From an uncultured bacterium (GTDB lineage: Bacteria > Armatimonadota > HRBIN16): a stretch of DNA of 62,709 bases. Each line of letters begins with the position of its first letter. The first letter of the stretch is position 1. The notes beneath the pieces were generated by a model that saw only the letters and a program-made list of their open reading frames with translations, made no database searches and was not told the DNA's origin. The DNA lies in the NCBI GenBank assembly GCA_938027655.1, contig CALJAP010000085.1, positions 1 to 62,709 of the forward strand, read 5' to 3'. This document shows, in pieces, positions 1 to 62,709 of this stretch. Both the position numbers and the translations under genes were made by a program.

Positions 1-3000
1 AACACCAGGTAGCGCAGGTCTTCGGGGCGCACGCGCAGGGTCTTCAGCTCGCGCGGGCTTTTGATGACGGGGCGCAGCCAGTCGGTTTCGATCTCGCCTT
101 GCCAGCCTGCGCCGTTCTTCACGCGCACGGTCGCGCCCGCCTTGCCCTGCATCACCTGCGCCACAGTGGCTTCGACTGGCTCCAGATAGAAAAACTCGTT
201 CGCGCCTGTGGTGAATCCGCGGCGTACCTCGGCGATGTGGCCCAACCGAACCAGCTTGCCCTTGCCCTTCTCCAGTACGGTGAAATAGATATCGGGCGCT
301 CGCAGATACTTACCGCCCCACTTGCTGCCCTCGTACGGTGCGTGTTGTAACAAGCCGTTCTGCTCTTCTTCCGTTGCTGCTGTCCCTTCGGCGTACAGGT
401 CGGCGTGCGTTCGGGCAATCAGGCGAAACTCTGGGCGCAGCAGTTGGTCGGTTGTCTCGTCGATCTCGATGAACACTACAGGAGAGAGCACTTCCTCGAA
501 GGGAACTCGAAACATGACAAAGCGGGCGATGCGAGAAGGGTCTACCTCTTTGTCCTCCGGCGGGGCAAGCAACACGATGACCGTGTTTACGTCCGCCTGC
601 GCAAACGACCGGCGTGCAGAATTGTCCAGAACCATTTTGATGTGACTGTGTTTGAGCAGGAACTCTTGCAGGTCTTTCCCGAAGCCCACGTCCAGCCACG
701 AATTGGAGGTGATGAAGCAGAACGAGCCTTTAGGATTAAGCAGGGACAAGCCGTGCAGGTAGAAGTAGACGTACAGGTCGTTGCGCTTGTCCCACTCACG
801 CGCAGGATTGCCCCTACGCTCTACCTGGGCGGGGTTATAGCCGAAGAAGCGGGGATAGGTAGTCCATAGCGAGCGTATCAACCTGTCTTTGTACTGTTGC
901 TTCTCATACCTCCCCAGCGGGTCTTTGATATTCTCCTGGCGTACGTAAGGCGGGTTACCGATAACGATATCGAAGCCTCCTTTCCCGCTCTCGAATATCT
1001 CCACGAAGGCGACATCCCAGACGAAGGGAACGGTCTGGGGCGAGGTAAGCGCTTTTAGTGCGCTGTCTATTCGTGCCTGCTCCGCCTGCTTCTGCTCCAA
1101 TTCCCGTCTCCACGCCTGTATCTGCTGCTGTTGAGCCGGCGACATGGTGGACGAGCCGTCCAGCGCCAGCTGCTGAGAAGCGGATTCAATCTGTCGTTCG
1201 AGGCCTTGCATCTGCTCGGTCAAGTAAAGCTTGCGATCCTGCATAATTTCGCGGAAAAGCTGTAGCTCTTCCTGTTTTAAACATTTTTCATCCAGTCCTT
1301 GCTCATTCTGGTAGAAGCGCAGCTTTTTGCCTTTCAACTGGGTGATTTTGCCCTTTAGTGAAGCGCGCAGGTCTACATGCTGTCGGTGCAGGTTGAAGTT
1401 CACGCCGCCCACCTCCTGCAGTAGGCTATCGCCGGGGCGCACTTTAAAAGTGAGGTTTGGCAGCAAGGGACGCACCCAGATCTCGCCCGGTTGCAGTTCC
1501 GTCTCCACCACCAGCTGCAGCCACAGACGCAGCTCCGCCACATGCACCGCCCAGTCCATCACGTCCACCCCGTACAGGCTCTCCCCAATGATGCGCCTCC
1601 TGCGTTCGTAGGCGGTCTCCTCGATGCCTAACTGGTAGTTAGCGCGCTCTATCAGGTCGTCCAGTACCAGTAACATCCCTACCAGAAAAGAGCCTGAACC
1701 GCACGCAGGGTCGCACACCGTGACCGACCGAAGGAGGTCGTGTAAGGATGCCCACAGATTGTGACGCGCAAGCAGTGCGTCGGCTTCCTGCTTCTCCTCC
1801 TGTTCGTAGGCAAAGACCGCCTGATAGAGCAGCTGCTTATGTTGCGCCCCCAGATGGTTGGTCAGATAGTCCACCAGGCTCAGTCGGCACATGAGGTCGA
1901 TCTCCACGCGGGGGGTGTAGAAGATACCCGCTTCACCGCGTCTGTCCTCATCAAAGGAGGAGGCATTTATCAAGCTCTCGTATACCTTGCCAATCATCTC
2001 GGGGTCTACCGCGACCTCCAGGTCGAAGGGGGTCGACTCGCTGATGGTGAAGTTGTAGCGTTCTAGAAAGCCAGGAGTGGAATCGGCGTACTTGTCGAAC
2101 AGTTGCTCGAAGAGTTCATCCGGGATTTTGACATCGAATTGGGTGTCGATGCGGTTTCTGGTGAAGAGTCCCCCGTTGAGGTAGGGCGCTACAGCTAGGG
2201 CGCTGCGTATATCTTCAGGCAGGTAAGCCCGGTAGGATGCTTCCGCTTGGAATCGGCGGTTGAACGCCTCGAAAAAGAGCACCGAGAGCCAATCCTCGTA
2301 GAAGCGATCTGGCTGGTCAGCCTGCCGTTTGTAGCTCTTCCAGAAGTGGCTAAGGAAGTCGGGGCGGTTGCCCAACCAATGTTTGCGTTGGATAAAGTAG
2401 AGAAACATCAGACGGTTAAGCAGTTGCAAGGCGTAATCGTGCGCCCACTGGGCATCGTTGTGCTGCTGTGTCAGCCGGCTTTGCAGACCAGTGAAGATAG
2501 CTCGATACCCCTCGAAGAATTGTTCGGTGACGGCTTGTACATCGAAGGCGCGGTTCAGTCGGTCGGTTACCTCCGTAACAGCAGGCTCACCGAAAAGACC
2601 TAGCGAGGCGACATCGAAGTGCAGCTCAGCAATACGTTCGACGGTGGTTCGTGCTGGCAACGCTGCGTGAAAAGAAAGAGTGCGTAGCTCGGCTTTACGC
2701 CCCTCTTTACCACGTCGCCTGGCCCACACAAACGCAATCTGATTCTGGTCCTCAGTGACGTAGCAAAGCAGGTGCTCGACATTGCGAGACGATAAAGCAC
2801 GGTACACAGCGCGCCGTTGCGTGAGTGTGGGTAACTGGCTGCCCCAAGGCACACGAAACACCGGTACCCCGCCCATCTCAGCGAGCGGTTCAAAGGAGAC
2901 TTCCCGTCCTACCGGAGAGGGCACTGTCAAAACAATCGGGTGAGACGAACTGGGCTTGCCCCAGCGAAGTATGTTGGTGAAAAGCGTGTGTAATGATTGG

Positions 3001-3056
3001 TTGGACGTCGTACGCAAGGTTTGATCGATTCTGTGAAATAGTGCAGCATCTGCCAT
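1..3056 (-). CDS. Eco57I-type DNA adenine methylase (type IIG-like), 3' end outside window
   Basis: The minus-strand frame is open from the ATG at 3056 to the left edge, giving about 1018 residues with the C-terminus missing. It has a long N-terminal region with no motif I recognise. The SAM-binding motif DPACGSGSF lies near residue 450 and the amino-methyltransferase motif GNPPYVRQ near residue 700. This order is typical of gamma-class N6-adenine methylases of the Eco57I/PglX superfamily. A target-recognition region probably follows (FTTGANEFFY, near residue 955). The start is set by a GGAGG that overlaps the last codons of the upstream helicase gene, only 3 bases away, so the two are translationally coupled. 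It probably modifies host DNA as part of a defence module with the helicase. I cannot tell a type IIG enzyme from a BREX- or DISARM-like methylase, because the operon continues off the window. Confidence 0.9.
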   Translation of the reverse strand, partial: MADAALFHRIDQTLRTTSNQSLHTLFTNILRWGKPSSSHPIVLTVPSPVGREVSFEPLAEMGGVPVFRVPWGSQLPTLTQRRAVYRALSSRNVEHLLCYVTEDQNQIAFVWARRRGKEGRKAELRTLSFHAALPARTTVERIAELHFDVASLGLFGEPAVTEVTDRLNRAFDVQAVTEQFFEGYRAIFTGLQSRLTQQHNDAQWAHDYALQLLNRLMFLYFIQRKHWLGNRPDFLSHFWKSYKRQADQPDRFYEDWLSVLFFEAFNRRFQAEASYRAYLPEDIRSALAVAPYLNGGLFTRNRIDTQFDVKIPDELFEQLFDKYADSTPGFLERYNFTISESTPFDLEVAVDPEMIGKVYESLINASSFDEDRRGEAGIFYTPRVEIDLMCRLSLVDYLTNHLGAQHKQLLYQAVFAYEQEEKQEADALLARHNLWASLHDLLRSVTVCDPACGSGSFLVGMLLVLDDLIERANYQLGIEETAYERRRRIIGESLYGVDVMDWAVHVAELRLWLQLVVETELQPGEIWVRPLLPNLTFKVRPGDSLLQEVGGVNFNLHRQHVDLRASLKGKITQLKGKKLRFYQNEQGLDEKCLKQEELQLFREIMQDRKLYLTEQMQGLERQIESASQQLALDGSSTMSPAQQQQIQAWRRELEQKQAEQARIDSALKALTSPQTVPFVWDVAFVEIFESGKGGFDIVIGNPPYVRQENIKDPLGRYEKQQYKDRLIRSLWTTYPRFFGYNPAQVERRGNPAREWDKRNDLYVYFYLHGLSLLNPKGSFCFITSNSWLDVGFGKDLQEFLLKHSHIKMVLDNSARRSFAQADVNTVIVLLAPPEDKEVDPSRIARFVMFRVPFEEVLSPVVFIEIDETTDQLLRPEFRLIARTHADLYAEGTAATEEEQNGLLQHAPYEGSKWGGKYLRAPDIYFTVLEKGKGKLVRLGHIAEVRRGFTTGANEFFYLEPVEATVAQVMQGKAGATVRVKNGAGWQGEIETDWLRPVIKSPRELKTLRVRPEDLRYLV

Positions 3057-3059
3057 TGT

Positions 3060-6000
3060 TTACCTCCATCGGATACCTAGCGAGCACAGGATTTGCGGTT
3101 CCATCGGCTGCTCGGTCCGGATGACCTGGCATAATCGGTCATCTTGATGCAGCTGCCAAGCGAGGCGTAGCAGCTCATGGTCAGGTATACCTAGTTTCAT
3201 TTGGCGTGAAACAACATCTCTTGCGCTCTCGCGCAGAGGATAGCGGTAAATCTGTTCCAAAAGAGTGTCCAGATGTGCTATCTCCTCTTGGTTGAAAAGC
3301 GTGGGTTGCTGTCGCATCCGTTCTCGATAGCTCTTCAAACGCTCATAAAGCTTCCTGCGGATGCTGCGCAGGGTGCCCAGCTGCCCGCCGAGCGTTTGTA
3401 CCTCTTGCAGGGCGTTTTCTACACTCTTGGCAACCAGTTCATGATGGTTTTTCAGCGGGGTGATAGCTGGTGTTTCAGGGGAACAGGCGGCTGCCTGAAA
3501 GATGGTGGCGAGCGACTGCGAGAGCACGTTGCCTTTTTCATCCAGCCGCACCAGTACGTCGATATCCTCATTATCCCTGTGGAAGCGTAGGTAGGAGATA
3601 ACGCCTGGCGCATCTCCATCTGCCTGAGCTGGGCGCGTTGCATAGACAACGGGAGGTAGATTCTTCGCCTGCTCTTGCAGTTGTACGGGAGCGCTATTCC
3701 ATACCTCTAAGGCAATGCTCGTCAGGTCAACATCCTGGTCGTCGCTGTCGTCGTCCAACACGCCAGCTTTCTCCGTATACAGGTCACGTAGTTTATCTTG
3801 GGCTTCCTCGCCAAGGAAAACCTCATCGGTGCCGACAACTTCTTGGTTCTGCTTCAGGCGCTGTATCAATCTCTTGCGCAAACGGATAATCGTCTCTACT
3901 CCGTCGGCAGGCATGAAAGAGTAAACTAGGATGTTCTCGTGCTGCTGTCCGATACGGTCTACTCGCCCCGCACGTTGAATCAGGCGAATGATAGCCCAAG
4001 GCAGGTCATAATTCACCACGATATGGCAATCTTGAAGGTTTTGTCCTTCCGCTAGTACATCGGTAGCGATAAGCACGCGCAGCTCGGTCTCGCCCTCGCG
4101 CAAGCCTCCGTTGCTTCTGGGACTAAAGCGCCTGGCAACCTCGACAGGGTCGGGCGTTTGGCTAGTTACCGCCTGCACATCGGTCATCCCTTGCGCGGTC
4201 AGGTGTTGTTCAAGATATAGGGCTGTGTGGGCGAATTGTGTAAAGATAAGCACTTTTTCTTCACGATGTTTGTGGTAGACCAAGTGAACCAGCTGACGCA
4301 GCTTTTGGTCATTTTGCGCGCACCACCGCCCCGCCATGTGAAGGATGTTGAGAAGTTTCTCTGCATCCGCCTGTAAGTCCTGTTTGAGTTGTTCTTTGTG
4401 GAAGAACTTAGGGGGTATCCATTTGAACCGTGTAGCGTACTGCTGCTCATACGCGGAGTAGGCGATTGCTGCCCTCTGACGATAAGATTGGAGATCATCA
4501 GCGTCTTCTGGGGTGACCTCCGGTATCGGATCGTTGGTCAACTCATCGTCTGCGAGGTCATCATCTTCTATATCGTTGAGTGCAGTGTCCAGCAAGCTAG
4601 CATCCTGTGTGCCTACGGGAATAGGCTTCTCCTGCTCCAGAGCATACAGAGTGACCATATTGCGCAGGATATGTCGCTTGATAGAGAACAGGAAGCTGTA
4701 ACCGCAGGATTCCAGCCTCTTGAAGAGGTTCGTTCGACAAAAGCCGATCAGCCTTTTTCCAGCACGATTCAGGTTTTCGAGTAGCTGTTTTTCCGCCGCG
4801 TTAGCCATGCGTTCAGCGTCCGGCACTAAATACAGCGCCAAGCCGTATCGGGGAAGCGCGAGCGATTCTATAACGCCAACTACTGGCTCCGCAAATAACC
4901 GGGCATATTGGTCTGTAGCGTCCTGCTTGCTCATGGGGAAGGACAGGGTATGAGGTACCCGGATAGGAAAATACTGTCGTTTGTTGTTCATCATTACATA
5001 GTATCGCCCTTTTTCGGCGTCGTAATGCGCATAATTGCGTAGGATGAACTGGCGAGTCCTGCGTACCATGAACAGACGCATCAGGTCGCGCCAGTCTTCT
5101 GTGTAGGCGCTCTGTTCAAACGCCCGCAACGAGCGTGGAGATGTCTGGTACCTCCTGATAAAGTCTGCCTCATTAAACCCTTGGGCGCTCCACCACTGGA
5201 AAAACCTTTCCGGTCTGATGCCGATATCCTGTTCTTCATCCACAAACAGCCGAACCTGGTTGCTGATGTCATTGAAATGTTTGTTGTACGGCGTGGCGGT
5301 TAGAAGGACAACACGAGGCTCGTTGACCTCTATATAATTTCGAATGATGCGGTAGCGCTTGCCCTCGCGGTTGCGCAAATTATGACTCTCATCAATGATC
5401 ACCGTGCGGAAACGGGGCATGTGAGGCAGTTCCTCTATCACTCTGCCCAAGGAAAGCACCCTCGCTGCCAAGCCATATTCCGAGGCATGCCTGTCCCAAA
5501 TTTGTTGTAACTTGGGCGGACAGATAATAAGTGTGTTACTTCCGTCGTCTTCTTGGAAGATTTTGGCAACCGCAGTTGCCATTAACGTTTTACCTAAACC
5601 AACGACATCGCCCAGCAAAACACCTCCCCGCTTGTAAAGGATGCGCGCACATAGCTGCACCGCTGCTGCCTGAAAATCCAGAAGGTCAGATTGCAGGTCT
5701 TTGGGCAGCTTGAACTGGCGTGCGCCGAGTCGAGCGTCTTCAGAGAGATGATACGCCATCTTCAGATAAACAAGGTATGGGGAGAGGAGTTCTTCGCGCG
5801 CCCAGCTAGTCTCGATAAGCTGAGCAAGCTGCTCGGAGATATCTAAGGAGTACTCGTCGTTCCACCTTGTTTCGAACCATTCGCTAAGTTTGCGGGCAGC
5901 GTCCTGCTCCACTACGTCAACGTTTAGTTCACCTTGCTCCGACAATCCAGCGAAGGTGAGGTTGCTACTACCTACGAATCCGATGATAGGTGTAACACGG

Positions 6001-6446
6001 TCAGAGCGGTACACCAGATAGAGTTTGGCATGAAGGGGATAACGCAAAAACAACTTCACGCGAACCTTGCCTTCTCGAATCTGGCGAGCCAGTTTCCTCA
6101 GGTTAGCTTCTGCACTGGATGTTGGAACGCCAAACTCTATCTGTTCCTTGAAGTTGTTGACGATTTCGCCATAGAGCCTTGCAACTTCACGGCTGTCTAC
6201 GTTCTTTTCTGCCCTCCACGCTGATTGCATTTCACGCATCTGCGCTTCGGGAGGCTTTTGCATGCCAACGAGTACTCTGCAGCAGGAGCCGTTTTTACCT
6301 GTGAAGAGGTCAATATACTCCGCAAGTCGCCCCCACCCCCGTAAGTGAAAATAGCCTACACAGAAGTCCGCACGGTAAGCATCGATAAGGACCTCCTCGA
6401 GGGCGCTTAGCAAGGTATCTTGCACGTTGTCCAGTATCCGGGGCAT
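3060..6446 (-). CDS. PLD-nuclease/SNF2-type helicase fusion, defence-associated
   Basis: This 1128-residue protein begins with a phospholipase-D-like domain. Its HKD motif is H139-A-K141 with D149, followed by GSSN at 159-162, as in NucT/Bfil-type nucleases. A superfamily 2 helicase follows: Walker A GDVVGLGKT (279-287), the DESH box (352-355), the LLTATPYN motif III, and a C-terminal helicase lobe with RAGRVDRIGQ. The acidic stretch around residues 610-640 is probably a flexible insertion. An AGGAGG lies just upstream of the ATG, and a good sigma-70 promoter lies 40-70 bases upstream. It is the first gene of an operon with the Eco57I-type methylase, which suggests DNA restriction or phage defence. 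One HKD motif per chain implies that the nuclease works as a dimer (known for the family). The exact system name is not assigned. Confidence 0.92.
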   Translation of the reverse strand: MPRILDNVQDTLLSALEEVLIDAYRADFCVGYFHLRGWGRLAEYIDLFTGKNGSCCRVLVGMQKPPEAQMREMQSAWRAEKNVDSREVARLYGEIVNNFKEQIEFGVPTSSAEANLRKLARQIREGKVRVKLFLRYPLHAKLYLVYRSDRVTPIIGFVGSSNLTFAGLSEQGELNVDVVEQDAARKLSEWFETRWNDEYSLDISEQLAQLIETSWAREELLSPYLVYLKMAYHLSEDARLGARQFKLPKDLQSDLLDFQAAAVQLCARILYKRGGVLLGDVVGLGKTLMATAVAKIFQEDDGSNTLIICPPKLQQIWDRHASEYGLAARVLSLGRVIEELPHMPRFRTVIIDESHNLRNREGKRYRIIRNYIEVNEPRVVLLTATPYNKHFNDISNQVRLFVDEEQDIGIRPERFFQWWSAQGFNEADFIRRYQTSPRSLRAFEQSAYTEDWRDLMRLFMVRRTRQFILRNYAHYDAEKGRYYVMMNNKRQYFPIRVPHTLSFPMSKQDATDQYARLFAEPVVGVIESLALPRYGLALYLVPDAERMANAAEKQLLENLNRAGKRLIGFCRTNLFKRLESCGYSFLFSIKRHILRNMVTLYALEQEKPIPVGTQDASLLDTALNDIEDDDLADDELTNDPIPEVTPEDADDLQSYRQRAAIAYSAYEQQYATRFKWIPPKFFHKEQLKQDLQADAEKLLNILHMAGRWCAQNDQKLRQLVHLVYHKHREEKVLIFTQFAHTALYLEQHLTAQGMTDVQAVTSQTPDPVEVARRFSPRSNGGLREGETELRVLIATDVLAEGQNLQDCHIVVNYDLPWAIIRLIQRAGRVDRIGQQHENILVYSFMPADGVETIIRLRKRLIQRLKQNQEVVGTDEVFLGEEAQDKLRDLYTEKAGVLDDDSDDQDVDLTSIALEVWNSAPVQLQEQAKNLPPVVYATRPAQADGDAPGVISYLRFHRDNEDIDVLVRLDEKGNVLSQSLATIFQAAACSPETPAITPLKNHHELVAKSVENALQEVQTLGGQLGTLRSIRRKLYERLKSYRERMRQQPTLFNQEEIAHLDTLLEQIYRYPLRESARDVVSRQMKLGIPDHELLRLAWQLHQDDRLCQVIRTEQPMEPQILCSLGIRWR

Positions 6447-6486
6447 CCAGCTCCTCCTGACAGGCTGCCTTCATGCGTTTTATGGA

Positions 6487-6515
6487 ATCATAGCGTATAC
6501 GTCAACAGAGGTCAA
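6487..6515 (-). promoter_or_regulatory. Sigma-70 promoter of the helicase/methylase operon
   Basis: On the minus strand, TTGACC (6515-6510) and TATGAT (6492-6487) are separated by exactly 17 bases. They sit about 40 bases upstream of the helicase ATG. A second TTGACG lies inside the spacer. No operator is obvious. The AT-rich stretch further upstream (6525-6550) could serve as an UP element. Confidence 0.7.
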
Positions 6516-6591
6516 CTTGCCGTTTTCGAAATTTTTTGAGAATTCTCCTGTGCAGCACGCCGTGTCTCGAAAAACGATTCCATGCGCAATT

Positions 6592-7329
6592 TTAGCGACG
6601 GTCTCCCCTTGCATCCAGCGGCTCGTGCGCTACCGTGTAGGCAAATACCCGCGACGCGCCTGCAGCCAGCAGTGTCCGAGCCGCTTCGTTCAGCGTGCTA
6701 CCCGTTGTCCACACGTCGTCAATGAGCAGTACACTCTTGCCTGCTACTGCCTGCGGTTTTACCACGCGAAAGGCGTCTTTCACGTTCTCACGACGCTCCT
6801 CCCCACCTAGCCCGACCTGAGGCTGGCGGTAGACCGTGCGCTCCAGCGCATCCCACAACAGGAGCAGCCCTGTGCTCCGGCAGAACTCTCTGGCAAGCAG
6901 CGCGCTCTGGTTGAAGCCGCGCTCCCGTTCACGCTGTGGGTGAATAGGAATGGGAACGACCACATCCGCCATGTGTAGCGGCTCGGTCAACGGGCTGTGC
7001 CAGCCCTGATTCAGCAGTCGTGCCAGTGCGGGAGCCAGCGAGGCATGTTTCTGATACTTGAAGCGGTGAATCGCCGCCCGTATCACACCATCATAGTAGG
7101 CAACCGCACGAACCGCTTCAGGCACAAGCGAATGCACGGGGCAGGAGGTGCAGAAGCCTTCAGGGTCAACCGGTGTGCCACATCGAGCGCAGACGGGTGG
7201 GGTAACGTAGGTGATGCTGTCGGCGCACTCGTCGCACCAGCCGTCGCATCCCACCAGCGCACAGGCAGCACAGCGCGGCGGGTACAGAGCGTCCAGAATC
7301 TCGTCCCAGATGAGCCGTACCCATCTCAT
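6592..7329 (-). CDS. comF: ComF family phosphoribosyltransferase-like protein
   Basis: This 245-residue protein has the ComF architecture. An N-terminal zinc-finger region holds paired cysteines (CAAC, CDEC, CARC, CTSC within residues 19-64). A type I phosphoribosyltransferase domain follows, with the PRPP loop VLLIDDVWTTGST. ComF proteins act in DNA uptake during natural transformation, on the cytoplasmic side with the ComFA helicase. ComFA is not seen here, and many non-competent bacteria carry comF, so competence is not implied. The start ATG overlaps the stop of the upstream DUF1854 gene by 4 bases, so the two are probably co-transcribed and coupled. The length is normal for the family. 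Confidence 0.93.
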   Translation of the reverse strand: MRWVRLIWDEILDALYPPRCAACALVGCDGWCDECADSITYVTPPVCARCGTPVDPEGFCTSCPVHSLVPEAVRAVAYYDGVIRAAIHRFKYQKHASLAPALARLLNQGWHSPLTEPLHMADVVVPIPIHPQRERERGFNQSALLAREFCRSTGLLLLWDALERTVYRQPQVGLGGEERRENVKDAFRVVKPQAVAGKSVLLIDDVWTTGSTLNEAARTLLAAGASRVFAYTVAHEPLDARGDRR

Positions 7330-7877
7330 AACGCACGCGCGATAATCGCCATACTGCGAGAATCCAGTTTGGTCGTATCGGGGATTTCGAAGCGGTTGCC
7401 GTCCATATCGGTGATAATCAGGCGCGTGGGGGTTACCTCCTGCACATTATCGCGCAGGTGGCGCACCTGGTACACTCGTCGCCCGCGGTTGGTCTGTACG
7501 TCCCAGGTGATGGTACCGTACTCCTCGCGTACCGAGTATACCTTCTGCACCACCGGCACGAAGTACCGCCTGTCCAGTTCCTCCTCGATGATACGGCGCG
7601 ATTCGGCGTCCAAACCGTGCAACGATTTGAGGATACCTATCTCCTGATCCATGCCGTCGCGCAAACTGAGGAAGTGATTGGGGTCGGAGAGGGGAAAACA
7701 GCGCACCACATGCACCCGCAAGACGCTCCGCTCGCCCTCGATGGTCATGCGAATCTGGCTGGAACCGGGCGTGCGGAACAGTCGTATCTGGGACGGCTCC
7801 AGAAAACGCACCTCAAAGGTAGGCACGTCCCGGAAGCGCAACATATCTAGACTGACGCCACGACTATCTACATCCAT
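7326..7877 (-). CDS. DUF1854 domain protein
   Basis: A 183-residue soluble protein matching the DUF1854 family pattern: an early VHVVRCFPLSDP segment, an IIEEELDRRYFVPVV core, a Trp-containing TWDVQTNRG strand and a C-terminal LIITDMDGNRFEI strand. Elsewhere members sit beside ABC exporter genes and are annotated as associated with cyanophycin metabolism; the biochemical role is unknown. No cyanophycin synthetase or matching ABC gene adjoins it here. AGAGGGGAT lies 6 bases before the ATG. It overlaps comF by 4 bases, which is an unusual partnership. Confidence 0.85.
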   Translation of the reverse strand: MDVDSRGVSLDMLRFRDVPTFEVRFLEPSQIRLFRTPGSSQIRMTIEGERSVLRVHVVRCFPLSDPNHFLSLRDGMDQEIGILKSLHGLDAESRRIIEEELDRRYFVPVVQKVYSVREEYGTITWDVQTNRGRRVYQVRHLRDNVQEVTPTRLIITDMDGNRFEIPDTTKLDSRSMAIIARAL

Positions 7878-7910
7878 TGTTTTATCCCCTCTAAAGACGA
7901 TCTCTCGGCT

Positions 7911-8026
7911 GAACCATCCGTGCTAATCCGTCTCATCCGTGTTCATCCGTGTCCTTCGGAAACAGCCCACAGATTGGCACGGATGCAACGGATACACACC
8001 GAGTGAACCATCCGCGCCTATCCGTG
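7911..8026. repeat. Clustered ATCCGTG-type intergenic repeats
   Basis: The gap between the DUF1854 gene and the large secreted-protein gene holds an imperfect direct repeat of the form GAACCATCCGYGCYNATCCGT at 7911-7932 and 8005-8026. Further ATCCGTG/TCATCCGTG units lie between them, and inverted versions (CACGGATGCAACGGAT) occur at 7978-7993. No coding frame explains this. It looks like a dispersed palindromic repeat array of REP type. The region also separates two divergent genes, so promoters for both must lie in or near it. Confidence 0.6.
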
Positions 8027-8131
8027 TGCTATGATAACTTACGCGGTCACACGATATTATACCTCTCAGAAAAAGGAGCACAGCCGCCGACAGGGAAGTT
8101 TATAACGAATACCGCATATCGACAGGAGCAT

Positions 8132-11100
8132 ATGATGAAACGACGGCACACGCTGGTGGCATTACTTGGACTATGCTGTCTGACGTGTATGGCACAGAAC
8201 CCTGTGACCAACGGCGGTTTCGAGGTGCTGGACGCGCAGGGACGACCTGTTGACTGGCAACTTCTGGGCGAAACCGTTGCTGTGACCACCGATGCCCATT
8301 CCGGCAAGTTTGCCCTGCGCTTCGAGCGGGGCAGTGGGCGCGATGTGCCGCCCGAAATCGGCTTGAACCGTGAGTGGGCTCCCGACAGCGGGCAGCAGGG
8401 CAGGATGCTTGCCGAGCGTAAAGGGGGTATCCTCTTCTGGTACAAGCTGGTATCCGTCTCGCCGGGCGCGTCGGTGAGCGTTCAGGTTATCCCCATGAGC
8501 GCACGACCATTCGAGGACACCGGTTCCTCCCGCGCCATCTATCAGATACCGCGCCAGCACGCCGGAGACGGTCGCTGGCATCAGGGCAAGCTGGTATATG
8601 ACTTCACCGACAACCCGAAGGTGAAATGGGTACAGGTGGGCGTGCGCCTGACGGGTGGTCCCGCCGTGCTGATTGTGGACGACATGGAGTACGTGGAGCG
8701 CGTCGGGGCGGTGCTACAGTTTGAAAAGATGCATTTCTATCCTGATAAATCCGCCCCGGACAAAGGGGGTATGTTCACGTTCTCTGTCACCAACGCGGGC
8801 GATACCCCTTCTCAACCGGTGCAGGTGGCGGTTCGTGCTCCTGAGGGCTGGCGTGTGCAGCCGTTGCGCGTGCCCCAAGCTCGAGCGGTCGCGCCGGGCG
8901 ACGGGGTCACGTATCGCTGGCAGGTGCAGGGGGTGCTCAAGCCATCCGCGCTGCGCCTTACCGCTACCGATGGCGAGGAGACGACAGAGGAGACCTTTCG
9001 CCTCGTGCCCGGCGTGGAGCTGGAGAGCGTGTTGATGAAGCCGGCGATGGTTGCGCCCGGAGCGACCGCTGAAATCGTGGCAACGGTGCGCAACCGGGGC
9101 AATGCGATTGCTGAAGGGGTACAGTTACGCTGTACGCTTCCCAACGCCTCCGCCCCTGTCGCTTTTCTCTCGAGCAGCGCACAGAAGGCTCCGCCCATCG
9201 CGCCCGGAGGGAAAACGGTGGTGCGCTGGAAGGTGCGTGCAGGTTCCCGATTGGGCGAATGGCAGGTGGATTGCGGTCTGCAAGCGCCGGAGACATTTCC
9301 TCAAACCGCACGAAGCACGCTCATCATCACCGACGCGCTCAAACGACCGGCGCAACCGGTGGTGGGTGCGTTGTGGATGCGACGCGGCTCCGACCGCATG
9401 GTCGGCGAACTGCGCGTGGGCAATCGTGTGGTGGCGCGGATGCCCCATCTGGGCAGTGTGGTGGTGCGGTTGCCCGACGGCTCGGTGCAGAGGTTGTTCC
9501 CGCGATATGGTCTGCCTCGGTACGGACATGGACGAACGCCCCCACGACTATTCACCGGGACCGCTCGCGACCGTGCCGGGGCACGGTGGACCTTCACGCT
9601 CACCGTACAACCGGTGGATTCTCATACCTTGCGTATGGAATACGCCTGCGTTGCCGATAAACCTCGCGATGTGCTGGTATTCGAGGGACCGACTTTGCTG
9701 GTGGGGGACGGCAGCACCGCTGATACCAAGAGCGAGGCGCTGTTGCCCGGACTGGAGTGGTTGACCGCCGACGAGGTGAGCAGCAGCGATTTAGACATCG
9801 CCAAAGACCACCCCGACCGAATACGCTTCGTTCCCCACCCGCATAAAGTGACCATCCCCGTGATGGGGGTAAAGACGCCTGCGGCGGTGGTAGGGCTACT
9901 GTGGAACGTGCATGACCGCTGGGGCAAGGGAGAGGAGCTCCCGCAACCGGTGTTCGCCGTGCCCGACAGACTGAAGGGAACCGCCACGCACCGGTTGGGG
10001 CTGATTGCACCGAACGTACCCGCCGGACTGGGCGAGAACCGGTTGACCGCCGAGAAACCCTTCCGCGTAACGCCCGACGGCTACCTGCGCCTGAGTGCGC
10101 TCGTCGTTGTCAACCCGCAGGCGAAGGACCTGTTGAGCGTGGTGGATACGTGGTTCGCACGTTTTTCCCCCGACCCGCCTCTGCCCGCACCGCAGGGCAG
10201 TGACCTTGAGCAGATAGCGTGGAGCATGAAGGCGTATACCGATTCGCTATGGGTATCGGATGAGCAGGGATGGCTACCATTTCAAGGAGGACCCGCGATA
10301 TGGTCGCAACCGGCGTTTCGTGCGGACTATGTATATGACCTGTTGAAGGCGTTGACCGTTTTGCCGGGTCACCCCGAATCGCCGAAGTGGCGTGCGCTGG
10401 CGGACAAAACACTGCCTCGCATAGGCACGCCTCAGGGGGAGGACATGCAATTTGAATATGGTGATGCAGAGATCAGCCTCTCTTTCCTGCGCGCGCGTGC
10501 GCTGGATCTGATACAGTCGCAAAACCCCGACGGCTCGTGGGGCTTTGACGCCGACCGTCGCGACCAGGGAGTGTTTAAGGGCTACGACTACCACCGGCTG
10601 GGACCGCCCGATGCGGTAGAACTGGGTACCTGCGCTCGTAACGCCTACGAGATACTGCGCTACGCCCGAATCTCCGGTAACGAGGAGGCGTACCGCGCCG
10701 GAGCAAGGACGCTGGAATTCATGCGTCGCTTCACCGTGCCGCGTGCTGCACAGGTGTGGGAAGTTCCCGTGCATACGCCTGATATCCTCGCCGCGGCAGA
10801 CGCAGTAGACGCCTATATCGAGGGTTACTGGTTCAGCGGGGACGGAAGATGGCTGGCAGAAGCGCGTCGTTGGGCGAGGGCAGGACTGCCGTTCGTGTAC
10901 GTATGGAACGCACCGGGAAAGCCGTGGATGCGCTATGGCTCCATTCCCGTTTTTGGATCGAGCTTATACATCGTGAGCTGGTTTGGCAACATCGTGCAGT
11001 GGAACGGTTTGCGCTATGCCTACGCCTTGCTGAAGCTGTGCGAAGCGGACAGGAACGCCCCGCCGCTGTGGAAGCAGGTCGCATTGGGCATCACACGCTG

Positions 11101-12004
11101 TGCCATGTACCAGCAGTCCACCTCCGGCAAGAACCTCGCCCTCTGGCCCGACAGCTACCATACCATTATCGACATGCGCGCGGCATGGGACTTCGCCCCG
11201 CGTCAGATACTGAAGAACGTGTACCACTTCCTCGGGCACGAGGAAGAGCCGAGAACCGTACGCCTGCCAAGCGGTATCCGTGTCAGCAGTCGCGCGGTGA
11301 CGATGCAGGCGAGTGAGGCGGGCGATACCCTGCGCGTGGTGTTGAAACACCCAGAAGGAGAGCGGGGGAACCTGCTCATCAGCGGCGTATCGCGTCCGGC
11401 GCAGGTTCTCTTGCAGGAACAGCCTTTGCCGGAGGTAGAGCGCCTCACGCCCGAACCCCAGCGACAGAGCAGCTGGAAGTACTCGCAGGCACACTGTGCG
11501 CTCATTGTATGGCTCGCCACCGACGCGGAAGTTGCGATAGAGGTGCGCGGCGTGCAGAGGGCGAACCCGCCCGCTTTCCCCCGCCCGATTACCGACTTGC
11601 GCTTCGAGTTTGGAGAGGACACGGAAGGGTGGGAACCTGCTAACGACTTAGAGCCGTTGCATCTGCGAAACGGCGTGCTGTCGACCCGCTCCACCGGCAG
11701 CGACCCGTATATGATACGCCCGTTGTGTCGGTTTGACGGCAGCTCCATTCAACGCATTCGCGTTCGCCTGCGCGGCAGCGGTGGGCGTGGGGGGCAGTTC
11801 TACTGGACGACCGCCAGCTCGCCCGGCTTCGATGAGACAAAGGTCGTGCAGTTCGAGTTACCCCTAGACGGCGAGTGGCACGAGGTGGTGATTCCTGTCG
11901 GAGAACACCCCCTCTGGCATGGGCAAACGATTACCACCATTCGTTTAGACCCCGGCTCCGCGCCGGGCACGGTGGTGGAGATAGACTGGATACGGGGGGA
12001 GTAA
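8132..12004 (+). CDS. Large secreted carbohydrate-active-like protein (CBM, CARDB/NEW3 repeats, catalytic-like barrel)
   Basis: The start is the ATG ATG pair at 8132, 4 bases after AGGAG. It is followed by a clear signal peptide (MMKRRHTLVALLGLCCLTCMA), giving 1290 residues. The N-terminus (NPVTNGGFEVLD) resembles carbohydrate-binding jelly-roll modules. Two CARDB/NEW3-like beta-sandwich segments follow, with repeated NAGDTPSQPVQVAV and NRGNAIAEGVQLRC patterns. The region from about residue 700 to 1080 is rich in Trp and Tyr and looks like an alpha/alpha six-hairpin glycosidase or lyase (NPDGSWGFD, DAYIEGYWFSG). A second jelly-roll-like domain ends the protein. I infer an exported polysaccharide-degrading enzyme. 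The catalytic family is not recognised, and no LPXTG or PEP-CTERM anchor is visible. Confidence 0.85.
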   Translation: MMKRRHTLVALLGLCCLTCMAQNPVTNGGFEVLDAQGRPVDWQLLGETVAVTTDAHSGKFALRFERGSGRDVPPEIGLNREWAPDSGQQGRMLAERKGGILFWYKLVSVSPGASVSVQVIPMSARPFEDTGSSRAIYQIPRQHAGDGRWHQGKLVYDFTDNPKVKWVQVGVRLTGGPAVLIVDDMEYVERVGAVLQFEKMHFYPDKSAPDKGGMFTFSVTNAGDTPSQPVQVAVRAPEGWRVQPLRVPQARAVAPGDGVTYRWQVQGVLKPSALRLTATDGEETTEETFRLVPGVELESVLMKPAMVAPGATAEIVATVRNRGNAIAEGVQLRCTLPNASAPVAFLSSSAQKAPPIAPGGKTVVRWKVRAGSRLGEWQVDCGLQAPETFPQTARSTLIITDALKRPAQPVVGALWMRRGSDRMVGELRVGNRVVARMPHLGSVVVRLPDGSVQRLFPRYGLPRYGHGRTPPRLFTGTARDRAGARWTFTLTVQPVDSHTLRMEYACVADKPRDVLVFEGPTLLVGDGSTADTKSEALLPGLEWLTADEVSSSDLDIAKDHPDRIRFVPHPHKVTIPVMGVKTPAAVVGLLWNVHDRWGKGEELPQPVFAVPDRLKGTATHRLGLIAPNVPAGLGENRLTAEKPFRVTPDGYLRLSALVVVNPQAKDLLSVVDTWFARFSPDPPLPAPQGSDLEQIAWSMKAYTDSLWVSDEQGWLPFQGGPAIWSQPAFRADYVYDLLKALTVLPGHPESPKWRALADKTLPRIGTPQGEDMQFEYGDAEISLSFLRARALDLIQSQNPDGSWGFDADRRDQGVFKGYDYHRLGPPDAVELGTCARNAYEILRYARISGNEEAYRAGARTLEFMRRFTVPRAAQVWEVPVHTPDILAAADAVDAYIEGYWFSGDGRWLAEARRWARAGLPFVYVWNAPGKPWMRYGSIPVFGSSLYIVSWFGNIVQWNGLRYAYALLKLCEADRNAPPLWKQVALGITRCAMYQQSTSGKNLALWPDSYHTIIDMRAAWDFAPRQILKNVYHFLGHEEEPRTVRLPSGIRVSSRAVTMQASEAGDTLRVVLKHPEGERGNLLISGVSRPAQVLLQEQPLPEVERLTPEPQRQSSWKYSQAHCALIVWLATDAEVAIEVRGVQRANPPAFPRPITDLRFEFGEDTEGWEPANDLEPLHLRNGVLSTRSTGSDPYMIRPLCRFDGSSIQRIRVRLRGSGGRGGQFYWTTASSPGFDETKVVQFELPLDGEWHEVVIPVGEHPLWHGQTITTIRLDPGSAPGTVVEIDWIRGE

Positions 12005-12018
12005 CACTCTGCAAGATG

Positions 12019-12987
12019 TTACGGCTCGGTTTCTGTGGATAATGGGTAATGGCAGGCAACCTGGTGACCCTCACCTGCCGCCCGCAGCTCCGGCTCTTCC
12101 ACCCGACAACGCTCCTGCGCGTACGGGCAACGTGTGTGAAAACGACAGCCAGCAGGAACGCGAAGCGCGGTAGGAACATCTCCGGCAGGCAGGTTCCTCG
12201 GTCGTCGCGCCAGCGACGGTTTCGGTTCCAGTACCGCGTCCAGCAGGGCGTGCGTGTAGGGGTGGGCAGGGGCAGTAAACAACCTGTCTGCGGGCGCGCT
12301 CTCTACCATTTTGCCCAGATACATCACCAGCACCCGTGAGCACACCTGTCGCACCGCATGTAGGTCATGTGTGACAAACAGGATTGCCATGTTCAGCTCG
12401 CGCTGCAGGTCTCGAAGCAGGGCGTGGATCTGTGCCCGGATAGAGAGGTCTAATGCCGAAGTGGGTTCATCCGCTACCAGCAGGCGAGGCTGCGTGGCGA
12501 TGGCACGGGCGATACAGATGCGCTGGCGTTGACCGCCTGAAAACTCGTGCGGGTAGCGGTTCAGATACTCCGGCGACAGCCCCACACGCTCCAGCAAACG
12601 ACCCGCCTGTTGCCACGCCTGCTTGCCTCGCGCCAACCCGTGCACCTCCAGCGGCTCGGTGAGAATGTGCCCGATGCGCAGCCGAGGGTTCAACGACGCC
12701 ATCGGGTCCTGAAACACGATTTGCATCTGCCGGCGTAAAGGGCGCAGCTCCCGTTCGGGCAAGCGGTGCAACGGTTTGCCGTCAAACCACACCTCACCTG
12801 CGCTCAGCGGAACCAGCCGCAGCAACGCCCTCGCCAGCGTGCTTTTGCCACAACCGCTCTCGCCCACCAGACCAACCGCTTCTCCTGGCGCCAGCGTCAG
12901 GTTCGCGCCATCCACCGCACGCACCGTCTCGCCACGCTGCAGCGGAAAATGTACCATCACCTCGCGCATCTCCACCAGTTCCTGCAT
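12019..12987 (-). CDS. Oligopeptide/dipeptide ABC transporter ATP-binding protein (OppF/DppF type)
   Basis: A 322-residue ABC ATPase with Walker A GLVGESGCGKST, signature FSGGQRQR, Walker B LLVADEPTSALD and switch His in FVTHD. The C-terminal oligo_HPY extension carries its Cys pattern (FHTRCPYAQERC ... CHYPL), which marks the peptide/nickel transporter branch. It follows the OppD-like gene by 2 bases, so the two form a heterodimeric ATPase. No permease or binding-protein gene is in the window. The partners must be elsewhere or in another transcription unit. Confidence 0.93.
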   Translation of the reverse strand: MQELVEMREVMVHFPLQRGETVRAVDGANLTLAPGEAVGLVGESGCGKSTLARALLRLVPLSAGEVWFDGKPLHRLPERELRPLRRQMQIVFQDPMASLNPRLRIGHILTEPLEVHGLARGKQAWQQAGRLLERVGLSPEYLNRYPHEFSGGQRQRICIARAIATQPRLLVADEPTSALDLSIRAQIHALLRDLQRELNMAILFVTHDLHAVRQVCSRVLVMYLGKMVESAPADRLFTAPAHPYTHALLDAVLEPKPSLARRPRNLPAGDVPTALRVPAGCRFHTRCPYAQERCRVEEPELRAAGEGHQVACHYPLSTETEP

Positions 12988-12989
12988 GG

Positions 12990-13772
12990 CTACGCTACCG
13001 CCTCCAGCAGCCGTTGCGTGTAGGGATGGCGCGGGTGCTCCAGCACCTCGTACACGCTCCCCGATTCCACGATTTGCCCCTCGTGCATCACCAGCACCCG
13101 ATCGCAGGTGTACGCCACGACGCCGATGTCGTGCGTAATCAGCAATACTGCAGTGCGCTGCTGTTGCTGCATCTCCCGCATGAGATGGAGTATTTGCAGT
13201 TGCACCGTCACGTCCAGCGCGGTGCTGGGCTCGTCCGCAATCAACAGGCGAGGATGGCAGATAAACGCCATCGCAATCATCACCCGCTGTCTCTGCCCTC
13301 CGGACAGCTCGTGCGGATAGCGACGTGCAATGCGGTCGGGGTCAGGCAGATGTACTGCCCGCAGCATCTGCAGGGCAAGGTCGTACGGGTCGCCCTCGGC
13401 TCGGTCGCGATGCAGGCGCGCCGCCTCCGCCACCTGTTCGCCGATGCGCATGACGGGGTTCAGGCAGGTGAAGGGGTCCTGAAAAACCATCGAGATGTCG
13501 CCACCGCGCACCTGCCTCATCTGCGCCTCGCTATACTGATGCAGAGGTGTTCCAGCGAACAGGATGCTACCGCGAACAATCCGTCCCCCCGGTGGGAGCA
13601 GGCGCATGATGGATAGTGCGGTCATCGTCTTGCCGGAGCCGCTCTCCCCCACGATGCCTACCGTTTCACCGGGCATCACCTCGAAACTCACCTCGCGCAC
13701 CACAGGCGGTTCCTGCCCGAACGCTACCGTCAGTCCGTCCACCCGCAGCAGAGGTTCAAAAGCCGTACTCAT
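12990..13772 (-). CDS. ABC transporter ATP-binding protein (OppD/DppD/NikD type), short form
   Basis: The start at 13772 (MSTAFEPLLRVDGLTV) is chosen because upstream sequence in frame lies inside the preceding gene. The product is 260 residues with Walker A GIVGESGSGKT, signature LSGGQRQR, Walker B LLIADEPSTALD and the switch His in LITHD. It ends at HPYTQRLLEAVA and lacks the Cys-containing oligo_HPY tail that most OppD proteins have. NikD-like proteins are similarly short. It overlaps the upstream gene by 17 bases and is followed at once by the OppF-type partner. Confidence 0.92.
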   Translation of the reverse strand: MSTAFEPLLRVDGLTVAFGQEPPVVREVSFEVMPGETVGIVGESGSGKTMTALSIMRLLPPGGRIVRGSILFAGTPLHQYSEAQMRQVRGGDISMVFQDPFTCLNPVMRIGEQVAEAARLHRDRAEGDPYDLALQMLRAVHLPDPDRIARRYPHELSGGQRQRVMIAMAFICHPRLLIADEPSTALDVTVQLQILHLMREMQQQQRTAVLLITHDIGVVAYTCDRVLVMHEGQIVESGSVYEVLEHPRHPYTQRLLEAVA

Positions 13773-14841
13773 GCGCCTTTGCCAGTCGCTCCTCCACGTA
13801 AGCGTAGAATTTGCGGTTGGGAATGCCCTCATGTGCCAGCACCATCGGCGCGTAGGGGCGTCGCTGGATGTATAGCAGGTGGCTCTCCAGCGCGCACTGG
13901 TCGTGCTTGCGGTCCACACGCAGCAAGTGACGCAGGCTACTGTCGGGCACTTCGTCGCGCCGTTCTATCGGCACCGCTGCCAGAAAGGTCAGGCGGTATA
14001 CGTCCTCCCAATCCATCTGCAGCTCTTTGAAGTTCTGGCGGATATACTCGGCAATCTCGCGGTCTTTATCGCCGTACTCCAGCACATACTTCTCCAGCGT
14101 GTCTACCGCGTCCGCCAGAAAGACGCCTACCGCCACGCCCAGATTCCACACTTTACCCGCCATCACCATCGCCGCATCGTCGGAGGCACCGGGTCCCACG
14201 CGATGACGGATATACATGTAGTGTACGTGCGGGGCGTGCGCGTGTTCCGCACCCACAATCAACCCCTTCCTGCGGAACTCGTCCAGCTCGTGCTCGTGTG
14301 CCTCCTTTGCCAGTCGGTAGCCGTCCAACCCCATCTGCTCCATAACCACTGTATTTACCAGATAGCCTCTGCCCCCGCCGATCGTCCAGCCGGTACGCTC
14401 TTCCACCACCTTGCGCACATCAGGGTCATCTCGAAAGCCACCAAGAAACAGCCCGCGCAACACGTCCTCTGGCGCGACGTGCAGATGCCGTAGCGTGCCG
14501 ACGGTCAACAGGGGCACACCCTCTTCGTCCATCAGCTCGGGGCGTTCGCCGGCTACCACCCGTTGCGCGTAGCGTCGGATGTCGTCAATCAACGCTTGTC
14601 GGGCGGCGCGGATGGCATGCGGGTCACGACGCAGGGCGCGGGCGATGTGGTCAATAGTTGTGTTTGGGTAGCGGTGTCCGTGAAACGCACCGTGCCCCTC
14701 ATGAGCATGCCCCTCTATCGCCTGCATCAACAGCAGCTCTTCTACATCCCAGCTGCATCGCAGGGTCTCCTCCGCGTCCATCTCCGCAAAGTCACGCCGA
14801 ACGATGTCAGGTGGAGCCACCAGGTCGTGCTTATGGCTCAT
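13756..14841 (-). CDS. Conserved-looking protein of unknown function, His-rich
   Basis: The start at 14841 (MSHKHDLVAPP) follows GGAGG by 8 bases and gives 361 residues. I do not recognise the family. Visible features are a His cluster (EGHAHEGHGAFHGH, residues 44-57), a second one (GAEHAHAPHVHYMY), many acidic residues and no membrane segment or signal peptide. The many histidines could bind metal. It overlaps the OppD-like gene by 17 bases, so its job may be linked to that transporter pair. It belongs to a probable minus-strand operon with the ubiD-like and PAP2 genes upstream. Confidence 0.8.
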   Translation of the reverse strand: MSHKHDLVAPPDIVRRDFAEMDAEETLRCSWDVEELLLMQAIEGHAHEGHGAFHGHRYPNTTIDHIARALRRDPHAIRAARQALIDDIRRYAQRVVAGERPELMDEEGVPLLTVGTLRHLHVAPEDVLRGLFLGGFRDDPDVRKVVEERTGWTIGGGRGYLVNTVVMEQMGLDGYRLAKEAHEHELDEFRRKGLIVGAEHAHAPHVHYMYIRHRVGPGASDDAAMVMAGKVWNLGVAVGVFLADAVDTLEKYVLEYGDKDREIAEYIRQNFKELQMDWEDVYRLTFLAAVPIERRDEVPDSSLRHLLRVDRKHDQCALESHLLYIQRRPYAPMVLAHEGIPNRKFYAYVEERLAKAHEYGF

Positions 14842-14899
14842 TGGTTCAGCCTCCATATCGTAGAAAGTGGTTTCATCATAACACAAATGCGGGCAGTAT

Positions 14900-15460
14900 T
14901 TAGCGGGAAAGGCTCCTGCGCCTCCACCATAACACCGCCAGATAGCCACACATTGCCCCCACCAGCGCGCCCGCCAGCACATCCGAGGGGTAGTGCACCC
15001 CGCGATACACTCGTGATAGCATCACCAGCAGAGCCACCACCCACCCTCCCAACACCACGCCCGGGTACCGCTTCCAGAAGACCAGCGTCAACACCATCGC
15101 CATCGCGGCAGTGGTACAGGAATGCCCGGATGGAAAGGACTTGCTGAAAATGCGCTCATCCGCCGCCACCAGCGCACCCGGCAGATTGGACGGGCGAGGA
15201 CGCTCCCACACTCGCTTCAGCACCTGAACCAGCACCCCCGAAGCCAGCCACGCCACCAGAAGCGGGATGAAAGCCCCCCGATACAGCGAAGCCCATACCC
15301 TGTCGCCGGCTCGCCTCGCCGCCCACAGCACCAGCAGGGCAAGCAGAACCTGCACCCACCCCACCCCTAACCAGGTCAACGCGCCGAACAGGTCGTTCAG
15401 CCAGGGGTGATGCCAGCCCCGGTTAATCCAGAAGAACAGGGCACGGTCTGCTTCTGCCAT
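14900..15460 (-). CDS. PAP2 superfamily membrane phosphatase (undecaprenyl-diphosphatase-like)
   Basis: A 186-residue integral membrane protein with all three PAP2 motifs: KRVWERPRP (KX6RP), PSGH, and SRVYRGVHYPSD (SRX5HX3D). About five or six hydrophobic segments surround them. By family knowledge it removes a phosphate from undecaprenyl diphosphate or another lipid phosphate at the membrane's outer face. The ATG directly abuts the stop of the ubiD-like gene (no gap), so translation is coupled. The substrate could also be a phosphatidate or an isoprenoid diphosphate. Confidence 0.9.
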   Translation of the reverse strand: MAEADRALFFWINRGWHHPWLNDLFGALTWLGVGWVQVLLALLVLWAARRAGDRVWASLYRGAFIPLLVAWLASGVLVQVLKRVWERPRPSNLPGALVAADERIFSKSFPSGHSCTTAAMAMVLTLVFWKRYPGVVLGGWVVALLVMLSRVYRGVHYPSDVLAGALVGAMCGYLAVLWWRRRSLSR

Positions 15461-16912
15461 TTAGTCCAGCCCTAGCTGCTGCCAAATCTGGTCAATGCGC
15501 TGTTTGACTTCGGGCGACATCTGGATTACGTTGGGCCATTCGCGGGTGAAGCCCTCGGACGCCCACTTGCGCGTGGCGTCAAAGCCGATTTTGGAGCCGT
15601 AGCCCAATATCCGTGACGCATGGTCCAGCACGTCTATCGGTCCGCGCGTGACCAGCATGTCGCGTTCGGGATCGATATTGTTCGTAAACCGCCACATCAC
15701 CTCGTACATATCCTGCACGTTCACGTCGTCGTCCACCACAATGATAATCTTGGTGAACATCAGCTGCCCCAGTCCCCACAGCGCGTTCATCACCTTGAAA
15801 GCGTGCCCGGGGTATCGCTTCTTGATCGAGACAATCGCCAGATTGTGGAAACACGCTTCCACCGGCAGGTTGATGTCCACAATTTCGGGCACCATTAGCT
15901 TGATGAACGGCAGGAAGATACGCTCGGTGGCTTTGCCCAGCCAAGCGTCCTCCATCGGGGGACGCCCTACGATGGTAGCAGGGTAGACTGGGTTCTTACG
16001 GTGCGTTATGGCGGTGACATGCAGTGCAGGGTATAGGTCGGCGAGGCTATAGTAGCCAGTGTGGTCACCGAAGGGTCCCTCCATCACGCGCTCGGCAGGG
16101 TTCACATACCCTTCCAGCACGATCTCCGCATCGGCAGGAACCCACACGTCGAGGCTCTTGCACTTGACCAGCTCCACCGGTTGCCTGCGCAGGAACCCAG
16201 CGAACATCATCTCATCGATTCCAGGGGGTAGGGGGGCGGTAGCCGAGTAGGTCAAAGCCGGGTCGCCTCCCAGTACCACTGCAACCTGTATCGGCTGTTG
16301 CTTCTCCTCCGCGACGCGATAGTGCTCTGCGCCCACCTTATGCATCTGCCAGTGCATGGCGGCGGTGTTGCGGTCCAGAATCTGAATACGGTACATCCCC
16401 ACATTGCGCTTGCCTGTGTTGGGGTCATGGGTGAACACCAGCGGCAGGGTGATGTAACGCCCACCATCTAGCGGCCAGCACTTCAGATGAGGCAGTTTCT
16501 CGATATCTACCTCGTCGCCCGTTAGCACCACCTGCTGGCACAGTCCGTCTCCGCTCCGTTTCTTGGGGGGCATATCCGCCAGACGCAGCAATTTGGGCAA
16601 CAGACCGATTTTCTCGATGAAGCGTTCGGGGATTTCAGGCTTGAGTAGTTGCTCTATCTCGCGGGCAATCTCTTCAAAGTCGTTCACGCCCAGAGCCATG
16701 CTCATCCGCTTGCGCGAGCCGAAGGTGTTTATCGCCACAGGAATATCGTAGCCCTTCGGTTGCTGTATCAACAGTGCCGGTCCGCCCGATTTCATCACAC
16801 GGTCCGCTACCTCTGTAATTTCCAGTACGGGGTCTAAGGGGTAGGAGATGCGCCGAAGTTCCCCTTGCTCCTCCAGAACGCTCAGGAAATGCTGGAAATC
16901 GCGATACGCCAT
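15461..16912 (-). CDS. ubiD: UbiD family decarboxylase
   Basis: The start chosen is MAYRDFQHFLSVLEEQGEL at 16912, preceded by GAGGTG; an in-frame ATG further upstream has no site. The product is 483 residues, normal for prenylated-FMN-dependent UbiD-type decarboxylases. Family signatures include GGPALLIQ, the region MEGPFGDHTGYY (prFMN/metal-binding; E of the E-R-E network) and IVGRPPMEDAWLGKATER. The likely reaction is decarboxylation of an aromatic acid in quinone (menaquinone/futalosine or ubiquinone) biosynthesis. No other quinone gene is adjacent, and no ubiX is in the window. It is the first gene of the apparent operon ubiD-PAP2-unknown-oppD-oppF. Confidence 0.93.
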   Translation of the reverse strand: MAYRDFQHFLSVLEEQGELRRISYPLDPVLEITEVADRVMKSGGPALLIQQPKGYDIPVAINTFGSRKRMSMALGVNDFEEIAREIEQLLKPEIPERFIEKIGLLPKLLRLADMPPKKRSGDGLCQQVVLTGDEVDIEKLPHLKCWPLDGGRYITLPLVFTHDPNTGKRNVGMYRIQILDRNTAAMHWQMHKVGAEHYRVAEEKQQPIQVAVVLGGDPALTYSATAPLPPGIDEMMFAGFLRRQPVELVKCKSLDVWVPADAEIVLEGYVNPAERVMEGPFGDHTGYYSLADLYPALHVTAITHRKNPVYPATIVGRPPMEDAWLGKATERIFLPFIKLMVPEIVDINLPVEACFHNLAIVSIKKRYPGHAFKVMNALWGLGQLMFTKIIIVVDDDVNVQDMYEVMWRFTNNIDPERDMLVTRGPIDVLDHASRILGYGSKIGFDATRKWASEGFTREWPNVIQMSPEVKQRIDQIWQQLGLD

Positions 16913-17082
16913 CCTTTTCACCTCGTCTGTTGGGATAAATGTACCAGAAATGGGCAGAAATTTCAAACGAAAGACACCACGCCCCTAGCAGGAACGCGCA
17001 CCGAGACAACGAATCTTGGTCTAAATCGGGTGCATAAAACCGCTGTGTACCAGCCAATCATGCGAAGGTGAGGGGAGAAACC

Positions 17083-19377
17083 ATGCTTAGAAGAGCATTC
17101 GTCAGTGCAGCAGCCTTATTTGCTGCTCCGGTCGCAGTCAGTGGTAATCAACCCATGCTGGTTAAAAAGGGAGAGGCGAAGGCGGTTATAGTAGTTGGTG
17201 AGAAGGCTTCGGGGTTCGAGCGATGGGTAGCCACAGAACTGCAGGAGTACATCAAGAAGCTGTCGGGAGCCGAACTGCCCATCACAGATAATCCCCAGGT
17301 AGCAGGCAAAAAGCTACTCGTGCTCGTTGGTACTCTGCAAAGCCATCCGCTGATAGCCGAAGCCCAGCAAAAAGGGTTGGTAGACATCGCTACCCTTAAG
17401 CCAGATGGATTTGTGTTGAAAAGCACAACACTGGCAGGGCGTCCTTGTCTGATTGTTGCTGGCAACGACGAGGCGGGCGCCATGTATGCAGTGTATGAAT
17501 TATTGGAGCGGCTGGGCATCGTGTTCCAGTACACCAACGACATCATCCCTTGGCAGAAACGCGACCTTGCCCTGCCGCCTCTAGACGTGCGCATGGAGCC
17601 TGCGTTCAAATATCGAGGTACGCACTGCTGCCACGGCATCCGCTGGTATATGGGGCTGGACGACTTCCGCAAGGAGATTGACCAGATGGCAAAGTTAAAA
17701 ATGAACGTTCTGCAGTTCTTCTGGGGCATGGGAGCGCCGTGGGTGGAGTTCTCCTACAAAGGGAAGAAAGCCGAAATCCTCTACCCCGCAGAGTCTGGAT
17801 ACTGTGCTTGGGAATACAACTACGGTACCGCTGCCAGTGTGAAGGTGGGGCGGGAGTGTTTCCCGCAGGAGTATCTTGGTCCGCCGGAGTTTGCGCATGT
17901 GCAGACGCAGGAGGAAGCGTACGCTACTGCCCGCGAGTTTCTCAAAAAGATTATTCGGCACGCTCACCAGAGAAAGGTGCAGGTCTGGTTGGCAGTTGGG
18001 GAGATGACCTATGTTCCGCCAAACTTAGTACCTCCGCCAGAGAAGAGGCTGGGGTTTGACCCCTTCTACTGCGGGGTTGCCGTTCCGCACGGAGACCCTG
18101 CTGCACTGGATATCTATGAAGCAGCGCTGTTAAGCATGATTGAGAATTACCCAGAGGCAGACCGCTACTGGGTAGTGACAGGCTCGGAAGCCCATATTTC
18201 AGCGGAAGACCCACGTACGCAGGAGATGATTCGTGAATATGCCCATCTACGCCCTTTGATTCCTTCTAAATCGGAGGCACAGATGGACATCGATGTGGCT
18301 GATGTCGCCTGTGCCGATAAACTGGTGCGCCGCATCAAGGCGCGCTATCCCCATGCAAAACTTGGGGTCGAGCTCATTTTCCGAGGTGGGCAAATCAAAG
18401 CGCTAGACGCAGTGCTGCCCAAAGACGTTTGGCTGATGAACATGGTGAACTGGGAAGGGGAAGCACATGTCGACTACTTTCAGGGCATCGAAGGCAGAGA
18501 GATGGTTGTCTGGCCCCGCCTGACAGACGATGGGGGCGAGCTGCACATGCAACTCAACGCCATGATGTACGACGCGGAGGAGACCATCAGCGGCGCTTTC
18601 CGCTACGGTGTGAGCGGGATTGTTGGGCAATTGAACAAAGCGCGCGGCGCTGAACCAAATGTACGCTATATCGCCGAGGGCGCGTGGAATCCGGACATCC
18701 GCTGTGACACTTTCTATGAAAGCTACCTGTCTCGCCTGTTCGGCCCGGATGCCAAAGAGCTGCTTGTAAAAGCCTACTTGCTTCTTGAAGAGAACGAGAA
18801 GGCGTTAGGCTGGCACGGAAGGATGGGGTTGTTTGGCACTTACCACCACGGTAATGCCTTTGGCATTGACCTGAGGCAGGTTGACTACAAACAAGAGCAG
18901 CTGCAAGTCAATCGGGAGGAGCTGGACAGAGCTGTTCAGTCAGCCGAGCAGGCGCGTCGCTTCTGGGAAGAGCGTGCGGCGCATTGTCGCAAAGCGCTGG
19001 AGTTGATGCGGCAGGCTTATGACAAGGTGCTGCCCGGCTCGCGTGAGGAACTGGATTACGTCATCTATAAGACGAAGAACTTCGTCACGCTTCTCGATGA
19101 ATTGGTCGCTGCGCACGAGTGCAAGGCGGCCTTCGACAGGGCGTTGCTGGCAATCAGTGCCGGCGAAATGGCTCAAGCAGAACAACACTTGCAGCACGCT
19201 CAGCAAGCTTTGAACAAGGCGAACCGGCTGGTGGTGGAAGCTGCCAAGCAGATGATACCTTACGCCCACCACATCCCTACCGAAAGGCACATCCTGTACC
19301 TTTTCAACGATGCCATTCCGTCGCATGAATACGCACAGAGCTACTTGAGCGAGTTCATCCGGTTCTACAAGAGATAG
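17083..19377 (+). CDS. Secreted DUF4838 domain protein, glycoside-hydrolase-like
   Basis: The start at 17083 lies 5 bases after AGGGGAG and gives a signal peptide (MLRRAFVSAAALFAAPVAVSG). The 764-residue protein begins with an alpha-glucuronidase/GH20-type N-terminal alpha/beta domain (GFERWVATELQEYIKKLSGAE ... MYAVYELLERLGIVF). A TIM-barrel-like DUF4838 region follows (YRGTHCCHGIRWYMG, NYPEADRYWVVTGSEAH). The C-terminal 150 residues are predicted helical and rich in Glu and Gln. By family context it is likely an exported polysaccharide-acting enzyme. It is followed by a hairpin repeat and then a peptidase gene. Confidence 0.88.
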   Translation: MLRRAFVSAAALFAAPVAVSGNQPMLVKKGEAKAVIVVGEKASGFERWVATELQEYIKKLSGAELPITDNPQVAGKKLLVLVGTLQSHPLIAEAQQKGLVDIATLKPDGFVLKSTTLAGRPCLIVAGNDEAGAMYAVYELLERLGIVFQYTNDIIPWQKRDLALPPLDVRMEPAFKYRGTHCCHGIRWYMGLDDFRKEIDQMAKLKMNVLQFFWGMGAPWVEFSYKGKKAEILYPAESGYCAWEYNYGTAASVKVGRECFPQEYLGPPEFAHVQTQEEAYATAREFLKKIIRHAHQRKVQVWLAVGEMTYVPPNLVPPPEKRLGFDPFYCGVAVPHGDPAALDIYEAALLSMIENYPEADRYWVVTGSEAHISAEDPRTQEMIREYAHLRPLIPSKSEAQMDIDVADVACADKLVRRIKARYPHAKLGVELIFRGGQIKALDAVLPKDVWLMNMVNWEGEAHVDYFQGIEGREMVVWPRLTDDGGELHMQLNAMMYDAEETISGAFRYGVSGIVGQLNKARGAEPNVRYIAEGAWNPDIRCDTFYESYLSRLFGPDAKELLVKAYLLLEENEKALGWHGRMGLFGTYHHGNAFGIDLRQVDYKQEQLQVNREELDRAVQSAEQARRFWEERAAHCRKALELMRQAYDKVLPGSREELDYVIYKTKNFVTLLDELVAAHECKAAFDRALLAISAGEMAQAEQHLQHAQQALNKANRLVVEAAKQMIPYAHHIPTERHILYLFNDAIPSHEYAQSYLSEFIRFYKR

Positions 19378-19384
19378 CATCTCC

Positions 19385-19454
19385 AACTCTGGAGGGCAAA
19401 CCTCTCGGTGAGCCGAAACACTATGATGGCTCGGCGGGAGCCTCGCCCTCCAGA
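19385..19454 (+). repeat. Long imperfect hairpin containing the dispersed GGCTCGGCRGGAGCC repeat
   Basis: CTCTGGAGGGC near 19387 pairs with GCCCTCCAGA near 19450. Inner arms CTCTCGGTGAGCC and GGCTCGGCGGGAG also pair imperfectly, giving arms of about 27 bases around a loop GAAACACTATGAT. The right arm is a member of a dispersed repeat that recurs at about 59622 and 62658. It lies between two same-strand genes and may act as a terminator or mRNA-stabilising hairpin. There is no T-run. Confidence 0.65.
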
Positions 19455-19561
19455 AAAACGAACCTTGGCAAAACGCGAGCCACCGCACCTCGTACAGCGC
19501 GGCGGGAATGGGTTCTCTGGAGGTATGTTCGCTTTAAGAAACTATGTTCTCAGGAGGCACT

Positions 19562-21169
19562 ATGCAAGAGCACTTTCAGGAGTTTCTGGAAAAGCATGTG
19601 AGCGAGGTTCGTCCGCTCGCCAGGGAGACCGCGCTAACTTGGTGGGAGGCGAACGTCACAGGTAGCGAAGAGGCTTTCGAGCGGGGCGCTGCTCTGCAGG
19701 CGCAGCTGATGAAGATATACGCTCGCGAAGATGAGTACCGCCTGTTGCAAAGCATCCCCAGCGAGAGCCTTTCCAATCCTCTCTTACGTCGCCAGCACAA
19801 GCTGCTGCTGGACGAATACCGCGGACACCAAATGTCCGAGAAGACTATCGACGAAATCGTGCAGCGCGAAAAGGAGATTGAAAAGGAGTACAATACCTAC
19901 CGCGCGCTCTTTGGTGGCGAGCGTGTGAGCGACAACACCTTACGCGAAATCCTGCTGAAGAGCGACGACAGCGAGCAACGACGCGAGGCGTGGGAAGCTA
20001 CCAAACAAATCGGGGAGCGTGTGGCAGAGGCGGTACGCGATTTGGTGCGCATCCGCAACCGCGAGGCGCGACGGCTGGGCTTCCGCGACTACTATGCCAT
20101 GCAGCTGGAACTGCAAGAGCTGGACGAGGGCCGCCTGTTCGCCCTGCTCGAGGAGCTGCATCGGCTCAGCGACGAGCCCTTCCGCCGATACAAGCAGAGA
20201 CTGGACGAACGCCTCGCCCAGCGTTTCGGGGTGACGGTGGAGGAGCTGCGCCCATGGCACTACACCGATCCCTTCTTCCAGAGCCCTCCGCCCGGCGAGG
20301 TAGACTTGAACCCGCTGTTCGAAGGCAAGGACATCGAAGCCATTTCGCGCGCCTTCTACGCCTCTGTCGGTCTGCCGGTGGAACCCATCCTGGAGCGCAG
20401 CGACCTCTACGAGAGAGAAGGCAAAAGCCAGCACGCCTTCTGCACCGACATCGACCGCGAGGGCGACGTGCGTGTGTTATGCAACCTCCGTCCCAGCGAA
20501 CGATGGATGGGCACAATGCTGCACGAGCTGGGACATGCGGTGTACGATTACTATATTGACCGCTCTCTGCCCTATCTGCTGCGTACGCCAGCACACACGC
20601 TCAGCACCGAAGCCATTGCCATGCTGTTCGGCAGGATGCACCGCAACGCCGAGTGGCTGAAGCGTTACGTGGGCATCTCCGATGAACAGGCGCAGCAGGT
20701 GGTGCGCCCCGCTGTTGAGGAGATGCAGGCACAGCTGATTGTGTTTACCCGCTGGGTGCTGGTCATGACGCACTTCGAACGCGCCCTGTACGCCGACCCC
20801 GATGGCGACCTGAATAGCCTCTGGTGGCAGCTGGTGGAGAAATACCAGTGGCTGCGCAAACCTGAGGGACGCAACGCCCCCGATTGGGCGGCGAAGATAC
20901 ATATCGCGCTGGCGCCGGTATACTACCAGAACTACATTCTCGGCGAGATGGAGGCGTCGCAACTTGTACATGTGCTGCGCAATCAGGTGCTGGCAGGCGA
21001 GCCGAAGCACGCACTGGTTTCCAGCCCCAAGGTGGGCACGTTCCTGAAGCAGAAAGTGTTCTCTACCGGTGCGTCACTGCCCTGGGAAGAGGCTCTGGAG
21101 TATGCCACCGGCGAGCGGTTGAACCCGGCTTACTTCGTGGCACAGATGGAGGCAGAGGAACCGATTTGA
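19562..21169 (+). CDS. Gluzincin zinc metallopeptidase (M2/M3-like)
   Basis: The start at 19562 (MQEHFQEFLEKH) follows CAGGAGG, giving 535 residues without a signal peptide. The zinc motif HELGH is at residues 321-325 and the third ligand lies in STEAIAMLF (Glu350). The 29-residue spacing from the first His fits the M3 oligopeptidase family and is close to M2. The N-terminal part (TWWEANVTGSEEAFERG) and the RNREARRLGFRDYYAMQ segment resemble bacterial M2/M3 proteins annotated as carboxy- or oligopeptidases. It probably degrades peptides in the cytoplasm. It stands alone after the DUF4838 gene. Confidence 0.88.
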   Translation: MQEHFQEFLEKHVSEVRPLARETALTWWEANVTGSEEAFERGAALQAQLMKIYAREDEYRLLQSIPSESLSNPLLRRQHKLLLDEYRGHQMSEKTIDEIVQREKEIEKEYNTYRALFGGERVSDNTLREILLKSDDSEQRREAWEATKQIGERVAEAVRDLVRIRNREARRLGFRDYYAMQLELQELDEGRLFALLEELHRLSDEPFRRYKQRLDERLAQRFGVTVEELRPWHYTDPFFQSPPPGEVDLNPLFEGKDIEAISRAFYASVGLPVEPILERSDLYEREGKSQHAFCTDIDREGDVRVLCNLRPSERWMGTMLHELGHAVYDYYIDRSLPYLLRTPAHTLSTEAIAMLFGRMHRNAEWLKRYVGISDEQAQQVVRPAVEEMQAQLIVFTRWVLVMTHFERALYADPDGDLNSLWWQLVEKYQWLRKPEGRNAPDWAAKIHIALAPVYYQNYILGEMEASQLVHVLRNQVLAGEPKHALVSSPKVGTFLKQKVFSTGASLPWEEALEYATGERLNPAYFVAQMEAEEPI

Positions 21170-21217
21170 GGAGGGAACGAGGAAGGCTCTATCTGCTCTC
21201 GCGCTGTATCTCCTCGC

Positions 21218-21239
21218 GGCGAGCCCGAAACGGCTCGCC
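21218..21239. terminator. Hairpin between convergent genes
   Basis: GGCGAGCC and GGCTCGCC form a perfect 8-bp stem around CGAAAC, between the peptidase (plus) and a small minus-strand gene. There is no T-run on either side, so it is terminator-like at best. Confidence 0.4.
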
Positions 21240-21263
21240 CAATGCGTCTTCAAACGGTGGCAG

Positions 21264-21512
21264 CTAGCGGCTGATATAGCCCTCGTCCGGGTTCGGGTTC
21301 TCCAGCACCAGCAGGTCACGAAACATAAACACTCTCTCCGCCCTTGCCTTGACGGGGATGTTCTCGAACGCATCCTCCTGCGGAAGGACACCCAGCAGCA
21401 ACGCTTCTTCCCATAGTGCCTCTACAAGGCGCAGGTTGCGCTCATAATCCGCCGGCTGACTACGACAGAGGTTATCCTCCCACCCGCGCCAGCAGGCGGT
21501 GTCGGCAATCAT
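21264..21512 (-). CDS. Small protein of unknown function
   Basis: The ATG at 21512 is preceded by GGTGAG and gives 82 residues; GTG codons at 21524 and 21521 are alternatives. The sequence (MIADTACWRGWEDNLCRSQ ... ENPNPDEGYISR) has balanced, protein-like composition and no hydrophobic segment. I do not recognise it. It starts 21 bases after the stop of the PhyH-family gene on the same strand, so it is probably co-transcribed with it. Confidence 0.55.
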   Translation of the reverse strand: MIADTACWRGWEDNLCRSQPADYERNLRLVEALWEEALLLGVLPQEDAFENIPVKARAERVFMFRDLLVLENPNPDEGYISR

Positions 21513-21533
21513 TGTTCTCACCACATCACGATT

Positions 21534-22358
21534 CTACCCTGTCTGCAACCGTCCTGTTCGGCTCAGTCGGGGGTAGTTCGGCTCTCCCTCACCGGTGTAA
21601 CGCGCCCGCGTGCTGATGAAATCGAGCACAAATGCCCAGCGCGGATGCGGCGAGCGATTGGGCGCAGAATAGTGCAGCACCATACCATCGTGCAATACCA
21701 CATCACCCGCCTTAGCCTCCACCATCACCGCTCGCGAGGGGTCTATCCGCGACTCGTCCACAGCCAGATGGGCCACGCTCTCTGTCCATGTGGTTGCGGT
21801 GGTCAAGTTGCCCCACCGGTGACTGCCCGGAATATATTGCATACAGCCGTTTTCGGCGGTGGCATCGTCCAGCGCCATCCACACTGCCACGTGCAGATAG
21901 GGTTCCTTCGGCTCGAAGGGAAAGTAGGGAATGTCCTGGTGCCAGGGCTTCTCCACGCCGATATACGGGGGCTTCAAGAGCGACTTGTCGGCAAAGAACC
22001 ACACTTCGTCGCCCAGAATGGGGGTTATCAGGGAGAGAATACGCTCGTCCTGCGCTATGCGGGTGATTAGAGCATCATTGCCAAACAAATTCCAGACCTT
22101 GCGTGCTGCCATCGCGGGGTCTTCCACTTGCACTTTCCCCGACAGCACGGCAGGCTCAAGCTGGATGAACACCCCGTTGTGGCTGACGGTGCCGTCTTCT
22201 GGCACGTGCCCGGAGCGAAGCATCGCAAGACCTGCATGTAAATATTCTGCTAGGGTGCGCTTGATGGAATCTACCTCTTCCTGCGTGAGTACGCCACGCA
22301 CTGCGAGAAAACCATCCCTTTCGTATTGCGCTTTCTGCTCGGAAGACAGGCTCATCAT
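21534..22358 (-). CDS. Phytanoyl-CoA dioxygenase (PhyH) family protein
   Basis: A 274-residue Fe(II)/2-oxoglutarate-dependent dioxygenase. The metal triad is visible as WHQD (HxD) and a distal His in VLHYSAPN. The typical GDVVLHDGMVLH and IPGSHRWG segments are present. GGGAGG lies upstream of two consecutive ATGs. PhyH-family enzymes hydroxylate diverse small molecules, and no substrate can be inferred here. It is divergent from the uspA gene. Confidence 0.9.
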   Translation of the reverse strand: MMSLSSEQKAQYERDGFLAVRGVLTQEEVDSIKRTLAEYLHAGLAMLRSGHVPEDGTVSHNGVFIQLEPAVLSGKVQVEDPAMAARKVWNLFGNDALITRIAQDERILSLITPILGDEVWFFADKSLLKPPYIGVEKPWHQDIPYFPFEPKEPYLHVAVWMALDDATAENGCMQYIPGSHRWGNLTTATTWTESVAHLAVDESRIDPSRAVMVEAKAGDVVLHDGMVLHYSAPNRSPHPRWAFVLDFISTRARYTGEGEPNYPRLSRTGRLQTG

Positions 22359-22491
22359 CTCTCTTTTCCTCCCTGACTCGGTTGGTACTTTTAGTTTAGC
22401 AAAAGGTTACTCATGGGTCAATCCCCTTTCCCTCCTCCCCCGCAGGAAAACAGCCATCTTGCGCGTATCTATTTCTCAGGGGGAATAGCTT

Positions 22492-22935
22492 ATGATACAA
22501 CGTATCCTTCTGGCAACCGACGGCTCGGAGACCGCGCTGAAAGCCACGCGCTGGGCGGCGGAGCTGGCAAAGAAGTATGGAGCAAGGGTAACGGTGCTTC
22601 ACGTGGTGCACATCCCTGCCGCGCTGGCAGGCTCTACGGTGTTGCCCGGAGGCGCAACCGACGTAGCAGTTGTCACCCGGCTAATGGAACAGGCAGCGGA
22701 AGGGGTTCTCACAATCACCACGCCCCTGCTGGAAGAGGCGCAGGTAGAATACAGCACGCGCGTGGAGTACGGTCATACTGCAGAGACGATTGTAAAAGTA
22801 GCCAACGAAGAGGGTGCCGACCTGATTGTGATGGGCTCGCGCGGTTTGACTGCGGCTTCGGCGTTGCTGCTAGGCAGTGTGTCGCACAAGGTGCTCCACG
22901 CGGTGCACGACAAGCCCGTTCTCATTGTGCGATGA
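22492..22935 (+). CDS. Universal stress protein, UspA family
   Basis: A 147-residue single Usp domain starting RILLATDGSETALKA. The C-terminal ATP-binding motif GSRGLTAASALLLGSVS (G-2x-G-9x-G-S) places it in the ATP-binding class. GGGGGA lies 8 bases before the ATG. Its stop overlaps the start of the following methyltransferase gene by 4 bases. Confidence 0.95.
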   Translation: MIQRILLATDGSETALKATRWAAELAKKYGARVTVLHVVHIPAALAGSTVLPGGATDVAVVTRLMEQAAEGVLTITTPLLEEAQVEYSTRVEYGHTAETIVKVANEEGADLIVMGSRGLTAASALLLGSVSHKVLHAVHDKPVLIVR

Positions 22936-23546
22936 GAGACGAACACACACAACGCTGGCAGCAGCGTTATCGCGAATCACCGCCAGAACAGATGCCCTGG
23001 CACCGCGAGCAACCGGCGGAGTCACTGGTGGAAGCGGTACGTCGCGGGCTTCTGCCGAAGGGAGTGACGGTAGACCTGGGGTGCGGCACCGGAACCGACC
23101 TGATGTATCTTGCCCAGCAAGGCTACCGTGTTATCGGCGTGGATATCGCCATCGAGCCCTTGCGCTTTGCCCGACAACGGTTTCGACAGGCAGGGCTGGA
23201 TATTCCCTTAATTCAGGCGGATGCACGGTTCTTGCCCTTTCGCGACGCCAGCATCAACCTGATTTGCGATTCCGGTTGTTTCCACTCTTTCGATCCGGAG
23301 ATACGCCCGATGTACGCCCGTTCGGTGGCGCGGGTGCTGAAGCCCGGGGGCATCCTGTTCATGCGGGAGTTTCACGCCGACCAGCCCCAACCCCCGGAGG
23401 GTGGTCCCTATCGGCTGAAGCTGGAGGAGTTCGTTGAGGTGTTTACACCCTACTTCCGCTTTCTCAGCGTGGGGGAAACGTATCACCACGACCTCCCGCC
23501 TGACCGTCGCAGGCTGCATGTGATTCACCTCCAGCGCAAGCGATAA
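22932..23546 (+). CDS. Class I SAM-dependent methyltransferase
   Basis: The start at 22932 (MRDEHTQRWQQRYRE) overlaps the uspA stop (ATGA) and gives 204 residues. Motif I is VDLGCGTGTD, followed by GVDIA (acidic post-I loop) and ADARFLPFRDASI. The overall pattern matches small methyltransferases of the UbiE/thiopurine-methyltransferase-like group. The His-rich C-terminus (YHHDLPPDRRRLHVIHLQ) is typical of that family. The substrate is unknown. Coupling to a stress protein suggests detoxification, but this is inference. Confidence 0.9.
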   Translation: MRDEHTQRWQQRYRESPPEQMPWHREQPAESLVEAVRRGLLPKGVTVDLGCGTGTDLMYLAQQGYRVIGVDIAIEPLRFARQRFRQAGLDIPLIQADARFLPFRDASINLICDSGCFHSFDPEIRPMYARSVARVLKPGGILFMREFHADQPQPPEGGPYRLKLEEFVEVFTPYFRFLSVGETYHHDLPPDRRRLHVIHLQRKR

Positions 23547-23601
23547 CCTGTTTTGAGGTATAATTGGGCAAAAGGAGTGGGAGCACTCACGGGAAGCATT
23601 T

Positions 23602-24420
23602 ATGCTCTATCGTTTAGGCATCTTGTTCTTGTTGCTGCACGCACTGGTTGCGGGCTTTAGCTGCGCCGGCACCTGGGCGCTGTACAACCTGTCAGAGATA
23701 CCGAACTGGGATTACACTGCCGTTACCTTCTGGCTGGGCATCGCCAACGTGGTAACGGGCGTCCTTACCGCTCTCTTGCTCATGGCATATCGGGAGGGCT
23801 GGAAAGCCACGTTGACGTTGCTGGCTCTGTGTATCGTTCTGGCGGGCGGCATGGAACTCCTGGGCACTACCACTGGCATTCCGTTCGGAAAGTATTCCTA
23901 TACCGACCTGCTCGGTCCGAAACTGCTGGGGCATGTTCCCTACCTGATCCCTCTCTCGTGGATGATGATGCTGTACCCTTCGATGATGCTGGCACAGATC
24001 TTTTCATCCCCAGTATGGCTGCGTCCGGTGCTGGCAGGGTTCATCCTAACCGTCTGGGATTTCGCGATGGACCCCGCCATGACTACCGGCTTCGCCTATT
24101 GGCAGTGGCACACAGAAGGCGGCTTCTACGGCATGCCCTACGTCAACTGGTTGGGATGGTGGCTGACCGGCACACTGTTGGCAGCGGCTTTCTGGAAAGT
24201 CAGTAGGGAGTGGCAAGGGCACTGGGAACCCGCTGCGCTCGCTCTTTACCTGATACAAGGTGCATTTATGGCAGGGTTGGCGTGGCTGTACATGCGCCCT
24301 CTGGCTTCGTCGCTGTGGCTGGTGTCGGTGGTGGTGCTGATGTGGCTCGTGTGGAGAAAACGACGCAGGCAAACGGTCTTATCGGGGGAGGTTCCGGCAT
24401 GGCGCACGTCCTCGTCGTAG
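23602..24420 (+). CDS. cruF: Carotenoid 1,2-hydratase, CruF-like (DUF422)
   Basis: A 272-residue protein with seven or so membrane segments and the DUF422/CruF signature region GTTTGIPFGKYSYTDLLG plus WDFAMDPAMTTGFAYW. CruF hydrates the psi end of carotenoids at C-1', making the hydroxyl used for glycosylation. GGAGTGGGAGC precedes the ATG, and a TATAAT at 23559-23564 is a possible -10 element. It is the first gene of a plus-strand operon with desaturase, glycosyltransferase, acyltransferase and phytoene synthase genes, which strongly supports the assignment. It overlaps the next gene by 22 bases. Confidence 0.9.
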   Translation: MLYRLGILFLLLHALVAGFSCAGTWALYNLSEIPNWDYTAVTFWLGIANVVTGVLTALLLMAYREGWKATLTLLALCIVLAGGMELLGTTTGIPFGKYSYTDLLGPKLLGHVPYLIPLSWMMMLYPSMMLAQIFSSPVWLRPVLAGFILTVWDFAMDPAMTTGFAYWQWHTEGGFYGMPYVNWLGWWLTGTLLAAAFWKVSREWQGHWEPAALALYLIQGAFMAGLAWLYMRPLASSLWLVSVVVLMWLVWRKRRRQTVLSGEVPAWRTSSS

Positions 24421-25871
24421 GCGCAGGGATTGGCGGATTGGCGTCGGCGGCTCGTCTGGCGCACGCCGGTCATCAGGTTACCCTGATAGAACAGCGCGAC
24501 CAACTGGGCGGGCGGGTCGGACAGCTGGAGCGCGATGGGTTTCGATTTGATACCGGTCCTACCCTCCTGATGATGCTCGACCCGCTGGAGAAGCTGTTTC
24601 GCGACCTGCACCGGCGTCTGGAAGATTACCTGCAGCCGGTACTGCTCACCCCTTCCTATCGCGTGTTCTACGCCGACGGCACACGCTTTGACTCCTCTCC
24701 CTGCATTGCCAGCATGGTGCGCGAAATCGCCCAGAAGATGTCGCCGGACGAGGTACCGGGCTACCTGCGCCTCATGGCGGACCTGTCGGCGATGCTTCAC
24801 GAGGTCGTGCCTGCTTTCGTTCGCCGGAACTATCGCTCTGTCGCCGACCTGCTGGGAGCGAAGCAGATTAGTTTGCTACTGAAACATCACCTGCTGGCGA
24901 ACCTTTACCGGCGCATTGCCCGCTACGCTCGCGACCCACGCCTCAGGATGCTGTTCACCTTCCAAACGATGTATCTGGGCTTATCGCCGCTCGAGGCGCC
25001 GTGGGTGTATGCCATTCTGACCTACATGGAGTCGGGGGAGGGCGTATGGTTTCCGCGTGGAGGCATGTATCAGCTGGTGCGCGCGCTGGAGACGGTCGTC
25101 CGCGAAGAGGGAGTGCAGATACGCACGGGGGAGCGCGTGGAAGAGGTGCTCATCGACGCGGGTAGGGCGAAGGGAGTATGCCTCGCCTCCGGCGAAAAGG
25201 TGAACGGTGACCTTGTGGTGCTGAACGTTGACGTGCCCACTGCTTACAACAAGCTCTTGCCGCCGACCAAACAGGCACGGCGCAGGTGGCGCAACTCGTG
25301 CAGCGCACTGGTGCTTTGTATAGGCTACGAGCGCCGTCTTCCCACGTTGCTGCACCATAACGTGCACTTCAGCGGGGATTTCGAGCGCAACCTGCAGGAG
25401 ATTTTCGTGCACCAGGTGATCCCCGAAGAGCCTTCCTTCTACACCTGCCTTTCGGCGCGAACCGAGCCTTCCGACGCGCCGGAGGGATGCGAGAACCTCT
25501 ACGTGCTGATTCCCGTACCCAACCGGTCGGGAGAGGACGTCTCCGTGCACAAAGAGGAGGTGATAGACAAAGTTTTCAGCCGATTGGAACGGGAAGCAGG
25601 CTTGCGTCGCGAGGGCGTTCGCTTTGTGGAGAGCCTCGCGCCGGCGGAGTGGGAAGCGATGGGACTGTGGCAGGGAGCCGCTTTTGGGCTTAGCCATCAC
25701 TTTTTCCAGTCCACCTGTTTTCGTCCGTCCAATCGCGCCCCGTTCGATGGGGTGTACTTTGTCGGCGCAAGCACCGTGCCTGGCAACGGCATCCCGATGG
25801 TGCTCATCTCGGCGGAGCTGTTGCAACAGCGGATAGAGCAGGAGGTCGTCGCTCCGCGAGGCAAGGGATAA
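24399..25871 (+). CDS. Phytoene desaturase-family FAD-dependent oxidoreductase (CrtI/CrtD-like)
   Basis: The start at 24399 (MAHVLVVGAGIGGLASA) has a GGGGGAGG site inside the cruF 3' end. The product is 490 residues. The dinucleotide-binding fold GAGIGGLASAARLAHAG is N-terminal, and the C-terminal FAD motif includes GAXXXPGNGIPMVL-type sequence (GASTVPGNGIPM). This is the CrtI/CrtN/CrtD/CruO family, which desaturates or isomerises carotenoids. Being the only family member in the operon, it could do the main phytoene-to-lycopene desaturation or a 3,4-desaturation; sequence alone does not decide. Confidence 0.92.
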   Translation: MAHVLVVGAGIGGLASAARLAHAGHQVTLIEQRDQLGGRVGQLERDGFRFDTGPTLLMMLDPLEKLFRDLHRRLEDYLQPVLLTPSYRVFYADGTRFDSSPCIASMVREIAQKMSPDEVPGYLRLMADLSAMLHEVVPAFVRRNYRSVADLLGAKQISLLLKHHLLANLYRRIARYARDPRLRMLFTFQTMYLGLSPLEAPWVYAILTYMESGEGVWFPRGGMYQLVRALETVVREEGVQIRTGERVEEVLIDAGRAKGVCLASGEKVNGDLVVLNVDVPTAYNKLLPPTKQARRRWRNSCSALVLCIGYERRLPTLLHHNVHFSGDFERNLQEIFVHQVIPEEPSFYTCLSARTEPSDAPEGCENLYVLIPVPNRSGEDVSVHKEEVIDKVFSRLEREAGLRREGVRFVESLAPAEWEAMGLWQGAAFGLSHHFFQSTCFRPSNRAPFDGVYFVGASTVPGNGIPMVLISAELLQQRIEQEVVAPRGKG

Positions 25872-25875
25872 AAGG

Positions 25876-26994
25876 ATGATGGCGCAATGGATACTGCCCG
25901 TCCTGCTGGTGCAGACCGTTATCTTGCTGGCTAACATCCTGCACTGGAAAAGGCGCAGAGCAGCGCTGATTACACAGCGGTCGGACGACCTGCCGAAGGT
26001 CAGCGTGCTGATACCTGTGCGCAATGAGCGACAGCGGTTGCCGGAGCTGGTGCGCATGCTCCAGTGCCAGAACCCTGCCCCTTCTGAAATCATCCTCTGC
26101 GACGATGGCTCCGATGATGGCAGTACCCAGTGGCTACAGCAGAATCTGCCTGTCCACCCCGCTCAGCGGATAAGCTGGTTCCCTGCGCCGCCAAAACCAC
26201 CCGGTTGGGTCGGCAAGAACTGGGCATGTCATCAGCTGGCACAGCGCGCACAGGGCGACTGGCTACTGTTTCTGGATGCAGATCTGACAATGGAGCCGCA
26301 CAGCATCGCCTCGCTGGCTCGGATTCTAGCAGGGTGCGACCAGGCACAACTGGTCACCGCAATCCCCAGCCTGCAAGCACGCAGTCTGCCCATTGGTCTA
26401 CTCAAGCTGATGGTTCCGTTTTCGGTATTCACCTTGTTGCCGCTGACTTTTGCCGAGAAGCACCCGCATCCTTCGTTTGGCTTCGCCAACGGCCAGGTGA
26501 TGGCTTTCCCACGCGAATACTATCGGCGTTTTCAGCCACACTACCTCGCGCATTATACTGTGCTCGAGGACGTAAGGATAGCGCGAGAGGTGAAAAAGCA
26601 TGGGGCGACGGTGCGTATTCTGGATGCGCGCGAGCTGTTCCGCGTGAGCATGTACGATACCGTGCGTCAGGCGGTAGACGGCTTCTCCAAGAACGGCGTT
26701 GCTATCTGCGGTTCGGTTCCGAGTGCTATCGCTGTTGCGCTCGCCCTGCTGGCAGTCTACCTGTTACCGATTGCCGAAGGTGTGCGGTTTGGCTTTACCG
26801 TCTGGCATGGCGCCGATTACCTGTTGAGTATCAGCCTGTTTGCTGTGTCGGGGTGGATGGCAGGCTTGCCCCCATGGTACGGGCTTCTCTACCCGTTCAG
26901 CATAGCGGTCGGCGAGTTCGTATTGTGGCGCTCCATTGTCTGGTATATCCGGGGGGAGGTATGGTGGAAAGGACGCACATACCCGCTACGATAA
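25876..26994 (+). CDS. Family 2 glycosyltransferase, carotenoid glucosyltransferase-like (CruC)
   Basis: A 372-residue membrane-anchored GT2. It has an N-terminal helix (WILPVLLVQTVILLANIL), a GT-A fold with VSVLIPVRNE, ILCDDGSDDGS and LFLDADLT (metal-binding DxD), and two or three C-terminal membrane segments. Position between the carotenoid desaturase and an acyltransferase suggests the CruC/CrtQ role, transferring a sugar to the hydroxyl made by CruF. It starts 4 bases after the desaturase and overlaps the next gene by 34 bases. Confidence 0.85.
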   Translation: MMAQWILPVLLVQTVILLANILHWKRRRAALITQRSDDLPKVSVLIPVRNERQRLPELVRMLQCQNPAPSEIILCDDGSDDGSTQWLQQNLPVHPAQRISWFPAPPKPPGWVGKNWACHQLAQRAQGDWLLFLDADLTMEPHSIASLARILAGCDQAQLVTAIPSLQARSLPIGLLKLMVPFSVFTLLPLTFAEKHPHPSFGFANGQVMAFPREYYRRFQPHYLAHYTVLEDVRIAREVKKHGATVRILDARELFRVSMYDTVRQAVDGFSKNGVAICGSVPSAIAVALALLAVYLLPIAEGVRFGFTVWHGADYLLSISLFAVSGWMAGLPPWYGLLYPFSIAVGEFVLWRSIVWYIRGEVWWKGRTYPLR

Positions 26995-27689
26995 CGGCAG
27001 TAGCCCGGTGGATGGCGGACAGGCTCATCTGTCGCAGCATGGCTTCGCACTTTCGGGCGGTATATGCCCGGCTCGTGCAACCGCCGGTACCGAACCGCCC
27101 TGCTATCGTGTTCGCTAATCACCACTACTGGTGGGATGGCTACCTGTGTTATCTGTTAGGCAAGGGGTGGGGTCAGCCGATGAACCTGTGGATGGAGGAG
27201 TGGCGATGGTTTCCGCCCTTCTGGGCGCTCGGCGCGCTGCCGTATCCTGCGGGTGATACAACAGCGAGGGCACGCACCCTGCGCCATACATTACGATTAC
27301 TTCAGGAGCCGCCGCGTGTGTTGTTCCTCTTCCCAGAAGGCGTCATCCATACCGGCTACCATCTGCTTCCTTTCCAGAGGTCGCTGTTCTGGCTGGCACA
27401 GCACGTTCCCCAATTGCAGTTACTGCCGTTGGCTATCGTCATCACCCCGACCCTGCACCAGTACCCTCGCGCTTTCCTGCATCTGGACGCCCCATTCCAA
27501 CCGCATAGCACTGCTCCTGAGGCATGGCTGGCGGAAGCGCAGGAGAGGGTGGCAGAGCTGGTGGAGGCGCTGCGTCAAGAGGCGGAATGTTTGGACACGG
27601 CGGAGAAAGCTCAGGAGGCAGGTTTTGTTTTGCTGGTGAGAGGCAAAACATCGGTCAACGAGCGATGGTGGGCAAGGATGATGCCATGA
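26961..27689 (+). CDS. Acyltransferase, carotenoid glycoside acyltransferase-like (CruD)
   Basis: The ATG at 26961 follows GGGGGGAGGT directly and gives 242 residues. The PlsC-type motif HX4D appears as NHHYWWDG, and FPEGVIHTG matches the second acyltransferase block. Such enzymes esterify the sugar of carotenoid glycosides (CruD, CrtO of staphyloxanthin) or lysophosphatidate. Operon position favours the carotenoid role. Its stop overlaps the start of the phytoene synthase gene (ATGA). Confidence 0.85.
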   Translation: MVERTHIPATITAVARWMADRLICRSMASHFRAVYARLVQPPVPNRPAIVFANHHYWWDGYLCYLLGKGWGQPMNLWMEEWRWFPPFWALGALPYPAGDTTARARTLRHTLRLLQEPPRVLFLFPEGVIHTGYHLLPFQRSLFWLAQHVPQLQLLPLAIVITPTLHQYPRAFLHLDAPFQPHSTAPEAWLAEAQERVAELVEALRQEAECLDTAEKAQEAGFVLLVRGKTSVNERWWARMMP

Positions 27690-28546
27690 GGGACTCTTCT
27701 CTAATAGCAGACTACCGTGCCTGTCAGGCGATACAGCGACGTTTTGGCAAAAGCTACTATTTCGCCACACGCTTCTTTCCGGCTGAGCTGCGTCCCCATG
27801 TGCATGCCCTGTACGCCTTTGTGCGACTACCCGACCAGTGGGTAGACGAACCCGCGCGAAAGGAGCTGCACGAGATAGTCCGCCACATCGACGAATACGA
27901 AAGCGCCCTGAGTCGTGCGCTCGCAGGTGAGTGGGTGGATGAACCGGTGCTGCGTGCTTTCGCGCATACCGCACGGCTGTTTGAAATCCCTGAAAACTAC
28001 ATGCACGACTTCCTGAACGCGATGCGGCAGGACCTCTCCCGCACTCGGTATCTCACCTACACCGAGCTCCAACAATACATGTGGGGCAGTGCGGCGGTGG
28101 TCGGAGCGATGATGTTGTGCCTATTCCGTTGCCATCACGAGAGTCTGTTGCCGCCCGCCACACGCATGGGTGAAGCCATGCAGATGACCAACTTCTTGCG
28201 CGACGTCGGCGAAGATTGGCGCAGAGGCAGGATTTATCTGCCGCTGGAGGACATGGAACGCTTCGGGGTGACCGAGAAAGATATTGCGGAGGGTCGGGTA
28301 ACCGAGCCGGTAGTTCAACTGTTGCGATTCGAGATTGAACGCACGCGAGCCCTCTACCGCGAGGCAGAAGCAGGCATTCCTTTACTACCCCGTGAATACC
28401 GCTACCCGGTTCTGCTCGGCAGTCGCCTCTATGCCCGAATCCTGCACCGGATTGAAACGGATGGCTACGATGTGTTTCGCCGGCGGGCACATACCAGCCT
28501 GCTGGAGAAAGTGTACATCGCGTGGCAGTGTCGGGGGGAGATATGA
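27686..28546 (+). CDS. crtB: Phytoene/squalene synthase family protein (CrtB-like)
   Basis: The start at 27686 overlaps the acyltransferase stop by 4 bases and has AAGGA upstream; a start at 27665 is possible. The 286-residue product has the two Asp-rich prenyl-diphosphate motifs: LPDQWVDE (near residue 43) and FLRDVGEDWRRGRIYLP (near residue 170). These mark trans-isoprenyl diphosphate head-to-head synthases. In this operon the reaction is most likely 2 GGPP to phytoene; a C30 (dehydrosqualene) product is possible. Placing the first-step enzyme last in the operon is unusual but not rare. Confidence 0.92.
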   Translation: MRDSSLIADYRACQAIQRRFGKSYYFATRFFPAELRPHVHALYAFVRLPDQWVDEPARKELHEIVRHIDEYESALSRALAGEWVDEPVLRAFAHTARLFEIPENYMHDFLNAMRQDLSRTRYLTYTELQQYMWGSAAVVGAMMLCLFRCHHESLLPPATRMGEAMQMTNFLRDVGEDWRRGRIYLPLEDMERFGVTEKDIAEGRVTEPVVQLLRFEIERTRALYREAEAGIPLLPREYRYPVLLGSRLYARILHRIETDGYDVFRRRAHTSLLEKVYIAWQCRGEI

Positions 28547-28548
28547 AA

Positions 28549-28578
28549 CGAAAAAGCCCCTCTCCACAAGGAAGAGGG
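28549..28578 (-). terminator. Rho-independent terminator of htrA
   Basis: GCCCCTCT and AGAGGGGC form a perfect 8-bp stem around CCACAAGGA. On the minus strand the stem is followed by TTTTT, so it terminates the htrA transcript. The plus strand has no T-run, so it may act only weakly on the carotenoid operon. Confidence 0.75.
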
Positions 28579-28597
28579 GCCCGATAGCGGTTACTGC

Positions 28598-30127
28598 TTA
28601 CGGCACTTCCACACGCACGCGACGGGTAATCGCGCCTTCGTCGGTGTTGCTTCGCACGATAAAGATGACCGAGTCACCCGACTTGTGCCCGGAAACGATG
28701 CGATGCACCTCATCTACGGTGGTGACCCTCTGCCCGTCTACTTGCAGGATGACATCGCCCACAGCCAGCCCTGCGTCATCCGCTGCGCTGCCAGGCACCA
28801 CCTCAGTAATCACCACGCCCTGCGTGCTGCGTGGAAGCTTGTAGCGCTCCGCCAGCTCAGGCGTCAACCGCTCGATGCTGATGCCCAGCTTGCGCCCGCT
28901 CTCCTGCGGCTGCTCGCGCTGGCGCCCTTGCTCGTCAACCGGTGGTGCTTCACCTACCTTCACACGCAAGGTTATCTCACGCCCGTTACGCACCACCTTG
29001 ACAGGCACCACCGTACCCGGCTCGGTGCGAGCGACCATGTCGCGGAAGTCCAGCTCGCCCTTGACCGGCTTCCCGTTATACTCCACCACGACATCCTCTA
29101 CCTGTATACCCGCCTGCGCTGCGGGCGAACCCTCCGTCACGGAGGTAATCAAAGCGCCCTGCTTTACCTTCAGTCGCTGGGCGTCTTCAGGAGTGACATC
29201 GGCAGGCATGACCCCGAAGAAACCACGCACCACCTTCCCGCGCGTGATGAGCTGCTCCATCACGAAGCGAGCGGTGTTAATCGGCACGGCGAAACCGATG
29301 CCCGCGAAGCTGCCCGTCGGTGACTCGATGGCGGTGTTGATACCGATGACCTCGCCGCGAATGTTCAGCAGCGGTCCGCCCGAGTTGCCCGGATTGATCG
29401 AGGCGTCTGTCTGGATGAGGTTCGGGTAGTAGCGCTGACCCTGCATGATGCTTCCGATAGCCTCGCGGCGCCCCAGTGCGCTGACCACGCCCACCGTCAT
29501 CGTGTTCTCTTTGCCGAAGGGGCTACCGAGCGCAATCGCCCACTGTCCCACTCGCACCGCATCCGAGTCGCCCAGCCGCGCGGTCGGCAATCCGGTGGCG
29601 TTCACCTTCACCACCGCGATGTCACTGCGAAAGTCGCGCAGCACCTTGCCTTCCAGCCTGCGCCCGTCGCTGAGCACTACTTCCACACGCTCTGCCCCAG
29701 CCACAACGTGGTCATTGGTCAGGATATATCCATCGCTGCGCACGATGACGCCGGAGCCGACTCCCCGTGTGGGAATAGGAACCGGTTCAAACGTGCGTCC
29801 ACCCCGTCGGGGCTGGAGGTCGAACGGAAGGGGAATATCATTCGGTATCTCAAAGCGCAGGCTGGGGCGGCTGACGTTTCTGCGGGCGTAGATGGTAACC
29901 ACCGCCGGTGATACCTCTTCTGCCACCCGTACGAATGCGCTCTCCATCGCCTCTGCCGCGCTGAGCGCTTCTGTTTTGGATACAGTGGTTGCAACCGTGC
30001 GCATCGCGCTCTGCGCCAACGTTACCACCGGTCGTTGAAAGGCGGTTCCTAAGAACGCGCCTAGCGCTACGCTAAACAGAATCATCACCGTAAGCATCCA
30101 CGCTCGCGGCTGTGGGGTCATCATCAT
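28598..30127 (-). CDS. htrA: Do-family periplasmic serine protease, HtrA/DegP type
   Basis: A 509-residue protein with an N-terminal signal anchor (MLTVMILFSVALGAFLGTA). Its trypsin-like domain has the triad H140 (LTNDHVV), D169 (FRSDIAVV) and S249 (NPGNSGGP), all intact. Two PDZ domains follow (GFFGVMPADVTPEDAQ onward and KLGISIERLTPELAE onward). It degrades or refolds misfolded envelope proteins. AAGGAGGG precedes three consecutive ATGs; the first is used. It lies 69 bases downstream of an ECF sigma/anti-sigma pair, the rpoE-rseA-degP arrangement, so envelope-stress induction is likely. Confidence 0.96.
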   Translation of the reverse strand: MMMTPQPRAWMLTVMILFSVALGAFLGTAFQRPVVTLAQSAMRTVATTVSKTEALSAAEAMESAFVRVAEEVSPAVVTIYARRNVSRPSLRFEIPNDIPLPFDLQPRRGGRTFEPVPIPTRGVGSGVIVRSDGYILTNDHVVAGAERVEVVLSDGRRLEGKVLRDFRSDIAVVKVNATGLPTARLGDSDAVRVGQWAIALGSPFGKENTMTVGVVSALGRREAIGSIMQGQRYYPNLIQTDASINPGNSGGPLLNIRGEVIGINTAIESPTGSFAGIGFAVPINTARFVMEQLITRGKVVRGFFGVMPADVTPEDAQRLKVKQGALITSVTEGSPAAQAGIQVEDVVVEYNGKPVKGELDFRDMVARTEPGTVVPVKVVRNGREITLRVKVGEAPPVDEQGRQREQPQESGRKLGISIERLTPELAERYKLPRSTQGVVITEVVPGSAADDAGLAVGDVILQVDGQRVTTVDEVHRIVSGHKSGDSVIFIVRSNTDEGAITRRVRVEVP

Positions 30128-30160
30128 TCATCCCTCCTTGTGTTCGAATAGTGTGGATTG

Positions 30161-30190
30161 AAGCAGAGGCAGCGTAGCATACCTCTGCTT
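30161..30190. terminator. Hairpin between anti-sigma gene and htrA
   Basis: AAGCAGAGG and CCTCTGCTT form a perfect 9-bp stem around a 12-base loop, in the 69-base gap between the two genes. No T-run follows on the minus strand. It could be a partial terminator or processing site that sets the htrA to regulator ratio. Confidence 0.45.
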
Positions 30191-30196
30191 TTGCGT

Positions 30197-30724
30197 TCAC
30201 CGATAGTATCGGACGGAGACGAGCGAAGTCCGGTTATCATAGGGGTATAGCGGTATTTCCGCTGGGATGTAAGGTTGTTTGCGCAGATGCAACTTGCCGG
30301 ACAGGTAAGCATCCAGGGTAGCGCGGTCTACCTCGCCTGCCAGTCCTGCTGCAGCAGCAAAGCCCTCATCCTCTATGGGCAAACGAGCCTGCACCCCAAA
30401 GTACCACGCCCCCAGCGTGACCGCTCCCAGCGCAGCAGCTATCGCCAGCGGGCGCGCCAGCTGCCTAGGTATGGGTAAAGCCCACTTGCTGGAAGGGGCT
30501 GGAGAATGCAGTACCCTTTCTACCAGCCGGTGCTCCAGGGAAGCAGACGGGGGGACGACCGGCATTTCGCTAAGTAGACGCTTTACCTGCAGAAGCGTCT
30601 GATATTCGCGCCGGCACTCAGAGCATCCATCCAGATGTCTCTGGATAGAAAGCATATCGACGCCCGGCAGCTCCCGGTCAATGTAGCAGGAAAGCAGGTT
30701 TTGTACTTTGCCACAGTTCATCAT
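30197..30724 (-). CDS. Zinc-finger anti-sigma factor, membrane anchored
   Basis: The start at 30724 (MMNCGKVQNLLSCYID) overlaps the sigma gene's stop and gives 175 residues. The N-terminal anti-sigma domain has the H-x3-C-x2-C motif in RHLDGCSECRREY. One membrane segment follows (LARPLAIAAALGAVTLGAWYF). The outer domain is short, about 65 residues, with no recognisable sensor fold. By family knowledge it holds the cognate ECF sigma factor at the membrane until envelope stress triggers its release. Confidence 0.9.
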   Translation of the reverse strand: MMNCGKVQNLLSCYIDRELPGVDMLSIQRHLDGCSECRREYQTLLQVKRLLSEMPVVPPSASLEHRLVERVLHSPAPSSKWALPIPRQLARPLAIAAALGAVTLGAWYFGVQARLPIEDEGFAAAAGLAGEVDRATLDAYLSGKLHLRKQPYIPAEIPLYPYDNRTSLVSVRYYR

Positions 30725-31320
30725 TCGGTCACCTCTCCACGCGCTTTGGCTTGTTGGTACGCTTCGATGCGTTGGCGAAGAAATCGCCTGCCTCGATGCA
30801 AGCGCGAGCGTACCGTGCCCAGCGAACAATGCATCGCCTCGGCAATCTCTTCGTACGATAACCCCTGGATGTCCGCCAGCACCACTGTGGTGCGAAAGTC
30901 GGGTGGCAGGGCATCCAGAGCGCGCTGGATGTAGTCCTCCAATTCCTCAGACATAACGATTGTCTCGGGATTAGAGGCTGCGTCGGGTATCTCGAACTGC
31001 ACGTCCCTGTCCGAATCCTGCAAATTGAGCGGCTGGTCCAGCGACTGTACCTGCAACTTCGGTCTCCGACGCAGCATATCGATAAAGGCGTTGTTGACGA
31101 TACGGTACATCCAGTTTTCAAAGGGCATATCGCGGTTGTACCGGTCAAAGAACCGGAACGCGCGAATGAACGCTTCTTGCGTCAGGTCCTCCGCATCGTC
31201 TCTATTGCCGGTCAGGCGGTAGGCGATATTATATACCGTGCGGTGATGGCGACGCATCAGCGTCTCAAACTCCGCATGAGTGTCCTGCCAACCGGCAGCT
31301 GCCTCTTTCGTCCATTCCAT
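30721..31320 (-). CDS. ECF (sigma-70 family, RpoE-like) RNA polymerase sigma factor
   Basis: A 199-residue ECF sigma factor. Region 2 contains YRLTGNRDDAEDLTQEAFIRAFRFF and ENWMYRIVNNAFIDMLRR. Region 4 contains LPPDFRTTVVLADIQGLSYEE and a helix-turn-helix LGTVRSRLHRGRRFLRQ. AGGAGG lies 10 bases before the ATG. It is coupled by a 4-base overlap to a zinc-finger anti-sigma gene and followed by htrA. A candidate self-recognised promoter lies upstream (31344-31372). Confidence 0.95.
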   Translation of the reverse strand: MEWTKEAAAGWQDTHAEFETLMRRHHRTVYNIAYRLTGNRDDAEDLTQEAFIRAFRFFDRYNRDMPFENWMYRIVNNAFIDMLRRRPKLQVQSLDQPLNLQDSDRDVQFEIPDAASNPETIVMSEELEDYIQRALDALPPDFRTTVVLADIQGLSYEEIAEAMHCSLGTVRSRLHRGRRFLRQRIEAYQQAKARGEVTE

Positions 31321-31343
31321 TCTGGATTGTCCTCCTGTTGCTT

Positions 31344-31372
31344 ATTACGCCTGTATCGGTGGCGTCGGTTCC
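31344..31372 (-). promoter_or_regulatory. Candidate autoregulatory ECF promoter
   Basis: On the minus strand GGAACC (31372-31367) and CGTAAT (31349-31344) are 17 bases apart, about 25 bases upstream of the sigma gene's ATG. ECF promoters of the RpoE/SigW group typically have an AAC-containing -35 and a CGT-like -10. I infer self-activation. It lies just beyond the hairpin that follows nuoI. Confidence 0.5.
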
Positions 31373-31385
31373 CGATAGTTAGACT

Positions 31386-31415
31386 CACCGCCGCGGTTTT
31401 CGTTCCGCGGCGGTG
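31386..31415. terminator. Strong hairpin downstream of nuoI
   Basis: CACCGCCGCGG and CCGCGGCGGTG form a perfect 11-bp GC stem with an 8-base loop, directly after the nuoI stop and before the ECF sigma promoter. There is no T-run on the minus side. It probably separates the nuo transcript from the stress operon. Confidence 0.55.
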
Positions 31416-31420
31416 CCAGT

Positions 31421-31897
31421 TCATTCCTCTTTGGGGGTGGGTATCGGTTCTAGGAGCATCTCTTTCGTGTAGATGAAGTCACTGCGGTGGTAATCGGCGA
31501 GTTCATAGTCGTCACGTAACACGATAGCTCCCGTCGGGCACGCCTCTTGGCAGTAACCGCAGAAGATACAGCGCAACATGTTGATCTCATATCGCACTGC
31601 ATACCGCTCGCCGGGCGAGTAGCGGTTTTCATCGCTGTTCTCGGCAGCCTCCACGTAGATGCAACGCGCCGGACAAGCCCCTGCGCACAGCGAACAGCCG
31701 ATGCACCGCTCCAGCCCGTTGTCGTAGCGACGCAGCACGTGCCGCCAGCGCGCGCGTGGATACATCGGACGCTTCTGCTCGGGGTATTGCACGGTAATGG
31801 GTTCATGGAAGGGGGGCTGATGCCGAAAGGTAATGCTCAGTCCCTGAGCCAGCGGTAGCACCGTCTTCACGAATCGCTTGGCAACCTGCGTAATCAT
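31421..31897 (-). CDS. nuoI: NADH-quinone oxidoreductase subunit I (two 4Fe-4S ferredoxin)
   Basis: A 158-residue protein with two intact 4Fe-4S motifs, [15 protein letters not shown] and [15 protein letters not shown]. These hold clusters N6a and N6b in the peripheral arm of complex I, passing electrons towards NuoB. The N-terminal [17 protein letters not shown] segment is typical of NuoI. The ATG overlaps the nuoB stop by 4 bases. Only nuoB and nuoI occur here; the other subunits must be encoded elsewhere. Confidence 0.94.
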
Positions 31898-32460
31898 CCG
31901 GTAGCCACCTCCTCGCGCCTCAACGGTGCCAGCTCGATAATCATCCCCCGATGTTGCTGACGTATCTTGCGCTGCAGCTGCAGAAGACCGTAAAGCAGGG
32001 CATCGGGCGAGGGCGGACAGCCCGGTACATACACGTCCACCGGCACAATCTGGTCCACTCCCTGCAGGATGGCGTAGTTGTTAAACACTCCTCCGCAGGA
32101 GGCGCATGCCCCCATCGAGATGACCCACTTGGGGTTGGGCATCTGGTCGTACAGCTGACGCAAGACAGGGCCCATCTTCTTCGACACACGCCCCGCCACA
32201 ATCATCACGTCCGCCTGTCGCGGGCTGGGGCGGAAGACCTCCGAACCGAACCGCGAGATGTCGAACCGCGCCGACACCGTAGACATCATCTCGATAGCGC
32301 AACACGCCAAGCCGAAGGTCAGCGGCCAGAGGCTATTGACCCGTCCCCAGCGCACCAGGTCCTCGAGCTTCGCCAGCAGGATGTTCCCCTGTTGCTGGAC
32401 GCCGGGTATTTGCGGCGTTGTCGAATCATGCGCGGCTATCTCCATAATGCGCTTCGCCAT
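31894..32460 (-). CDS. nuoB: NADH-quinone oxidoreductase subunit B
   Basis: The start at 32460 ([12 protein letters not shown]) follows AAAGGAGC; the product is 188 residues. The ligands of cluster N2 are visible: the CC pair in [10 protein letters not shown] in GACASCGG and C in VPGCPPSP. This is the terminal iron-sulfur cluster that reduces quinone in complex I. It is coupled to nuoI. A TATAAT-like -10 (ATTATA at 32511-32516 on plus) lies about 50 bases upstream. Confidence 0.95.
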
Positions 32461-32520
32461 TGTTCCGCTCCTTTGGTGTTTCAGCGATATCAAGAGTTTC
32501 TTGCAACTACATTATACCCC

Positions 32521-33474
32521 TTAGAACGGCAATGCGTGTCCAATGCCCTGCGCCAGCGCTTTGCGGTACACCACGTGTGCTACCGCCACGTCCTCCAGCG
32601 CGACCCCCAGGCTCTTAAACAGCGTGACCTCAGCGGGGTCGGTACGCCCCGGCACGCGCCCAACCACGATGTCTGCCAGCTCTACCACCTGTCTCCAGTT
32701 CAGCTTACGCGCCTCGATAGCCGTGGCAAGCTCGCCCGACTCCACCTTCGCCTGCTCACGGTCATCCACTGCCACCGTCCGGCATCGCGCGAACACGCTC
32801 ACATCCAGTTCGCGGCGCGAAAAAGCGTTTGTGCCGATGGCGTTGATGTGCGTACCATCGTCTATCCACTCCCCAAAGAGCACCGGCTCGCGCGCTGTGG
32901 TAGCGCAGACCACAATAGCGCTTCCCCGCGTAGCTTGCTCGGCGGTGTCTGCAGGCACGACGGAGACGCCCAGACGCTGGCTCATATAGTCGGCAAACTG
33001 CTCCCGCCTTTCGGGGTGGCGCGAGTACACTTTCACGCGCGCGATAGGGCGCACGGTGCACACCGCTTCTACCTGTGTCTCCGCCTGCCAGCCTGCGCCG
33101 ATGATGCCCAGGGTACGAGCGTCATGCCGTGCCATATAGCGAGTGGCTACTCCCGATGCCGCTCCTGTACGCACCTGCCCCAGCTTGTCTGCCTCCATCA
33201 CGCATAGCAGGTTGCCGTTATCGGCGTCGTACAGGAAGAAGAGGAAGCGCGTCTTCGGCGCGAAGGAAGCATACGCCTTGAATCCGAACACGCCCTCGCT
33301 GAGTACCGCTGCGCTCATGATATGGAACACGCCATCGGGCAAATAGAGGCGCTGGCGCGGGTTGTTGAGCACTTCCGCCTGCCCTTCTGCCGCGAAAACA
33401 CGCTCTACCGCGTCCAGCGCCTCCGGCATCGTGAGCAAACCGTTCACCTGCGCTTCGGTCAGGAAGAACGCCAT
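32521..33474 (-). CDS. Ornithine cyclodeaminase/mu-crystallin family protein
   Basis: A 317-residue protein with the family's substrate domain (Arg in RQRLYLPDG, Lys in GFKAYASF) and a Rossmann fold with GIIGAGWQAETQ. The acidic catalytic residue is probably in the GTHINAIGTNAFSRRELD region. Members act as ornithine cyclodeaminases, alanine dehydrogenases or imine reductases, and sequence alone does not separate these. It is a single gene between citrate synthase and nuoB on the same strand. Confidence 0.9.
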   Translation of the reverse strand: MAFFLTEAQVNGLLTMPEALDAVERVFAAEGQAEVLNNPRQRLYLPDGVFHIMSAAVLSEGVFGFKAYASFAPKTRFLFFLYDADNGNLLCVMEADKLGQVRTGAASGVATRYMARHDARTLGIIGAGWQAETQVEAVCTVRPIARVKVYSRHPERREQFADYMSQRLGVSVVPADTAEQATRGSAIVVCATTAREPVLFGEWIDDGTHINAIGTNAFSRRELDVSVFARCRTVAVDDREQAKVESGELATAIEARKLNWRQVVELADIVVGRVPGRTDPAEVTLFKSLGVALEDVAVAHVVYRKALAQGIGHALPF

Positions 33475-33505
33475 CGAAGATTCCCCTCTGAGAATACCGC
33501 TGTGC

Positions 33506-34627
33506 CTATTCGCGTTCCTCCATCGGCACCCACGGCAGGTCGCGTGCTCCCACGTACTCCGCGCGCGGGCGAATCAATCGGTTATCCGCCATCTGCTCCA
33601 TGACGTGTGCTGTCCAGCCGACGATGCGGCTGCTGGCGAAGAGGGGCGTGAACATATCGATGGGAATACCCAGCATGTACTGCACTGACGCGGAGTAGAA
33701 GTCCACGTTGCAGTACAGCCCCTTCTCGCGGAGCATGACCTCTTCTACTTTCTCGGAGATGAGATACCACTTGAGATTGCCCTGACGCTCGCCGAGCTCG
33801 CGGGAGAGCCGCTTCAGGTGCTTGGCGCGTGGGTCCTCGGTCTTGTACACGCGATGTCCGAACCCCATGACGCGCTGTTTCTGCATCAGTAAGCCCTTGA
33901 CGTAATCTTCTGCGCGTGAGGCATCGCCGATATCGATCAACATACGCATGACGCGCTCGTTCGCCCCACCGTGCAACGGTCCGGCAAGCGCACCGATAGC
34001 GCCCACTACCGCCGAATACATGTCCGAAAGTGTGGAGGTGATTACGCGGGCGGTAAACGTGGAGGCGTTGAACTCGTGGTCCGCCTGCAGAATGAGCGCA
34101 ACATCCATAGCCCGCACACTCAGCTCATCGGGTATTGTGCCCTTCAGGGTGTACAGATAGTTTGCGGCATGGCTCAGCTCGGGGTTGTTTTTCAGCGGGA
34201 GTTCACCGCTTCGGATGCGCTCGATGGAAGTGATGATGGTGGGAATACGCGCCGTGAGCCGAATCGCCTTGCGCAAGTTGGCATCCGGCGAATTATCACC
34301 AGCGTCGGGGTCGTATACAGCCAATGCGGAGACGACCGTACGCAGCAAATGCATGGGATTGGCTCGTGGGGGCAAATCAAACAACAGCTTCATTACCTGT
34401 ACCGGCAGCTCCCTGTTAGCGACGAGCTGTTCACGTAGCTGGTCATACTCTGCCTTGTTGGGCAGCTTGCCATACCACAGCAGGTAGGCGACCTCTTCGA
34501 AGGTAGCGTATCGCGCCAGGTCATCGATGTCGTAACCGCGGTAAATCAACTGCCCTGTCTGACCGTTCACGTCGCATATCGAAGAGGTACCAGCAATGAC
34601 ATCTTCCAGTCCCTTTGCAGCTATCAT
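33506..34627 (-). CDS. gltA: Citrate synthase
   Basis: The start at 34627 (MIAAKGLEDV) has AGGAG at 9 bases; the ATG at 34636 abuts the site and is less likely. The 373-residue length fits the short bacterial/archaeal type. Catalytic regions are AGPLHGGANE and GFGHRVYKTEDPRA, with the Asp-containing NVDFYSASV near the C-terminus. It condenses oxaloacetate and acetyl-CoA in the TCA cycle; a 2-methylcitrate role is possible in this family. A sigma-70 promoter lies upstream. Confidence 0.95.
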   Translation of the reverse strand: MIAAKGLEDVIAGTSSICDVNGQTGQLIYRGYDIDDLARYATFEEVAYLLWYGKLPNKAEYDQLREQLVANRELPVQVMKLLFDLPPRANPMHLLRTVVSALAVYDPDAGDNSPDANLRKAIRLTARIPTIITSIERIRSGELPLKNNPELSHAANYLYTLKGTIPDELSVRAMDVALILQADHEFNASTFTARVITSTLSDMYSAVVGAIGALAGPLHGGANERVMRMLIDIGDASRAEDYVKGLLMQKQRVMGFGHRVYKTEDPRAKHLKRLSRELGERQGNLKWYLISEKVEEVMLREKGLYCNVDFYSASVQYMLGIPIDMFTPLFASSRIVGWTAHVMEQMADNRLIRPRAEYVGARDLPWVPMEERE

Positions 34628-34694
34628 GGTGCTCATCTCCTATCTGTGTAGTACCTCGCTCATCTTCTTTCGCGAGGCGATGAATACCATAAGG

Positions 34695-34723
34695 ATTGTA
34701 CATCCTTTGTCTAAGGAAGTCAA
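34695..34723 (-). promoter_or_regulatory. Sigma-70 promoter of citrate synthase
   Basis: TTGACT (34723-34718) and TACAAT (34700-34695) on the minus strand are 17 bases apart, about 70 bases before the start codon. The spacer contains CCTTAGACAAAGG, an imperfect inverted repeat that could be an operator. Confidence 0.7.
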
Positions 34724-34740
34724 CTTGCATTGTGCCTGAC

Positions 34741-36014
34741 TTACAAATCCTCTGGCTTTAGAGGCTCTTCGCAGTCTATCCCGGCACCGTACTCGCGTGG
34801 CATGGGTGGCTGTGACGCGCCAGGCTGGGTCCACAGCGCCTCGTTGCGGGCAAAAGGCAGACCCTCGGGATAGACATCTTTACCCCCCGTGTCACAGAAC
34901 AGCCCCAGACACAGCGCACGCTCGCGCAGGCTACCTCGCGCTCCAATGTTACTGCGCCCCAGCGTGATGGAAGGTTGCACTTCGTAACGGTCATCTCCCC
35001 AAGCGTCCCAGAAGATGCCGATACCGTTTGCGTTGCCGGCGCCAAGGCTGAGGCTCGGAGCGCGATAGATGTCGTTACCGCCCGATTCTATCAGCCAGCC
35101 CAGCGAGAAATCATGCCCCGCTCCTTGCGCCATATTCATGGTTGCCAGGTAGCGGTCGTCTCCCGAAACATCCTCCAGAATCCCCACCGCGAAGTGCGCC
35201 GACGCACCCTGTACATACCAGATGCCCTCGTACGTGTCATCGCCCCCGCCGTCGGAGAGGATGCCCAGCCCGTACCAGTAGCCAACACCCTGCCCGAACA
35301 CACCGCACGAGTAACGGTCGTTGCCCGCGCCGTCTACCAGTACACCGACGCCCCCTGCCAGCGAGTGCCCATCGGTGTAATCCGCACGCCTGCCGTAGCC
35401 GGCCCCCTGTGCCATGCTCACGTTGTGCTTGTCTGTTTGTGGCGAAGGGAAGTCCAGAACCCGGTCGTCGGCAATATAGACATCGTTTCCGTCCACATCC
35501 AGCAGTAAGCCGTAACCTTTGGTGCCGCCGTAGCCCTGCGCCATGCTGAAACCGGTACGGCGGCTATCTGCTTCTTCCACGTGGCATCCGGGCGCATCTT
35601 CTGCCCTGCGGCGAGGTATATCTCCGCAATCGCCTCATACAGGGGCTGCTGAAACCCGTCCGCTTTGCGTTTTATCGCTTCGGTAGGATCGCCGATTAGC
35701 GTCCGGCGTGTGCCTTCCGACAGGCGCAGGCTCGCAATAGAAAAGAGGCTTGCCGCGTTGCCCGCGTTCTGTAGACAATCCCGCCGCAGAACCCCTACCA
35801 CAAACGGCACGCGCCAGGGGTCCAGGTGCAGGCTATCGAAAAAGGACAGTCGGTATTCACCTCCGCCGTACAGTTGCAGGTCCAGCGAGTTGAAACGCGC
35901 CGCTTGTTTGTTCAAACCGAGTTGTGCCAGAGCGCGGTCAAAGGCATCGGCGTTACCCCATACGGGCAGGAACAGACATCCTGCAGCGAGTAAGATAATT
36001 TGAAAGGCATGCAT
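34741..36014 (-). pseudogene. Secreted repeat protein interrupted by a frameshift
   Basis: Reading begins at 36014 with a signal peptide (MHAFQIILLAAGCLFLPVWG) and a helical domain. Near 35577-35585 the protein-like frame switches. The 3' part (34741-35580) then encodes seven repeats of the form G-x-G-[IVL]-x-x-D-x-x-G-x-D-x-Y, e.g. GVGVLVDGAGNDRY, GLGILSDGGGDDTY and AVGILEDVSGDDRY. Restoring one base joins the two parts into a protein of about 424 residues. The Asp/Gly-rich repeats look like a calcium-binding beta-roll or solenoid. The shift may be a real mutation, an assembly error or a programmed event. I do not recognise the family. Confidence 0.7.
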
Positions 36015-36063
36015 GGTTTTCTCACAATCATGCTTACATTCCTCTTTCTGGGAGATAAGGGAG

Positions 36064-36681
36064 ATGTCCTGCCTGCAGGGTGAGATACGGACGGCACAAC
36101 AGGAAGACGCTGCCGCGCTGGCGCGTCTGTACGTGGAAGCGTTCGGCTCGAAACTGCACTGGGCGTTCGGTAGATATGTTGATGCGATGCCTGCGGTTGT
36201 GCAGGAGATGTTGATAGCTGAGCAGATGCGCTTGAGCGAGACGCTGGTCGCGGAGGTAAACGGGCAGGTAGCGGGCATGGCAGTACTGCGCCGTGACCCC
36301 ACCCATCGACCGAGATGGCTCATGATATGGCGGCTGGTGCGTCGCCATGTGAAGGGCTGGCGTATCCTCACCGCAACATTCATCATGACCGCTATGTGCA
36401 GTAACCTGTGTACGCCCACCCGTTCCTATCTAGAATCGCTGGCGGTGGACGCACGCTATCGTGGGCAGGGCATCGGTACGTTGCTTCTGGAACGATGCTT
36501 CGAGGAGTCGCGTCAGGCGGGGAAGCGAGAAATCTCGCTGCATGTCGTGGACACCAACCCCCACGCCAAGCGGCTATACGAAAGGATGGGGTTCCGCACC
36601 GTACGGGTGGAGCGTTTCGGGTGGATTGCCTCGCGCTGGATGGGTTTCAGCGCACAGTATTTCATGGTGCGCCCCCTGTGA
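36064..36681 (+). CDS. GNAT family N-acetyltransferase
   Basis: A 205-residue acetyltransferase with the acetyl-CoA loop YRGQGIGTLLLERC and the C-terminal NPHAKRLYERMGF motif that is diagnostic of GNAT proteins. The start codon is uncertain: the ATG at 36064 directly abuts GGGAG, and upstream in-frame codons lack a better site. The acceptor is unknown. It is divergent from the frameshifted repeat protein, with its 5' end about 50 bases away. Confidence 0.88.
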   Translation: MSCLQGEIRTAQQEDAAALARLYVEAFGSKLHWAFGRYVDAMPAVVQEMLIAEQMRLSETLVAEVNGQVAGMAVLRRDPTHRPRWLMIWRLVRRHVKGWRILTATFIMTAMCSNLCTPTRSYLESLAVDARYRGQGIGTLLLERCFEESRQAGKREISLHVVDTNPHAKRLYERMGFRTVRVERFGWIASRWMGFSAQYFMVRPL

Positions 36682-37569
36682 CTACGCACGCGGGTGATGC
36701 TTCCTGTATACTTCGCGCAGGTGGTCGATGCTCACTCGCGTGTAGATTTGGGTGGTATTGATGCTGGCATGTCCCAGCATCTCCTGCACCGCCCGCAGGT
36801 CTGCCCCACCTTGCAACAGATGCACCGCAAACGAGTGGCGCAAGGTGTGGGGGCTAACTGGGTGGGGGATACCGGCGCGTTGTGCATACTGTTTCAGACG
36901 CAGCCAGAACTGCGTTCGCGATAGCGGTGTGCCGCGCTCGCTGAGGAAGAGGTAGTCCTCGCTACGTTTGCCCAGCAACTTCGGGCGGGCAAGGCGCAGG
37001 TAATCCTGCAACGCCGATTTCGCGCTGTCCCCAAAGGGTACCCACCGTTCTTTTGCCCGTTTGCCGAACACGCGCACGAAGCCCTCGCGCAGGTCGATAT
37101 CCTGCAGGCGCAGTGCTACCACCTCTGACACACGCAACCCGGCGGCGTACGCCAGCTCCAGCATCGCCCGGTCGCGCAATCCGATGGGCGTTCCGGTGTC
37201 TGGCTGTGACAGAAGGCTCTCCACCTCCTGACGCGAGAGGGCGCTGGGCAGTTTGCGAGGTATGCGGAACGTGGAAACGGAAGCGATGGTCTGCTCGGGT
37301 AAAACGCCTTCCTGTCGCAGGAAGCGTGCGAACGCTCGCGCCGCACACAGCTTGCGTTCGATGCTGACCTCTGCCAGCCCGCGCTTGCGCAGATGTTGGG
37401 AGAAAGCCAGCAGACCGTTCTCACCCAGAGCCTCGTGCAGGCAATACCCTCGTTTCCGGGAGAACTCGGCGAGCTGGCGCAGGTCACGCGAGTAAGCGTC
37501 CTGCGTGTGGGCAGAGGCGCCTCGCTCCACACGCAGGTAGTGCAGAAATCGGGCAATCTGTTCGTTCAT
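36682..37569 (-). CDS. xerD: Tyrosine recombinase XerD/XerC
   Basis: A 295-residue tyrosine recombinase with a SAM-like N-terminal domain and all catalytic residues: R146 (AGLRVSE), K170 (VFGKRAKERW), H241 and R244 (HTLRHSF), H267 (LGHASI) and Y276 (QIYTRVS). Length and motif spacing match XerC/XerD, which resolve chromosome dimers at dif with FtsK. No integrase-type extra domain and no mobile element surround it, so a housekeeping role is likely. The start overlaps the stop of the thuA-like gene by 4 bases. Confidence 0.93.
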   Translation of the reverse strand: MNEQIARFLHYLRVERGASAHTQDAYSRDLRQLAEFSRKRGYCLHEALGENGLLAFSQHLRKRGLAEVSIERKLCAARAFARFLRQEGVLPEQTIASVSTFRIPRKLPSALSRQEVESLLSQPDTGTPIGLRDRAMLELAYAAGLRVSEVVALRLQDIDLREGFVRVFGKRAKERWVPFGDSAKSALQDYLRLARPKLLGKRSEDYLFLSERGTPLSRTQFWLRLKQYAQRAGIPHPVSPHTLRHSFAVHLLQGGADLRAVQEMLGHASINTTQIYTRVSIDHLREVYRKHHPRA

Positions 37570-38363
37570 TTAGCCGCAGGCTGACCGATGCGGGGCTGCG
37601 GGTTCCTGATGATACCCAGCGCCCAGCGGATGCCCCCCAGCATGTGCTGTTTATACCATTCGCTTTCGATAACATCCTCGCGATGCCCCAGGCCAGTATA
37701 GAACACACGCCCCTTGCCGTAGGGCTTGCACCATATCAACAGGTAGTCGCCCGGCTGCCCCGCTTGTGGATGCCCATCGTTGGGATGCTTGTCCATCGAT
37801 CCCAGCACGTGCAGTTTGGCGCGGTCGTTGTTCTTGAACTCGTAGATTTCGTCAAACACCCTGAAGCGCGGGGCAAGATGCGCCATCGCCGGGTGCTTGG
37901 CGTCCTCTACAATCACCTCCACCTCGCACTGCGCCCCGTGCGTCAGGAACTCTCCACCTAGCATGTCGATGAAAGCGGGTTCATCGTGATAGGTATCCGC
38001 CGCCGCGTGCAGACCGATCACCGCTTTACCCGACTTCACCCAGTTGAGAAACGCCTGCAGGTCGGGAATGCCGATGTTGCCGGTGGTGTTCGAGAAAATC
38101 ACCCCGTCGTACTTTTTCAATCCTTCTGGCGACATCATCTGCTTGACATCCTCGGCGGTGCGGCAGTATTCCACCGTGAACTGCCCAGACCTGTCTGCCA
38201 GCTCGGCAATGACTTTGTCAAAGCTCTTAATCGCTCCCTCGTGACGGAAGCCAGCGGTATGCGATACCACCAGCAGGCGCTTCTTCGCGCGTTGTGCTTC
38301 CGCAGGCACGCTGAAAAGCACCATGACGCCACAGAGCACCAGTATCCACCATGTTCCGTTCAT
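37566..38363 (-). CDS. Secreted ThuA-like (trehalose utilisation) domain protein
   Basis: The start at 38363 follows AGGAGG by 7 bases and gives a signal peptide (MNGTWWILVLCGVMVLFSVPAEA). The 265-residue product is a class I glutamine amidotransferase-like ThuA domain (LLVVSHTAGFRHE, GLHAAADTYHDEPAF, VFYTGLGHREDVIES). Such proteins are common in sugar-degrading bacteria and may oxidise or modify disaccharides. It is coupled to xerD, with which it has no evident functional link. Confidence 0.9.
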   Translation of the reverse strand: MNGTWWILVLCGVMVLFSVPAEAQRAKKRLLVVSHTAGFRHEGAIKSFDKVIAELADRSGQFTVEYCRTAEDVKQMMSPEGLKKYDGVIFSNTTGNIGIPDLQAFLNWVKSGKAVIGLHAAADTYHDEPAFIDMLGGEFLTHGAQCEVEVIVEDAKHPAMAHLAPRFRVFDEIYEFKNNDRAKLHVLGSMDKHPNDGHPQAGQPGDYLLIWCKPYGKGRVFYTGLGHREDVIESEWYKQHMLGGIRWALGIIRNPQPRIGQPAAK

Positions 38364-38843
38364 GCTTCTACCTCCTGCTTGAGGGACGGTTGTTTGTCTA
38401 CCGTGCGAATCTTCCGTTTTCAAAAGGGGGAGTCCTGCAGCTTTAGGAAACGCTTCCTGCATGGGTATAATATTTTATCACACGTGATTATCTAGATACG
38501 AGCGGAGCAGTTCCGTTTGCTGTCATTCCTGTAGCCGCAACCTTCAGGTTGCGTGCCTCTGGCGCAGGCGACGCGGATTATTTGGATGTTGGCAGCAAGA
38601 TTGCTGTCACTCCTGTAGCCGCAACCTTCCGGTTGCGTGCCCCTGGCGCAGGCGACGCGGATTATTTGGATGTTGGGTTGAAATGGTGGGCTATGGTGAG
38701 CAGAAACCTATCTTCACAGGTTTTCCAATCCGCGCAGGCGGATTTTGCTTCCTTCATCGCCCATGATTTCCATCGTGGGGTTCAGCATGGTGAAGACGTA
38801 AAACGGGCTTGCCTGCATCCAAATAACCACGTGTGGCGAACTA
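38364..38843. other. 480-base intergenic region with operator-like palindrome and tandem repeats
   Basis: No supported gene lies here. It holds a TATAAT at 38466-38471 and an ATCAC-AC-GTGAT palindrome at about 38477-38489, which may control the thuA-xerD transcript. The tandem hairpin repeats at 38518-38676 are described separately. From 38680 to 38843 nothing recognisable is seen. Confidence 0.5.
38518..38676. repeat. Two tandem 75-base copies of a hairpin repeat
   Basis: Copies at 38518-38592 and 38602-38676 (period 84) are nearly identical, differing at a few positions. Each contains GCAACCTTCAGGTTGC or GCAACCTTCCGGTTGC, a perfect 6-bp hairpin, then GGCGCAGGCGACGCGGATTA. The layout is that of a REP/MITE-like intergenic element. 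An open frame across it repeats the same peptide and is not credible as a gene. Confidence 0.75.
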
Positions 38844-40181
38844 TCAGTCCCTCGGCATGGTGACTGCAATCGCCACGTTCTGCAGGTACTTTTCCGCCGA
38901 GCGCAACACGTCTTCCCGCTTCACTGCAGCCACTCTGTCCGCAAACTGCCGGTCAAACTGATAGCCCAGCCCAATGCACTCGTACCAGCCGAGGAAATAG
39001 GCACGGTCGCGCACGCGCTGGTGGCGCAGCGCATAAGAACCAATCACCAGCTTCTTGGCTCGCTCCACCTCCTGTTCGGTGGGTGGATTGGTGCGCACCG
39101 ATTGCATCTGTTGCACCAGCGCCTTCTGGACATCATCCACAATCAACACAGGCACTCCCGTTGCGCTGATGCGGTAGGGCGCAATCTCCACAAAGCCAAG
39201 CAGGCAGCTCCCTCCTGCCAGCGGCGGATAAAAAGAGCCAATCTCGTAGCCGATACCCGCCGCATCGCGCAGGTTGGTGAAAATGCGCGAACTCTTGCCC
39301 CGTCCCAGGATGGCGTCCAGCACCGTCAAGGTGGGGTACTCCACAGAAGTGATACCCGGTGCAGGATACCCTGCCATAATATAGGCGGTATTGCCCGCCT
39401 GCTCACGCACCTTGCTGAGGGGTTCGCGCAGGGGGGTAGACGTCAGGCTCGGGCGACGCACCGCACTGCGCGCCTCCCAGCTGCCGAACAGGGTGGTGAA
39501 CTTCTCCACAACGCGCTCAGCAGGCACATTGCCCACCACCACAATCACCAGATTGTCCGGTGTGTAGAAACGGCGGTGAAACTCCTGTAACTCCTGCACA
39601 GTGGCTCGCCGGATATAAGCCGGGTCGCCGGTGAACGGGTAAGCGTAAGGATGGTCCGGCGGATACAACAGCGTTCGCAACGCCATGAAAGTGCTGCGGA
39701 ACTTAGCGGTACGCTCCGCCTGCGCCTCTGCCAGCGTCTCCTGCTTCGCCCGTTCCACCACCTCCGGCTCGAACTGCGCGTTCTTGATACCTTCTGCCAG
39801 CAGCCACGCCGCGTCGTCAAACGCCTCGGCAACAGTGGTAATGGAAATCTCCGTATAGTCGGGCTGCCAGTAGGAGCGTATCTCTCCACCGACGCGCTCG
39901 ATCTCCTGCGCAAGAGTCTGCATAGTCTCGTTGGTGGTGCTGCCGAACAGACTGCGTGAGGTCAGCAAGCCGATGCCGCGTTTATCCTCCGGCTCTGCCC
40001 ACATGCCTACCTTCAGAAACGCCTCCAGAGCAACCACCCGCGCGGATGGCTCGTGTGAGACCACAATCACCATGCCGTTGCTGAGGATGCGCTTCACCGG
40101 CTCGGCGGCAACCCGGTACTGACCCCAAAGCAGTGCTACCCAGAGTGTGCACAGCAGTCTGCCTTTACTCACCACCCGCAT
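38844..40181 (-). CDS. M16 family peptidase-like protein, inactive-type subunit
   Basis: A 445-residue secreted M16 protein. The N-terminal region KVGMWAEPEDKRGIGLLTSRS sits where the HXXEH zinc motif would be, and the motif is absent. The second half (YPAPGITSVEYPTL, GRGKSSRIFTNLRD) matches the C-terminal M16 fold, which has the conserved Arg-Tyr pair of inactive partners. It follows the catalytic M16 gene by 33 bases, so the two probably form the usual heterodimer. A signal peptide is likely (LLCTLWVALLWGQYRVAA). Confidence 0.9.
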   Translation of the reverse strand: MRVVSKGRLLCTLWVALLWGQYRVAAEPVKRILSNGMVIVVSHEPSARVVALEAFLKVGMWAEPEDKRGIGLLTSRSLFGSTTNETMQTLAQEIERVGGEIRSYWQPDYTEISITTVAEAFDDAAWLLAEGIKNAQFEPEVVERAKQETLAEAQAERTAKFRSTFMALRTLLYPPDHPYAYPFTGDPAYIRRATVQELQEFHRRFYTPDNLVIVVVGNVPAERVVEKFTTLFGSWEARSAVRRPSLTSTPLREPLSKVREQAGNTAYIMAGYPAPGITSVEYPTLTVLDAILGRGKSSRIFTNLRDAAGIGYEIGSFYPPLAGGSCLLGFVEIAPYRISATGVPVLIVDDVQKALVQQMQSVRTNPPTEQEVERAKKLVIGSYALRHQRVRDRAYFLGWYECIGLGYQFDRQFADRVAAVKREDVLRSAEKYLQNVAIAVTMPRD

Positions 40182-40214
40182 TTTTTGACAAGCTCCCTTC
40201 CATCCGTTATCGCC

Positions 40215-41519
40215 CTACTCCTTTACCAGCGTCACCACTACCCGCTTTTCGGGGTCGAGGTACTTTTCCACTGTGCGGCGGATATCCTCGGCAGTCACCG
40301 CCAGTACGTTCTTTTCGTACTCGGTGGCGAAGAGGTAGGTATCTATCATTTCGTAGAAGCCCAGCGCGTTCGCTTGCCCTTCGGTAGTCTCTATGCTGAA
40401 GAGATAGTTGCCCAGTATCTCGCGCTTGGCGCGCGCCAGCTCTGTCTCCGTAATCGGCGTCTTCGCCAGCTGCTGTAACGCGCCCACCACCATCGCCTCC
40501 GCCTGCTGGGGATTGCCGCCTTCGGGCAGCTCCACGACAATGCTGAACAGCCCCGGATATCGCTGGGTCAGAAACTCGGTGGTAACGCGCGTGGCAACTC
40601 CCTGTCCGACCAGCAGGCGGGTCAACAGCCCGTCGCGTTGCCCCAGCAGGGCAAGGAGCAGGTCACACGCGCAGACGTCCCTCACCTCTGTCACCGATGG
40701 CGCCATGAAGCCGATGCCCACCACCGGGAAGCCCCTGCGCACCTTGAACTGGGCGTGGCGAGGCGAGTCGGGTGGCGGTTCGGGTTGGGGTTCGGGATCG
40801 GTGATGTCGCGCCTCTGCCACTTGCCGAAGAGCTTCTCTGCCACTGCAAACACTTCCGCTTCGGCGACATCCCCCACGACAACCAGCGAGGCGTTGTTTG
40901 GCACGTAGTACTTGCGGTAGAACTCCACCACTTGCTCGCGCTGGATGCGGATAATGGAATCGCGCGTGGCAGCGACAGGCAGGCGATAGGGATGCTTTTG
41001 AAAGAGCAGTTCTGCCAGCCGCTGGTTCGCATCGCGCACGGGGTCGTCGGCGGCGCGCGCCAGCTCGTCTAGAATAATCATCTGTTCGCGTTCCACATCT
41101 TCGGGGCGCAGCGCGCTGTTTTGCACCGCATCAGCCACCACCTCCAGCGCATTTTGCCAGTATCGGCTGGCGACGGTGGTATACAGGTGCATCCAGTCGC
41201 GCGAGGTGGTGGCATTGAGGGTGGCGCCCAGCTCCTCGATGTCGCGGTCTACCTCACCTCTGCCTCGCTTCGCCGTGCCACGAAACAGCAGATGCTCCAT
41301 GAAGTGCGCTACACCGTTGGTTTCAGCGGTCTCTCGCGCGGAGCCCGCACGCACCCACAGGTCTATCGTCACCAGCGGCGCTTCATGCGCCTCGCGCACC
41401 AGCACGCGCAACCCGTTTGGAAGGGTCTTCAGTTTGATCGATTCAGCAGGCAGGCTATCTGCCGCGGCAACAACCGCCGCCAGCAGCAGAAACCAGCAGA
41501 CGACCACAGATTTGACCAC
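40215..41519 (-). CDS. M16 family zinc peptidase, catalytic subunit
   Basis: A 434-residue secreted peptidase with a signal peptide (MVKSVVVCWFLLLAAVVAAA). The inverted zinc motif HXXEH is HFMEHLLF near residue 88, and the downstream Glu lies in the SALRPEDVEREQ region. M16B enzymes cleave peptides or signal sequences in a clamshell chamber. It is transcribed first, and its non-catalytic partner follows. It is divergent from alaS. Confidence 0.92.
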   Translation of the reverse strand: MVKSVVVCWFLLLAAVVAAADSLPAESIKLKTLPNGLRVLVREAHEAPLVTIDLWVRAGSARETAETNGVAHFMEHLLFRGTAKRGRGEVDRDIEELGATLNATTSRDWMHLYTTVASRYWQNALEVVADAVQNSALRPEDVEREQMIILDELARAADDPVRDANQRLAELLFQKHPYRLPVAATRDSIIRIQREQVVEFYRKYYVPNNASLVVVGDVAEAEVFAVAEKLFGKWQRRDITDPEPQPEPPPDSPRHAQFKVRRGFPVVGIGFMAPSVTEVRDVCACDLLLALLGQRDGLLTRLLVGQGVATRVTTEFLTQRYPGLFSIVVELPEGGNPQQAEAMVVGALQQLAKTPITETELARAKREILGNYLFSIETTEGQANALGFYEMIDTYLFATEYEKNVLAVTAEDIRRTVEKYLDPEKRVVVTLVKE

Positions 41520-41665
41520 AAAACGACTCCTAAGAGAGGATATTCTATAGCCTTATTTATTTCGGCAAGAACAGTGGTTTCACCTGTCTGACGTTTGCTT
41601 GCTTCAGGGGCAGAGGATATGTTATCATCTTTAATCGGATTCCAACTGCCGATAATGAGAGTGCC

Positions 41666-44305
41666 ATGTTAGCTCAGGAGTTACGCGAAAAATACCTGCG
41701 GTTCTTTGAGAGCAAAGGACACAGACGGTTTCCTTCAGATAGCCTTGTGCCCAACGACCCGTCGTTGCTGTTCACCAGCGCGGGCATGGTACAGTTCAAG
41801 CCCTACTTCCTCGGGCTGGCAACCCCGCCCCACACACGGGTCACAACGGTGCAGAAATGCCTGCGCACCACCGACATCGAGTCGGTGGGCGACCACTCGC
41901 ATCTCACCTTCTTCGAGATGCTGGGTAACTTCAGCTTCGGCGACTACTTCAAGCGCGAGGCTATCCTGTGGGCGTGGGAGTTCCTCACTGAGTGGCTGCA
42001 TATCTCACCTGACCGCCTGCGCGTTACCATCTACTTGGACGACGACGAGGCGTACGAGGTGTGGAATCGTGAGGTGGGCGTGCCCGACCGCAAAATCTTC
42101 CGCTTCGGTGAGAAGAGCAACTACTGGCCCGCCAACGCCATCTCGGAGGGTCCGAACGGTCCATGTGGTCCCTGTTCGGAAATCTTTTACGATACCCGTC
42201 CCGACCTGCCTCCCACCCCTGACGGTGTGTGGGACGACGTACGCTGGCTGGAAATCTGGAATCTGGTGTTTATGCAGTACGAACGGCACGACGGCGGCAG
42301 ACTCACCCCTCTGCCACGTAAGAATATCGACACGGGCATGGGGCTGGAACGCACCGCCGCCATCCTCGCGGGCAAGGCGAGCGTGTTCGATACCGACCTC
42401 TTTCAACCACTCATTGCGCGCATTGCCGACCTGAGCGGGCACGCCTACAGCGGTAGCGACTCCACAGAAGATGTTGCCTTCCGCCTGATTGCCGACCACA
42501 TCCGCGCTACCACCATGTCCATCGCCGACGGAGTGCTCCCCTCCAACGAGGGGCGTGGTTACGTGATACGGCGACTCCTGCGCCGGGCGATGCTGCGCGG
42601 GCAGAACGTACTGGGCTTTGACCGTCCCTTCCTCGCCGATGTGGCAACAGCGGTGATCGAAACGCTGGGCGAGGTGTATCCCGAGGTGCGCGAGCGACGC
42701 GATTATGTGCTGCGCACCATTCGCAGCGAGGAAGAACGCTTCCGCCAGACCATTCAGGTTGGTTCACAACGGCTGGCGGAGATGCTTGGGGCGTCCGAAG
42801 TGCAGAGGAGCAAGGTACTGCCCGGCGAGCAGGCGTTCATGCTATACGACACCTACGGTTTCCCCCTGGAGCTGACACAGGAGGTCGCCGCCGAGGCGGG
42901 TATCGGGGTCGATGTAGAGGGCTTCCGTCGGGCGATGGAGGAGCAGCGTCGGCGTGCTCGTGAAGCCAGCGGTATTGCCACACAGTTGTTCGCCATCGCG
43001 GGCGACGCTGCCACCGAACTGCAGAAAACGCTTCCGCCGACAAAGTTCCTGGGCTACCGGCAGCATGAGGCGGAAGCGAAGGTGCTCGCCATTATCCGGC
43101 AGGGAGAACCTGCCACTTTTGCCAGCGAGGGCGAAGAAGTGGAACTGGTGCTAGACCAGACCCCCTTCTACGCTGAGGCAGGCGGTCAGGTGGGCGACAC
43201 CGGATGGATACAGGGAAAAGACTTCCGGTTTGAAGTCAAAGATACCCAGAAGGTGGGCGACCTGTACCTGCACATCGGCATGGTGACGCGCGGACGTGTG
43301 GAGGTGGAAGCCCCCGTTTCCGCCCGCATCGACACGCAACGTCGCTGGCACATCATGCGCAACCACACCGCTACGCATTTGCTACATGCGGCGTTACGCC
43401 AGGTGCTGGGTTCGCATGTGCATCAAGCTGGTTCGCTGGTAGCACCCGACCGCCTGCGTTTCGACTTCACCCATACCAGCGCGATGAGCGAGGAGCAAAT
43501 CGCCGAGGTGGAACGTCTGGTGAACGAGCGTATCCTAGAAGACAAGCCGGTCATGGTACATTGGGACGTGCCGCTTGCGGAGGCGCGGGCGCGCGGCGCG
43601 ATGGCGCTGTTCGGGGAGAAGTACGGCGACACCGTGCGCATGATCGAGGTGCCCGGCGTGAGCCTGGAATTGTGCGGTGGCACGCATCTGGAACGCACCT
43701 CGCAGGTCGGGCTGTTCAAGATAGTGTCGGAGGAAAGTGTGGCGGCGGGCGTGCGCCGCGTCGAGGCGGTCACGGGTTGGGGCGCGTATCAGCTGATGCG
43801 CCAGCAACAGGAGCTGCTGGAGGAAGCGGCGGCGCGTCTGAAATGCGCGGTGTCCGACATCCCTGCGGCGATCGAACGTCTGCAGGCGCAGCGTCAGGAG
43901 ATGGAGAGGCAGATTCAGCAGCTACGCACCGGTGCGGCTGCCCGCTCCATGCAGTTCGAACCCGTCGAGCTGGCGGGGTTGCAAGTGGTTACCGGACGAG
44001 CCGACGGTGCAGACGCGCAGACGTTGGCTTCTCTGGCGGACCAGGCGGCACAGAAGGCATCAGTGGACCTGGTGGTGCTCGCTGCAGCAACCGACGGCAA
44101 GGCGCTGTTCGTGGCGAAGGCGAAACCCTCGGCGGTGGCAAAGGGGGTTCATGCCGGCAACCTGGTGCGCGAGCTGGCGAAAATCAGCGGGGGCGGCGGC
44201 GGCGGGCGTGCCGAGTTCGCTCAGGCAGGCGGGCGCGATGCTAGCAAAATCCCGCAAGCTTTGCAGCAGTTGCCCCTCCTGCTACAGCAGATGGTGGGAA
44301 GATAG
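41666..44305 (+). CDS. alaS: Alanyl-tRNA synthetase
   Basis: The 879-residue length is normal. The class II catalytic core contains HLTFFEMLGNFSFGDYFK and RRLLRRAMLRGQ. The editing domain has HTATHLLHAALR and CGGTHLERTSQVGLF, both with intact zinc ligands. The C-terminal DHHA1 domain ends with a Gly-rich SGGGGGGRAEFAQAGG. It charges tRNA-Ala and edits Ser/Gly mischarging. It is followed at once by a sigma-54 promoter and a noncoding RNA. Confidence 0.98.
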   Translation: MLAQELREKYLRFFESKGHRRFPSDSLVPNDPSLLFTSAGMVQFKPYFLGLATPPHTRVTTVQKCLRTTDIESVGDHSHLTFFEMLGNFSFGDYFKREAILWAWEFLTEWLHISPDRLRVTIYLDDDEAYEVWNREVGVPDRKIFRFGEKSNYWPANAISEGPNGPCGPCSEIFYDTRPDLPPTPDGVWDDVRWLEIWNLVFMQYERHDGGRLTPLPRKNIDTGMGLERTAAILAGKASVFDTDLFQPLIARIADLSGHAYSGSDSTEDVAFRLIADHIRATTMSIADGVLPSNEGRGYVIRRLLRRAMLRGQNVLGFDRPFLADVATAVIETLGEVYPEVRERRDYVLRTIRSEEERFRQTIQVGSQRLAEMLGASEVQRSKVLPGEQAFMLYDTYGFPLELTQEVAAEAGIGVDVEGFRRAMEEQRRRAREASGIATQLFAIAGDAATELQKTLPPTKFLGYRQHEAEAKVLAIIRQGEPATFASEGEEVELVLDQTPFYAEAGGQVGDTGWIQGKDFRFEVKDTQKVGDLYLHIGMVTRGRVEVEAPVSARIDTQRRWHIMRNHTATHLLHAALRQVLGSHVHQAGSLVAPDRLRFDFTHTSAMSEEQIAEVERLVNERILEDKPVMVHWDVPLAEARARGAMALFGEKYGDTVRMIEVPGVSLELCGGTHLERTSQVGLFKIVSEESVAAGVRRVEAVTGWGAYQLMRQQQELLEEAAARLKCAVSDIPAAIERLQAQRQEMERQIQQLRTGAAARSMQFEPVELAGLQVVTGRADGADAQTLASLADQAAQKASVDLVVLAAATDGKALFVAKAKPSAVAKGVHAGNLVRELAKISGGGGGGRAEFAQAGGRDASKIPQALQQLPLLLQQMVGR

Positions 44306-44319
44306 CAAAAATCGAAATG

Positions 44320-44344
44320 TTTTTTTGCTACAATCCTGCAAAAA
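44320..44344 (+). promoter_or_regulatory. Inverted repeat upstream of the sigma-54 promoter of the ncRNA
   Basis: TTTTTTTGC (44320-44328), 9 bases, then GCAAAAA (44338-44344) form an inverted repeat that ends 9 bases before the -24 element. The same arrangement occurs at 56133-56156. It is likely a regulator-binding site shared by both promoters. Confidence 0.6.
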
Positions 44345-44353
44345 CCGCCTCAG

Positions 44354-44369
44354 TGGTACGATTCTTGCT
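44354..44369 (+). promoter_or_regulatory. Sigma-54 (-24/-12) promoter of the ncRNA
   Basis: TGGTACG-N4-TTGCT matches the sigma-54 consensus TGGCACG-N4-TTGCW. The GG (44355-44356) and GC (44367-44368) are correctly 10 bases apart. The predicted start is near 44380, at GGAATGG. It shares CTATATATGG-like sequence after -12 with the promoter at 56166. Confidence 0.8.
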
Positions 44370-44379
44370 ATATATATGG

Positions 44380-44592
44380 AATGGAAACCCCGCAAGGCGG
44401 GGTGGGGTCAGGCACACCGCCGGTAACAATGACCGACGGTCTGTGCTGATAGGGCGCGAAAGCACTGGGTTTCGCGCCGGTGCGCCTGGACGCGCTTGGC
44501 GTCGGGCTGCGAAAGGGTGAAACATCACCCTTTCGCCTAACGGTGCACTCGCAATGCCGCCGGATGTTTCCATCCGGCGGTCTTCCCTTTTC
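44380..44592 (+). ncRNA. Candidate sigma-54-dependent structured noncoding RNA
   Basis: The roughly 213-base transcript would fold into at least five hairpins. These are 44387-44403 (7 bp), 44412-44446 (5+3+4 bp with small bulges), 44453-44478 (9 bp, GGCGCGAAA/TTTCGCGCC), 44489-44503 (5 bp) and 44509-44536 (12 bp perfect, GCGAAAGGGTGA/TCACCCTTTCGC). An intrinsic terminator ends it. No protein-like frame covers the region. It does not match 6S, tmRNA, SRP, RNase P or the cyclic-di-GMP riboswitch as I know them. Function is unknown; it may be a regulatory RNA controlled with the receiver-PilZ gene. Confidence 0.65.
44557..44592 (+). terminator. Rho-independent terminator of the ncRNA
   Basis: CCGCCGGATG, loop TTTC, CATCCGGCGG: a perfect 10-bp stem followed by TCTTCCCTTTTC on the plus strand. 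On the minus strand no T-run follows. Direction therefore supports a plus-strand transcript. Confidence 0.8.
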
Positions 44593-45740
44593 TATACATG
44601 TACGTTGAACAGCACGCCGATTAGATAGGTCAACACACCCACCACAAAAGCGATGGCAGTCATCTCCAGCCCGCTGACCCACCACTTGCGCGTAGTCACC
44701 AGACTCTTAGCTGCCCCCACCGCGAAGTGCGCCAGCACGCTTACGAACGCCGACCAGAATACCGCCATCCACCCCCGTGCGAAGAAGAACGGCAGCACCG
44801 GTATCAACCCACCAACGGCAGTGGATACCATCGACGACAGAAGCGAGACCCACGGATTGGGGAAGCTGGCTTCGGATAGTCCCAGCTCCTCATGCGCCAT
44901 CAGGCGCAGCATCTGGTCAGGCTTCTCTGCCAGCCGACGCGCCATTGCCTCCGCTTCCTCTTCGGAAAAACCCTTGAGCTGGTAGAACAGGCTCATCTCC
45001 TCAATCTCTTCTTCCGGGTTCTCGTGAAGCTCTCCGCGCTCGCGGGCAAGCTCCGCCTCGTACACCTCACGCTCTGACTTCGCTGCCAGAAAGGCGCCGG
45101 AGCCCATCGATAGCGCGCTGGCCAAAGTGCCCACCAGCCCAGCAATCAGCACCGTCTGGTGTCCAGCCGCGCTGCCCGCGCTGTAGCCCGCCATACCGGA
45201 TACAATGCCGAATACCGCGCCTAACCCATCGTTGATGCCGTAGATGGCATCGCCTATCCACGAGCCGCCGCGCACGTGCCAGTGTTCCCGCCGCAGGATG
45301 CGCTCCACCGGATGCTCCGTGCCCGAGGCGGAGTACAAAGCGTGTGTCATGTGAGCATGTTCCTCTTCATCTCGCATCACCCGCTGCGCGAGTTCTGCGG
45401 TACGTTCGTCGCCCATGTGCTGCATCTGCAGGTAGCGTGCCACTGCCTCGTCTTCATGTTCCTCCATCCGTCGCAGCACCATCTCAGGGCTTGCCAGATA
45501 CGCCTGCCAGCCGAACAGCGGTTTCACCTTACGAACCTGCGGCGGTTTGCCTCCCAACTCTACCAGTCGCTGGCTCCACTCCTCTGCGTGGCGGTCTTCC
45601 ACTTGCGCCAGCTGCTCCAGTATCTTCTTTTTGCGCGGGTCTTTCTCGCGTTTCGCCAGCAGGCGGTAGGTCTCTGCGCTGGACAGCTCGCCCCGAATCA
45701 CCTCTTCAATTGAAGCCTTCAATTTTGCATCGGCACCCAT
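44592..45740 (-). CDS. Membrane-bound ferritin / iron exporter, MbfA-like (erythrin-VIT1 fusion)
   Basis: The start at 45740 (MGADAKLKASIEEV) gives 382 residues. Residues 1-145 form a ferritin-like four-helix domain with di-iron ligands in IRGELSSAE, VEDRHAEEW, EEHEDEAVARY and RDEEEHAHM. A VIT1/CCC1 transporter domain follows with about five membrane segments (GDAIYGINDGLGAVFGIVSG, MGSGAFLAAKSE). This fusion is MbfA, which in alphaproteobacteria exports ferrous iron and is induced by iron. A palindromic AT-rich operator overlaps its promoter. The gene ends at the terminator of the convergent ncRNA. Confidence 0.9.
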   Translation of the reverse strand: MGADAKLKASIEEVIRGELSSAETYRLLAKREKDPRKKKILEQLAQVEDRHAEEWSQRLVELGGKPPQVRKVKPLFGWQAYLASPEMVLRRMEEHEDEAVARYLQMQHMGDERTAELAQRVMRDEEEHAHMTHALYSASGTEHPVERILRREHWHVRGGSWIGDAIYGINDGLGAVFGIVSGMAGYSAGSAAGHQTVLIAGLVGTLASALSMGSGAFLAAKSEREVYEAELARERGELHENPEEEIEEMSLFYQLKGFSEEEAEAMARRLAEKPDQMLRLMAHEELGLSEASFPNPWVSLLSSMVSTAVGGLIPVLPFFFARGWMAVFWSAFVSVLAHFAVGAAKSLVTTRKWWVSGLEMTAIAFVVGVLTYLIGVLFNVHV

Positions 45741-45760
45741 CGAACCGTCTTTTCTCCTTT

Positions 45761-45784
45761 TAATAATGATTCGCGTTATTATTA
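45761..45784 (-). promoter_or_regulatory. Fur/DtxR-like palindromic operator over the mbfA-like promoter
   Basis: TAATAATGATTC and GCGTTATTATTA form a near-perfect 24-bp inverted repeat 20 bases before the ATG. A minus-strand TATAAT (45786-45781) overlaps it. AT-rich palindromes of this kind are typical of Fur or DtxR-family metal repressors. Which regulator binds is not known. Confidence 0.65.
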
Positions 45785-45837
45785 TATCACATCCCCTGTG
45801 AAAAAGGGAACAGAGGATAGAAGAGTGGCTCTTTCTG

Positions 45838-45867
45838 TTGACAATCTCCTGTTTAAACCTGTACAAT
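45838..45867 (+). promoter_or_regulatory. Sigma-70 promoter for DUF2905-queA
   Basis: TTGACA (45838-45843), 18 bases, TACAAT (45862-45867). It lies 24 bases before the DUF2905 ATG, with CAGGAGG between. Probably drives the queA operon. Confidence 0.75.
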
Positions 45868-45891
45868 TTGCACGCAGGAGGATGAGAACAG

Positions 45892-46128
45892 ATGCTGGCA
45901 TCGTTTGGCAAAGGGTTGATTCTTCTCGGTGTGATGCTTGTCCTGCTCGGTGCGCTCATGTGGGCGATGGAGCGGTTCACCGGCGCACGGGGCGGTGGTT
46001 TGTTGCCCGGCGACCTCGTGTGGCGTAAAGGCAACTTCACTATCGGCATCTTTCTGGGAACCAGCATCGCCCTCAGCATCCTGCTAACGGTTATTCTCTG
46101 GGTGATTGGATGGTTGAGCAGACGATAG
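45892..46128 (+). CDS. DUF2905 domain membrane protein
   Basis: A 78-residue protein with two hydrophobic helices (GLILLGVMLVLLGALMW and FLGTSIALSILLTVILWVIG). Between them is the family motif GGGLLPGDLVWRKGNF. Function is unknown. DUF2905 genes are often found beside queA, as here; the stop overlaps the queA start by 19 bases. CAGGAGG precedes the ATG. Confidence 0.9.
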   Translation: MLASFGKGLILLGVMLVLLGALMWAMERFTGARGGGLLPGDLVWRKGNFTIGIFLGTSIALSILLTVILWVIGWLSRR

Positions 46129-47144
46129 AAGAGGCAGTACGGCTGCTGGAAGAGTACCGTTACGACCTGCCGGAAGAGCGCATCGCGCAACAGCCGGTGG
46201 AGCCGCGCGATAGCTCGCGCTTGCTGGTGCTGCACCGTGACGCCGGCAGCCGCGAGCACCGCATCTTCCGCGACATTGTGCAATATCTCCACCCGGGCGA
46301 TACACTGGTACTGAACAACACGCGCGTGAGCGCGCGTCGCCTACGCGGTTTCAAGAGTACCGGCGCACAGGTAGAGGCATTGCTGCTGCGCGAGGTTCAA
46401 CCGGGTGTGTGGGAAGCGATTGTGCGCCCGGGCAGGCGATTGCTGGTGGGCAGTCAGGTGCTTCTGGAGGGACACCTGAGGGCGGAAGTGATTGCCTGTC
46501 TGCCACAGGGGATGCGCTTGCTACGCTTTGAGCACCCTCAGTTGGTACATCACCAGCCGCTGGGCGAGATACCGTTGCCCCCTTACATCCGGCACAAGCT
46601 GGAGAACGAGGAGCGTTATCAGACGGTATACGCAGCGGTTAACGGCTCGGCGGCAGCTCCGACAGCAGGGCTACATTTCACCCCGGAACTGCTACAACGC
46701 ATCCGCGAGATGGGCGTGCGTATCGTGACCATCACCCTGCACGTGGGTATCGCCACCTTCCGCCATCCCGAGCCAGAGCAGCTGGTGCAGGGACGCCTGC
46801 ACCCGGAGTGGTACACCATCTCCGAAGAAGCTGCCGAAGTCATCAACAGTACGCCCGGGCGTATCGTGGCGGTGGGCACAACCTGTGTGCGTGCGCTGGA
46901 GAGCGCGGCGTCAGGCGAACGGCGGGTAGAGGCACGGCACGGCAGCACCGACCTGTTCATTCTGCCGGGCTTCCGGTTCCGGGTTGTGGAAGCGCTCGTG
47001 ACGAACTTTCACCTGCCTGCTTCCACGCCGCTCTTGCTCACCTGCGCCTTCGCAGGCAAAGAAAGAGTTTTCGAAGCCTATCGCGAAGCGTTGGCGATGG
47101 GCTACCGATTCCTGAGTTTTGGAGACGCCATGCTGATACTTTAG
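46110..47144 (+). CDS. queA: S-adenosylmethionine:tRNA ribosyltransferase-isomerase
   Basis: A 344-residue QueA with family landmarks YDLPEERIAQQPVEPRDSSR, DTLVLNNTRV, GLHFTPELL and a C-terminal FHLPASTPLLLT motif. It transfers the ribosyl part of SAM to preQ1-tRNA, making epoxyqueuosine. No tgt or other queuosine gene is in the window. It overlaps the DUF2905 gene and is followed by a helix-turn-helix gene 12 bases on. Confidence 0.96.
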   Translation: MVEQTIEEAVRLLEEYRYDLPEERIAQQPVEPRDSSRLLVLHRDAGSREHRIFRDIVQYLHPGDTLVLNNTRVSARRLRGFKSTGAQVEALLLREVQPGVWEAIVRPGRRLLVGSQVLLEGHLRAEVIACLPQGMRLLRFEHPQLVHHQPLGEIPLPPYIRHKLENEERYQTVYAAVNGSAAAPTAGLHFTPELLQRIREMGVRIVTITLHVGIATFRHPEPEQLVQGRLHPEWYTISEEAAEVINSTPGRIVAVGTTCVRALESAASGERRVEARHGSTDLFILPGFRFRVVEALVTNFHLPASTPLLLTCAFAGKERVFEAYREALAMGYRFLSFGDAMLIL

Positions 47145-47156
47145 GGGGATTGCACC

Positions 47157-48050
47157 GTGAGAACGTTAGAGGACTGGTTCAAATATCTGGAACAGCAGTA
47201 CGTGGACGAGAAAGCGCAAAAGGAGTCTGGGCCACCACAAGAGCAAACGCCGCAGAGACAGCAACCGGCGCAACCAGAGCCGATGACCAGCCGGGTGACA
47301 GCACCTTCTGTTCAGGAACAGAGGCAGCAGGAGGTACCCAAAGGGCGTCCGTCTGCTGTGCCGCCCTCACTGGAGCAGGTGCAGGTGGTGAACGTATCCG
47401 TGCCCGACCCTGCGGATTATATCTTCACACTGCGCCGCCCGACGAGCGAGCCTGCCACGCCTGCAGATGCCGAAGAGGAGACGAAGCGGGAAAAGCGCAC
47501 GGAGGCAGTATCGGAGGCAAAACAACCTGATGAGCAGATGGCGACGCCGGCAGAGCCGGAGCAGGTAACGTCTCCTGCCGCGGAGTCGATTGCCGAAGAG
47601 ACACCACCTGAGGAGGCTCCATCCGAAGCCGTCGTCGGGCAAACAGAACGTGCTCAGCGTGCAAAGCCCGTAAAACGTGCTCCTTATACCCGCAGCGTGC
47701 GTCCGGTTCCACCGCCTCAGTCTATTGAAGACCTCTGGAAACGTGTGCCGAAGCATGTGCGCCTGCTGGTGGAACTCGGCGATGACGAGGTGACGCAAAA
47801 GTACTACGACCGACAGTTTAAGGAGAGCCGACAGGAGCTGGTGGAACGCCTGCTGAACCCGTCGCTGACGCTGGAGGATACCGCCCGCCTGCTGGGGGTG
47901 TGTCCGACGACGGTGCGCCGCTACACCGAGCGCGGGCTGCTGAACCACTATCGCACGCCCGGCAACCAGAGGCGGTTCCGCCTGTCCGACGTTATCGCCT
48001 TCCTGGAGGCGAGGCAGCAAGCGCAGGAAGCCCGACGACGAAAGCGGTAA
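47157..48050 (+). CDS. MerR/excisionase-type helix-turn-helix protein with disordered linker
   Basis: A 297-residue protein starting at GTG after AGGGGGA. Residues 1-20 form a short helix. Residues 20-180 are rich in Pro, Glu, Gln and Ala and probably disordered. The C-terminal part has SIEDLWKRVPKHVRLLVEL and then a MerR-like HTH (LEDTARLLGVCPTTVRRYTE, GNQRRFRLSDVIAFLE). It probably binds DNA. No typical effector domain follows, so what it responds to is unclear. Confidence 0.85.
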   Translation: MRTLEDWFKYLEQQYVDEKAQKESGPPQEQTPQRQQPAQPEPMTSRVTAPSVQEQRQQEVPKGRPSAVPPSLEQVQVVNVSVPDPADYIFTLRRPTSEPATPADAEEETKREKRTEAVSEAKQPDEQMATPAEPEQVTSPAAESIAEETPPEEAPSEAVVGQTERAQRAKPVKRAPYTRSVRPVPPPQSIEDLWKRVPKHVRLLVELGDDEVTQKYYDRQFKESRQELVERLLNPSLTLEDTARLLGVCPTTVRRYTERGLLNHYRTPGNQRRFRLSDVIAFLEARQQAQEARRRKR

Positions 48051-48056
48051 GGCACG

Positions 48057-49226
48057 GTGCATATCGCTATCTTCTCCGAGTCGTATCCGCCTGTTACCAA
48101 CGGGGTGGCGGTATCCGTCAGCACCCTGCGCCGCGAGCTGTTGCAAAAGGGGCATCGTGTGACGGTGGTCACCGTACGTCACATACAGGCTTCCCCGCAG
48201 GAAGAGGACGTCATCCGAGTGCCCGCGTTCACTTGGCCGTTTGCTCCCGATTATCCCTTACCCCAACCGCGCCCTCTGCCCCAACTGCATCGTTTCTTTC
48301 GGGAGAACCGCGTGGACGTGATTCATACACAAATCCCGTTCCTGCTGGGGGTCGTCGGCTTGCGGATGGGCAGGCGATATGGGATACCGGTTGTGGCGCA
48401 CTATCACACATTATACGATCGCTATCTGCACTACGCGCCTATTGCCCCTCAAGGAGCGCTTCGCGCCCTGCTATGGTGGCACCTGCGACGGTTCTACCGA
48501 CGCGCACAGGTGACGATTGTACCTTCGCGTTTCGCCGGTCAGTATCTGCGGCGATTTGGGGTACAATCTCGTGCCGTAGAGGTCATCCCGACGGGCGTGG
48601 GGTTTCATCCGCTCACGGTGGAACGCGAAGAGGCGAGGGCGCGCTACGGTTTGCCCCCGGAGAGTCCGATACTGGTATATGCAGGCAGGCTGGCTCGGGA
48701 AAAGAACCTGAGCCTGCTGCTGGAGATGCTTCCGCTGGTGCAGCGCGAGGTGCCGAAGGTTTTGCTGTGGCTGGTAGGCAGCGGCAATGCAGCAGAGGCA
48801 ATCCAGAGGGCTGTCCAGCATCGTGGTCTATCGGCAACGGTGCGCCTGCAGGGCAGGGTTCCACACGAGCACATCAGCGCGGTGTATATGGCAGCGGACC
48901 TGTTCGTCTTCCCGTCGGTCACCGAGACGCAGGGGCTGGTGCTGTGGGAGGCGCAGGCACATGGCTTGCCCTGTGTGGTGGTGAACGAAGGTGGTGCGCC
49001 GGAGTCGGTGCGCGACGGTGTGGATGGATTGCTAGTGCCGAACGAAGCAGAAGCGTTTGCGCAGGCGGTAGTCCGTTTGTTGAAAGACGATGCCCTTCGC
49101 CAACGGATGAGCCAGAACGCCCTGTGCTCGCCGCGGCTGACGCCGGGCGAAATGGCGGACAGAGTGCTGGAAGTGTATCGGCGGTTGCTAATGCACCCGC
49201 GCGTGAACGAGAAAACAGGAGGTTGA
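48057..49226 (+). CDS. GT4 family glycosyltransferase
   Basis: A 389-residue GT-B enzyme starting at GTG. The N-terminal SESYPPVTNGVAVSVSTL motif and HTQIPFLLG, HYHTLYDRYLHY segments match the branch of GT4 enzymes that glycosylate diacylglycerol or phosphatidylinositol. The C-terminal E-x7-E region is FPSVTETQGLVLWEAQAHG. It probably adds hexose to a membrane lipid, using a nucleotide sugar. It sits upstream of a DedA gene. Confidence 0.92.
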   Translation: MHIAIFSESYPPVTNGVAVSVSTLRRELLQKGHRVTVVTVRHIQASPQEEDVIRVPAFTWPFAPDYPLPQPRPLPQLHRFFRENRVDVIHTQIPFLLGVVGLRMGRRYGIPVVAHYHTLYDRYLHYAPIAPQGALRALLWWHLRRFYRRAQVTIVPSRFAGQYLRRFGVQSRAVEVIPTGVGFHPLTVEREEARARYGLPPESPILVYAGRLAREKNLSLLLEMLPLVQREVPKVLLWLVGSGNAAEAIQRAVQHRGLSATVRLQGRVPHEHISAVYMAADLFVFPSVTETQGLVLWEAQAHGLPCVVVNEGGAPESVRDGVDGLLVPNEAEAFAQAVVRLLKDDALRQRMSQNALCSPRLTPGEMADRVLEVYRRLLMHPRVNEKTGG

Positions 49227-49227
49227 G

Positions 49228-49863
49228 TTGGTAGATAGCATCCTGAAGCCCATCGCCGAATGGGTAATCAGCGTCATCTCCTCGATGGGGTATCCGGGCA
49301 TTGTGCTCCTGATGGCAATAGAGAGCGCGTGTATCCCGCTCCCCAGTGAGATCATCATGCCTTTCTCGGGGTATCTGGTCTACACCGGGCGATTTGACCT
49401 ACACGCGGCATCCCTCGCAGGCGCGCTGGGTTGCGCCGTCGGTTCGGCAGCCGCTTACTGGGTGGGTATCTGGGGCGGTAGACCGTTCTTAGAGAAGTAC
49501 GGTCGTTACGTGTTGATTCGGCGCAAGGACCTGGACGCCGCCGACCGTTTCTTCGAGCGGTGGGGGATGTGGGCGGTGTTTATTGCCAGACTACTGCCCA
49601 TCATCCGCACGTTCATTTCCCTGCCGGCGGGCATCAGCCGGATGCCGTTTATTCCGTTTCTGGTGCTCTCTTTCGTGGGATCGGTGCCGTGGTGCTACCT
49701 GCTGGCGTATGTGGGCAAAGTGCTGGGTGAGAACTGGCAAAGCATTCGGAACTACTTCCATGGGGCGGATATGGTCGTTGGCATCGCGCTGGTAGTCGGC
49801 TTCGCCTTCTGGCTGTGGCATCACCTGAAGCCCGAGCCGGTGGAGACTGGAGCTGGAAAGTAG
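49228..49863 (+). CDS. DedA family membrane protein
   Basis: A 211-residue protein starting at TTG after AGGAGGTTGAG. Family motifs include ESACIPLPSEIIMPFSG, a re-entrant loop with GCAVGSAAAYWVG, and FFERWGMWAVFIARLLPIIR with its conserved Arg. Five or so membrane segments are seen. DedA proteins act as undecaprenyl-phosphate or phospholipid flippases. It lies 1 base after the GT4 gene, pointing to a role in envelope lipids. Confidence 0.92.
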   Translation: MVDSILKPIAEWVISVISSMGYPGIVLLMAIESACIPLPSEIIMPFSGYLVYTGRFDLHAASLAGALGCAVGSAAAYWVGIWGGRPFLEKYGRYVLIRRKDLDAADRFFERWGMWAVFIARLLPIIRTFISLPAGISRMPFIPFLVLSFVGSVPWCYLLAYVGKVLGENWQSIRNYFHGADMVVGIALVVGFAFWLWHHLKPEPVETGAGK

Positions 49864-49920
49864 TATCGCAAATTGACGCGCATATGACCTGCTGTTATAA
49901 TAAGCAGAGGGGTGGTGAGC

Positions 49921-50532
49921 ATGGGATTACCGCAGGCAGCAGAAACCGGACGCAGGAAAATGACTTTTGAGCAGTTTCTGGATGCACTGGACGAAGACAT
50001 CCGAGCCGAGCGGATAGATGGAGAGGTGGTAACTTTGAGCCCAGCAAGTGCGCTGCGTGAAAGTGTCGGAGGATTCTTGTACTTACTGCTGCGAGCGTAC
50101 GTGGAGCAGAAAGGTTTGGGACGTGTTCTTATCGCGCCGTCTGTCATGCGACTGCCCAAATCGAACAGGGGTCGCGAGCCGGATATCCTGTTCGTGAAGC
50201 GGGAGAATCTCGCGCGTCTAAAGGACACCTATCCGGATGGAGCGGCTGACCTGGTGGTGGAAATCACCTCCGCGGAGAGCCGGTTGCGAGACAGAGGCGA
50301 AAAGTACACAGAGTACGAATTGGAAGGGGTCCCCGAATACTGGACCATCGCCCCAGAGGAAAAGAGGGTAGATTTCTTCGTCCTGAGCGCAAGAGGGTTG
50401 TATGAACGCCATCGGGAAGACGCTCAGGGAGTCTATCTCAGCCAGGCAATATCGGGGCTGGCACTGCCTGTGCATTGGTTATGGGAGTGCCCCCCGCTGG
50501 TAGAAGCGATACGGAAGCTGGGGCGGGTCTAA
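49921..50532 (+). CDS. Uma2 family (DUF820) putative endonuclease
   Basis: A 203-residue protein of the PD-(D/E)XK-like Uma2 family. The core contains RIDGEVVTLSPAS, REPDILFV and LVVEITSAES, which supply the D...ExK-type site (D in EPDI, E in VVEI), and then EYELEGVPEYWTI. The start at 49921 is favoured by the upstream GGGGTGG; GTG codons at 49912-49915 are alternatives. Uma2 genes are multicopy in cyanobacteria, Chloroflexi and Armatimonadota; their role is unclear. A second copy lies at 58877-59527. Confidence 0.85.
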   Translation: MGLPQAAETGRRKMTFEQFLDALDEDIRAERIDGEVVTLSPASALRESVGGFLYLLLRAYVEQKGLGRVLIAPSVMRLPKSNRGREPDILFVKRENLARLKDTYPDGAADLVVEITSAESRLRDRGEKYTEYELEGVPEYWTIAPEEKRVDFFVLSARGLYERHREDAQGVYLSQAISGLALPVHWLWECPPLVEAIRKLGRV

Positions 50533-50541
50533 ACCGTTCAC

Positions 50542-51405
50542 GTGCCCATGTGGAACGAGCTGCGTGAGCTATACCGCTATCGTGAACTGCTCTGGACGCT
50601 GGTTCTGCGCGAGCTACGCGTGCGCTATAAGAACTCCTATCTGGGCTTCTTCTGGTCATTGATTGTCCCTCTCGTGACGGTTGCGGTACTCACCATCGTT
50701 TTCAAGCGCGTGATGGGCATGGTCATCCCGAACTACTCGGCATATGTGCTGGCAGCGTTTTTACCCTGGATGTACTTCCAGACGGCGTTACTGGATTCAT
50801 CGCAGTCGGTGCTGGCTCAGATACAGCTGGTCAAGAAGGTATACTTTCCGCGTGAGGTGTTGCCTCTGGCGGCGGTGCTGGCGAACCTGATCCACTTTGT
50901 GCTTGCGTTGCTGGTGTTCTTTGTCTACCTGCTGGGTTACGTGGGTGCGCCGCTGTTGCCCAGCGTCGTGCTGTTGCCCGTGCTGGTATTCTTCCAGACG
51001 TTGTTGATTGCAGGGCTGAGCTTGATTATCTCCTGCCTCAACGTGTTCTACGAGGATACCAAATATATCGTCAGCATCGGTTTGCAGCTGATGTTTTATC
51101 TGGTGCCGGTTATCTACTTTTCCGAGCAGGTCTATCATGCGCAGCTCGCCTCGCCCGAGTGGCAGCGCTGGATATATCTGGTGTATCATCTGAATCCTAT
51201 CGCCATGCTGATGACCGCCTATCGCAAGATTCTGCTGCCTCCCATTACCGTCCAGCAGATAGGAGCGGTGCAGAAGCAAACGTTCGCCTCTCTACCGATG
51301 GACTGGGGGTTGCTGGCGGTAGCGTGTGGTGTTTCGGTGCTTATCTTCGTGCTGGGTTACGCCTTCTTCAACAAACGCAAGTGGGATTTTGCGGAGCAGC
51401 CATGA
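50542..51405 (+). CDS. ABC-2 type polysaccharide/lipid exporter permease (Wzm-like)
   Basis: A 287-residue permease with six membrane segments. The N-terminal LLWTLVLRELRVRYKNSYLG motif is typical of O-antigen and teichoic acid exporters (Wzm/TagG). No clear SD precedes the GTG at 50542; an ATG at 50548 (MWNELRE) is an alternative. Its stop overlaps the start of the ATPase gene (ATGA). It probably exports a surface glycan or glycolipid. Confidence 0.9.
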   Translation: MPMWNELRELYRYRELLWTLVLRELRVRYKNSYLGFFWSLIVPLVTVAVLTIVFKRVMGMVIPNYSAYVLAAFLPWMYFQTALLDSSQSVLAQIQLVKKVYFPREVLPLAAVLANLIHFVLALLVFFVYLLGYVGAPLLPSVVLLPVLVFFQTLLIAGLSLIISCLNVFYEDTKYIVSIGLQLMFYLVPVIYFSEQVYHAQLASPEWQRWIYLVYHLNPIAMLMTAYRKILLPPITVQQIGAVQKQTFASLPMDWGLLAVACGVSVLIFVLGYAFFNKRKWDFAEQP

Positions 51406-52160
51406 AAGATACCGCTATTTTACTGGAACACGTGTCCAAGAGCTATCGTCTATCTCATCAGCCGTACTCATCGCTGAAGGGTATTTTGCTGTCGATGTTC
51501 CGGTATCGGCGGCGGATTGAGGTGCACCAGGCGTTAAACGATGTGAGCTTGACCATCCGGCACGGCGAGACGGTGGGCTTAATCGGTGTGAACGGCAGCG
51601 GCAAATCCACCCTGTTGGCGATTATCGCACGGGTCATCCGCCCCAACGCGGGCAGGATTGAGGTAAATGGGCGAGTCGCACCGCTATTGCAGCTGGGCGT
51701 CGGTTTTCATCCCGACCTGACAGGGCTGGAAAATGTGTATTTTAACGGCATCATTCTGGGGTTGACACGCCAGCAGATTGCCGAGAGACTGCCCTCTATC
51801 GTCCGATTTGCGGAACTAGAAGAGTTCATCGACACGCCGGTACGCGCCTACTCGTCGGGGATGGTGCTCCGGTTGGGCTTTGCGGTGGCGGTGCATACCG
51901 ACCCAGAGATTATCTTGATGGACGAGGTGCTGGCAGTGGGCGATGAAGCATTCCAGCATAAATGCTTGCGAAAAATACAGGAATTCCAACATGAAGGGAG
52001 AACAATCCTATTGGTATCACATGACATGAATCAGGTACGCCAGGTGGCTACGCGCACCGTGTGGTTGCACCAGGGACGTGTGATGGCTGATGGTGCACCC
52101 GAAGAGGTGGTAACACAATACCTGGCATTTACTGAGGAGATGGAAAGGCGAGCGATATAG
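51402..52160 (+). CDS. ABC exporter ATP-binding protein (Wzt-like)
   Basis: The start at 51402 gives 252 residues. Walker A is GLIGVNGSGKST, Walker B is IILMDEVLAVGD, and the signature YSSGMVLRLGF is the degenerate type found in polysaccharide exporters (TagH/Wzt). It lacks the C-terminal carbohydrate-binding domain of long Wzt proteins. It pairs with the permease immediately upstream. Confidence 0.92.
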   Translation: MKDTAILLEHVSKSYRLSHQPYSSLKGILLSMFRYRRRIEVHQALNDVSLTIRHGETVGLIGVNGSGKSTLLAIIARVIRPNAGRIEVNGRVAPLLQLGVGFHPDLTGLENVYFNGIILGLTRQQIAERLPSIVRFAELEEFIDTPVRAYSSGMVLRLGFAVAVHTDPEIILMDEVLAVGDEAFQHKCLRKIQEFQHEGRTILLVSHDMNQVRQVATRTVWLHQGRVMADGAPEEVVTQYLAFTEEMERRAI

Positions 52161-52227
52161 TAAAGACCCGTGTTTGCATTGCCGATACCACAGTGTGCAC
52201 CGTTCAGAAATAAGAAGGCTGATTGCG

Positions 52228-54873
52228 ATGGACAACCATTCGTATACTGTCGAGACGCATTACGCTTTTATCCAGCGGCTACTTCATCAGATTGCATCGC
52301 GCACGGCGGACGCGGTGAGTGAGGCGCTGCTGGCGGAGGCTCAACAGTACTTTGTCGCCGTGCAGGCAGCGTTGTGGACGGTAGACGCCAGTACACACCA
52401 GGCGGTGCTGGTGAGCGTTGCGCCTTACCCCTTCTCCGACGACCACCTGCCCTTCGATGTGCTCATGGAGGCGGTGACAAAAGCAGCAAAAAAGGACGGT
52501 CCCTGTTGCGTCGAGCTGGGTGAACGGTATGGGTGGTTGCATTCTTTCAAGATAGAGCCTTACCGCGCGGTGTACGTGGTTAGCCTTGTCACCGAGGAGC
52601 CTTTGCCGGAATGCTTGCAGGAGGTGCTGCAGACATGGCTCATTCTTCTGCGCACCTCGGTTGCGCAGCTGCAGGCGCAGGCTCACCTCCGCCGGGTGCA
52701 AAAGCACAACGATAAGCGTCTGCAGGAGGTCACCGCGCTCTACGAGATCGGGCAGGCGATGGAGGGTGGCGACCTGCAGGTTCTGCTGGACATGATTACC
52801 CGCAAAGCGGCAGAGGTCATGGAAGCACAGGCGTGCTCGCTGATGCTTCTGGATGAGGACGGTCAAACGCTGGTCATTCGCTCCAGCTACGGCTTACCTA
52901 ATACGGTTATCGAGCAAACGCGCGTGCCGTGGGGACAGGGGATTGCGGGCAGGGTGGTCGCCAGCGGTCAAGCCATGTTGATTACCGACCCGCGTAAAGA
53001 CCCTCGCCTCGCCGGTGAAGACGTGCCGTACCGCGAGGACATCCAGGCGTCGCTCTGTGTGCCGTTGCGGGACAGCCATGGCGGGGTAATTGGGGTACTG
53101 AATATCCATCGGCGCAAGCCTGCTCCACTCTTTACCCAGCAGGATATGCGCCTGTTTAGCGTGTTCGCCATGCAGGCGGCGTCCGTTATCAAGTACGCAC
53201 AGATCCGCCGTGCCCTCATGTATCGGGTGCATGAGCTTTCGGTACTCTCCGAACTGAGCGCGGCGGTAAACTCCACGCTGGAGCTGGAACAGATACTGCA
53301 GCAAACCGCAGAGGGCATTGTGGAAACCGTGCGGTTCGACCGCTGCGCGATATTTCTGCTGGACGAGTCGGGTAAGCTGGTAACGCCCCGCGCGGTGCGT
53401 GGTTATCGCCCCGAAACACTGGGTAGCACGCCGGTTCGCGTGGCGGACGGCGTCATCGGGTTAGCGGTACGCAATAAGGAGCTGGTGCTGGTAGAGAACG
53501 CCCAGCAATCCAGCCAGCCCGCGCGAGGGTTTGGCAGGATGCTGGGCACCAATGCGTTTCTGGTCGCGCCCATTCTGGCACGCAACCGCGTAATTGGAGT
53601 GGTGGTTGCCGACAACAAACCCTCCGGGCGCCCTATTGACCGTGCTAATATCCAGCTGCTCACCACCTTCATCAACCAGGCGGGCATGGCTATCGAGAAC
53701 GCCCGTCTGTATCACGACCTGGACCGGCGATTTAACGAACTGCATAACCTGTGGGAGTACACGCGCAACCTGCTCAGCAGCATTGGTGTGGGCGTTGTGA
53801 GCATCGATAGAGAGGAGATTGTACTGACCTGGAACGATGCCGCCGAACGCATCACCACTGTACCTCACGAGAAAGCGCTGGGATACAAACTGGAGGACCT
53901 GTTTGCCCACTTTTTCCTGCCGGAAGAAGAGAAGAACATGCTTCTGGAGATTATCCGCTTCCCCTTCCAGACGGGCGAAAGACACTCGCGTTTCAAATGT
54001 GCTCTGCATCCCTATCAGCGCGGTGAGATGTACTTCAATTTTGAAAGTTCTCCCCTGCGTGCTCCCAACGGTTCCGTTCAGGGTGTGGTGTTTATTTTTG
54101 AAGACATCACGCACGAAGTGCGGATGGAGATGGAGGTGCAGCGCATCGGGCAGCTGGCAGCGGTTGGGCAGCTCGCCTCTACCATCGCCCACGAGTTGCG
54201 CAACCCGCTCAGCTCCATCCGTGCTTCCGCCCAGCACCTGCGCGGCGAATACGCCAGCAACCCCGAGCTGTGTGAGTTTCTGGACATTATCATCAACGAG
54301 GTGGATGTGCTGAACACCAAAGCCACCGAGTTCCTGCGGTTCGCCCGTCCTGTGGAACCGGTATTCCAGGAGGTGAACCTGTCCGACCTGATGAGCAGTA
54401 CCGTCCAGTTCATGCACTCCTATATCGAGGAGCAGGGGGTGCAGGTGGAGGTGGACGTTTCCGTGCCGTTTACCATCAAGGCGGACCCAAACCAGCTGAA
54501 AGAAGCTCTTCGCAATCTGATTATCAACGCGGTGCAAGCCATGCCGGAAGGTGGAACCTTGTCGCTTATCGCCACACCCGCCCCAGGCGACACGGTAAAT
54601 ATTATCGTCAAGGACACGGGAGTTGGGATACCGCCCGAAAATATGGACCGTATCTTTACGCCGTTTTACACTACCAAAGCCAAAGGGTCGGGGCTGGGGC
54701 TGGCAAACGTCCAGAAGATTGTGGAAAGCCACGGCGGTACTATTCGCGTGCACAGCCGGGTGGGTGAAGGAACCGAGATGCGTATCACTCTGCCGGTGCA
54801 CCCGGTGCGTCGCATCCGCCGCATTGAGCTGGGAGACGATGACAATCTGCGCACCAGAATACCAGACCTCTAA
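52228..54873 (+). CDS. Soluble sensor histidine kinase with GAF and PAS domains
   Basis: An 881-residue kinase with no membrane segment; the start may also be 52174. Residues 1-160 are of unknown fold. Two GAF domains follow (e.g. ITRKAAEVMEAQACSLMLLDE and RFDRCAIFLLDES), then a PAS domain (SSIGVGVVSIDREEIVLTW). HisKA has the phospho-His near residue 655 (STIAHELRNPLSS), and HATPase has NLIINAVQAMPEGG and KDTGVGIPPENMDRIF. This is the NtrB/PilS-like class. It lies 28 bases upstream of an NtrC-type regulator, so they form a two-component pair. Confidence 0.93.
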   Translation: MDNHSYTVETHYAFIQRLLHQIASRTADAVSEALLAEAQQYFVAVQAALWTVDASTHQAVLVSVAPYPFSDDHLPFDVLMEAVTKAAKKDGPCCVELGERYGWLHSFKIEPYRAVYVVSLVTEEPLPECLQEVLQTWLILLRTSVAQLQAQAHLRRVQKHNDKRLQEVTALYEIGQAMEGGDLQVLLDMITRKAAEVMEAQACSLMLLDEDGQTLVIRSSYGLPNTVIEQTRVPWGQGIAGRVVASGQAMLITDPRKDPRLAGEDVPYREDIQASLCVPLRDSHGGVIGVLNIHRRKPAPLFTQQDMRLFSVFAMQAASVIKYAQIRRALMYRVHELSVLSELSAAVNSTLELEQILQQTAEGIVETVRFDRCAIFLLDESGKLVTPRAVRGYRPETLGSTPVRVADGVIGLAVRNKELVLVENAQQSSQPARGFGRMLGTNAFLVAPILARNRVIGVVVADNKPSGRPIDRANIQLLTTFINQAGMAIENARLYHDLDRRFNELHNLWEYTRNLLSSIGVGVVSIDREEIVLTWNDAAERITTVPHEKALGYKLEDLFAHFFLPEEEKNMLLEIIRFPFQTGERHSRFKCALHPYQRGEMYFNFESSPLRAPNGSVQGVVFIFEDITHEVRMEMEVQRIGQLAAVGQLASTIAHELRNPLSSIRASAQHLRGEYASNPELCEFLDIIINEVDVLNTKATEFLRFARPVEPVFQEVNLSDLMSSTVQFMHSYIEEQGVQVEVDVSVPFTIKADPNQLKEALRNLIINAVQAMPEGGTLSLIATPAPGDTVNIIVKDTGVGIPPENMDRIFTPFYTTKAKGSGLGLANVQKIVESHGGTIRVHSRVGEGTEMRITLPVHPVRRIRRIELGDDDNLRTRIPDL

Positions 54874-54901
54874 AGACTCAGAGGCAGGCTTGAAGGGGGG
54901 T

Positions 54902-56122
54902 ATGACAATGAAGGTAAAAACAGCGACAGAGAAACCAACACCGTTGACCCTGCTTATCGTGGAAGACCAGGCCAGTCACCGTCGTGTACTGGAGGCGCAC
55001 TTCTCTAAGCAATACGATGTGCTCACCGCCGAGCACGGTCAGCGTGCGCTGGAAATCGCTTCACAGCGGCCTGTTGACCTGTTGATTGTCGATCTGATTC
55101 TGCCCGGTGCGATGAACGGAATGGAGGTGCTGCAAAAGATTCGCGAGATGTATCCGGACGTAATGGCTATCATGATTACCGCGCATCCTACCGTTCGCAC
55201 AGCGGTACAGGCGATGAAAGATGGCGCGATAGACTATATCGAAAAGCCTATCGACCTAGACGAGCTGAAAACAATGGTGGACAGAGCAGCCGAGCAGTAT
55301 CGCCGCAAGCAGGAGGAAGCTCTACTCCAGCCTCAACACAGCGGCACTCTCGATCTGCAAGGTATTGTGGGCACCAGCGAGGCGATGCAGAAAGTGTATA
55401 GGATGATTGCGAAGGTCGCGGCGAGTAATGCAACCGTACTGATTCGCGGTGAAAGCGGTACCGGAAAGGAGCTGGTCGCCAAAGCCATTCATCGCAATAG
55501 CAATCGGGCGAACGGGCCGTTTATCGCCGTGTCCTGCGCCGCGCTACCGGAGACCTTGCTCGAAAGCGAGCTGTTCGGGCACGAGAGGAACGCTTTCACC
55601 GGCGCAACGTCACAAAAGCCGGGCCGGTTCGAACTGGCACACAAGGGCACCCTGTTCCTTGATGAAGTGGCAGAGATTAGTCCTGCTATTCAGGTGAAAT
55701 TGCTGCGCGTGCTGCAGGAACAAGAGTTCGAGCGGCTGGGTGGCACCAAGCCGATTAAAGTGGATGTACGCCTGCTCGCCGCCACGAACAAAAACCTAAA
55801 GGAGATGGTGAACAACAAAACCTTCCGCGATGACCTGTACTATCGCCTGCACGTCATCGAGATTTACCTGCCTCCCTTGCGCGAACGAACGGAAGACATT
55901 CCGCTTCTGGTGGAACACTTTCTGAATCATTACGGCAGGGAGAACGGCAAACGGCTCAAATCCGTTGCCCCCGAAGCGATGCACATCTTGAGGAACTACC
56001 ACTGGCCCGGCAACGTGCGCGAGCTGGAAAACGTCATCGAACGGGCGGTTGTGCTCGCTGACAGAGACACAGAACTGCTTACGCCCGACCTCTTGCCGGA
56101 TTCTATCACCAAGACAGTGTAA
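54902..56122 (+). CDS. NtrC-family sigma-54 activator lacking the DNA-binding domain
   Basis: The start at 54902 follows AAGGGGGG; the product is 406 residues. The receiver domain has phospho-acceptor Asp64 (LLIVDLILPG) and Lys in YIEKPID. The AAA+ domain has Walker A GESGTGKE (183-190), Walker B LFLDEVAEI and arginine-finger region FRDDLYYRL. The sigma-54 contact loop reads NAFTGA (230-235) instead of GAFTGA. It ends at PDLLPDSITKTV, without the usual Fis-type HTH of about 60 residues. DNA-binding-free activators are known (FlgR of Helicobacter, CtcC of Chlamydia). A sigma-54 promoter lies 44 bases beyond its stop. Confidence 0.92.
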   Translation: MTMKVKTATEKPTPLTLLIVEDQASHRRVLEAHFSKQYDVLTAEHGQRALEIASQRPVDLLIVDLILPGAMNGMEVLQKIREMYPDVMAIMITAHPTVRTAVQAMKDGAIDYIEKPIDLDELKTMVDRAAEQYRRKQEEALLQPQHSGTLDLQGIVGTSEAMQKVYRMIAKVAASNATVLIRGESGTGKELVAKAIHRNSNRANGPFIAVSCAALPETLLESELFGHERNAFTGATSQKPGRFELAHKGTLFLDEVAEISPAIQVKLLRVLQEQEFERLGGTKPIKVDVRLLAATNKNLKEMVNNKTFRDDLYYRLHVIEIYLPPLRERTEDIPLLVEHFLNHYGRENGKRLKSVAPEAMHILRNYHWPGNVRELENVIERAVVLADRDTELLTPDLLPDSITKTV

Positions 56123-56132
56123 ATCGCTTAGA

Positions 56133-56156
56133 TTTTTTTGCAAATACCGGCAAAAA
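56133..56156 (+). promoter_or_regulatory. Inverted repeat upstream of the sigma-54 promoter of the receiver-PilZ gene
   Basis: TTTTTTTGC (56133-56141), 8 bases, GCAAAAA (56150-56156), ending 9 bases before -24, exactly as at 44320-44344. Confidence 0.6.
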
Positions 56157-56165
56157 CGCGCCGAA

Positions 56166-56181
56166 TGGTACGGAACTTGCA
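56166..56181 (+). promoter_or_regulatory. Sigma-54 promoter of the receiver-PilZ gene
   Basis: TGGTACG-N4-TTGCA, with GG at 56167-56168 and GC at 56179-56180, 10 bases apart. The predicted start is near 56192, leaving a 107-base leader before the ATG at 56299. Confidence 0.8.
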
Positions 56182-56298
56182 GCTATATATGGACGGATAT
56201 GCTTTTGCAAGGATACCTGTTAAGAATGCAGGAATTGTATATTATCCTTAAAATCGCAACAGATGCCTGGTCCATGCTGAAAGGGGAAGTCTGATCCC

Positions 56299-57312
56299 AT
56301 GCCCAGAGTGCTGATAGCGGACGATGAGACGAACCTGTGTAAGGTGCTGGCTGCAAGGTTGCAGCAAAGTGGATTGCAGTGCGTGATTGCGCATGACGGT
56401 ATGCAGGCGCTGGAACTCCTCCGCTCACAACCCATCGATGTGGCGGTGCTGGACGTACGGCTCCCGCGCAAGAACGGTGTGCAGATACTGCGCGAAATCC
56501 GGCGAGACAATCCGCAGCTCCCTTGCGTGCTCATCACTGCTTTCGAGGACATCGAGTTACACGAGGAAGCGGCGCGTCTGAGAGCGAATGCTGTTTTGCA
56601 GAAGCCGTTTGACCTGGAAGCGTTCACCGAGCTTATCTGGAGGGAGATCAGCGCCCCTGCCTCCACGACGGGAGCGCCCATGCTGCTGCAGAACGGCGAG
56701 AAGGTGATTGTGGACATCCGGCGAGGCGAGTGGTCGTATACCTATGCACCGCGCGTCATTTCGCAAGACGACCGCATACTGGAGATCGAACCGCCGCTGG
56801 CAGTAGTGGATACAGAGGTGTTGTCGCAAGGGGTAGCTATTGTTCAGTTTACGCGTGGGGATGGCGTATACCAGTTTCGTTCGCGCATCGAGTTGGCTAC
56901 CACTCCCCGACAAGCGTTGTATCTGCGCAAGCCGGTCGCCATTCGTCGCCTGCAACGCCGCAAGCACCCACGCATTGCGGAAGAGGGACAGGTCAGCATC
57001 GTGTTTTCGTTCCGGGAGGAACGTGAGGCTGCTCCACTGACGCTTACGGGCGAACTGTACGACCTGAGTCACGGTGGTTTCTCCGTGTTGTTGTCGCAGG
57101 CGCCGCCCGTTGGCGAAGAGGTCTCCTTCCAGATGGCGCTACCCGAGGCAAACCTTACCCTCATCGGGCAAGCGCGGGTGGTGCATGTGGGCGGGATGAT
57201 TGCCGACAGGGTACCGGCGGTTTATCACGCAGGGCTGAGGTTCACCCGACTCGCGCCCGCCATGCGGCAAGCACTGGCGGAATGGGTGGAGAGGCTGTTG
57301 AAACAGGCGTGA
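56299..57312 (+). CDS. Response regulator with receiver and PilZ domains (cyclic-di-GMP effector)
   Basis: A 337-residue protein. The receiver domain carries phospho-acceptor D52 (VLDVRLPRKNG), acidic pair D8-D9 and a Lys in LQKPFD. A YcgR/PilZN-like region follows (residues 130-215). A PilZ domain has the RxxxR motif in LQRRKHPRIAE and DLSHGGFSV (D/NxSxxG), the cyclic-di-GMP ligands. It probably changes motility or surface behaviour on cyclic-di-GMP and phosphorylation signals. It is driven by a sigma-54 promoter, next to a kinase and sigma-54 activator. Confidence 0.93.
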   Translation: MPRVLIADDETNLCKVLAARLQQSGLQCVIAHDGMQALELLRSQPIDVAVLDVRLPRKNGVQILREIRRDNPQLPCVLITAFEDIELHEEAARLRANAVLQKPFDLEAFTELIWREISAPASTTGAPMLLQNGEKVIVDIRRGEWSYTYAPRVISQDDRILEIEPPLAVVDTEVLSQGVAIVQFTRGDGVYQFRSRIELATTPRQALYLRKPVAIRRLQRRKHPRIAEEGQVSIVFSFREEREAAPLTLTGELYDLSHGGFSVLLSQAPPVGEEVSFQMALPEANLTLIGQARVVHVGGMIADRVPAVYHAGLRFTRLAPAMRQALAEWVERLLKQA

Positions 57313-57337
57313 ACACAAAATCTTGAGGAGGCCTGCG

Positions 57338-58873
57338 TTGCTGGTTCGTGTACTTTCGGGCACCGTACACGGGATTGAACCGCATACTATCGAAGTGGAA
57401 GTGGACATGCAGCCGGGCGGGGTGCCGGCATTTACCCTCGTGGGTTTACCGGACCGCGCGGTGCAAGAAGCGATTGACCGCGTTCGCCTGGCTATTCGCA
57501 ACTCAGGACTGCACTGGCCCATGCGCCGTATCACCGTCAACCTGGCTCCTGCCGACCTGCGCAAGGAGGGGCCCGCTCTGGACTTGCCTATCGCCATCGG
57601 CATCCTGGCGGCAGCAGGGCAGGTAGACGGCGAATGGCTGGGCGAAACGTTTGTACTGGGTGAACTATCGCTGGACGGCACCGTGCGCCCGGTCACCGGG
57701 GTGTTGCCCACCGCCATTCACGCCCGCGAGCAGGGCGTGAAGCGCATGATTGTGCCCGCACCCAATGCCCCTGAGGCGGCAATTGTGGGCAATGTTCAGG
57801 TATACCCTGTTGCCAGCCTTGCGGAGGCAGTGGCGCTATTAAACACGCGCGACGGCATTACCCCGCTCAGCAACGACCCCGAACAGCTATTACAGCAACC
57901 GCCGAAGTATGAGGTGGATTTCGCCGATGTGAAAGGACAGCACCACGTCAAGCGCGCGCTGGAGGTTGCCGCAGCGGGAGGGCATAACGTGGTGATGATT
58001 GGTCCGCCGGGTTCCGGCAAGACGATGCTGGCGCGCCGTGTACCCACCATCTTGCCGCCGATGACGGTGGACGAAGCTATCGAGATTACCAAGCTGTACA
58101 GCGTCGCCGGGTTGTTGCCTCCGAACACCGGGCTATTGACCACGCGCCCCTTCCGCTCACCACACCATACCAGCAGTAACGCCGCACTGGTAGGGGGCGG
58201 AAGTGTGCCTCGCCCGGGCGAGGTGAGCCTGGCGCACAACGGGGTGCTTTTCCTCGACGAGCTGCCGGAGTTTCGTCGCGAAGTACTGGAGGTGCTGCGT
58301 CAGCCGCTGGAGGACGGCGTGGTGAGCATCGCGCGGGTGCAAGCCAGCATCGCCTACCCGGCCCGCTTCATGCTAATCGCCGCCATGAACCCCTGCCCGT
58401 GCGGATACTTCGGTGACCCCCAACATGGGTGTACCTGCTCGCCCACGCAAATCCGCAAATATCAACAGCGAGTGTCAGGACCGCTGCTCGACCGCATTGA
58501 CATCCATATCGAAGTGCCGCGCCTCACCCCCGACGACCTGCTGCGCACCCAACCGGGCGAGCCGTCGGAAGCCATTCGCGAGCGGGTGGTGCGTGCACGA
58601 GAGATTCAGCAGAGGCGGTTTGAAGGCACAACCGTCCGCTGTAACGCGCAGATGAGCACGCGCATGCTGCGCCAGTTCTGTCCGCTCTCGGAGGATGTGA
58701 AAGCGATGCTACGGCAGGTGAGCCAGCAGATGGGCATCAGCGCACGCGCCTTTGACCGCATCGTGAAACTGGCGCGCACCATCGCCGACCTTGCCGGTGA
58801 GGAGCAAATCGGCTTGACGCACGTGGCAGAAGCCATCCAGTACCGCAGTCTGGACAGGCGTATCTGGCTGTAA
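57338..58873 (+). CDS. YifB/ComM family Mg-chelatase-like AAA+ ATPase
   Basis: The start is TTG at 57338, 7 bases after GAGGAGG, giving 511 residues. An N-terminal ChlI-like domain (GTVHGIEPHTIEVEVDMQ, FTLVGLPDRAVQEA) precedes the AAA+ core with Walker A GPPGSGKT and Walker B LFLDELPEF. The C-terminal Mg-chelatase domain has FMLIAAMNPCPCG with its Cys cluster. ComM is a hexameric helicase that promotes branch migration in transformation. With comF and xerD in the window, DNA uptake is possible but not proven. Confidence 0.93.
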   Translation: MLVRVLSGTVHGIEPHTIEVEVDMQPGGVPAFTLVGLPDRAVQEAIDRVRLAIRNSGLHWPMRRITVNLAPADLRKEGPALDLPIAIGILAAAGQVDGEWLGETFVLGELSLDGTVRPVTGVLPTAIHAREQGVKRMIVPAPNAPEAAIVGNVQVYPVASLAEAVALLNTRDGITPLSNDPEQLLQQPPKYEVDFADVKGQHHVKRALEVAAAGGHNVVMIGPPGSGKTMLARRVPTILPPMTVDEAIEITKLYSVAGLLPPNTGLLTTRPFRSPHHTSSNAALVGGGSVPRPGEVSLAHNGVLFLDELPEFRREVLEVLRQPLEDGVVSIARVQASIAYPARFMLIAAMNPCPCGYFGDPQHGCTCSPTQIRKYQQRVSGPLLDRIDIHIEVPRLTPDDLLRTQPGEPSEAIRERVVRAREIQQRRFEGTTVRCNAQMSTRMLRQFCPLSEDVKAMLRQVSQQMGISARAFDRIVKLARTIADLAGEEQIGLTHVAEAIQYRSLDRRIWL

Positions 58874-58876
58874 AGG

Positions 58877-59527
58877 CTATATCTGGCTGGGGTCAATTCC
58901 CATCTCGCGCAGCTTCGCCGCGAGGCGTTCGGCACGGTGGTGCTCAGCTTCTGCCAGTTGCCCCAGCTCCAGAAAGCTCAGGAACTTGCGTCCGTCTGGG
59001 TAGAACAGGCCCACCTCCGCGTCCTTGCCTTTCTCGAAGCGAATGCCCAGACGTGGACTGCGCCAGCCTTCCATCTGAGAAACAGGGGTCAGCCTCCCTT
59101 CTTGGCGCGTCCAGCCGTCCCATTCACCGCTTTCCGGGTAGTACAGGTAATATTCCTCCACACCGTAGCGGTCGTAGAAAGCCAGTTTCTCCAGCATCTG
59201 TGACACCCGGTTGCCGGGCGACCACACCTCGAACACCACCTGCGGGGGGATATTGCCCTCTTCCCACTGCTTGTACGACCGGCGGTGCCCCTTGGGACGA
59301 CCGAACGCCACCATCACATCCGGGGCTTGCCGAATCTCCGGATTCCCCTCTACGGGATACCAGAGCAGGTCTCCCGCTACGAAAACATCGGCGTTTTCGG
59401 CAAAGAGTAGTTCCAGATTGCCCTTGATGGTCACAATGCATTCGAACTGTATCGTATTGTCCGCCATCGGTTGACCGTCCGAGTCAGGATAGAACACCTT
59501 TCGCTCTGTTTGCACCGCTGTGGACAT
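58877..59527 (-). CDS. Uma2 family (DUF820) putative endonuclease, second copy
   Basis: A 216-residue Uma2 protein, starting at ATG 59527 with GGAGG 9 bases upstream. The fold core shows FVAGDLLWY, QAPDVMVAFGRPKG, PQVVFEVWSPGN and YGVEEYYLYYPE, with the catalytic-like D and E. The C-terminal helix (LAEAEHHRAERLAAKLREMG) is coiled. It is convergent with yifB; the two stops are 3 bases apart. Confidence 0.85.
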   Translation of the reverse strand: MSTAVQTERKVFYPDSDGQPMADNTIQFECIVTIKGNLELLFAENADVFVAGDLLWYPVEGNPEIRQAPDVMVAFGRPKGHRRSYKQWEEGNIPPQVVFEVWSPGNRVSQMLEKLAFYDRYGVEEYYLYYPESGEWDGWTRQEGRLTPVSQMEGWRSPRLGIRFEKGKDAEVGLFYPDGRKFLSFLELGQLAEAEHHRAERLAAKLREMGIDPSQI

Positions 59528-59621
59528 CGCCATCAACCTCCGGGGTGCAGGGTGTATTCAGCATACCATAGTGCCCCATCTCTCTGCAAGCTGGCACGGG
59601 TTCACGACTGCCGTGACCATA

Positions 59622-59648
59622 CGGCTCGGCAGGAGCCTCCCCCTCCAG
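59622..59648 (+). repeat. Dispersed repeat GGCTCGGCAGGAGCCTCCCC
   Basis: Copy of the dispersed repeat, upstream of rarA: GGCTCGGCAGGAGCC followed by TCCCCCTCCAG. It includes a 5-bp hairpin GGCTC/GAGCC. Compare 19424-19450 and 62658-62684. Confidence 0.6.
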
Positions 59649-59712
59649 TGCGTTGCGCGAACATGCTTTGCAATCGTCCTCACCATCTGCTACAATCAGT
59701 ACAGGAGCGACG

Positions 59713-61083
59713 ATGAGCCTGTTTGAGCAGAAAAACCTATACGAAACGGAAGCGGAGGCACCGCTGGCGGCGCGGATGCGTCCCCGCACACTGGAGGAGT
59801 TCGTCGGGCAGGAGCATCTGGTCGGTGAGGGGACGGCGATTCGCAAAGCCATCGAGAACGACCAGCTCGGCTCGGTCATCTTCTGGGGACCGCCCGGCTG
59901 CGGCAAGTCCACGCTGGCGCGTATTATCGCCGCGCACACCAGATGCCACTTTGTGGAATACAGCGCGGTGACCAGCGGTGTCGCCGAAGTGCGCCGGGCT
60001 ATCGAGGAGGCACGCAGCCGTCGCCAGCTGCACGGTCAGCGCACCATCCTATTCGTAGACGAGATACACCGCTTCAACCGTGCCCAGCAAGACGCCTTTC
60101 TGCCCCACGTGGAGAACGGCACGATTATCCTGATGGGCGCGACCACCGAGAACCCCTACTTCGCCATCAACGCGCCGCTGCTCAGCCGCTCACGGGTGTT
60201 GCGCTTCGAGCCGTTGAACGAGGAGCACCTGCGCCTCATCGTGGAGCGTGCGCTTGTTGACGAGGAACGCGGGCTGGGCAAACTGCACGTGCATCTTCCG
60301 CCAGAGTGCATGGACTATCTGCTGCGGATCGCCAACGGGGATGCCCGCGTGGCGCTGAACGTGCTGGAGGCGGCAACCGCCCTCGCCGAACCCGACACGC
60401 AGGGCAGGCGCATCGTTACACTGGAGATGCTGGAACAGGTGGTACAACAGCGCGCCGCGCGTTACGACCGTGAAGGCGACGAGCACTACGACACCATTTC
60501 CGCTTTCATCAAGTCGGTTCGCGGTTCCGACCCCGATGCGGCGCTACATTACCTCGCCCGTATGATTCGCGCGGGAGAAGACCCCCGTTTCATCGCCCGT
60601 CGGCTGGTTATCCTCGCCAGCGAGGACATCGGCAACGCTGATCCCCATGCCCTGCTGGTGGCGGTGGCGGCGATGGAGGCGGTGCAGTTCATCGGGCTGC
60701 CGGAGGCGCAAATCACGTTAGCGCAAGCCACCACTTACCTTGCCTGTGCGCCCAAGAGCAATGCCAGCTACATGGCACTGAATAAAGCCATGCACGACCT
60801 GGAGACACAGCCTTTAGCCCCCGTGCCCCTGCACCTGCGAGACGCCAGTTATCCGGGCGCACAGCAACTGGGGCACGGTAAGGAGTACATCTACCCGCAC
60901 CACTACCCGGGACACTGGGTACCCCAGCGTTACCTGCCCGAAGGCAACTGGAACCTGCCCTACTATGAGCCTTCCGACAGCGGGCTGGAGCGCAAAATCG
61001 CGGAACGCCTGCGGCAGCTGCGCGAGCGTCTGGAACGCCCTTCCGCCCCCCGTGAGGAAGACGAAACCGCGCCGAACCCTTGA
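59713..61083 (+). CDS. rarA: Replication-associated recombination protein A (RarA/MgsA)
   Basis: The start at 59713 follows ACAGGAGCG; the product is 456 residues. The clamp-loader-like AAA+ core has GPPGCGKST (59-67), [10 protein letters not shown] and [20 protein letters not shown]. The MgsA C-terminal tetramerisation domain includes [14 protein letters not shown] and [16 protein letters not shown]. It acts on stalled forks. The stop codon lies within the -35 box of the following tRNA promoter. Confidence 0.96.
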
Positions 61084-61108
61084 CAAAGCGCGGGTTGTTG
61101 GGCATAAT
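61080..61108 (+). promoter_or_regulatory. Promoter of tRNA-Gln
   Basis: TTGACA (61080-61085), 17 bases, CATAAT (61103-61108). The -35 element overlaps the rarA stop codon. Transcription would start about 7 bases before the tRNA. Confidence 0.7.
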
Positions 61109-61121
61109 ATATAGCGGTTGC

Positions 61122-61195
61122 TGCGGGGTCGTTCAGCGGCAGGACGCCTGGCTCTGGACCAGGTAACGGTGGTTCGAATCCATCCCCCGCAGCCA
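61122..61195 (+). tRNA. tRNA-Gln (anticodon CTG)
   Basis: The acceptor arm TGCGGGG pairs with CCCCGCA, and the anticodon stem CCTGG/CCAGG encloses CTCTGGA, giving anticodon CTG (codon CAG). The T arm GGTGG-TTCGAAT-CCATC and the encoded CCA are present. A G73 discriminator base precedes CCA, as expected for Gln. Confidence 0.96.
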
Positions 61196-61204
61196 GTTTT
61201 GTTT

Positions 61205-62371
61205 TTACGCCACACCCAGCAGCAGGTCTATCACCAGCTGGTCCAGCTTCTCATAGCCCAGCCCTTTCCTGCCCAGTGCTTCGATATCGAACTGTTTCTG
61301 ACGCAGAGCCTGCGCGTTTTGGGGAGAGTAGCTGCTCATCAGGCTCTCCAACTCGGCGTCGCGAGGCTGAATCTGTGCCAGCAGTTCCTGAATGGCGGGG
61401 TGTTCGTTAAATTGCTTCGCCTTCTCCTTGAGAATCAGATAGGTGCGCATACAACCCTTCGCGAACTCCCACACGCCCTCTTCGTCTTCGGTGCGATAGG
61501 CGTGCGCGTCGAAGTGGCGCGGACCGTTGTAGCCGTGGTCCTCCAGCAGTTTCACCAGGAAGAACGCGCCTTTGATGTCCTCCGAGCCGAAGCGCAGGTC
61601 CTGGTCGTAACGGTTGAGCTTCTGGGCGTTCAGGTCGATGTGGAACAGCTTGCCCGCTTCCAGCGCCTGCCCGACGGCGTGCGCGAAGTTCAAGCCCGCC
61701 ATATGCTCATGGGCGACCTCGGGATTGACGCCCACCATGTCGGGGTCATCCAGCGTGTTGATAAACGCCAACATCGCGCCCACGTTGGGCAGGAAAATGT
61801 CGCCACGCGGCTCGTTGGGTTTGGGCTCCATCGCGAAGCGCAGGTTGTACTTGCGGTCTTTCACATAGTGAATCAGGAAGTTGATGCACTCGCGATAGCG
61901 TTTGATAGCGTCGGTGGGGTCTTTGGCGGCGTCCGTTTCAGTGCCTTCTCGCCCGCCCCAGAAGACATATATCTCCGCGCCCAGTTCCACCGCCAGGTCT
62001 ATCGCCTGCATGGACTTCTGCAGGGCATATGCGCGCACCTTCGGGTCGTTGGAGGTGAACGCGCCATCCTTAAAGACGGGGTGGTAGAACAGGTTGGTCG
62101 TGCCCATCACCAGCTTCATTCCGTAGTCGTCGAGAGCCTTTTTGAACTCCTTCACGATACGGTCGCGCTCGGCAGGGGAGGCGTCGACGGGCACGAGGTC
62201 GTTATCGTGCAGGTTCACCCCGTATGCGCCCAGTTCAGACAGCTTCTGCACCGCGCGGATGGGAGTGACCACATCGCGCACCACATCGCCGAACGGGTCG
62301 CGCCCGCGGTTGCCCACCGTCCACAATCCGAAGGTGAACTTGTGTTCCTTGCGAGGGGTATAGGCGTCCAT
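61205..62371 (-). CDS. xylA: Xylose isomerase
   Basis: The start at 62371 ([20 protein letters not shown]) follows AAAGGAGG; 388 residues. The TIM barrel shows the catalytic His in NLHDNDLVP, metal ligands in [12 protein letters not shown] and [11 protein letters not shown], and FHIDLNAQ plus [10 protein letters not shown]. It is the short class I (actinobacterial-type) xylose isomerase. It converts xylose to xylulose. No xylulokinase or transporter adjoins it. It is convergent with tRNA-Gln. Confidence 0.96.
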
Positions 62372-62709
62372 AGCGGAACCTCCTTTCAACGAATGTACTC
62401 TTGCTTTCGCGAGGGGAGGGGGATATTCCTGTCAGGGCACCGCAGAGGATTGTGCCCCACCCCGTAAAGCAACCTTCTATGGCTGACCGGCTACCTTCTG
62501 ACACCGATGTGTGGCAAGCGACAGTGCATGAGCAGCAATTCCCTCATCACTCAAGATGTGGAGTTCGGCGACCTCTCCCCCTTGCGCACCGCCCTCGCCC
62601 GCGAGCCGGTGGTACGCTTACAACCGCTTTGGCAGAGGAGGAGGTAGGCGCGAACCGCTCGGCAGGAGCCTCGCCCTCCAGAGAGGTTGTGCGTGGTATA
62701 CTCTACGTG
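62372..62709. other. 338-base region with no supported gene
   Basis: Upstream of xylA. It contains a weak 39-codon frame from 62528 and a repeat copy near 62658. No promoter of good quality is visible except a TATACT at 62697-62702. Confidence 0.4.
62658..62684 (+). repeat. Dispersed repeat GCTCGGCAGGAGCCTCGCCC
   Basis: Third copy, near the right window edge: GCTCGGCAGGAGCC then TCGCCCTCCAGA, same orientation as the other two. Confidence 0.6.

Follow-up and report, generated by a model that had tools for sequence, protein, structure and literature searches.

A candidate sigma-54-driven regulatory RNA in the exosortase regulon of an Armatimonadota genus

Directly downstream of alaS in an uncultured member of the Armatimonadota lies a predicted noncoding RNA, structured and about 205 nt long (positions 44380 to 44592, + strand). 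On balance, this RNA is likely to be a trans-acting regulator of an exosortase/exopolysaccharide regulon, made from a sigma-54 promoter of its own. The window, meaning the whole stretch of 62,709 nt that was analysed, is one contig of a 3.5-Mb genome. The lineage probably belongs to hot-spring Armatimonadota, a habitat read from the names of its relatives; the relatives so named, found by exact-pattern matches, are metagenome assemblies and include HRbin16 and a Chthonomonadia bacterium.

Exosortase/PEP-CTERM systems are widespread among environmental biofilm and floc formers. To our knowledge, a regulatory RNA has not been described for any exosortase system, and this RNA would be the first candidate. 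What appears to be new is the RNA family and its exosortase link, while the sigma-54-driven small RNA is a known kind. A conserved RNA in a matrix regulon would add a post-transcriptional layer, and the present case would add the Armatimonadota, with a differently built activator, to the groups whose matrix proteins are under sigma-54 control. One activator and one regulon would also make a clean system for asking what a sigma-54 RNA does.

Structure and conservation of the RNA

The sequence from 44381 to 44592 folds at -117.9 kcal/mol, against -85.7 ± 4.7 kcal/mol for dinucleotide shuffles (z = -6.9), and none of 200 shuffles folded as well. Six hairpins are predicted on the + strand: H1 (44387 to 44403), H2 (44411 to 44447), H3 with a variable loop (44453 to 44478), H6 (44484 to 44507), H7 with 12 pairs (44509 to 44536), and a terminator hairpin, H8, with 11 pairs (44556 to 44581), followed by CTTCCCTTTT. 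H6, H7 and the unpaired CUAACG (44537 to 44542) belong to a near-invariant core (44480 to 44546), which has 44480 to 44483 and 44543 to 44546 as its closing strands. An earlier first-pass annotation of this DNA had counted five strong hairpins, one of them with 12 pairs; the 12-pair hairpin was recovered, while the count has to be raised to six. It had also called the terminator textbook. The 3' hairpin does score as terminator-like, but the T tract is interrupted and the adjective is too strong.

The same annotation had proposed covariation in the stems as a check, and compensatory changes are clear: both sides have changed in 24 of the 70 pairs across nine homologues, all from genomes of one genus, so that the covariation comes from related sequences. 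There were 39 compensated cells, compared with 11.0 ± 2.7 in shuffles (0 of 500 as high), and structures slid along the alignment gave at most 10 pairs with both-side changes. H1, H2 and H7 are well supported, with both-side changes in 4 of 7, 7 of 14 and 7 of 12 pairs, respectively. Support for H3 (2 of 8 pairs), H6 and H8 (three pairs) is partial, because large parts of these hairpins never vary. The core's short closing helix is compatible with the nine-sequence alignment but unproven; it showed no compensatory changes there. An alternative closing helix, GUGCGCC/GGUGCAC, was rejected, since one of its pairs is broken in four of the nine sequences with no compensation. The core around CUAACGGUGCA, which includes H6 and H7, is nearly invariant, and the hairpin loops vary freely. 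Identity of the core to the window copy ranges from 0.72 to 0.95; at fourfold-degenerate sites of alaS the range is 0.50 to 0.77.

The RNA and its promoter are found beside alaS, in a single copy, in nine of the ten genomes of the genus. A covariance model built from these nine sequences scores 156 to 239 bits, with one match in each of the nine. The tenth genome (G008) is 77% complete and lacks not only the RNA, but also the activator discussed below, an exosortase and CsrA; absence of the RNA there is thus uninformative. In the 281 other genomes of the phylum (291 were searched in all), the model returned nothing convincing, the best score being at most 31 bits. The out-of-genus matches inspected were terminator-like GCCGCCGGAG hairpins, and the core motifs were absent from all seven out-of-genus loci checked. 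One such hairpin matched by the model (L114, G026:C25) adjoins a CRISPR-like array with the repeat GTTTCAATCCGCACTCAAACGCGGGTTCATTTCTAC.

A coding function was rejected, as there is no conserved reading frame in the RNA among the homologues, which agrees with the earlier statement that no protein frame spans the region. The statement that the RNA matches no familiar class also held: Rfam 15 gives it no match at gathering or relaxed thresholds. Across the window the sole match passing the gathering scores was a tRNA elsewhere, and the best sub-threshold match to the RNA reached 16.7 bits where 65 are required. 6S RNA (RF00013) was rejected as an identity, with no covariance model match. As a separate observation, the Rfam 6S model has no match in any of the ten genus genomes; a 6S RNA in this genus may be highly divergent or missing altogether.

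The 5' neighbour is indeed alaS (41666 to 44305, + strand, 943.6 bits). The convergent gene on the other side (44592 to 45827, - strand) had been called an iron exporter, and this is sustained only as an MbfA-like arrangement of a ferritin-like and a VIT-like membrane domain by weak similarity: its best MbfA match has 21.5 bits where the cut-off is 450, and the matches to TIGR00267 and Dps have 40 and 25.6 bits, respectively. The C-terminus of its product is kept next to the RNA in the homologues.

The promoter and its regulon

The -24/-12 element TGGTACGATTCTTGCT (TGGTACG-N4-TTGCT; 44354 to 44369, + strand), followed by ATATATAT, is kept in all nine homologues. Counting from the -12 C at 44368, transcription is predicted to start near 44380, seven bases 5' of the first hairpin. 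Its distance to the RNA is constant in the nine homologues, and the near-consensus promoter at the expected distance, claimed in the first-pass annotation, is borne out. The alaS stop codon lies 48 nt from the TGG of the promoter here, and 48 to 49 nt in eight of the nine genomes. This genome has 12 copies of the motif TGGYACGANTCTTGC, and the genomes of the genus have 4 to 21 each, while the reversed pattern occurs 0 times; judged on these counts, the promoter of the RNA is more than a chance motif match. The rpoN gene is present once in each of the ten genomes. The features by which a sigma-54 small RNA is recognised are therefore found together: a conserved -24/-12 promoter, correctly spaced from the 5' end of the RNA, and a conserved fold that ends in a terminator and has no conserved ORF.

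The promoter does not stand alone. In an ungapped alignment of 78 sites, a dyad, AAAAATTT-N3-AAATTTT, is centred about 38 nt 5' of the TGG at a fixed distance; CAAAAACCCC lies immediately 5' of the -24 element, TATATA lies 3' of the -12 element, and the transcripts share the start GGnTGGAAA. The window contributes its own site to this upstream pattern (44303 to 44353). Here, the A/T-rich dyad takes the form TAGCAAAAA-N8-TTTTTTTGCTA (44303 to 44330, + strand), begins within the alaS stop codon, and sits at the register of the conserved element of the other regulon promoters. Dyad, promoter and hairpins all lie on the + strand between alaS and the convergent gene, in line with the earlier statement that all elements share one strand. 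Fixed spacing is atypical for enhancer sites, and the dyad and CAAAAACCCC may instead reflect curved DNA or contact with the alpha subunit.

The sites of this type precede a recognisable set of genes. ORFs with a PEP-CTERM-like tail (for example VPEPGGLLALGTGIAGLLGYSVRRRR) lie directly behind 23 of 79 distinct sigma-54 sites, a count that rests on a simple pattern and includes some sites at contig ends; several of the tails, among them the IPDAST type, were identified from a pattern and by eye, with no family model. Other sites precede operons for polysaccharide export (Wza-like) and genes for an exosortase together with EpsI-like and Wzc-like proteins, for CspA, and for an RR-PilZ protein, a response regulator carrying a PilZ domain. 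All nine RNA-bearing genomes have a sigma-54 site roughly 200 nt 5' of an exosortase gene. An exosortase/PEP-CTERM system is present in this genome by TIGR02602 (172.7 bits, cut-off 105.55) and PF09721 (207 bits), and TIGR02595, the PEP-CTERM model, exceeds its cut-off in several proteins. By its sequence and register, the RNA promoter is placed within a genus-wide sigma-54 regulon for exosortase, exopolysaccharide export and PEP-CTERM proteins.

Several observations concern the edges of this regulon. At least four genomes have a sigma-54 site in front of cspA (at L072, L045, L052 and L057), an unusual type of promoter for this gene; CspA apart, no RNA-binding protein was seen in the regulon. 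Genes for RHS/YD-repeat-like proteins also follow regulon sites (L077, L086 and L019). At L071, the site is followed by a frame that ends in VIPEPSTAATDLTGSALLVLRYRRRS and has no evident start codon, and at L088 only by the end of such a PEP-CTERM frame; both look like remnants of a decayed PEP-CTERM gene. Outside the genus, TGGYACGANTCTTGC is frequent in a few genomes, such as G013 and G051 (both of another family, f5), which have 16 and 11 copies, respectively, but not this RNA. These copies probably mark a related regulon. The RNA is confined to one genus, while sigma-54 regulation of PEP-CTERM genes is wider, a point that counts against the preferred reading.

The activator and comparison with known systems

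The only strong PF00158 match in the genome is an activator gene in the same window, 11 kb from the RNA (54914 to 56122, + strand). Its Pfam domains are Response_reg, Sigma54_activat and AAA_lid_14, and HTH_8 is absent. The protein ends after the AAA+ lid, with no DNA-binding domain, in nine of nine genomes. Each of the nine RNA-bearing genomes has one strong sigma-54 activator, a count bounded by the completeness of the assemblies. The first-pass annotation mentioned neither this activator nor the exosortase/PEP-CTERM regulon. The adjoining gene for a GAF-GAF-PAS histidine kinase (52228 to 54873, + strand, start site inferred) encodes the probable sensor feeding the activator. Directly 3' of the activator gene, a second sigma-54 promoter, TGGTACGGAACTTGCA (56166 to 56181, + strand), is kept in nine of nine genomes and precedes the RR-PilZ gene (56299 to 57312). 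The presence of this gene in the regulon suggests a link between c-di-GMP and the matrix regulon.

By analogy with known proteins of this build, an activator with no DNA-binding domain should reach every sigma-54 promoter from solution, which would account for a single promoter type serving a single coherent regulon. We infer that the activator controls the large exosortase/PEP-CTERM regulon. CtcC of Chlamydia and FlgR of Helicobacter are activators of this kind (PMC7482065, PMC3162934), likewise combining a response regulator and an AAA+ domain with no C-terminal DNA-binding domain; the present case comes from another phylum and is tied to a regulon for exosortase and matrix proteins.

In the reports found, PEP-CTERM genes under sigma-54 control have been described in Proteobacteria (PMC1569441, PMC9850573). 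There, a sigma-54 PEP-CTERM box is associated with PrsK-PrsR, the conserved DNA motifs being confined to that group (Haft et al., PMC1569441), and RpoN dependence of a PEP-CTERM gene has been shown (PMC9850573). Our system resembles PrsK-PrsR in its sigma-54 sites before PEP-CTERM genes, its tandem kinase and activator genes, and its exopolysaccharide link. However, PrsR is of Fis type, with a DNA-binding domain, and its upstream motif 1 varies in distance; the activator found here has no such domain, and the upstream A/T dyad keeps a fixed distance. The activator scores 415.8 bits against PrsR (TIGR02915, cut-off 502.6) and lacks the C-terminal Fis-type domain, and the kinase, which is of GAF type, scores 103.9 bits against PrsK (TIGR02916, cut-off 300). 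An identity with PrsK/PrsR was rejected, since both proteins fall under the curated cut-offs and the activator has no DNA-binding domain.

Among sigma-54-driven small RNAs, GlmY/GlmZ, Qrr (with LuxO) and Pxr of Myxococcus are known. The earlier description of such RNAs as rare is right in that they are uncommon, but they are an established kind. Transcription of glmY is sigma-54 dependent (PMC3162934), and pxr adjoins a gene that encodes a sigma-54 response regulator (PMC5568312). Like these, the present RNA is intergenic, has its own sigma-54 promoter and a terminator, and sits in a network of surface or social behaviour. Unlike them, it is about 205 nt long with six hairpins and an invariant folded core, has no Rfam match, and is associated with an activator with no DNA-binding domain and with an exosortase regulon. 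In the parts of the literature available to us that join PEP-CTERM, small RNA and RpoN, the only item was a mapping of two-component regulators in a sulfate reducer.

Mode of action and alternative readings

A trans-acting post-transcriptional role is usual for RNAs of the GlmY, Qrr and Pxr kind. In the scheme that we infer for transcription of the RNA, for the wiring of kinase, activator and promoter, and for its trans action and target, the kinase would phosphorylate the activator, which would drive all sigma-54 promoters of the genome. Because of the common promoter type and the single activator, the RNA should be made whenever the matrix regulon is, and its level would rise with the matrix genes. 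It would then act in trans, most likely post-transcriptionally, to adjust or limit regulon output, its invariant core (the H6/H7 junction and CUAACGGUGCA) serving as the binding site for a protein or for target mRNAs. The wider proposal, of a new regulatory RNA class in which an invariant multi-branched core sets exosortase/PEP-CTERM output and transcription depends on sigma-54 and one activator able to do without a DNA-binding site, is offered tentatively.

The search for pairing partners bears on how the core might work. No conserved perfect antisense site (11 matches) to the invariant CUAACGGUGCA segment was found; perfect sites besides the RNA itself are scattered, and fewer than for the reversed control. 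Duplex energies of four accessible RNA segments with 19 leaders (of regulon, kinase and activator genes) were no better than those of shuffled segments. The invariant segment resembles a folded core, not an open seed, and protein or ligand binding would fit equally. A protein partner is, for this reason, a serious rival: the H6/H7 junction might dock Hfq, CspA, CsrA or another protein and sequester or scaffold it with no base pairing. Conservation in the folded core with loops free to vary, the lack of a conserved antisense target, cspA behind sigma-54 sites in four genomes, and the presence of Hfq (10 of 10 genus genomes) and CsrA (9 of 10) all speak for such an RNA, although its partner is hypothetical, and this reading is rather unlikely. 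The version in which it titrates CsrA is disfavoured by the lack of a conserved GGA in a hairpin loop; a CsrB/RsmZ-type sponge was rejected, as repeated loop GGAs are absent and the conserved GGAs lie only in stems.

Two readings would dispense with a regulatory RNA in trans. The RNA follows alaS immediately, on the same strand, and one terminator could serve both, so that the region might be a structured 3' end of alaS with a fortuitous promoter motif. Against this, nine of nine genomes keep the promoter, which belongs to a set of a dozen near-identical sites whose flanking elements stand at constant positions, and the conservation of the core exceeds what a terminator needs, making it very improbable. 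A mobile or repeated element with inverted repeats could account for the several hairpins and for the recurrence of the promoter part in the genome, but only the promoter recurs: the RNA is single-copy at one fixed locus in nine of nine genomes, and on that ground the element was rejected, with next to no weight left to it.

A further rival to the preferred reading, a trans-acting regulator of the regulon, is a Qrr-like feedback in which the RNA would pair with the leader of the kinase mRNA and repress the kinase of its own activator. The segment AACGGUGCAC pairs perfectly with GUGCACCGUU at about 52196 to 52205, 20 to 30 nt 5' of the kinase start (10 contiguous pairs). A second block adds 6 to 7 pairs, for a total of -23.3 kcal/mol, which ranks among the top 0.3% of 2500 windows; no other leader tried in this genome paired more strongly. 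G003 and G004 retain part of the site, but it is not kept in G006, G007 and others (fractions of windows as good: 0.96 and 0.59), and it was found after many leaders had been tried. Conserved pairing with an mRNA of its own circuit, as in Qrr, is thus strong only here and in near relatives. The feedback is improbable as it stands, and the pairing is kept as a lead and not as an explanation because it fades in the other genomes.
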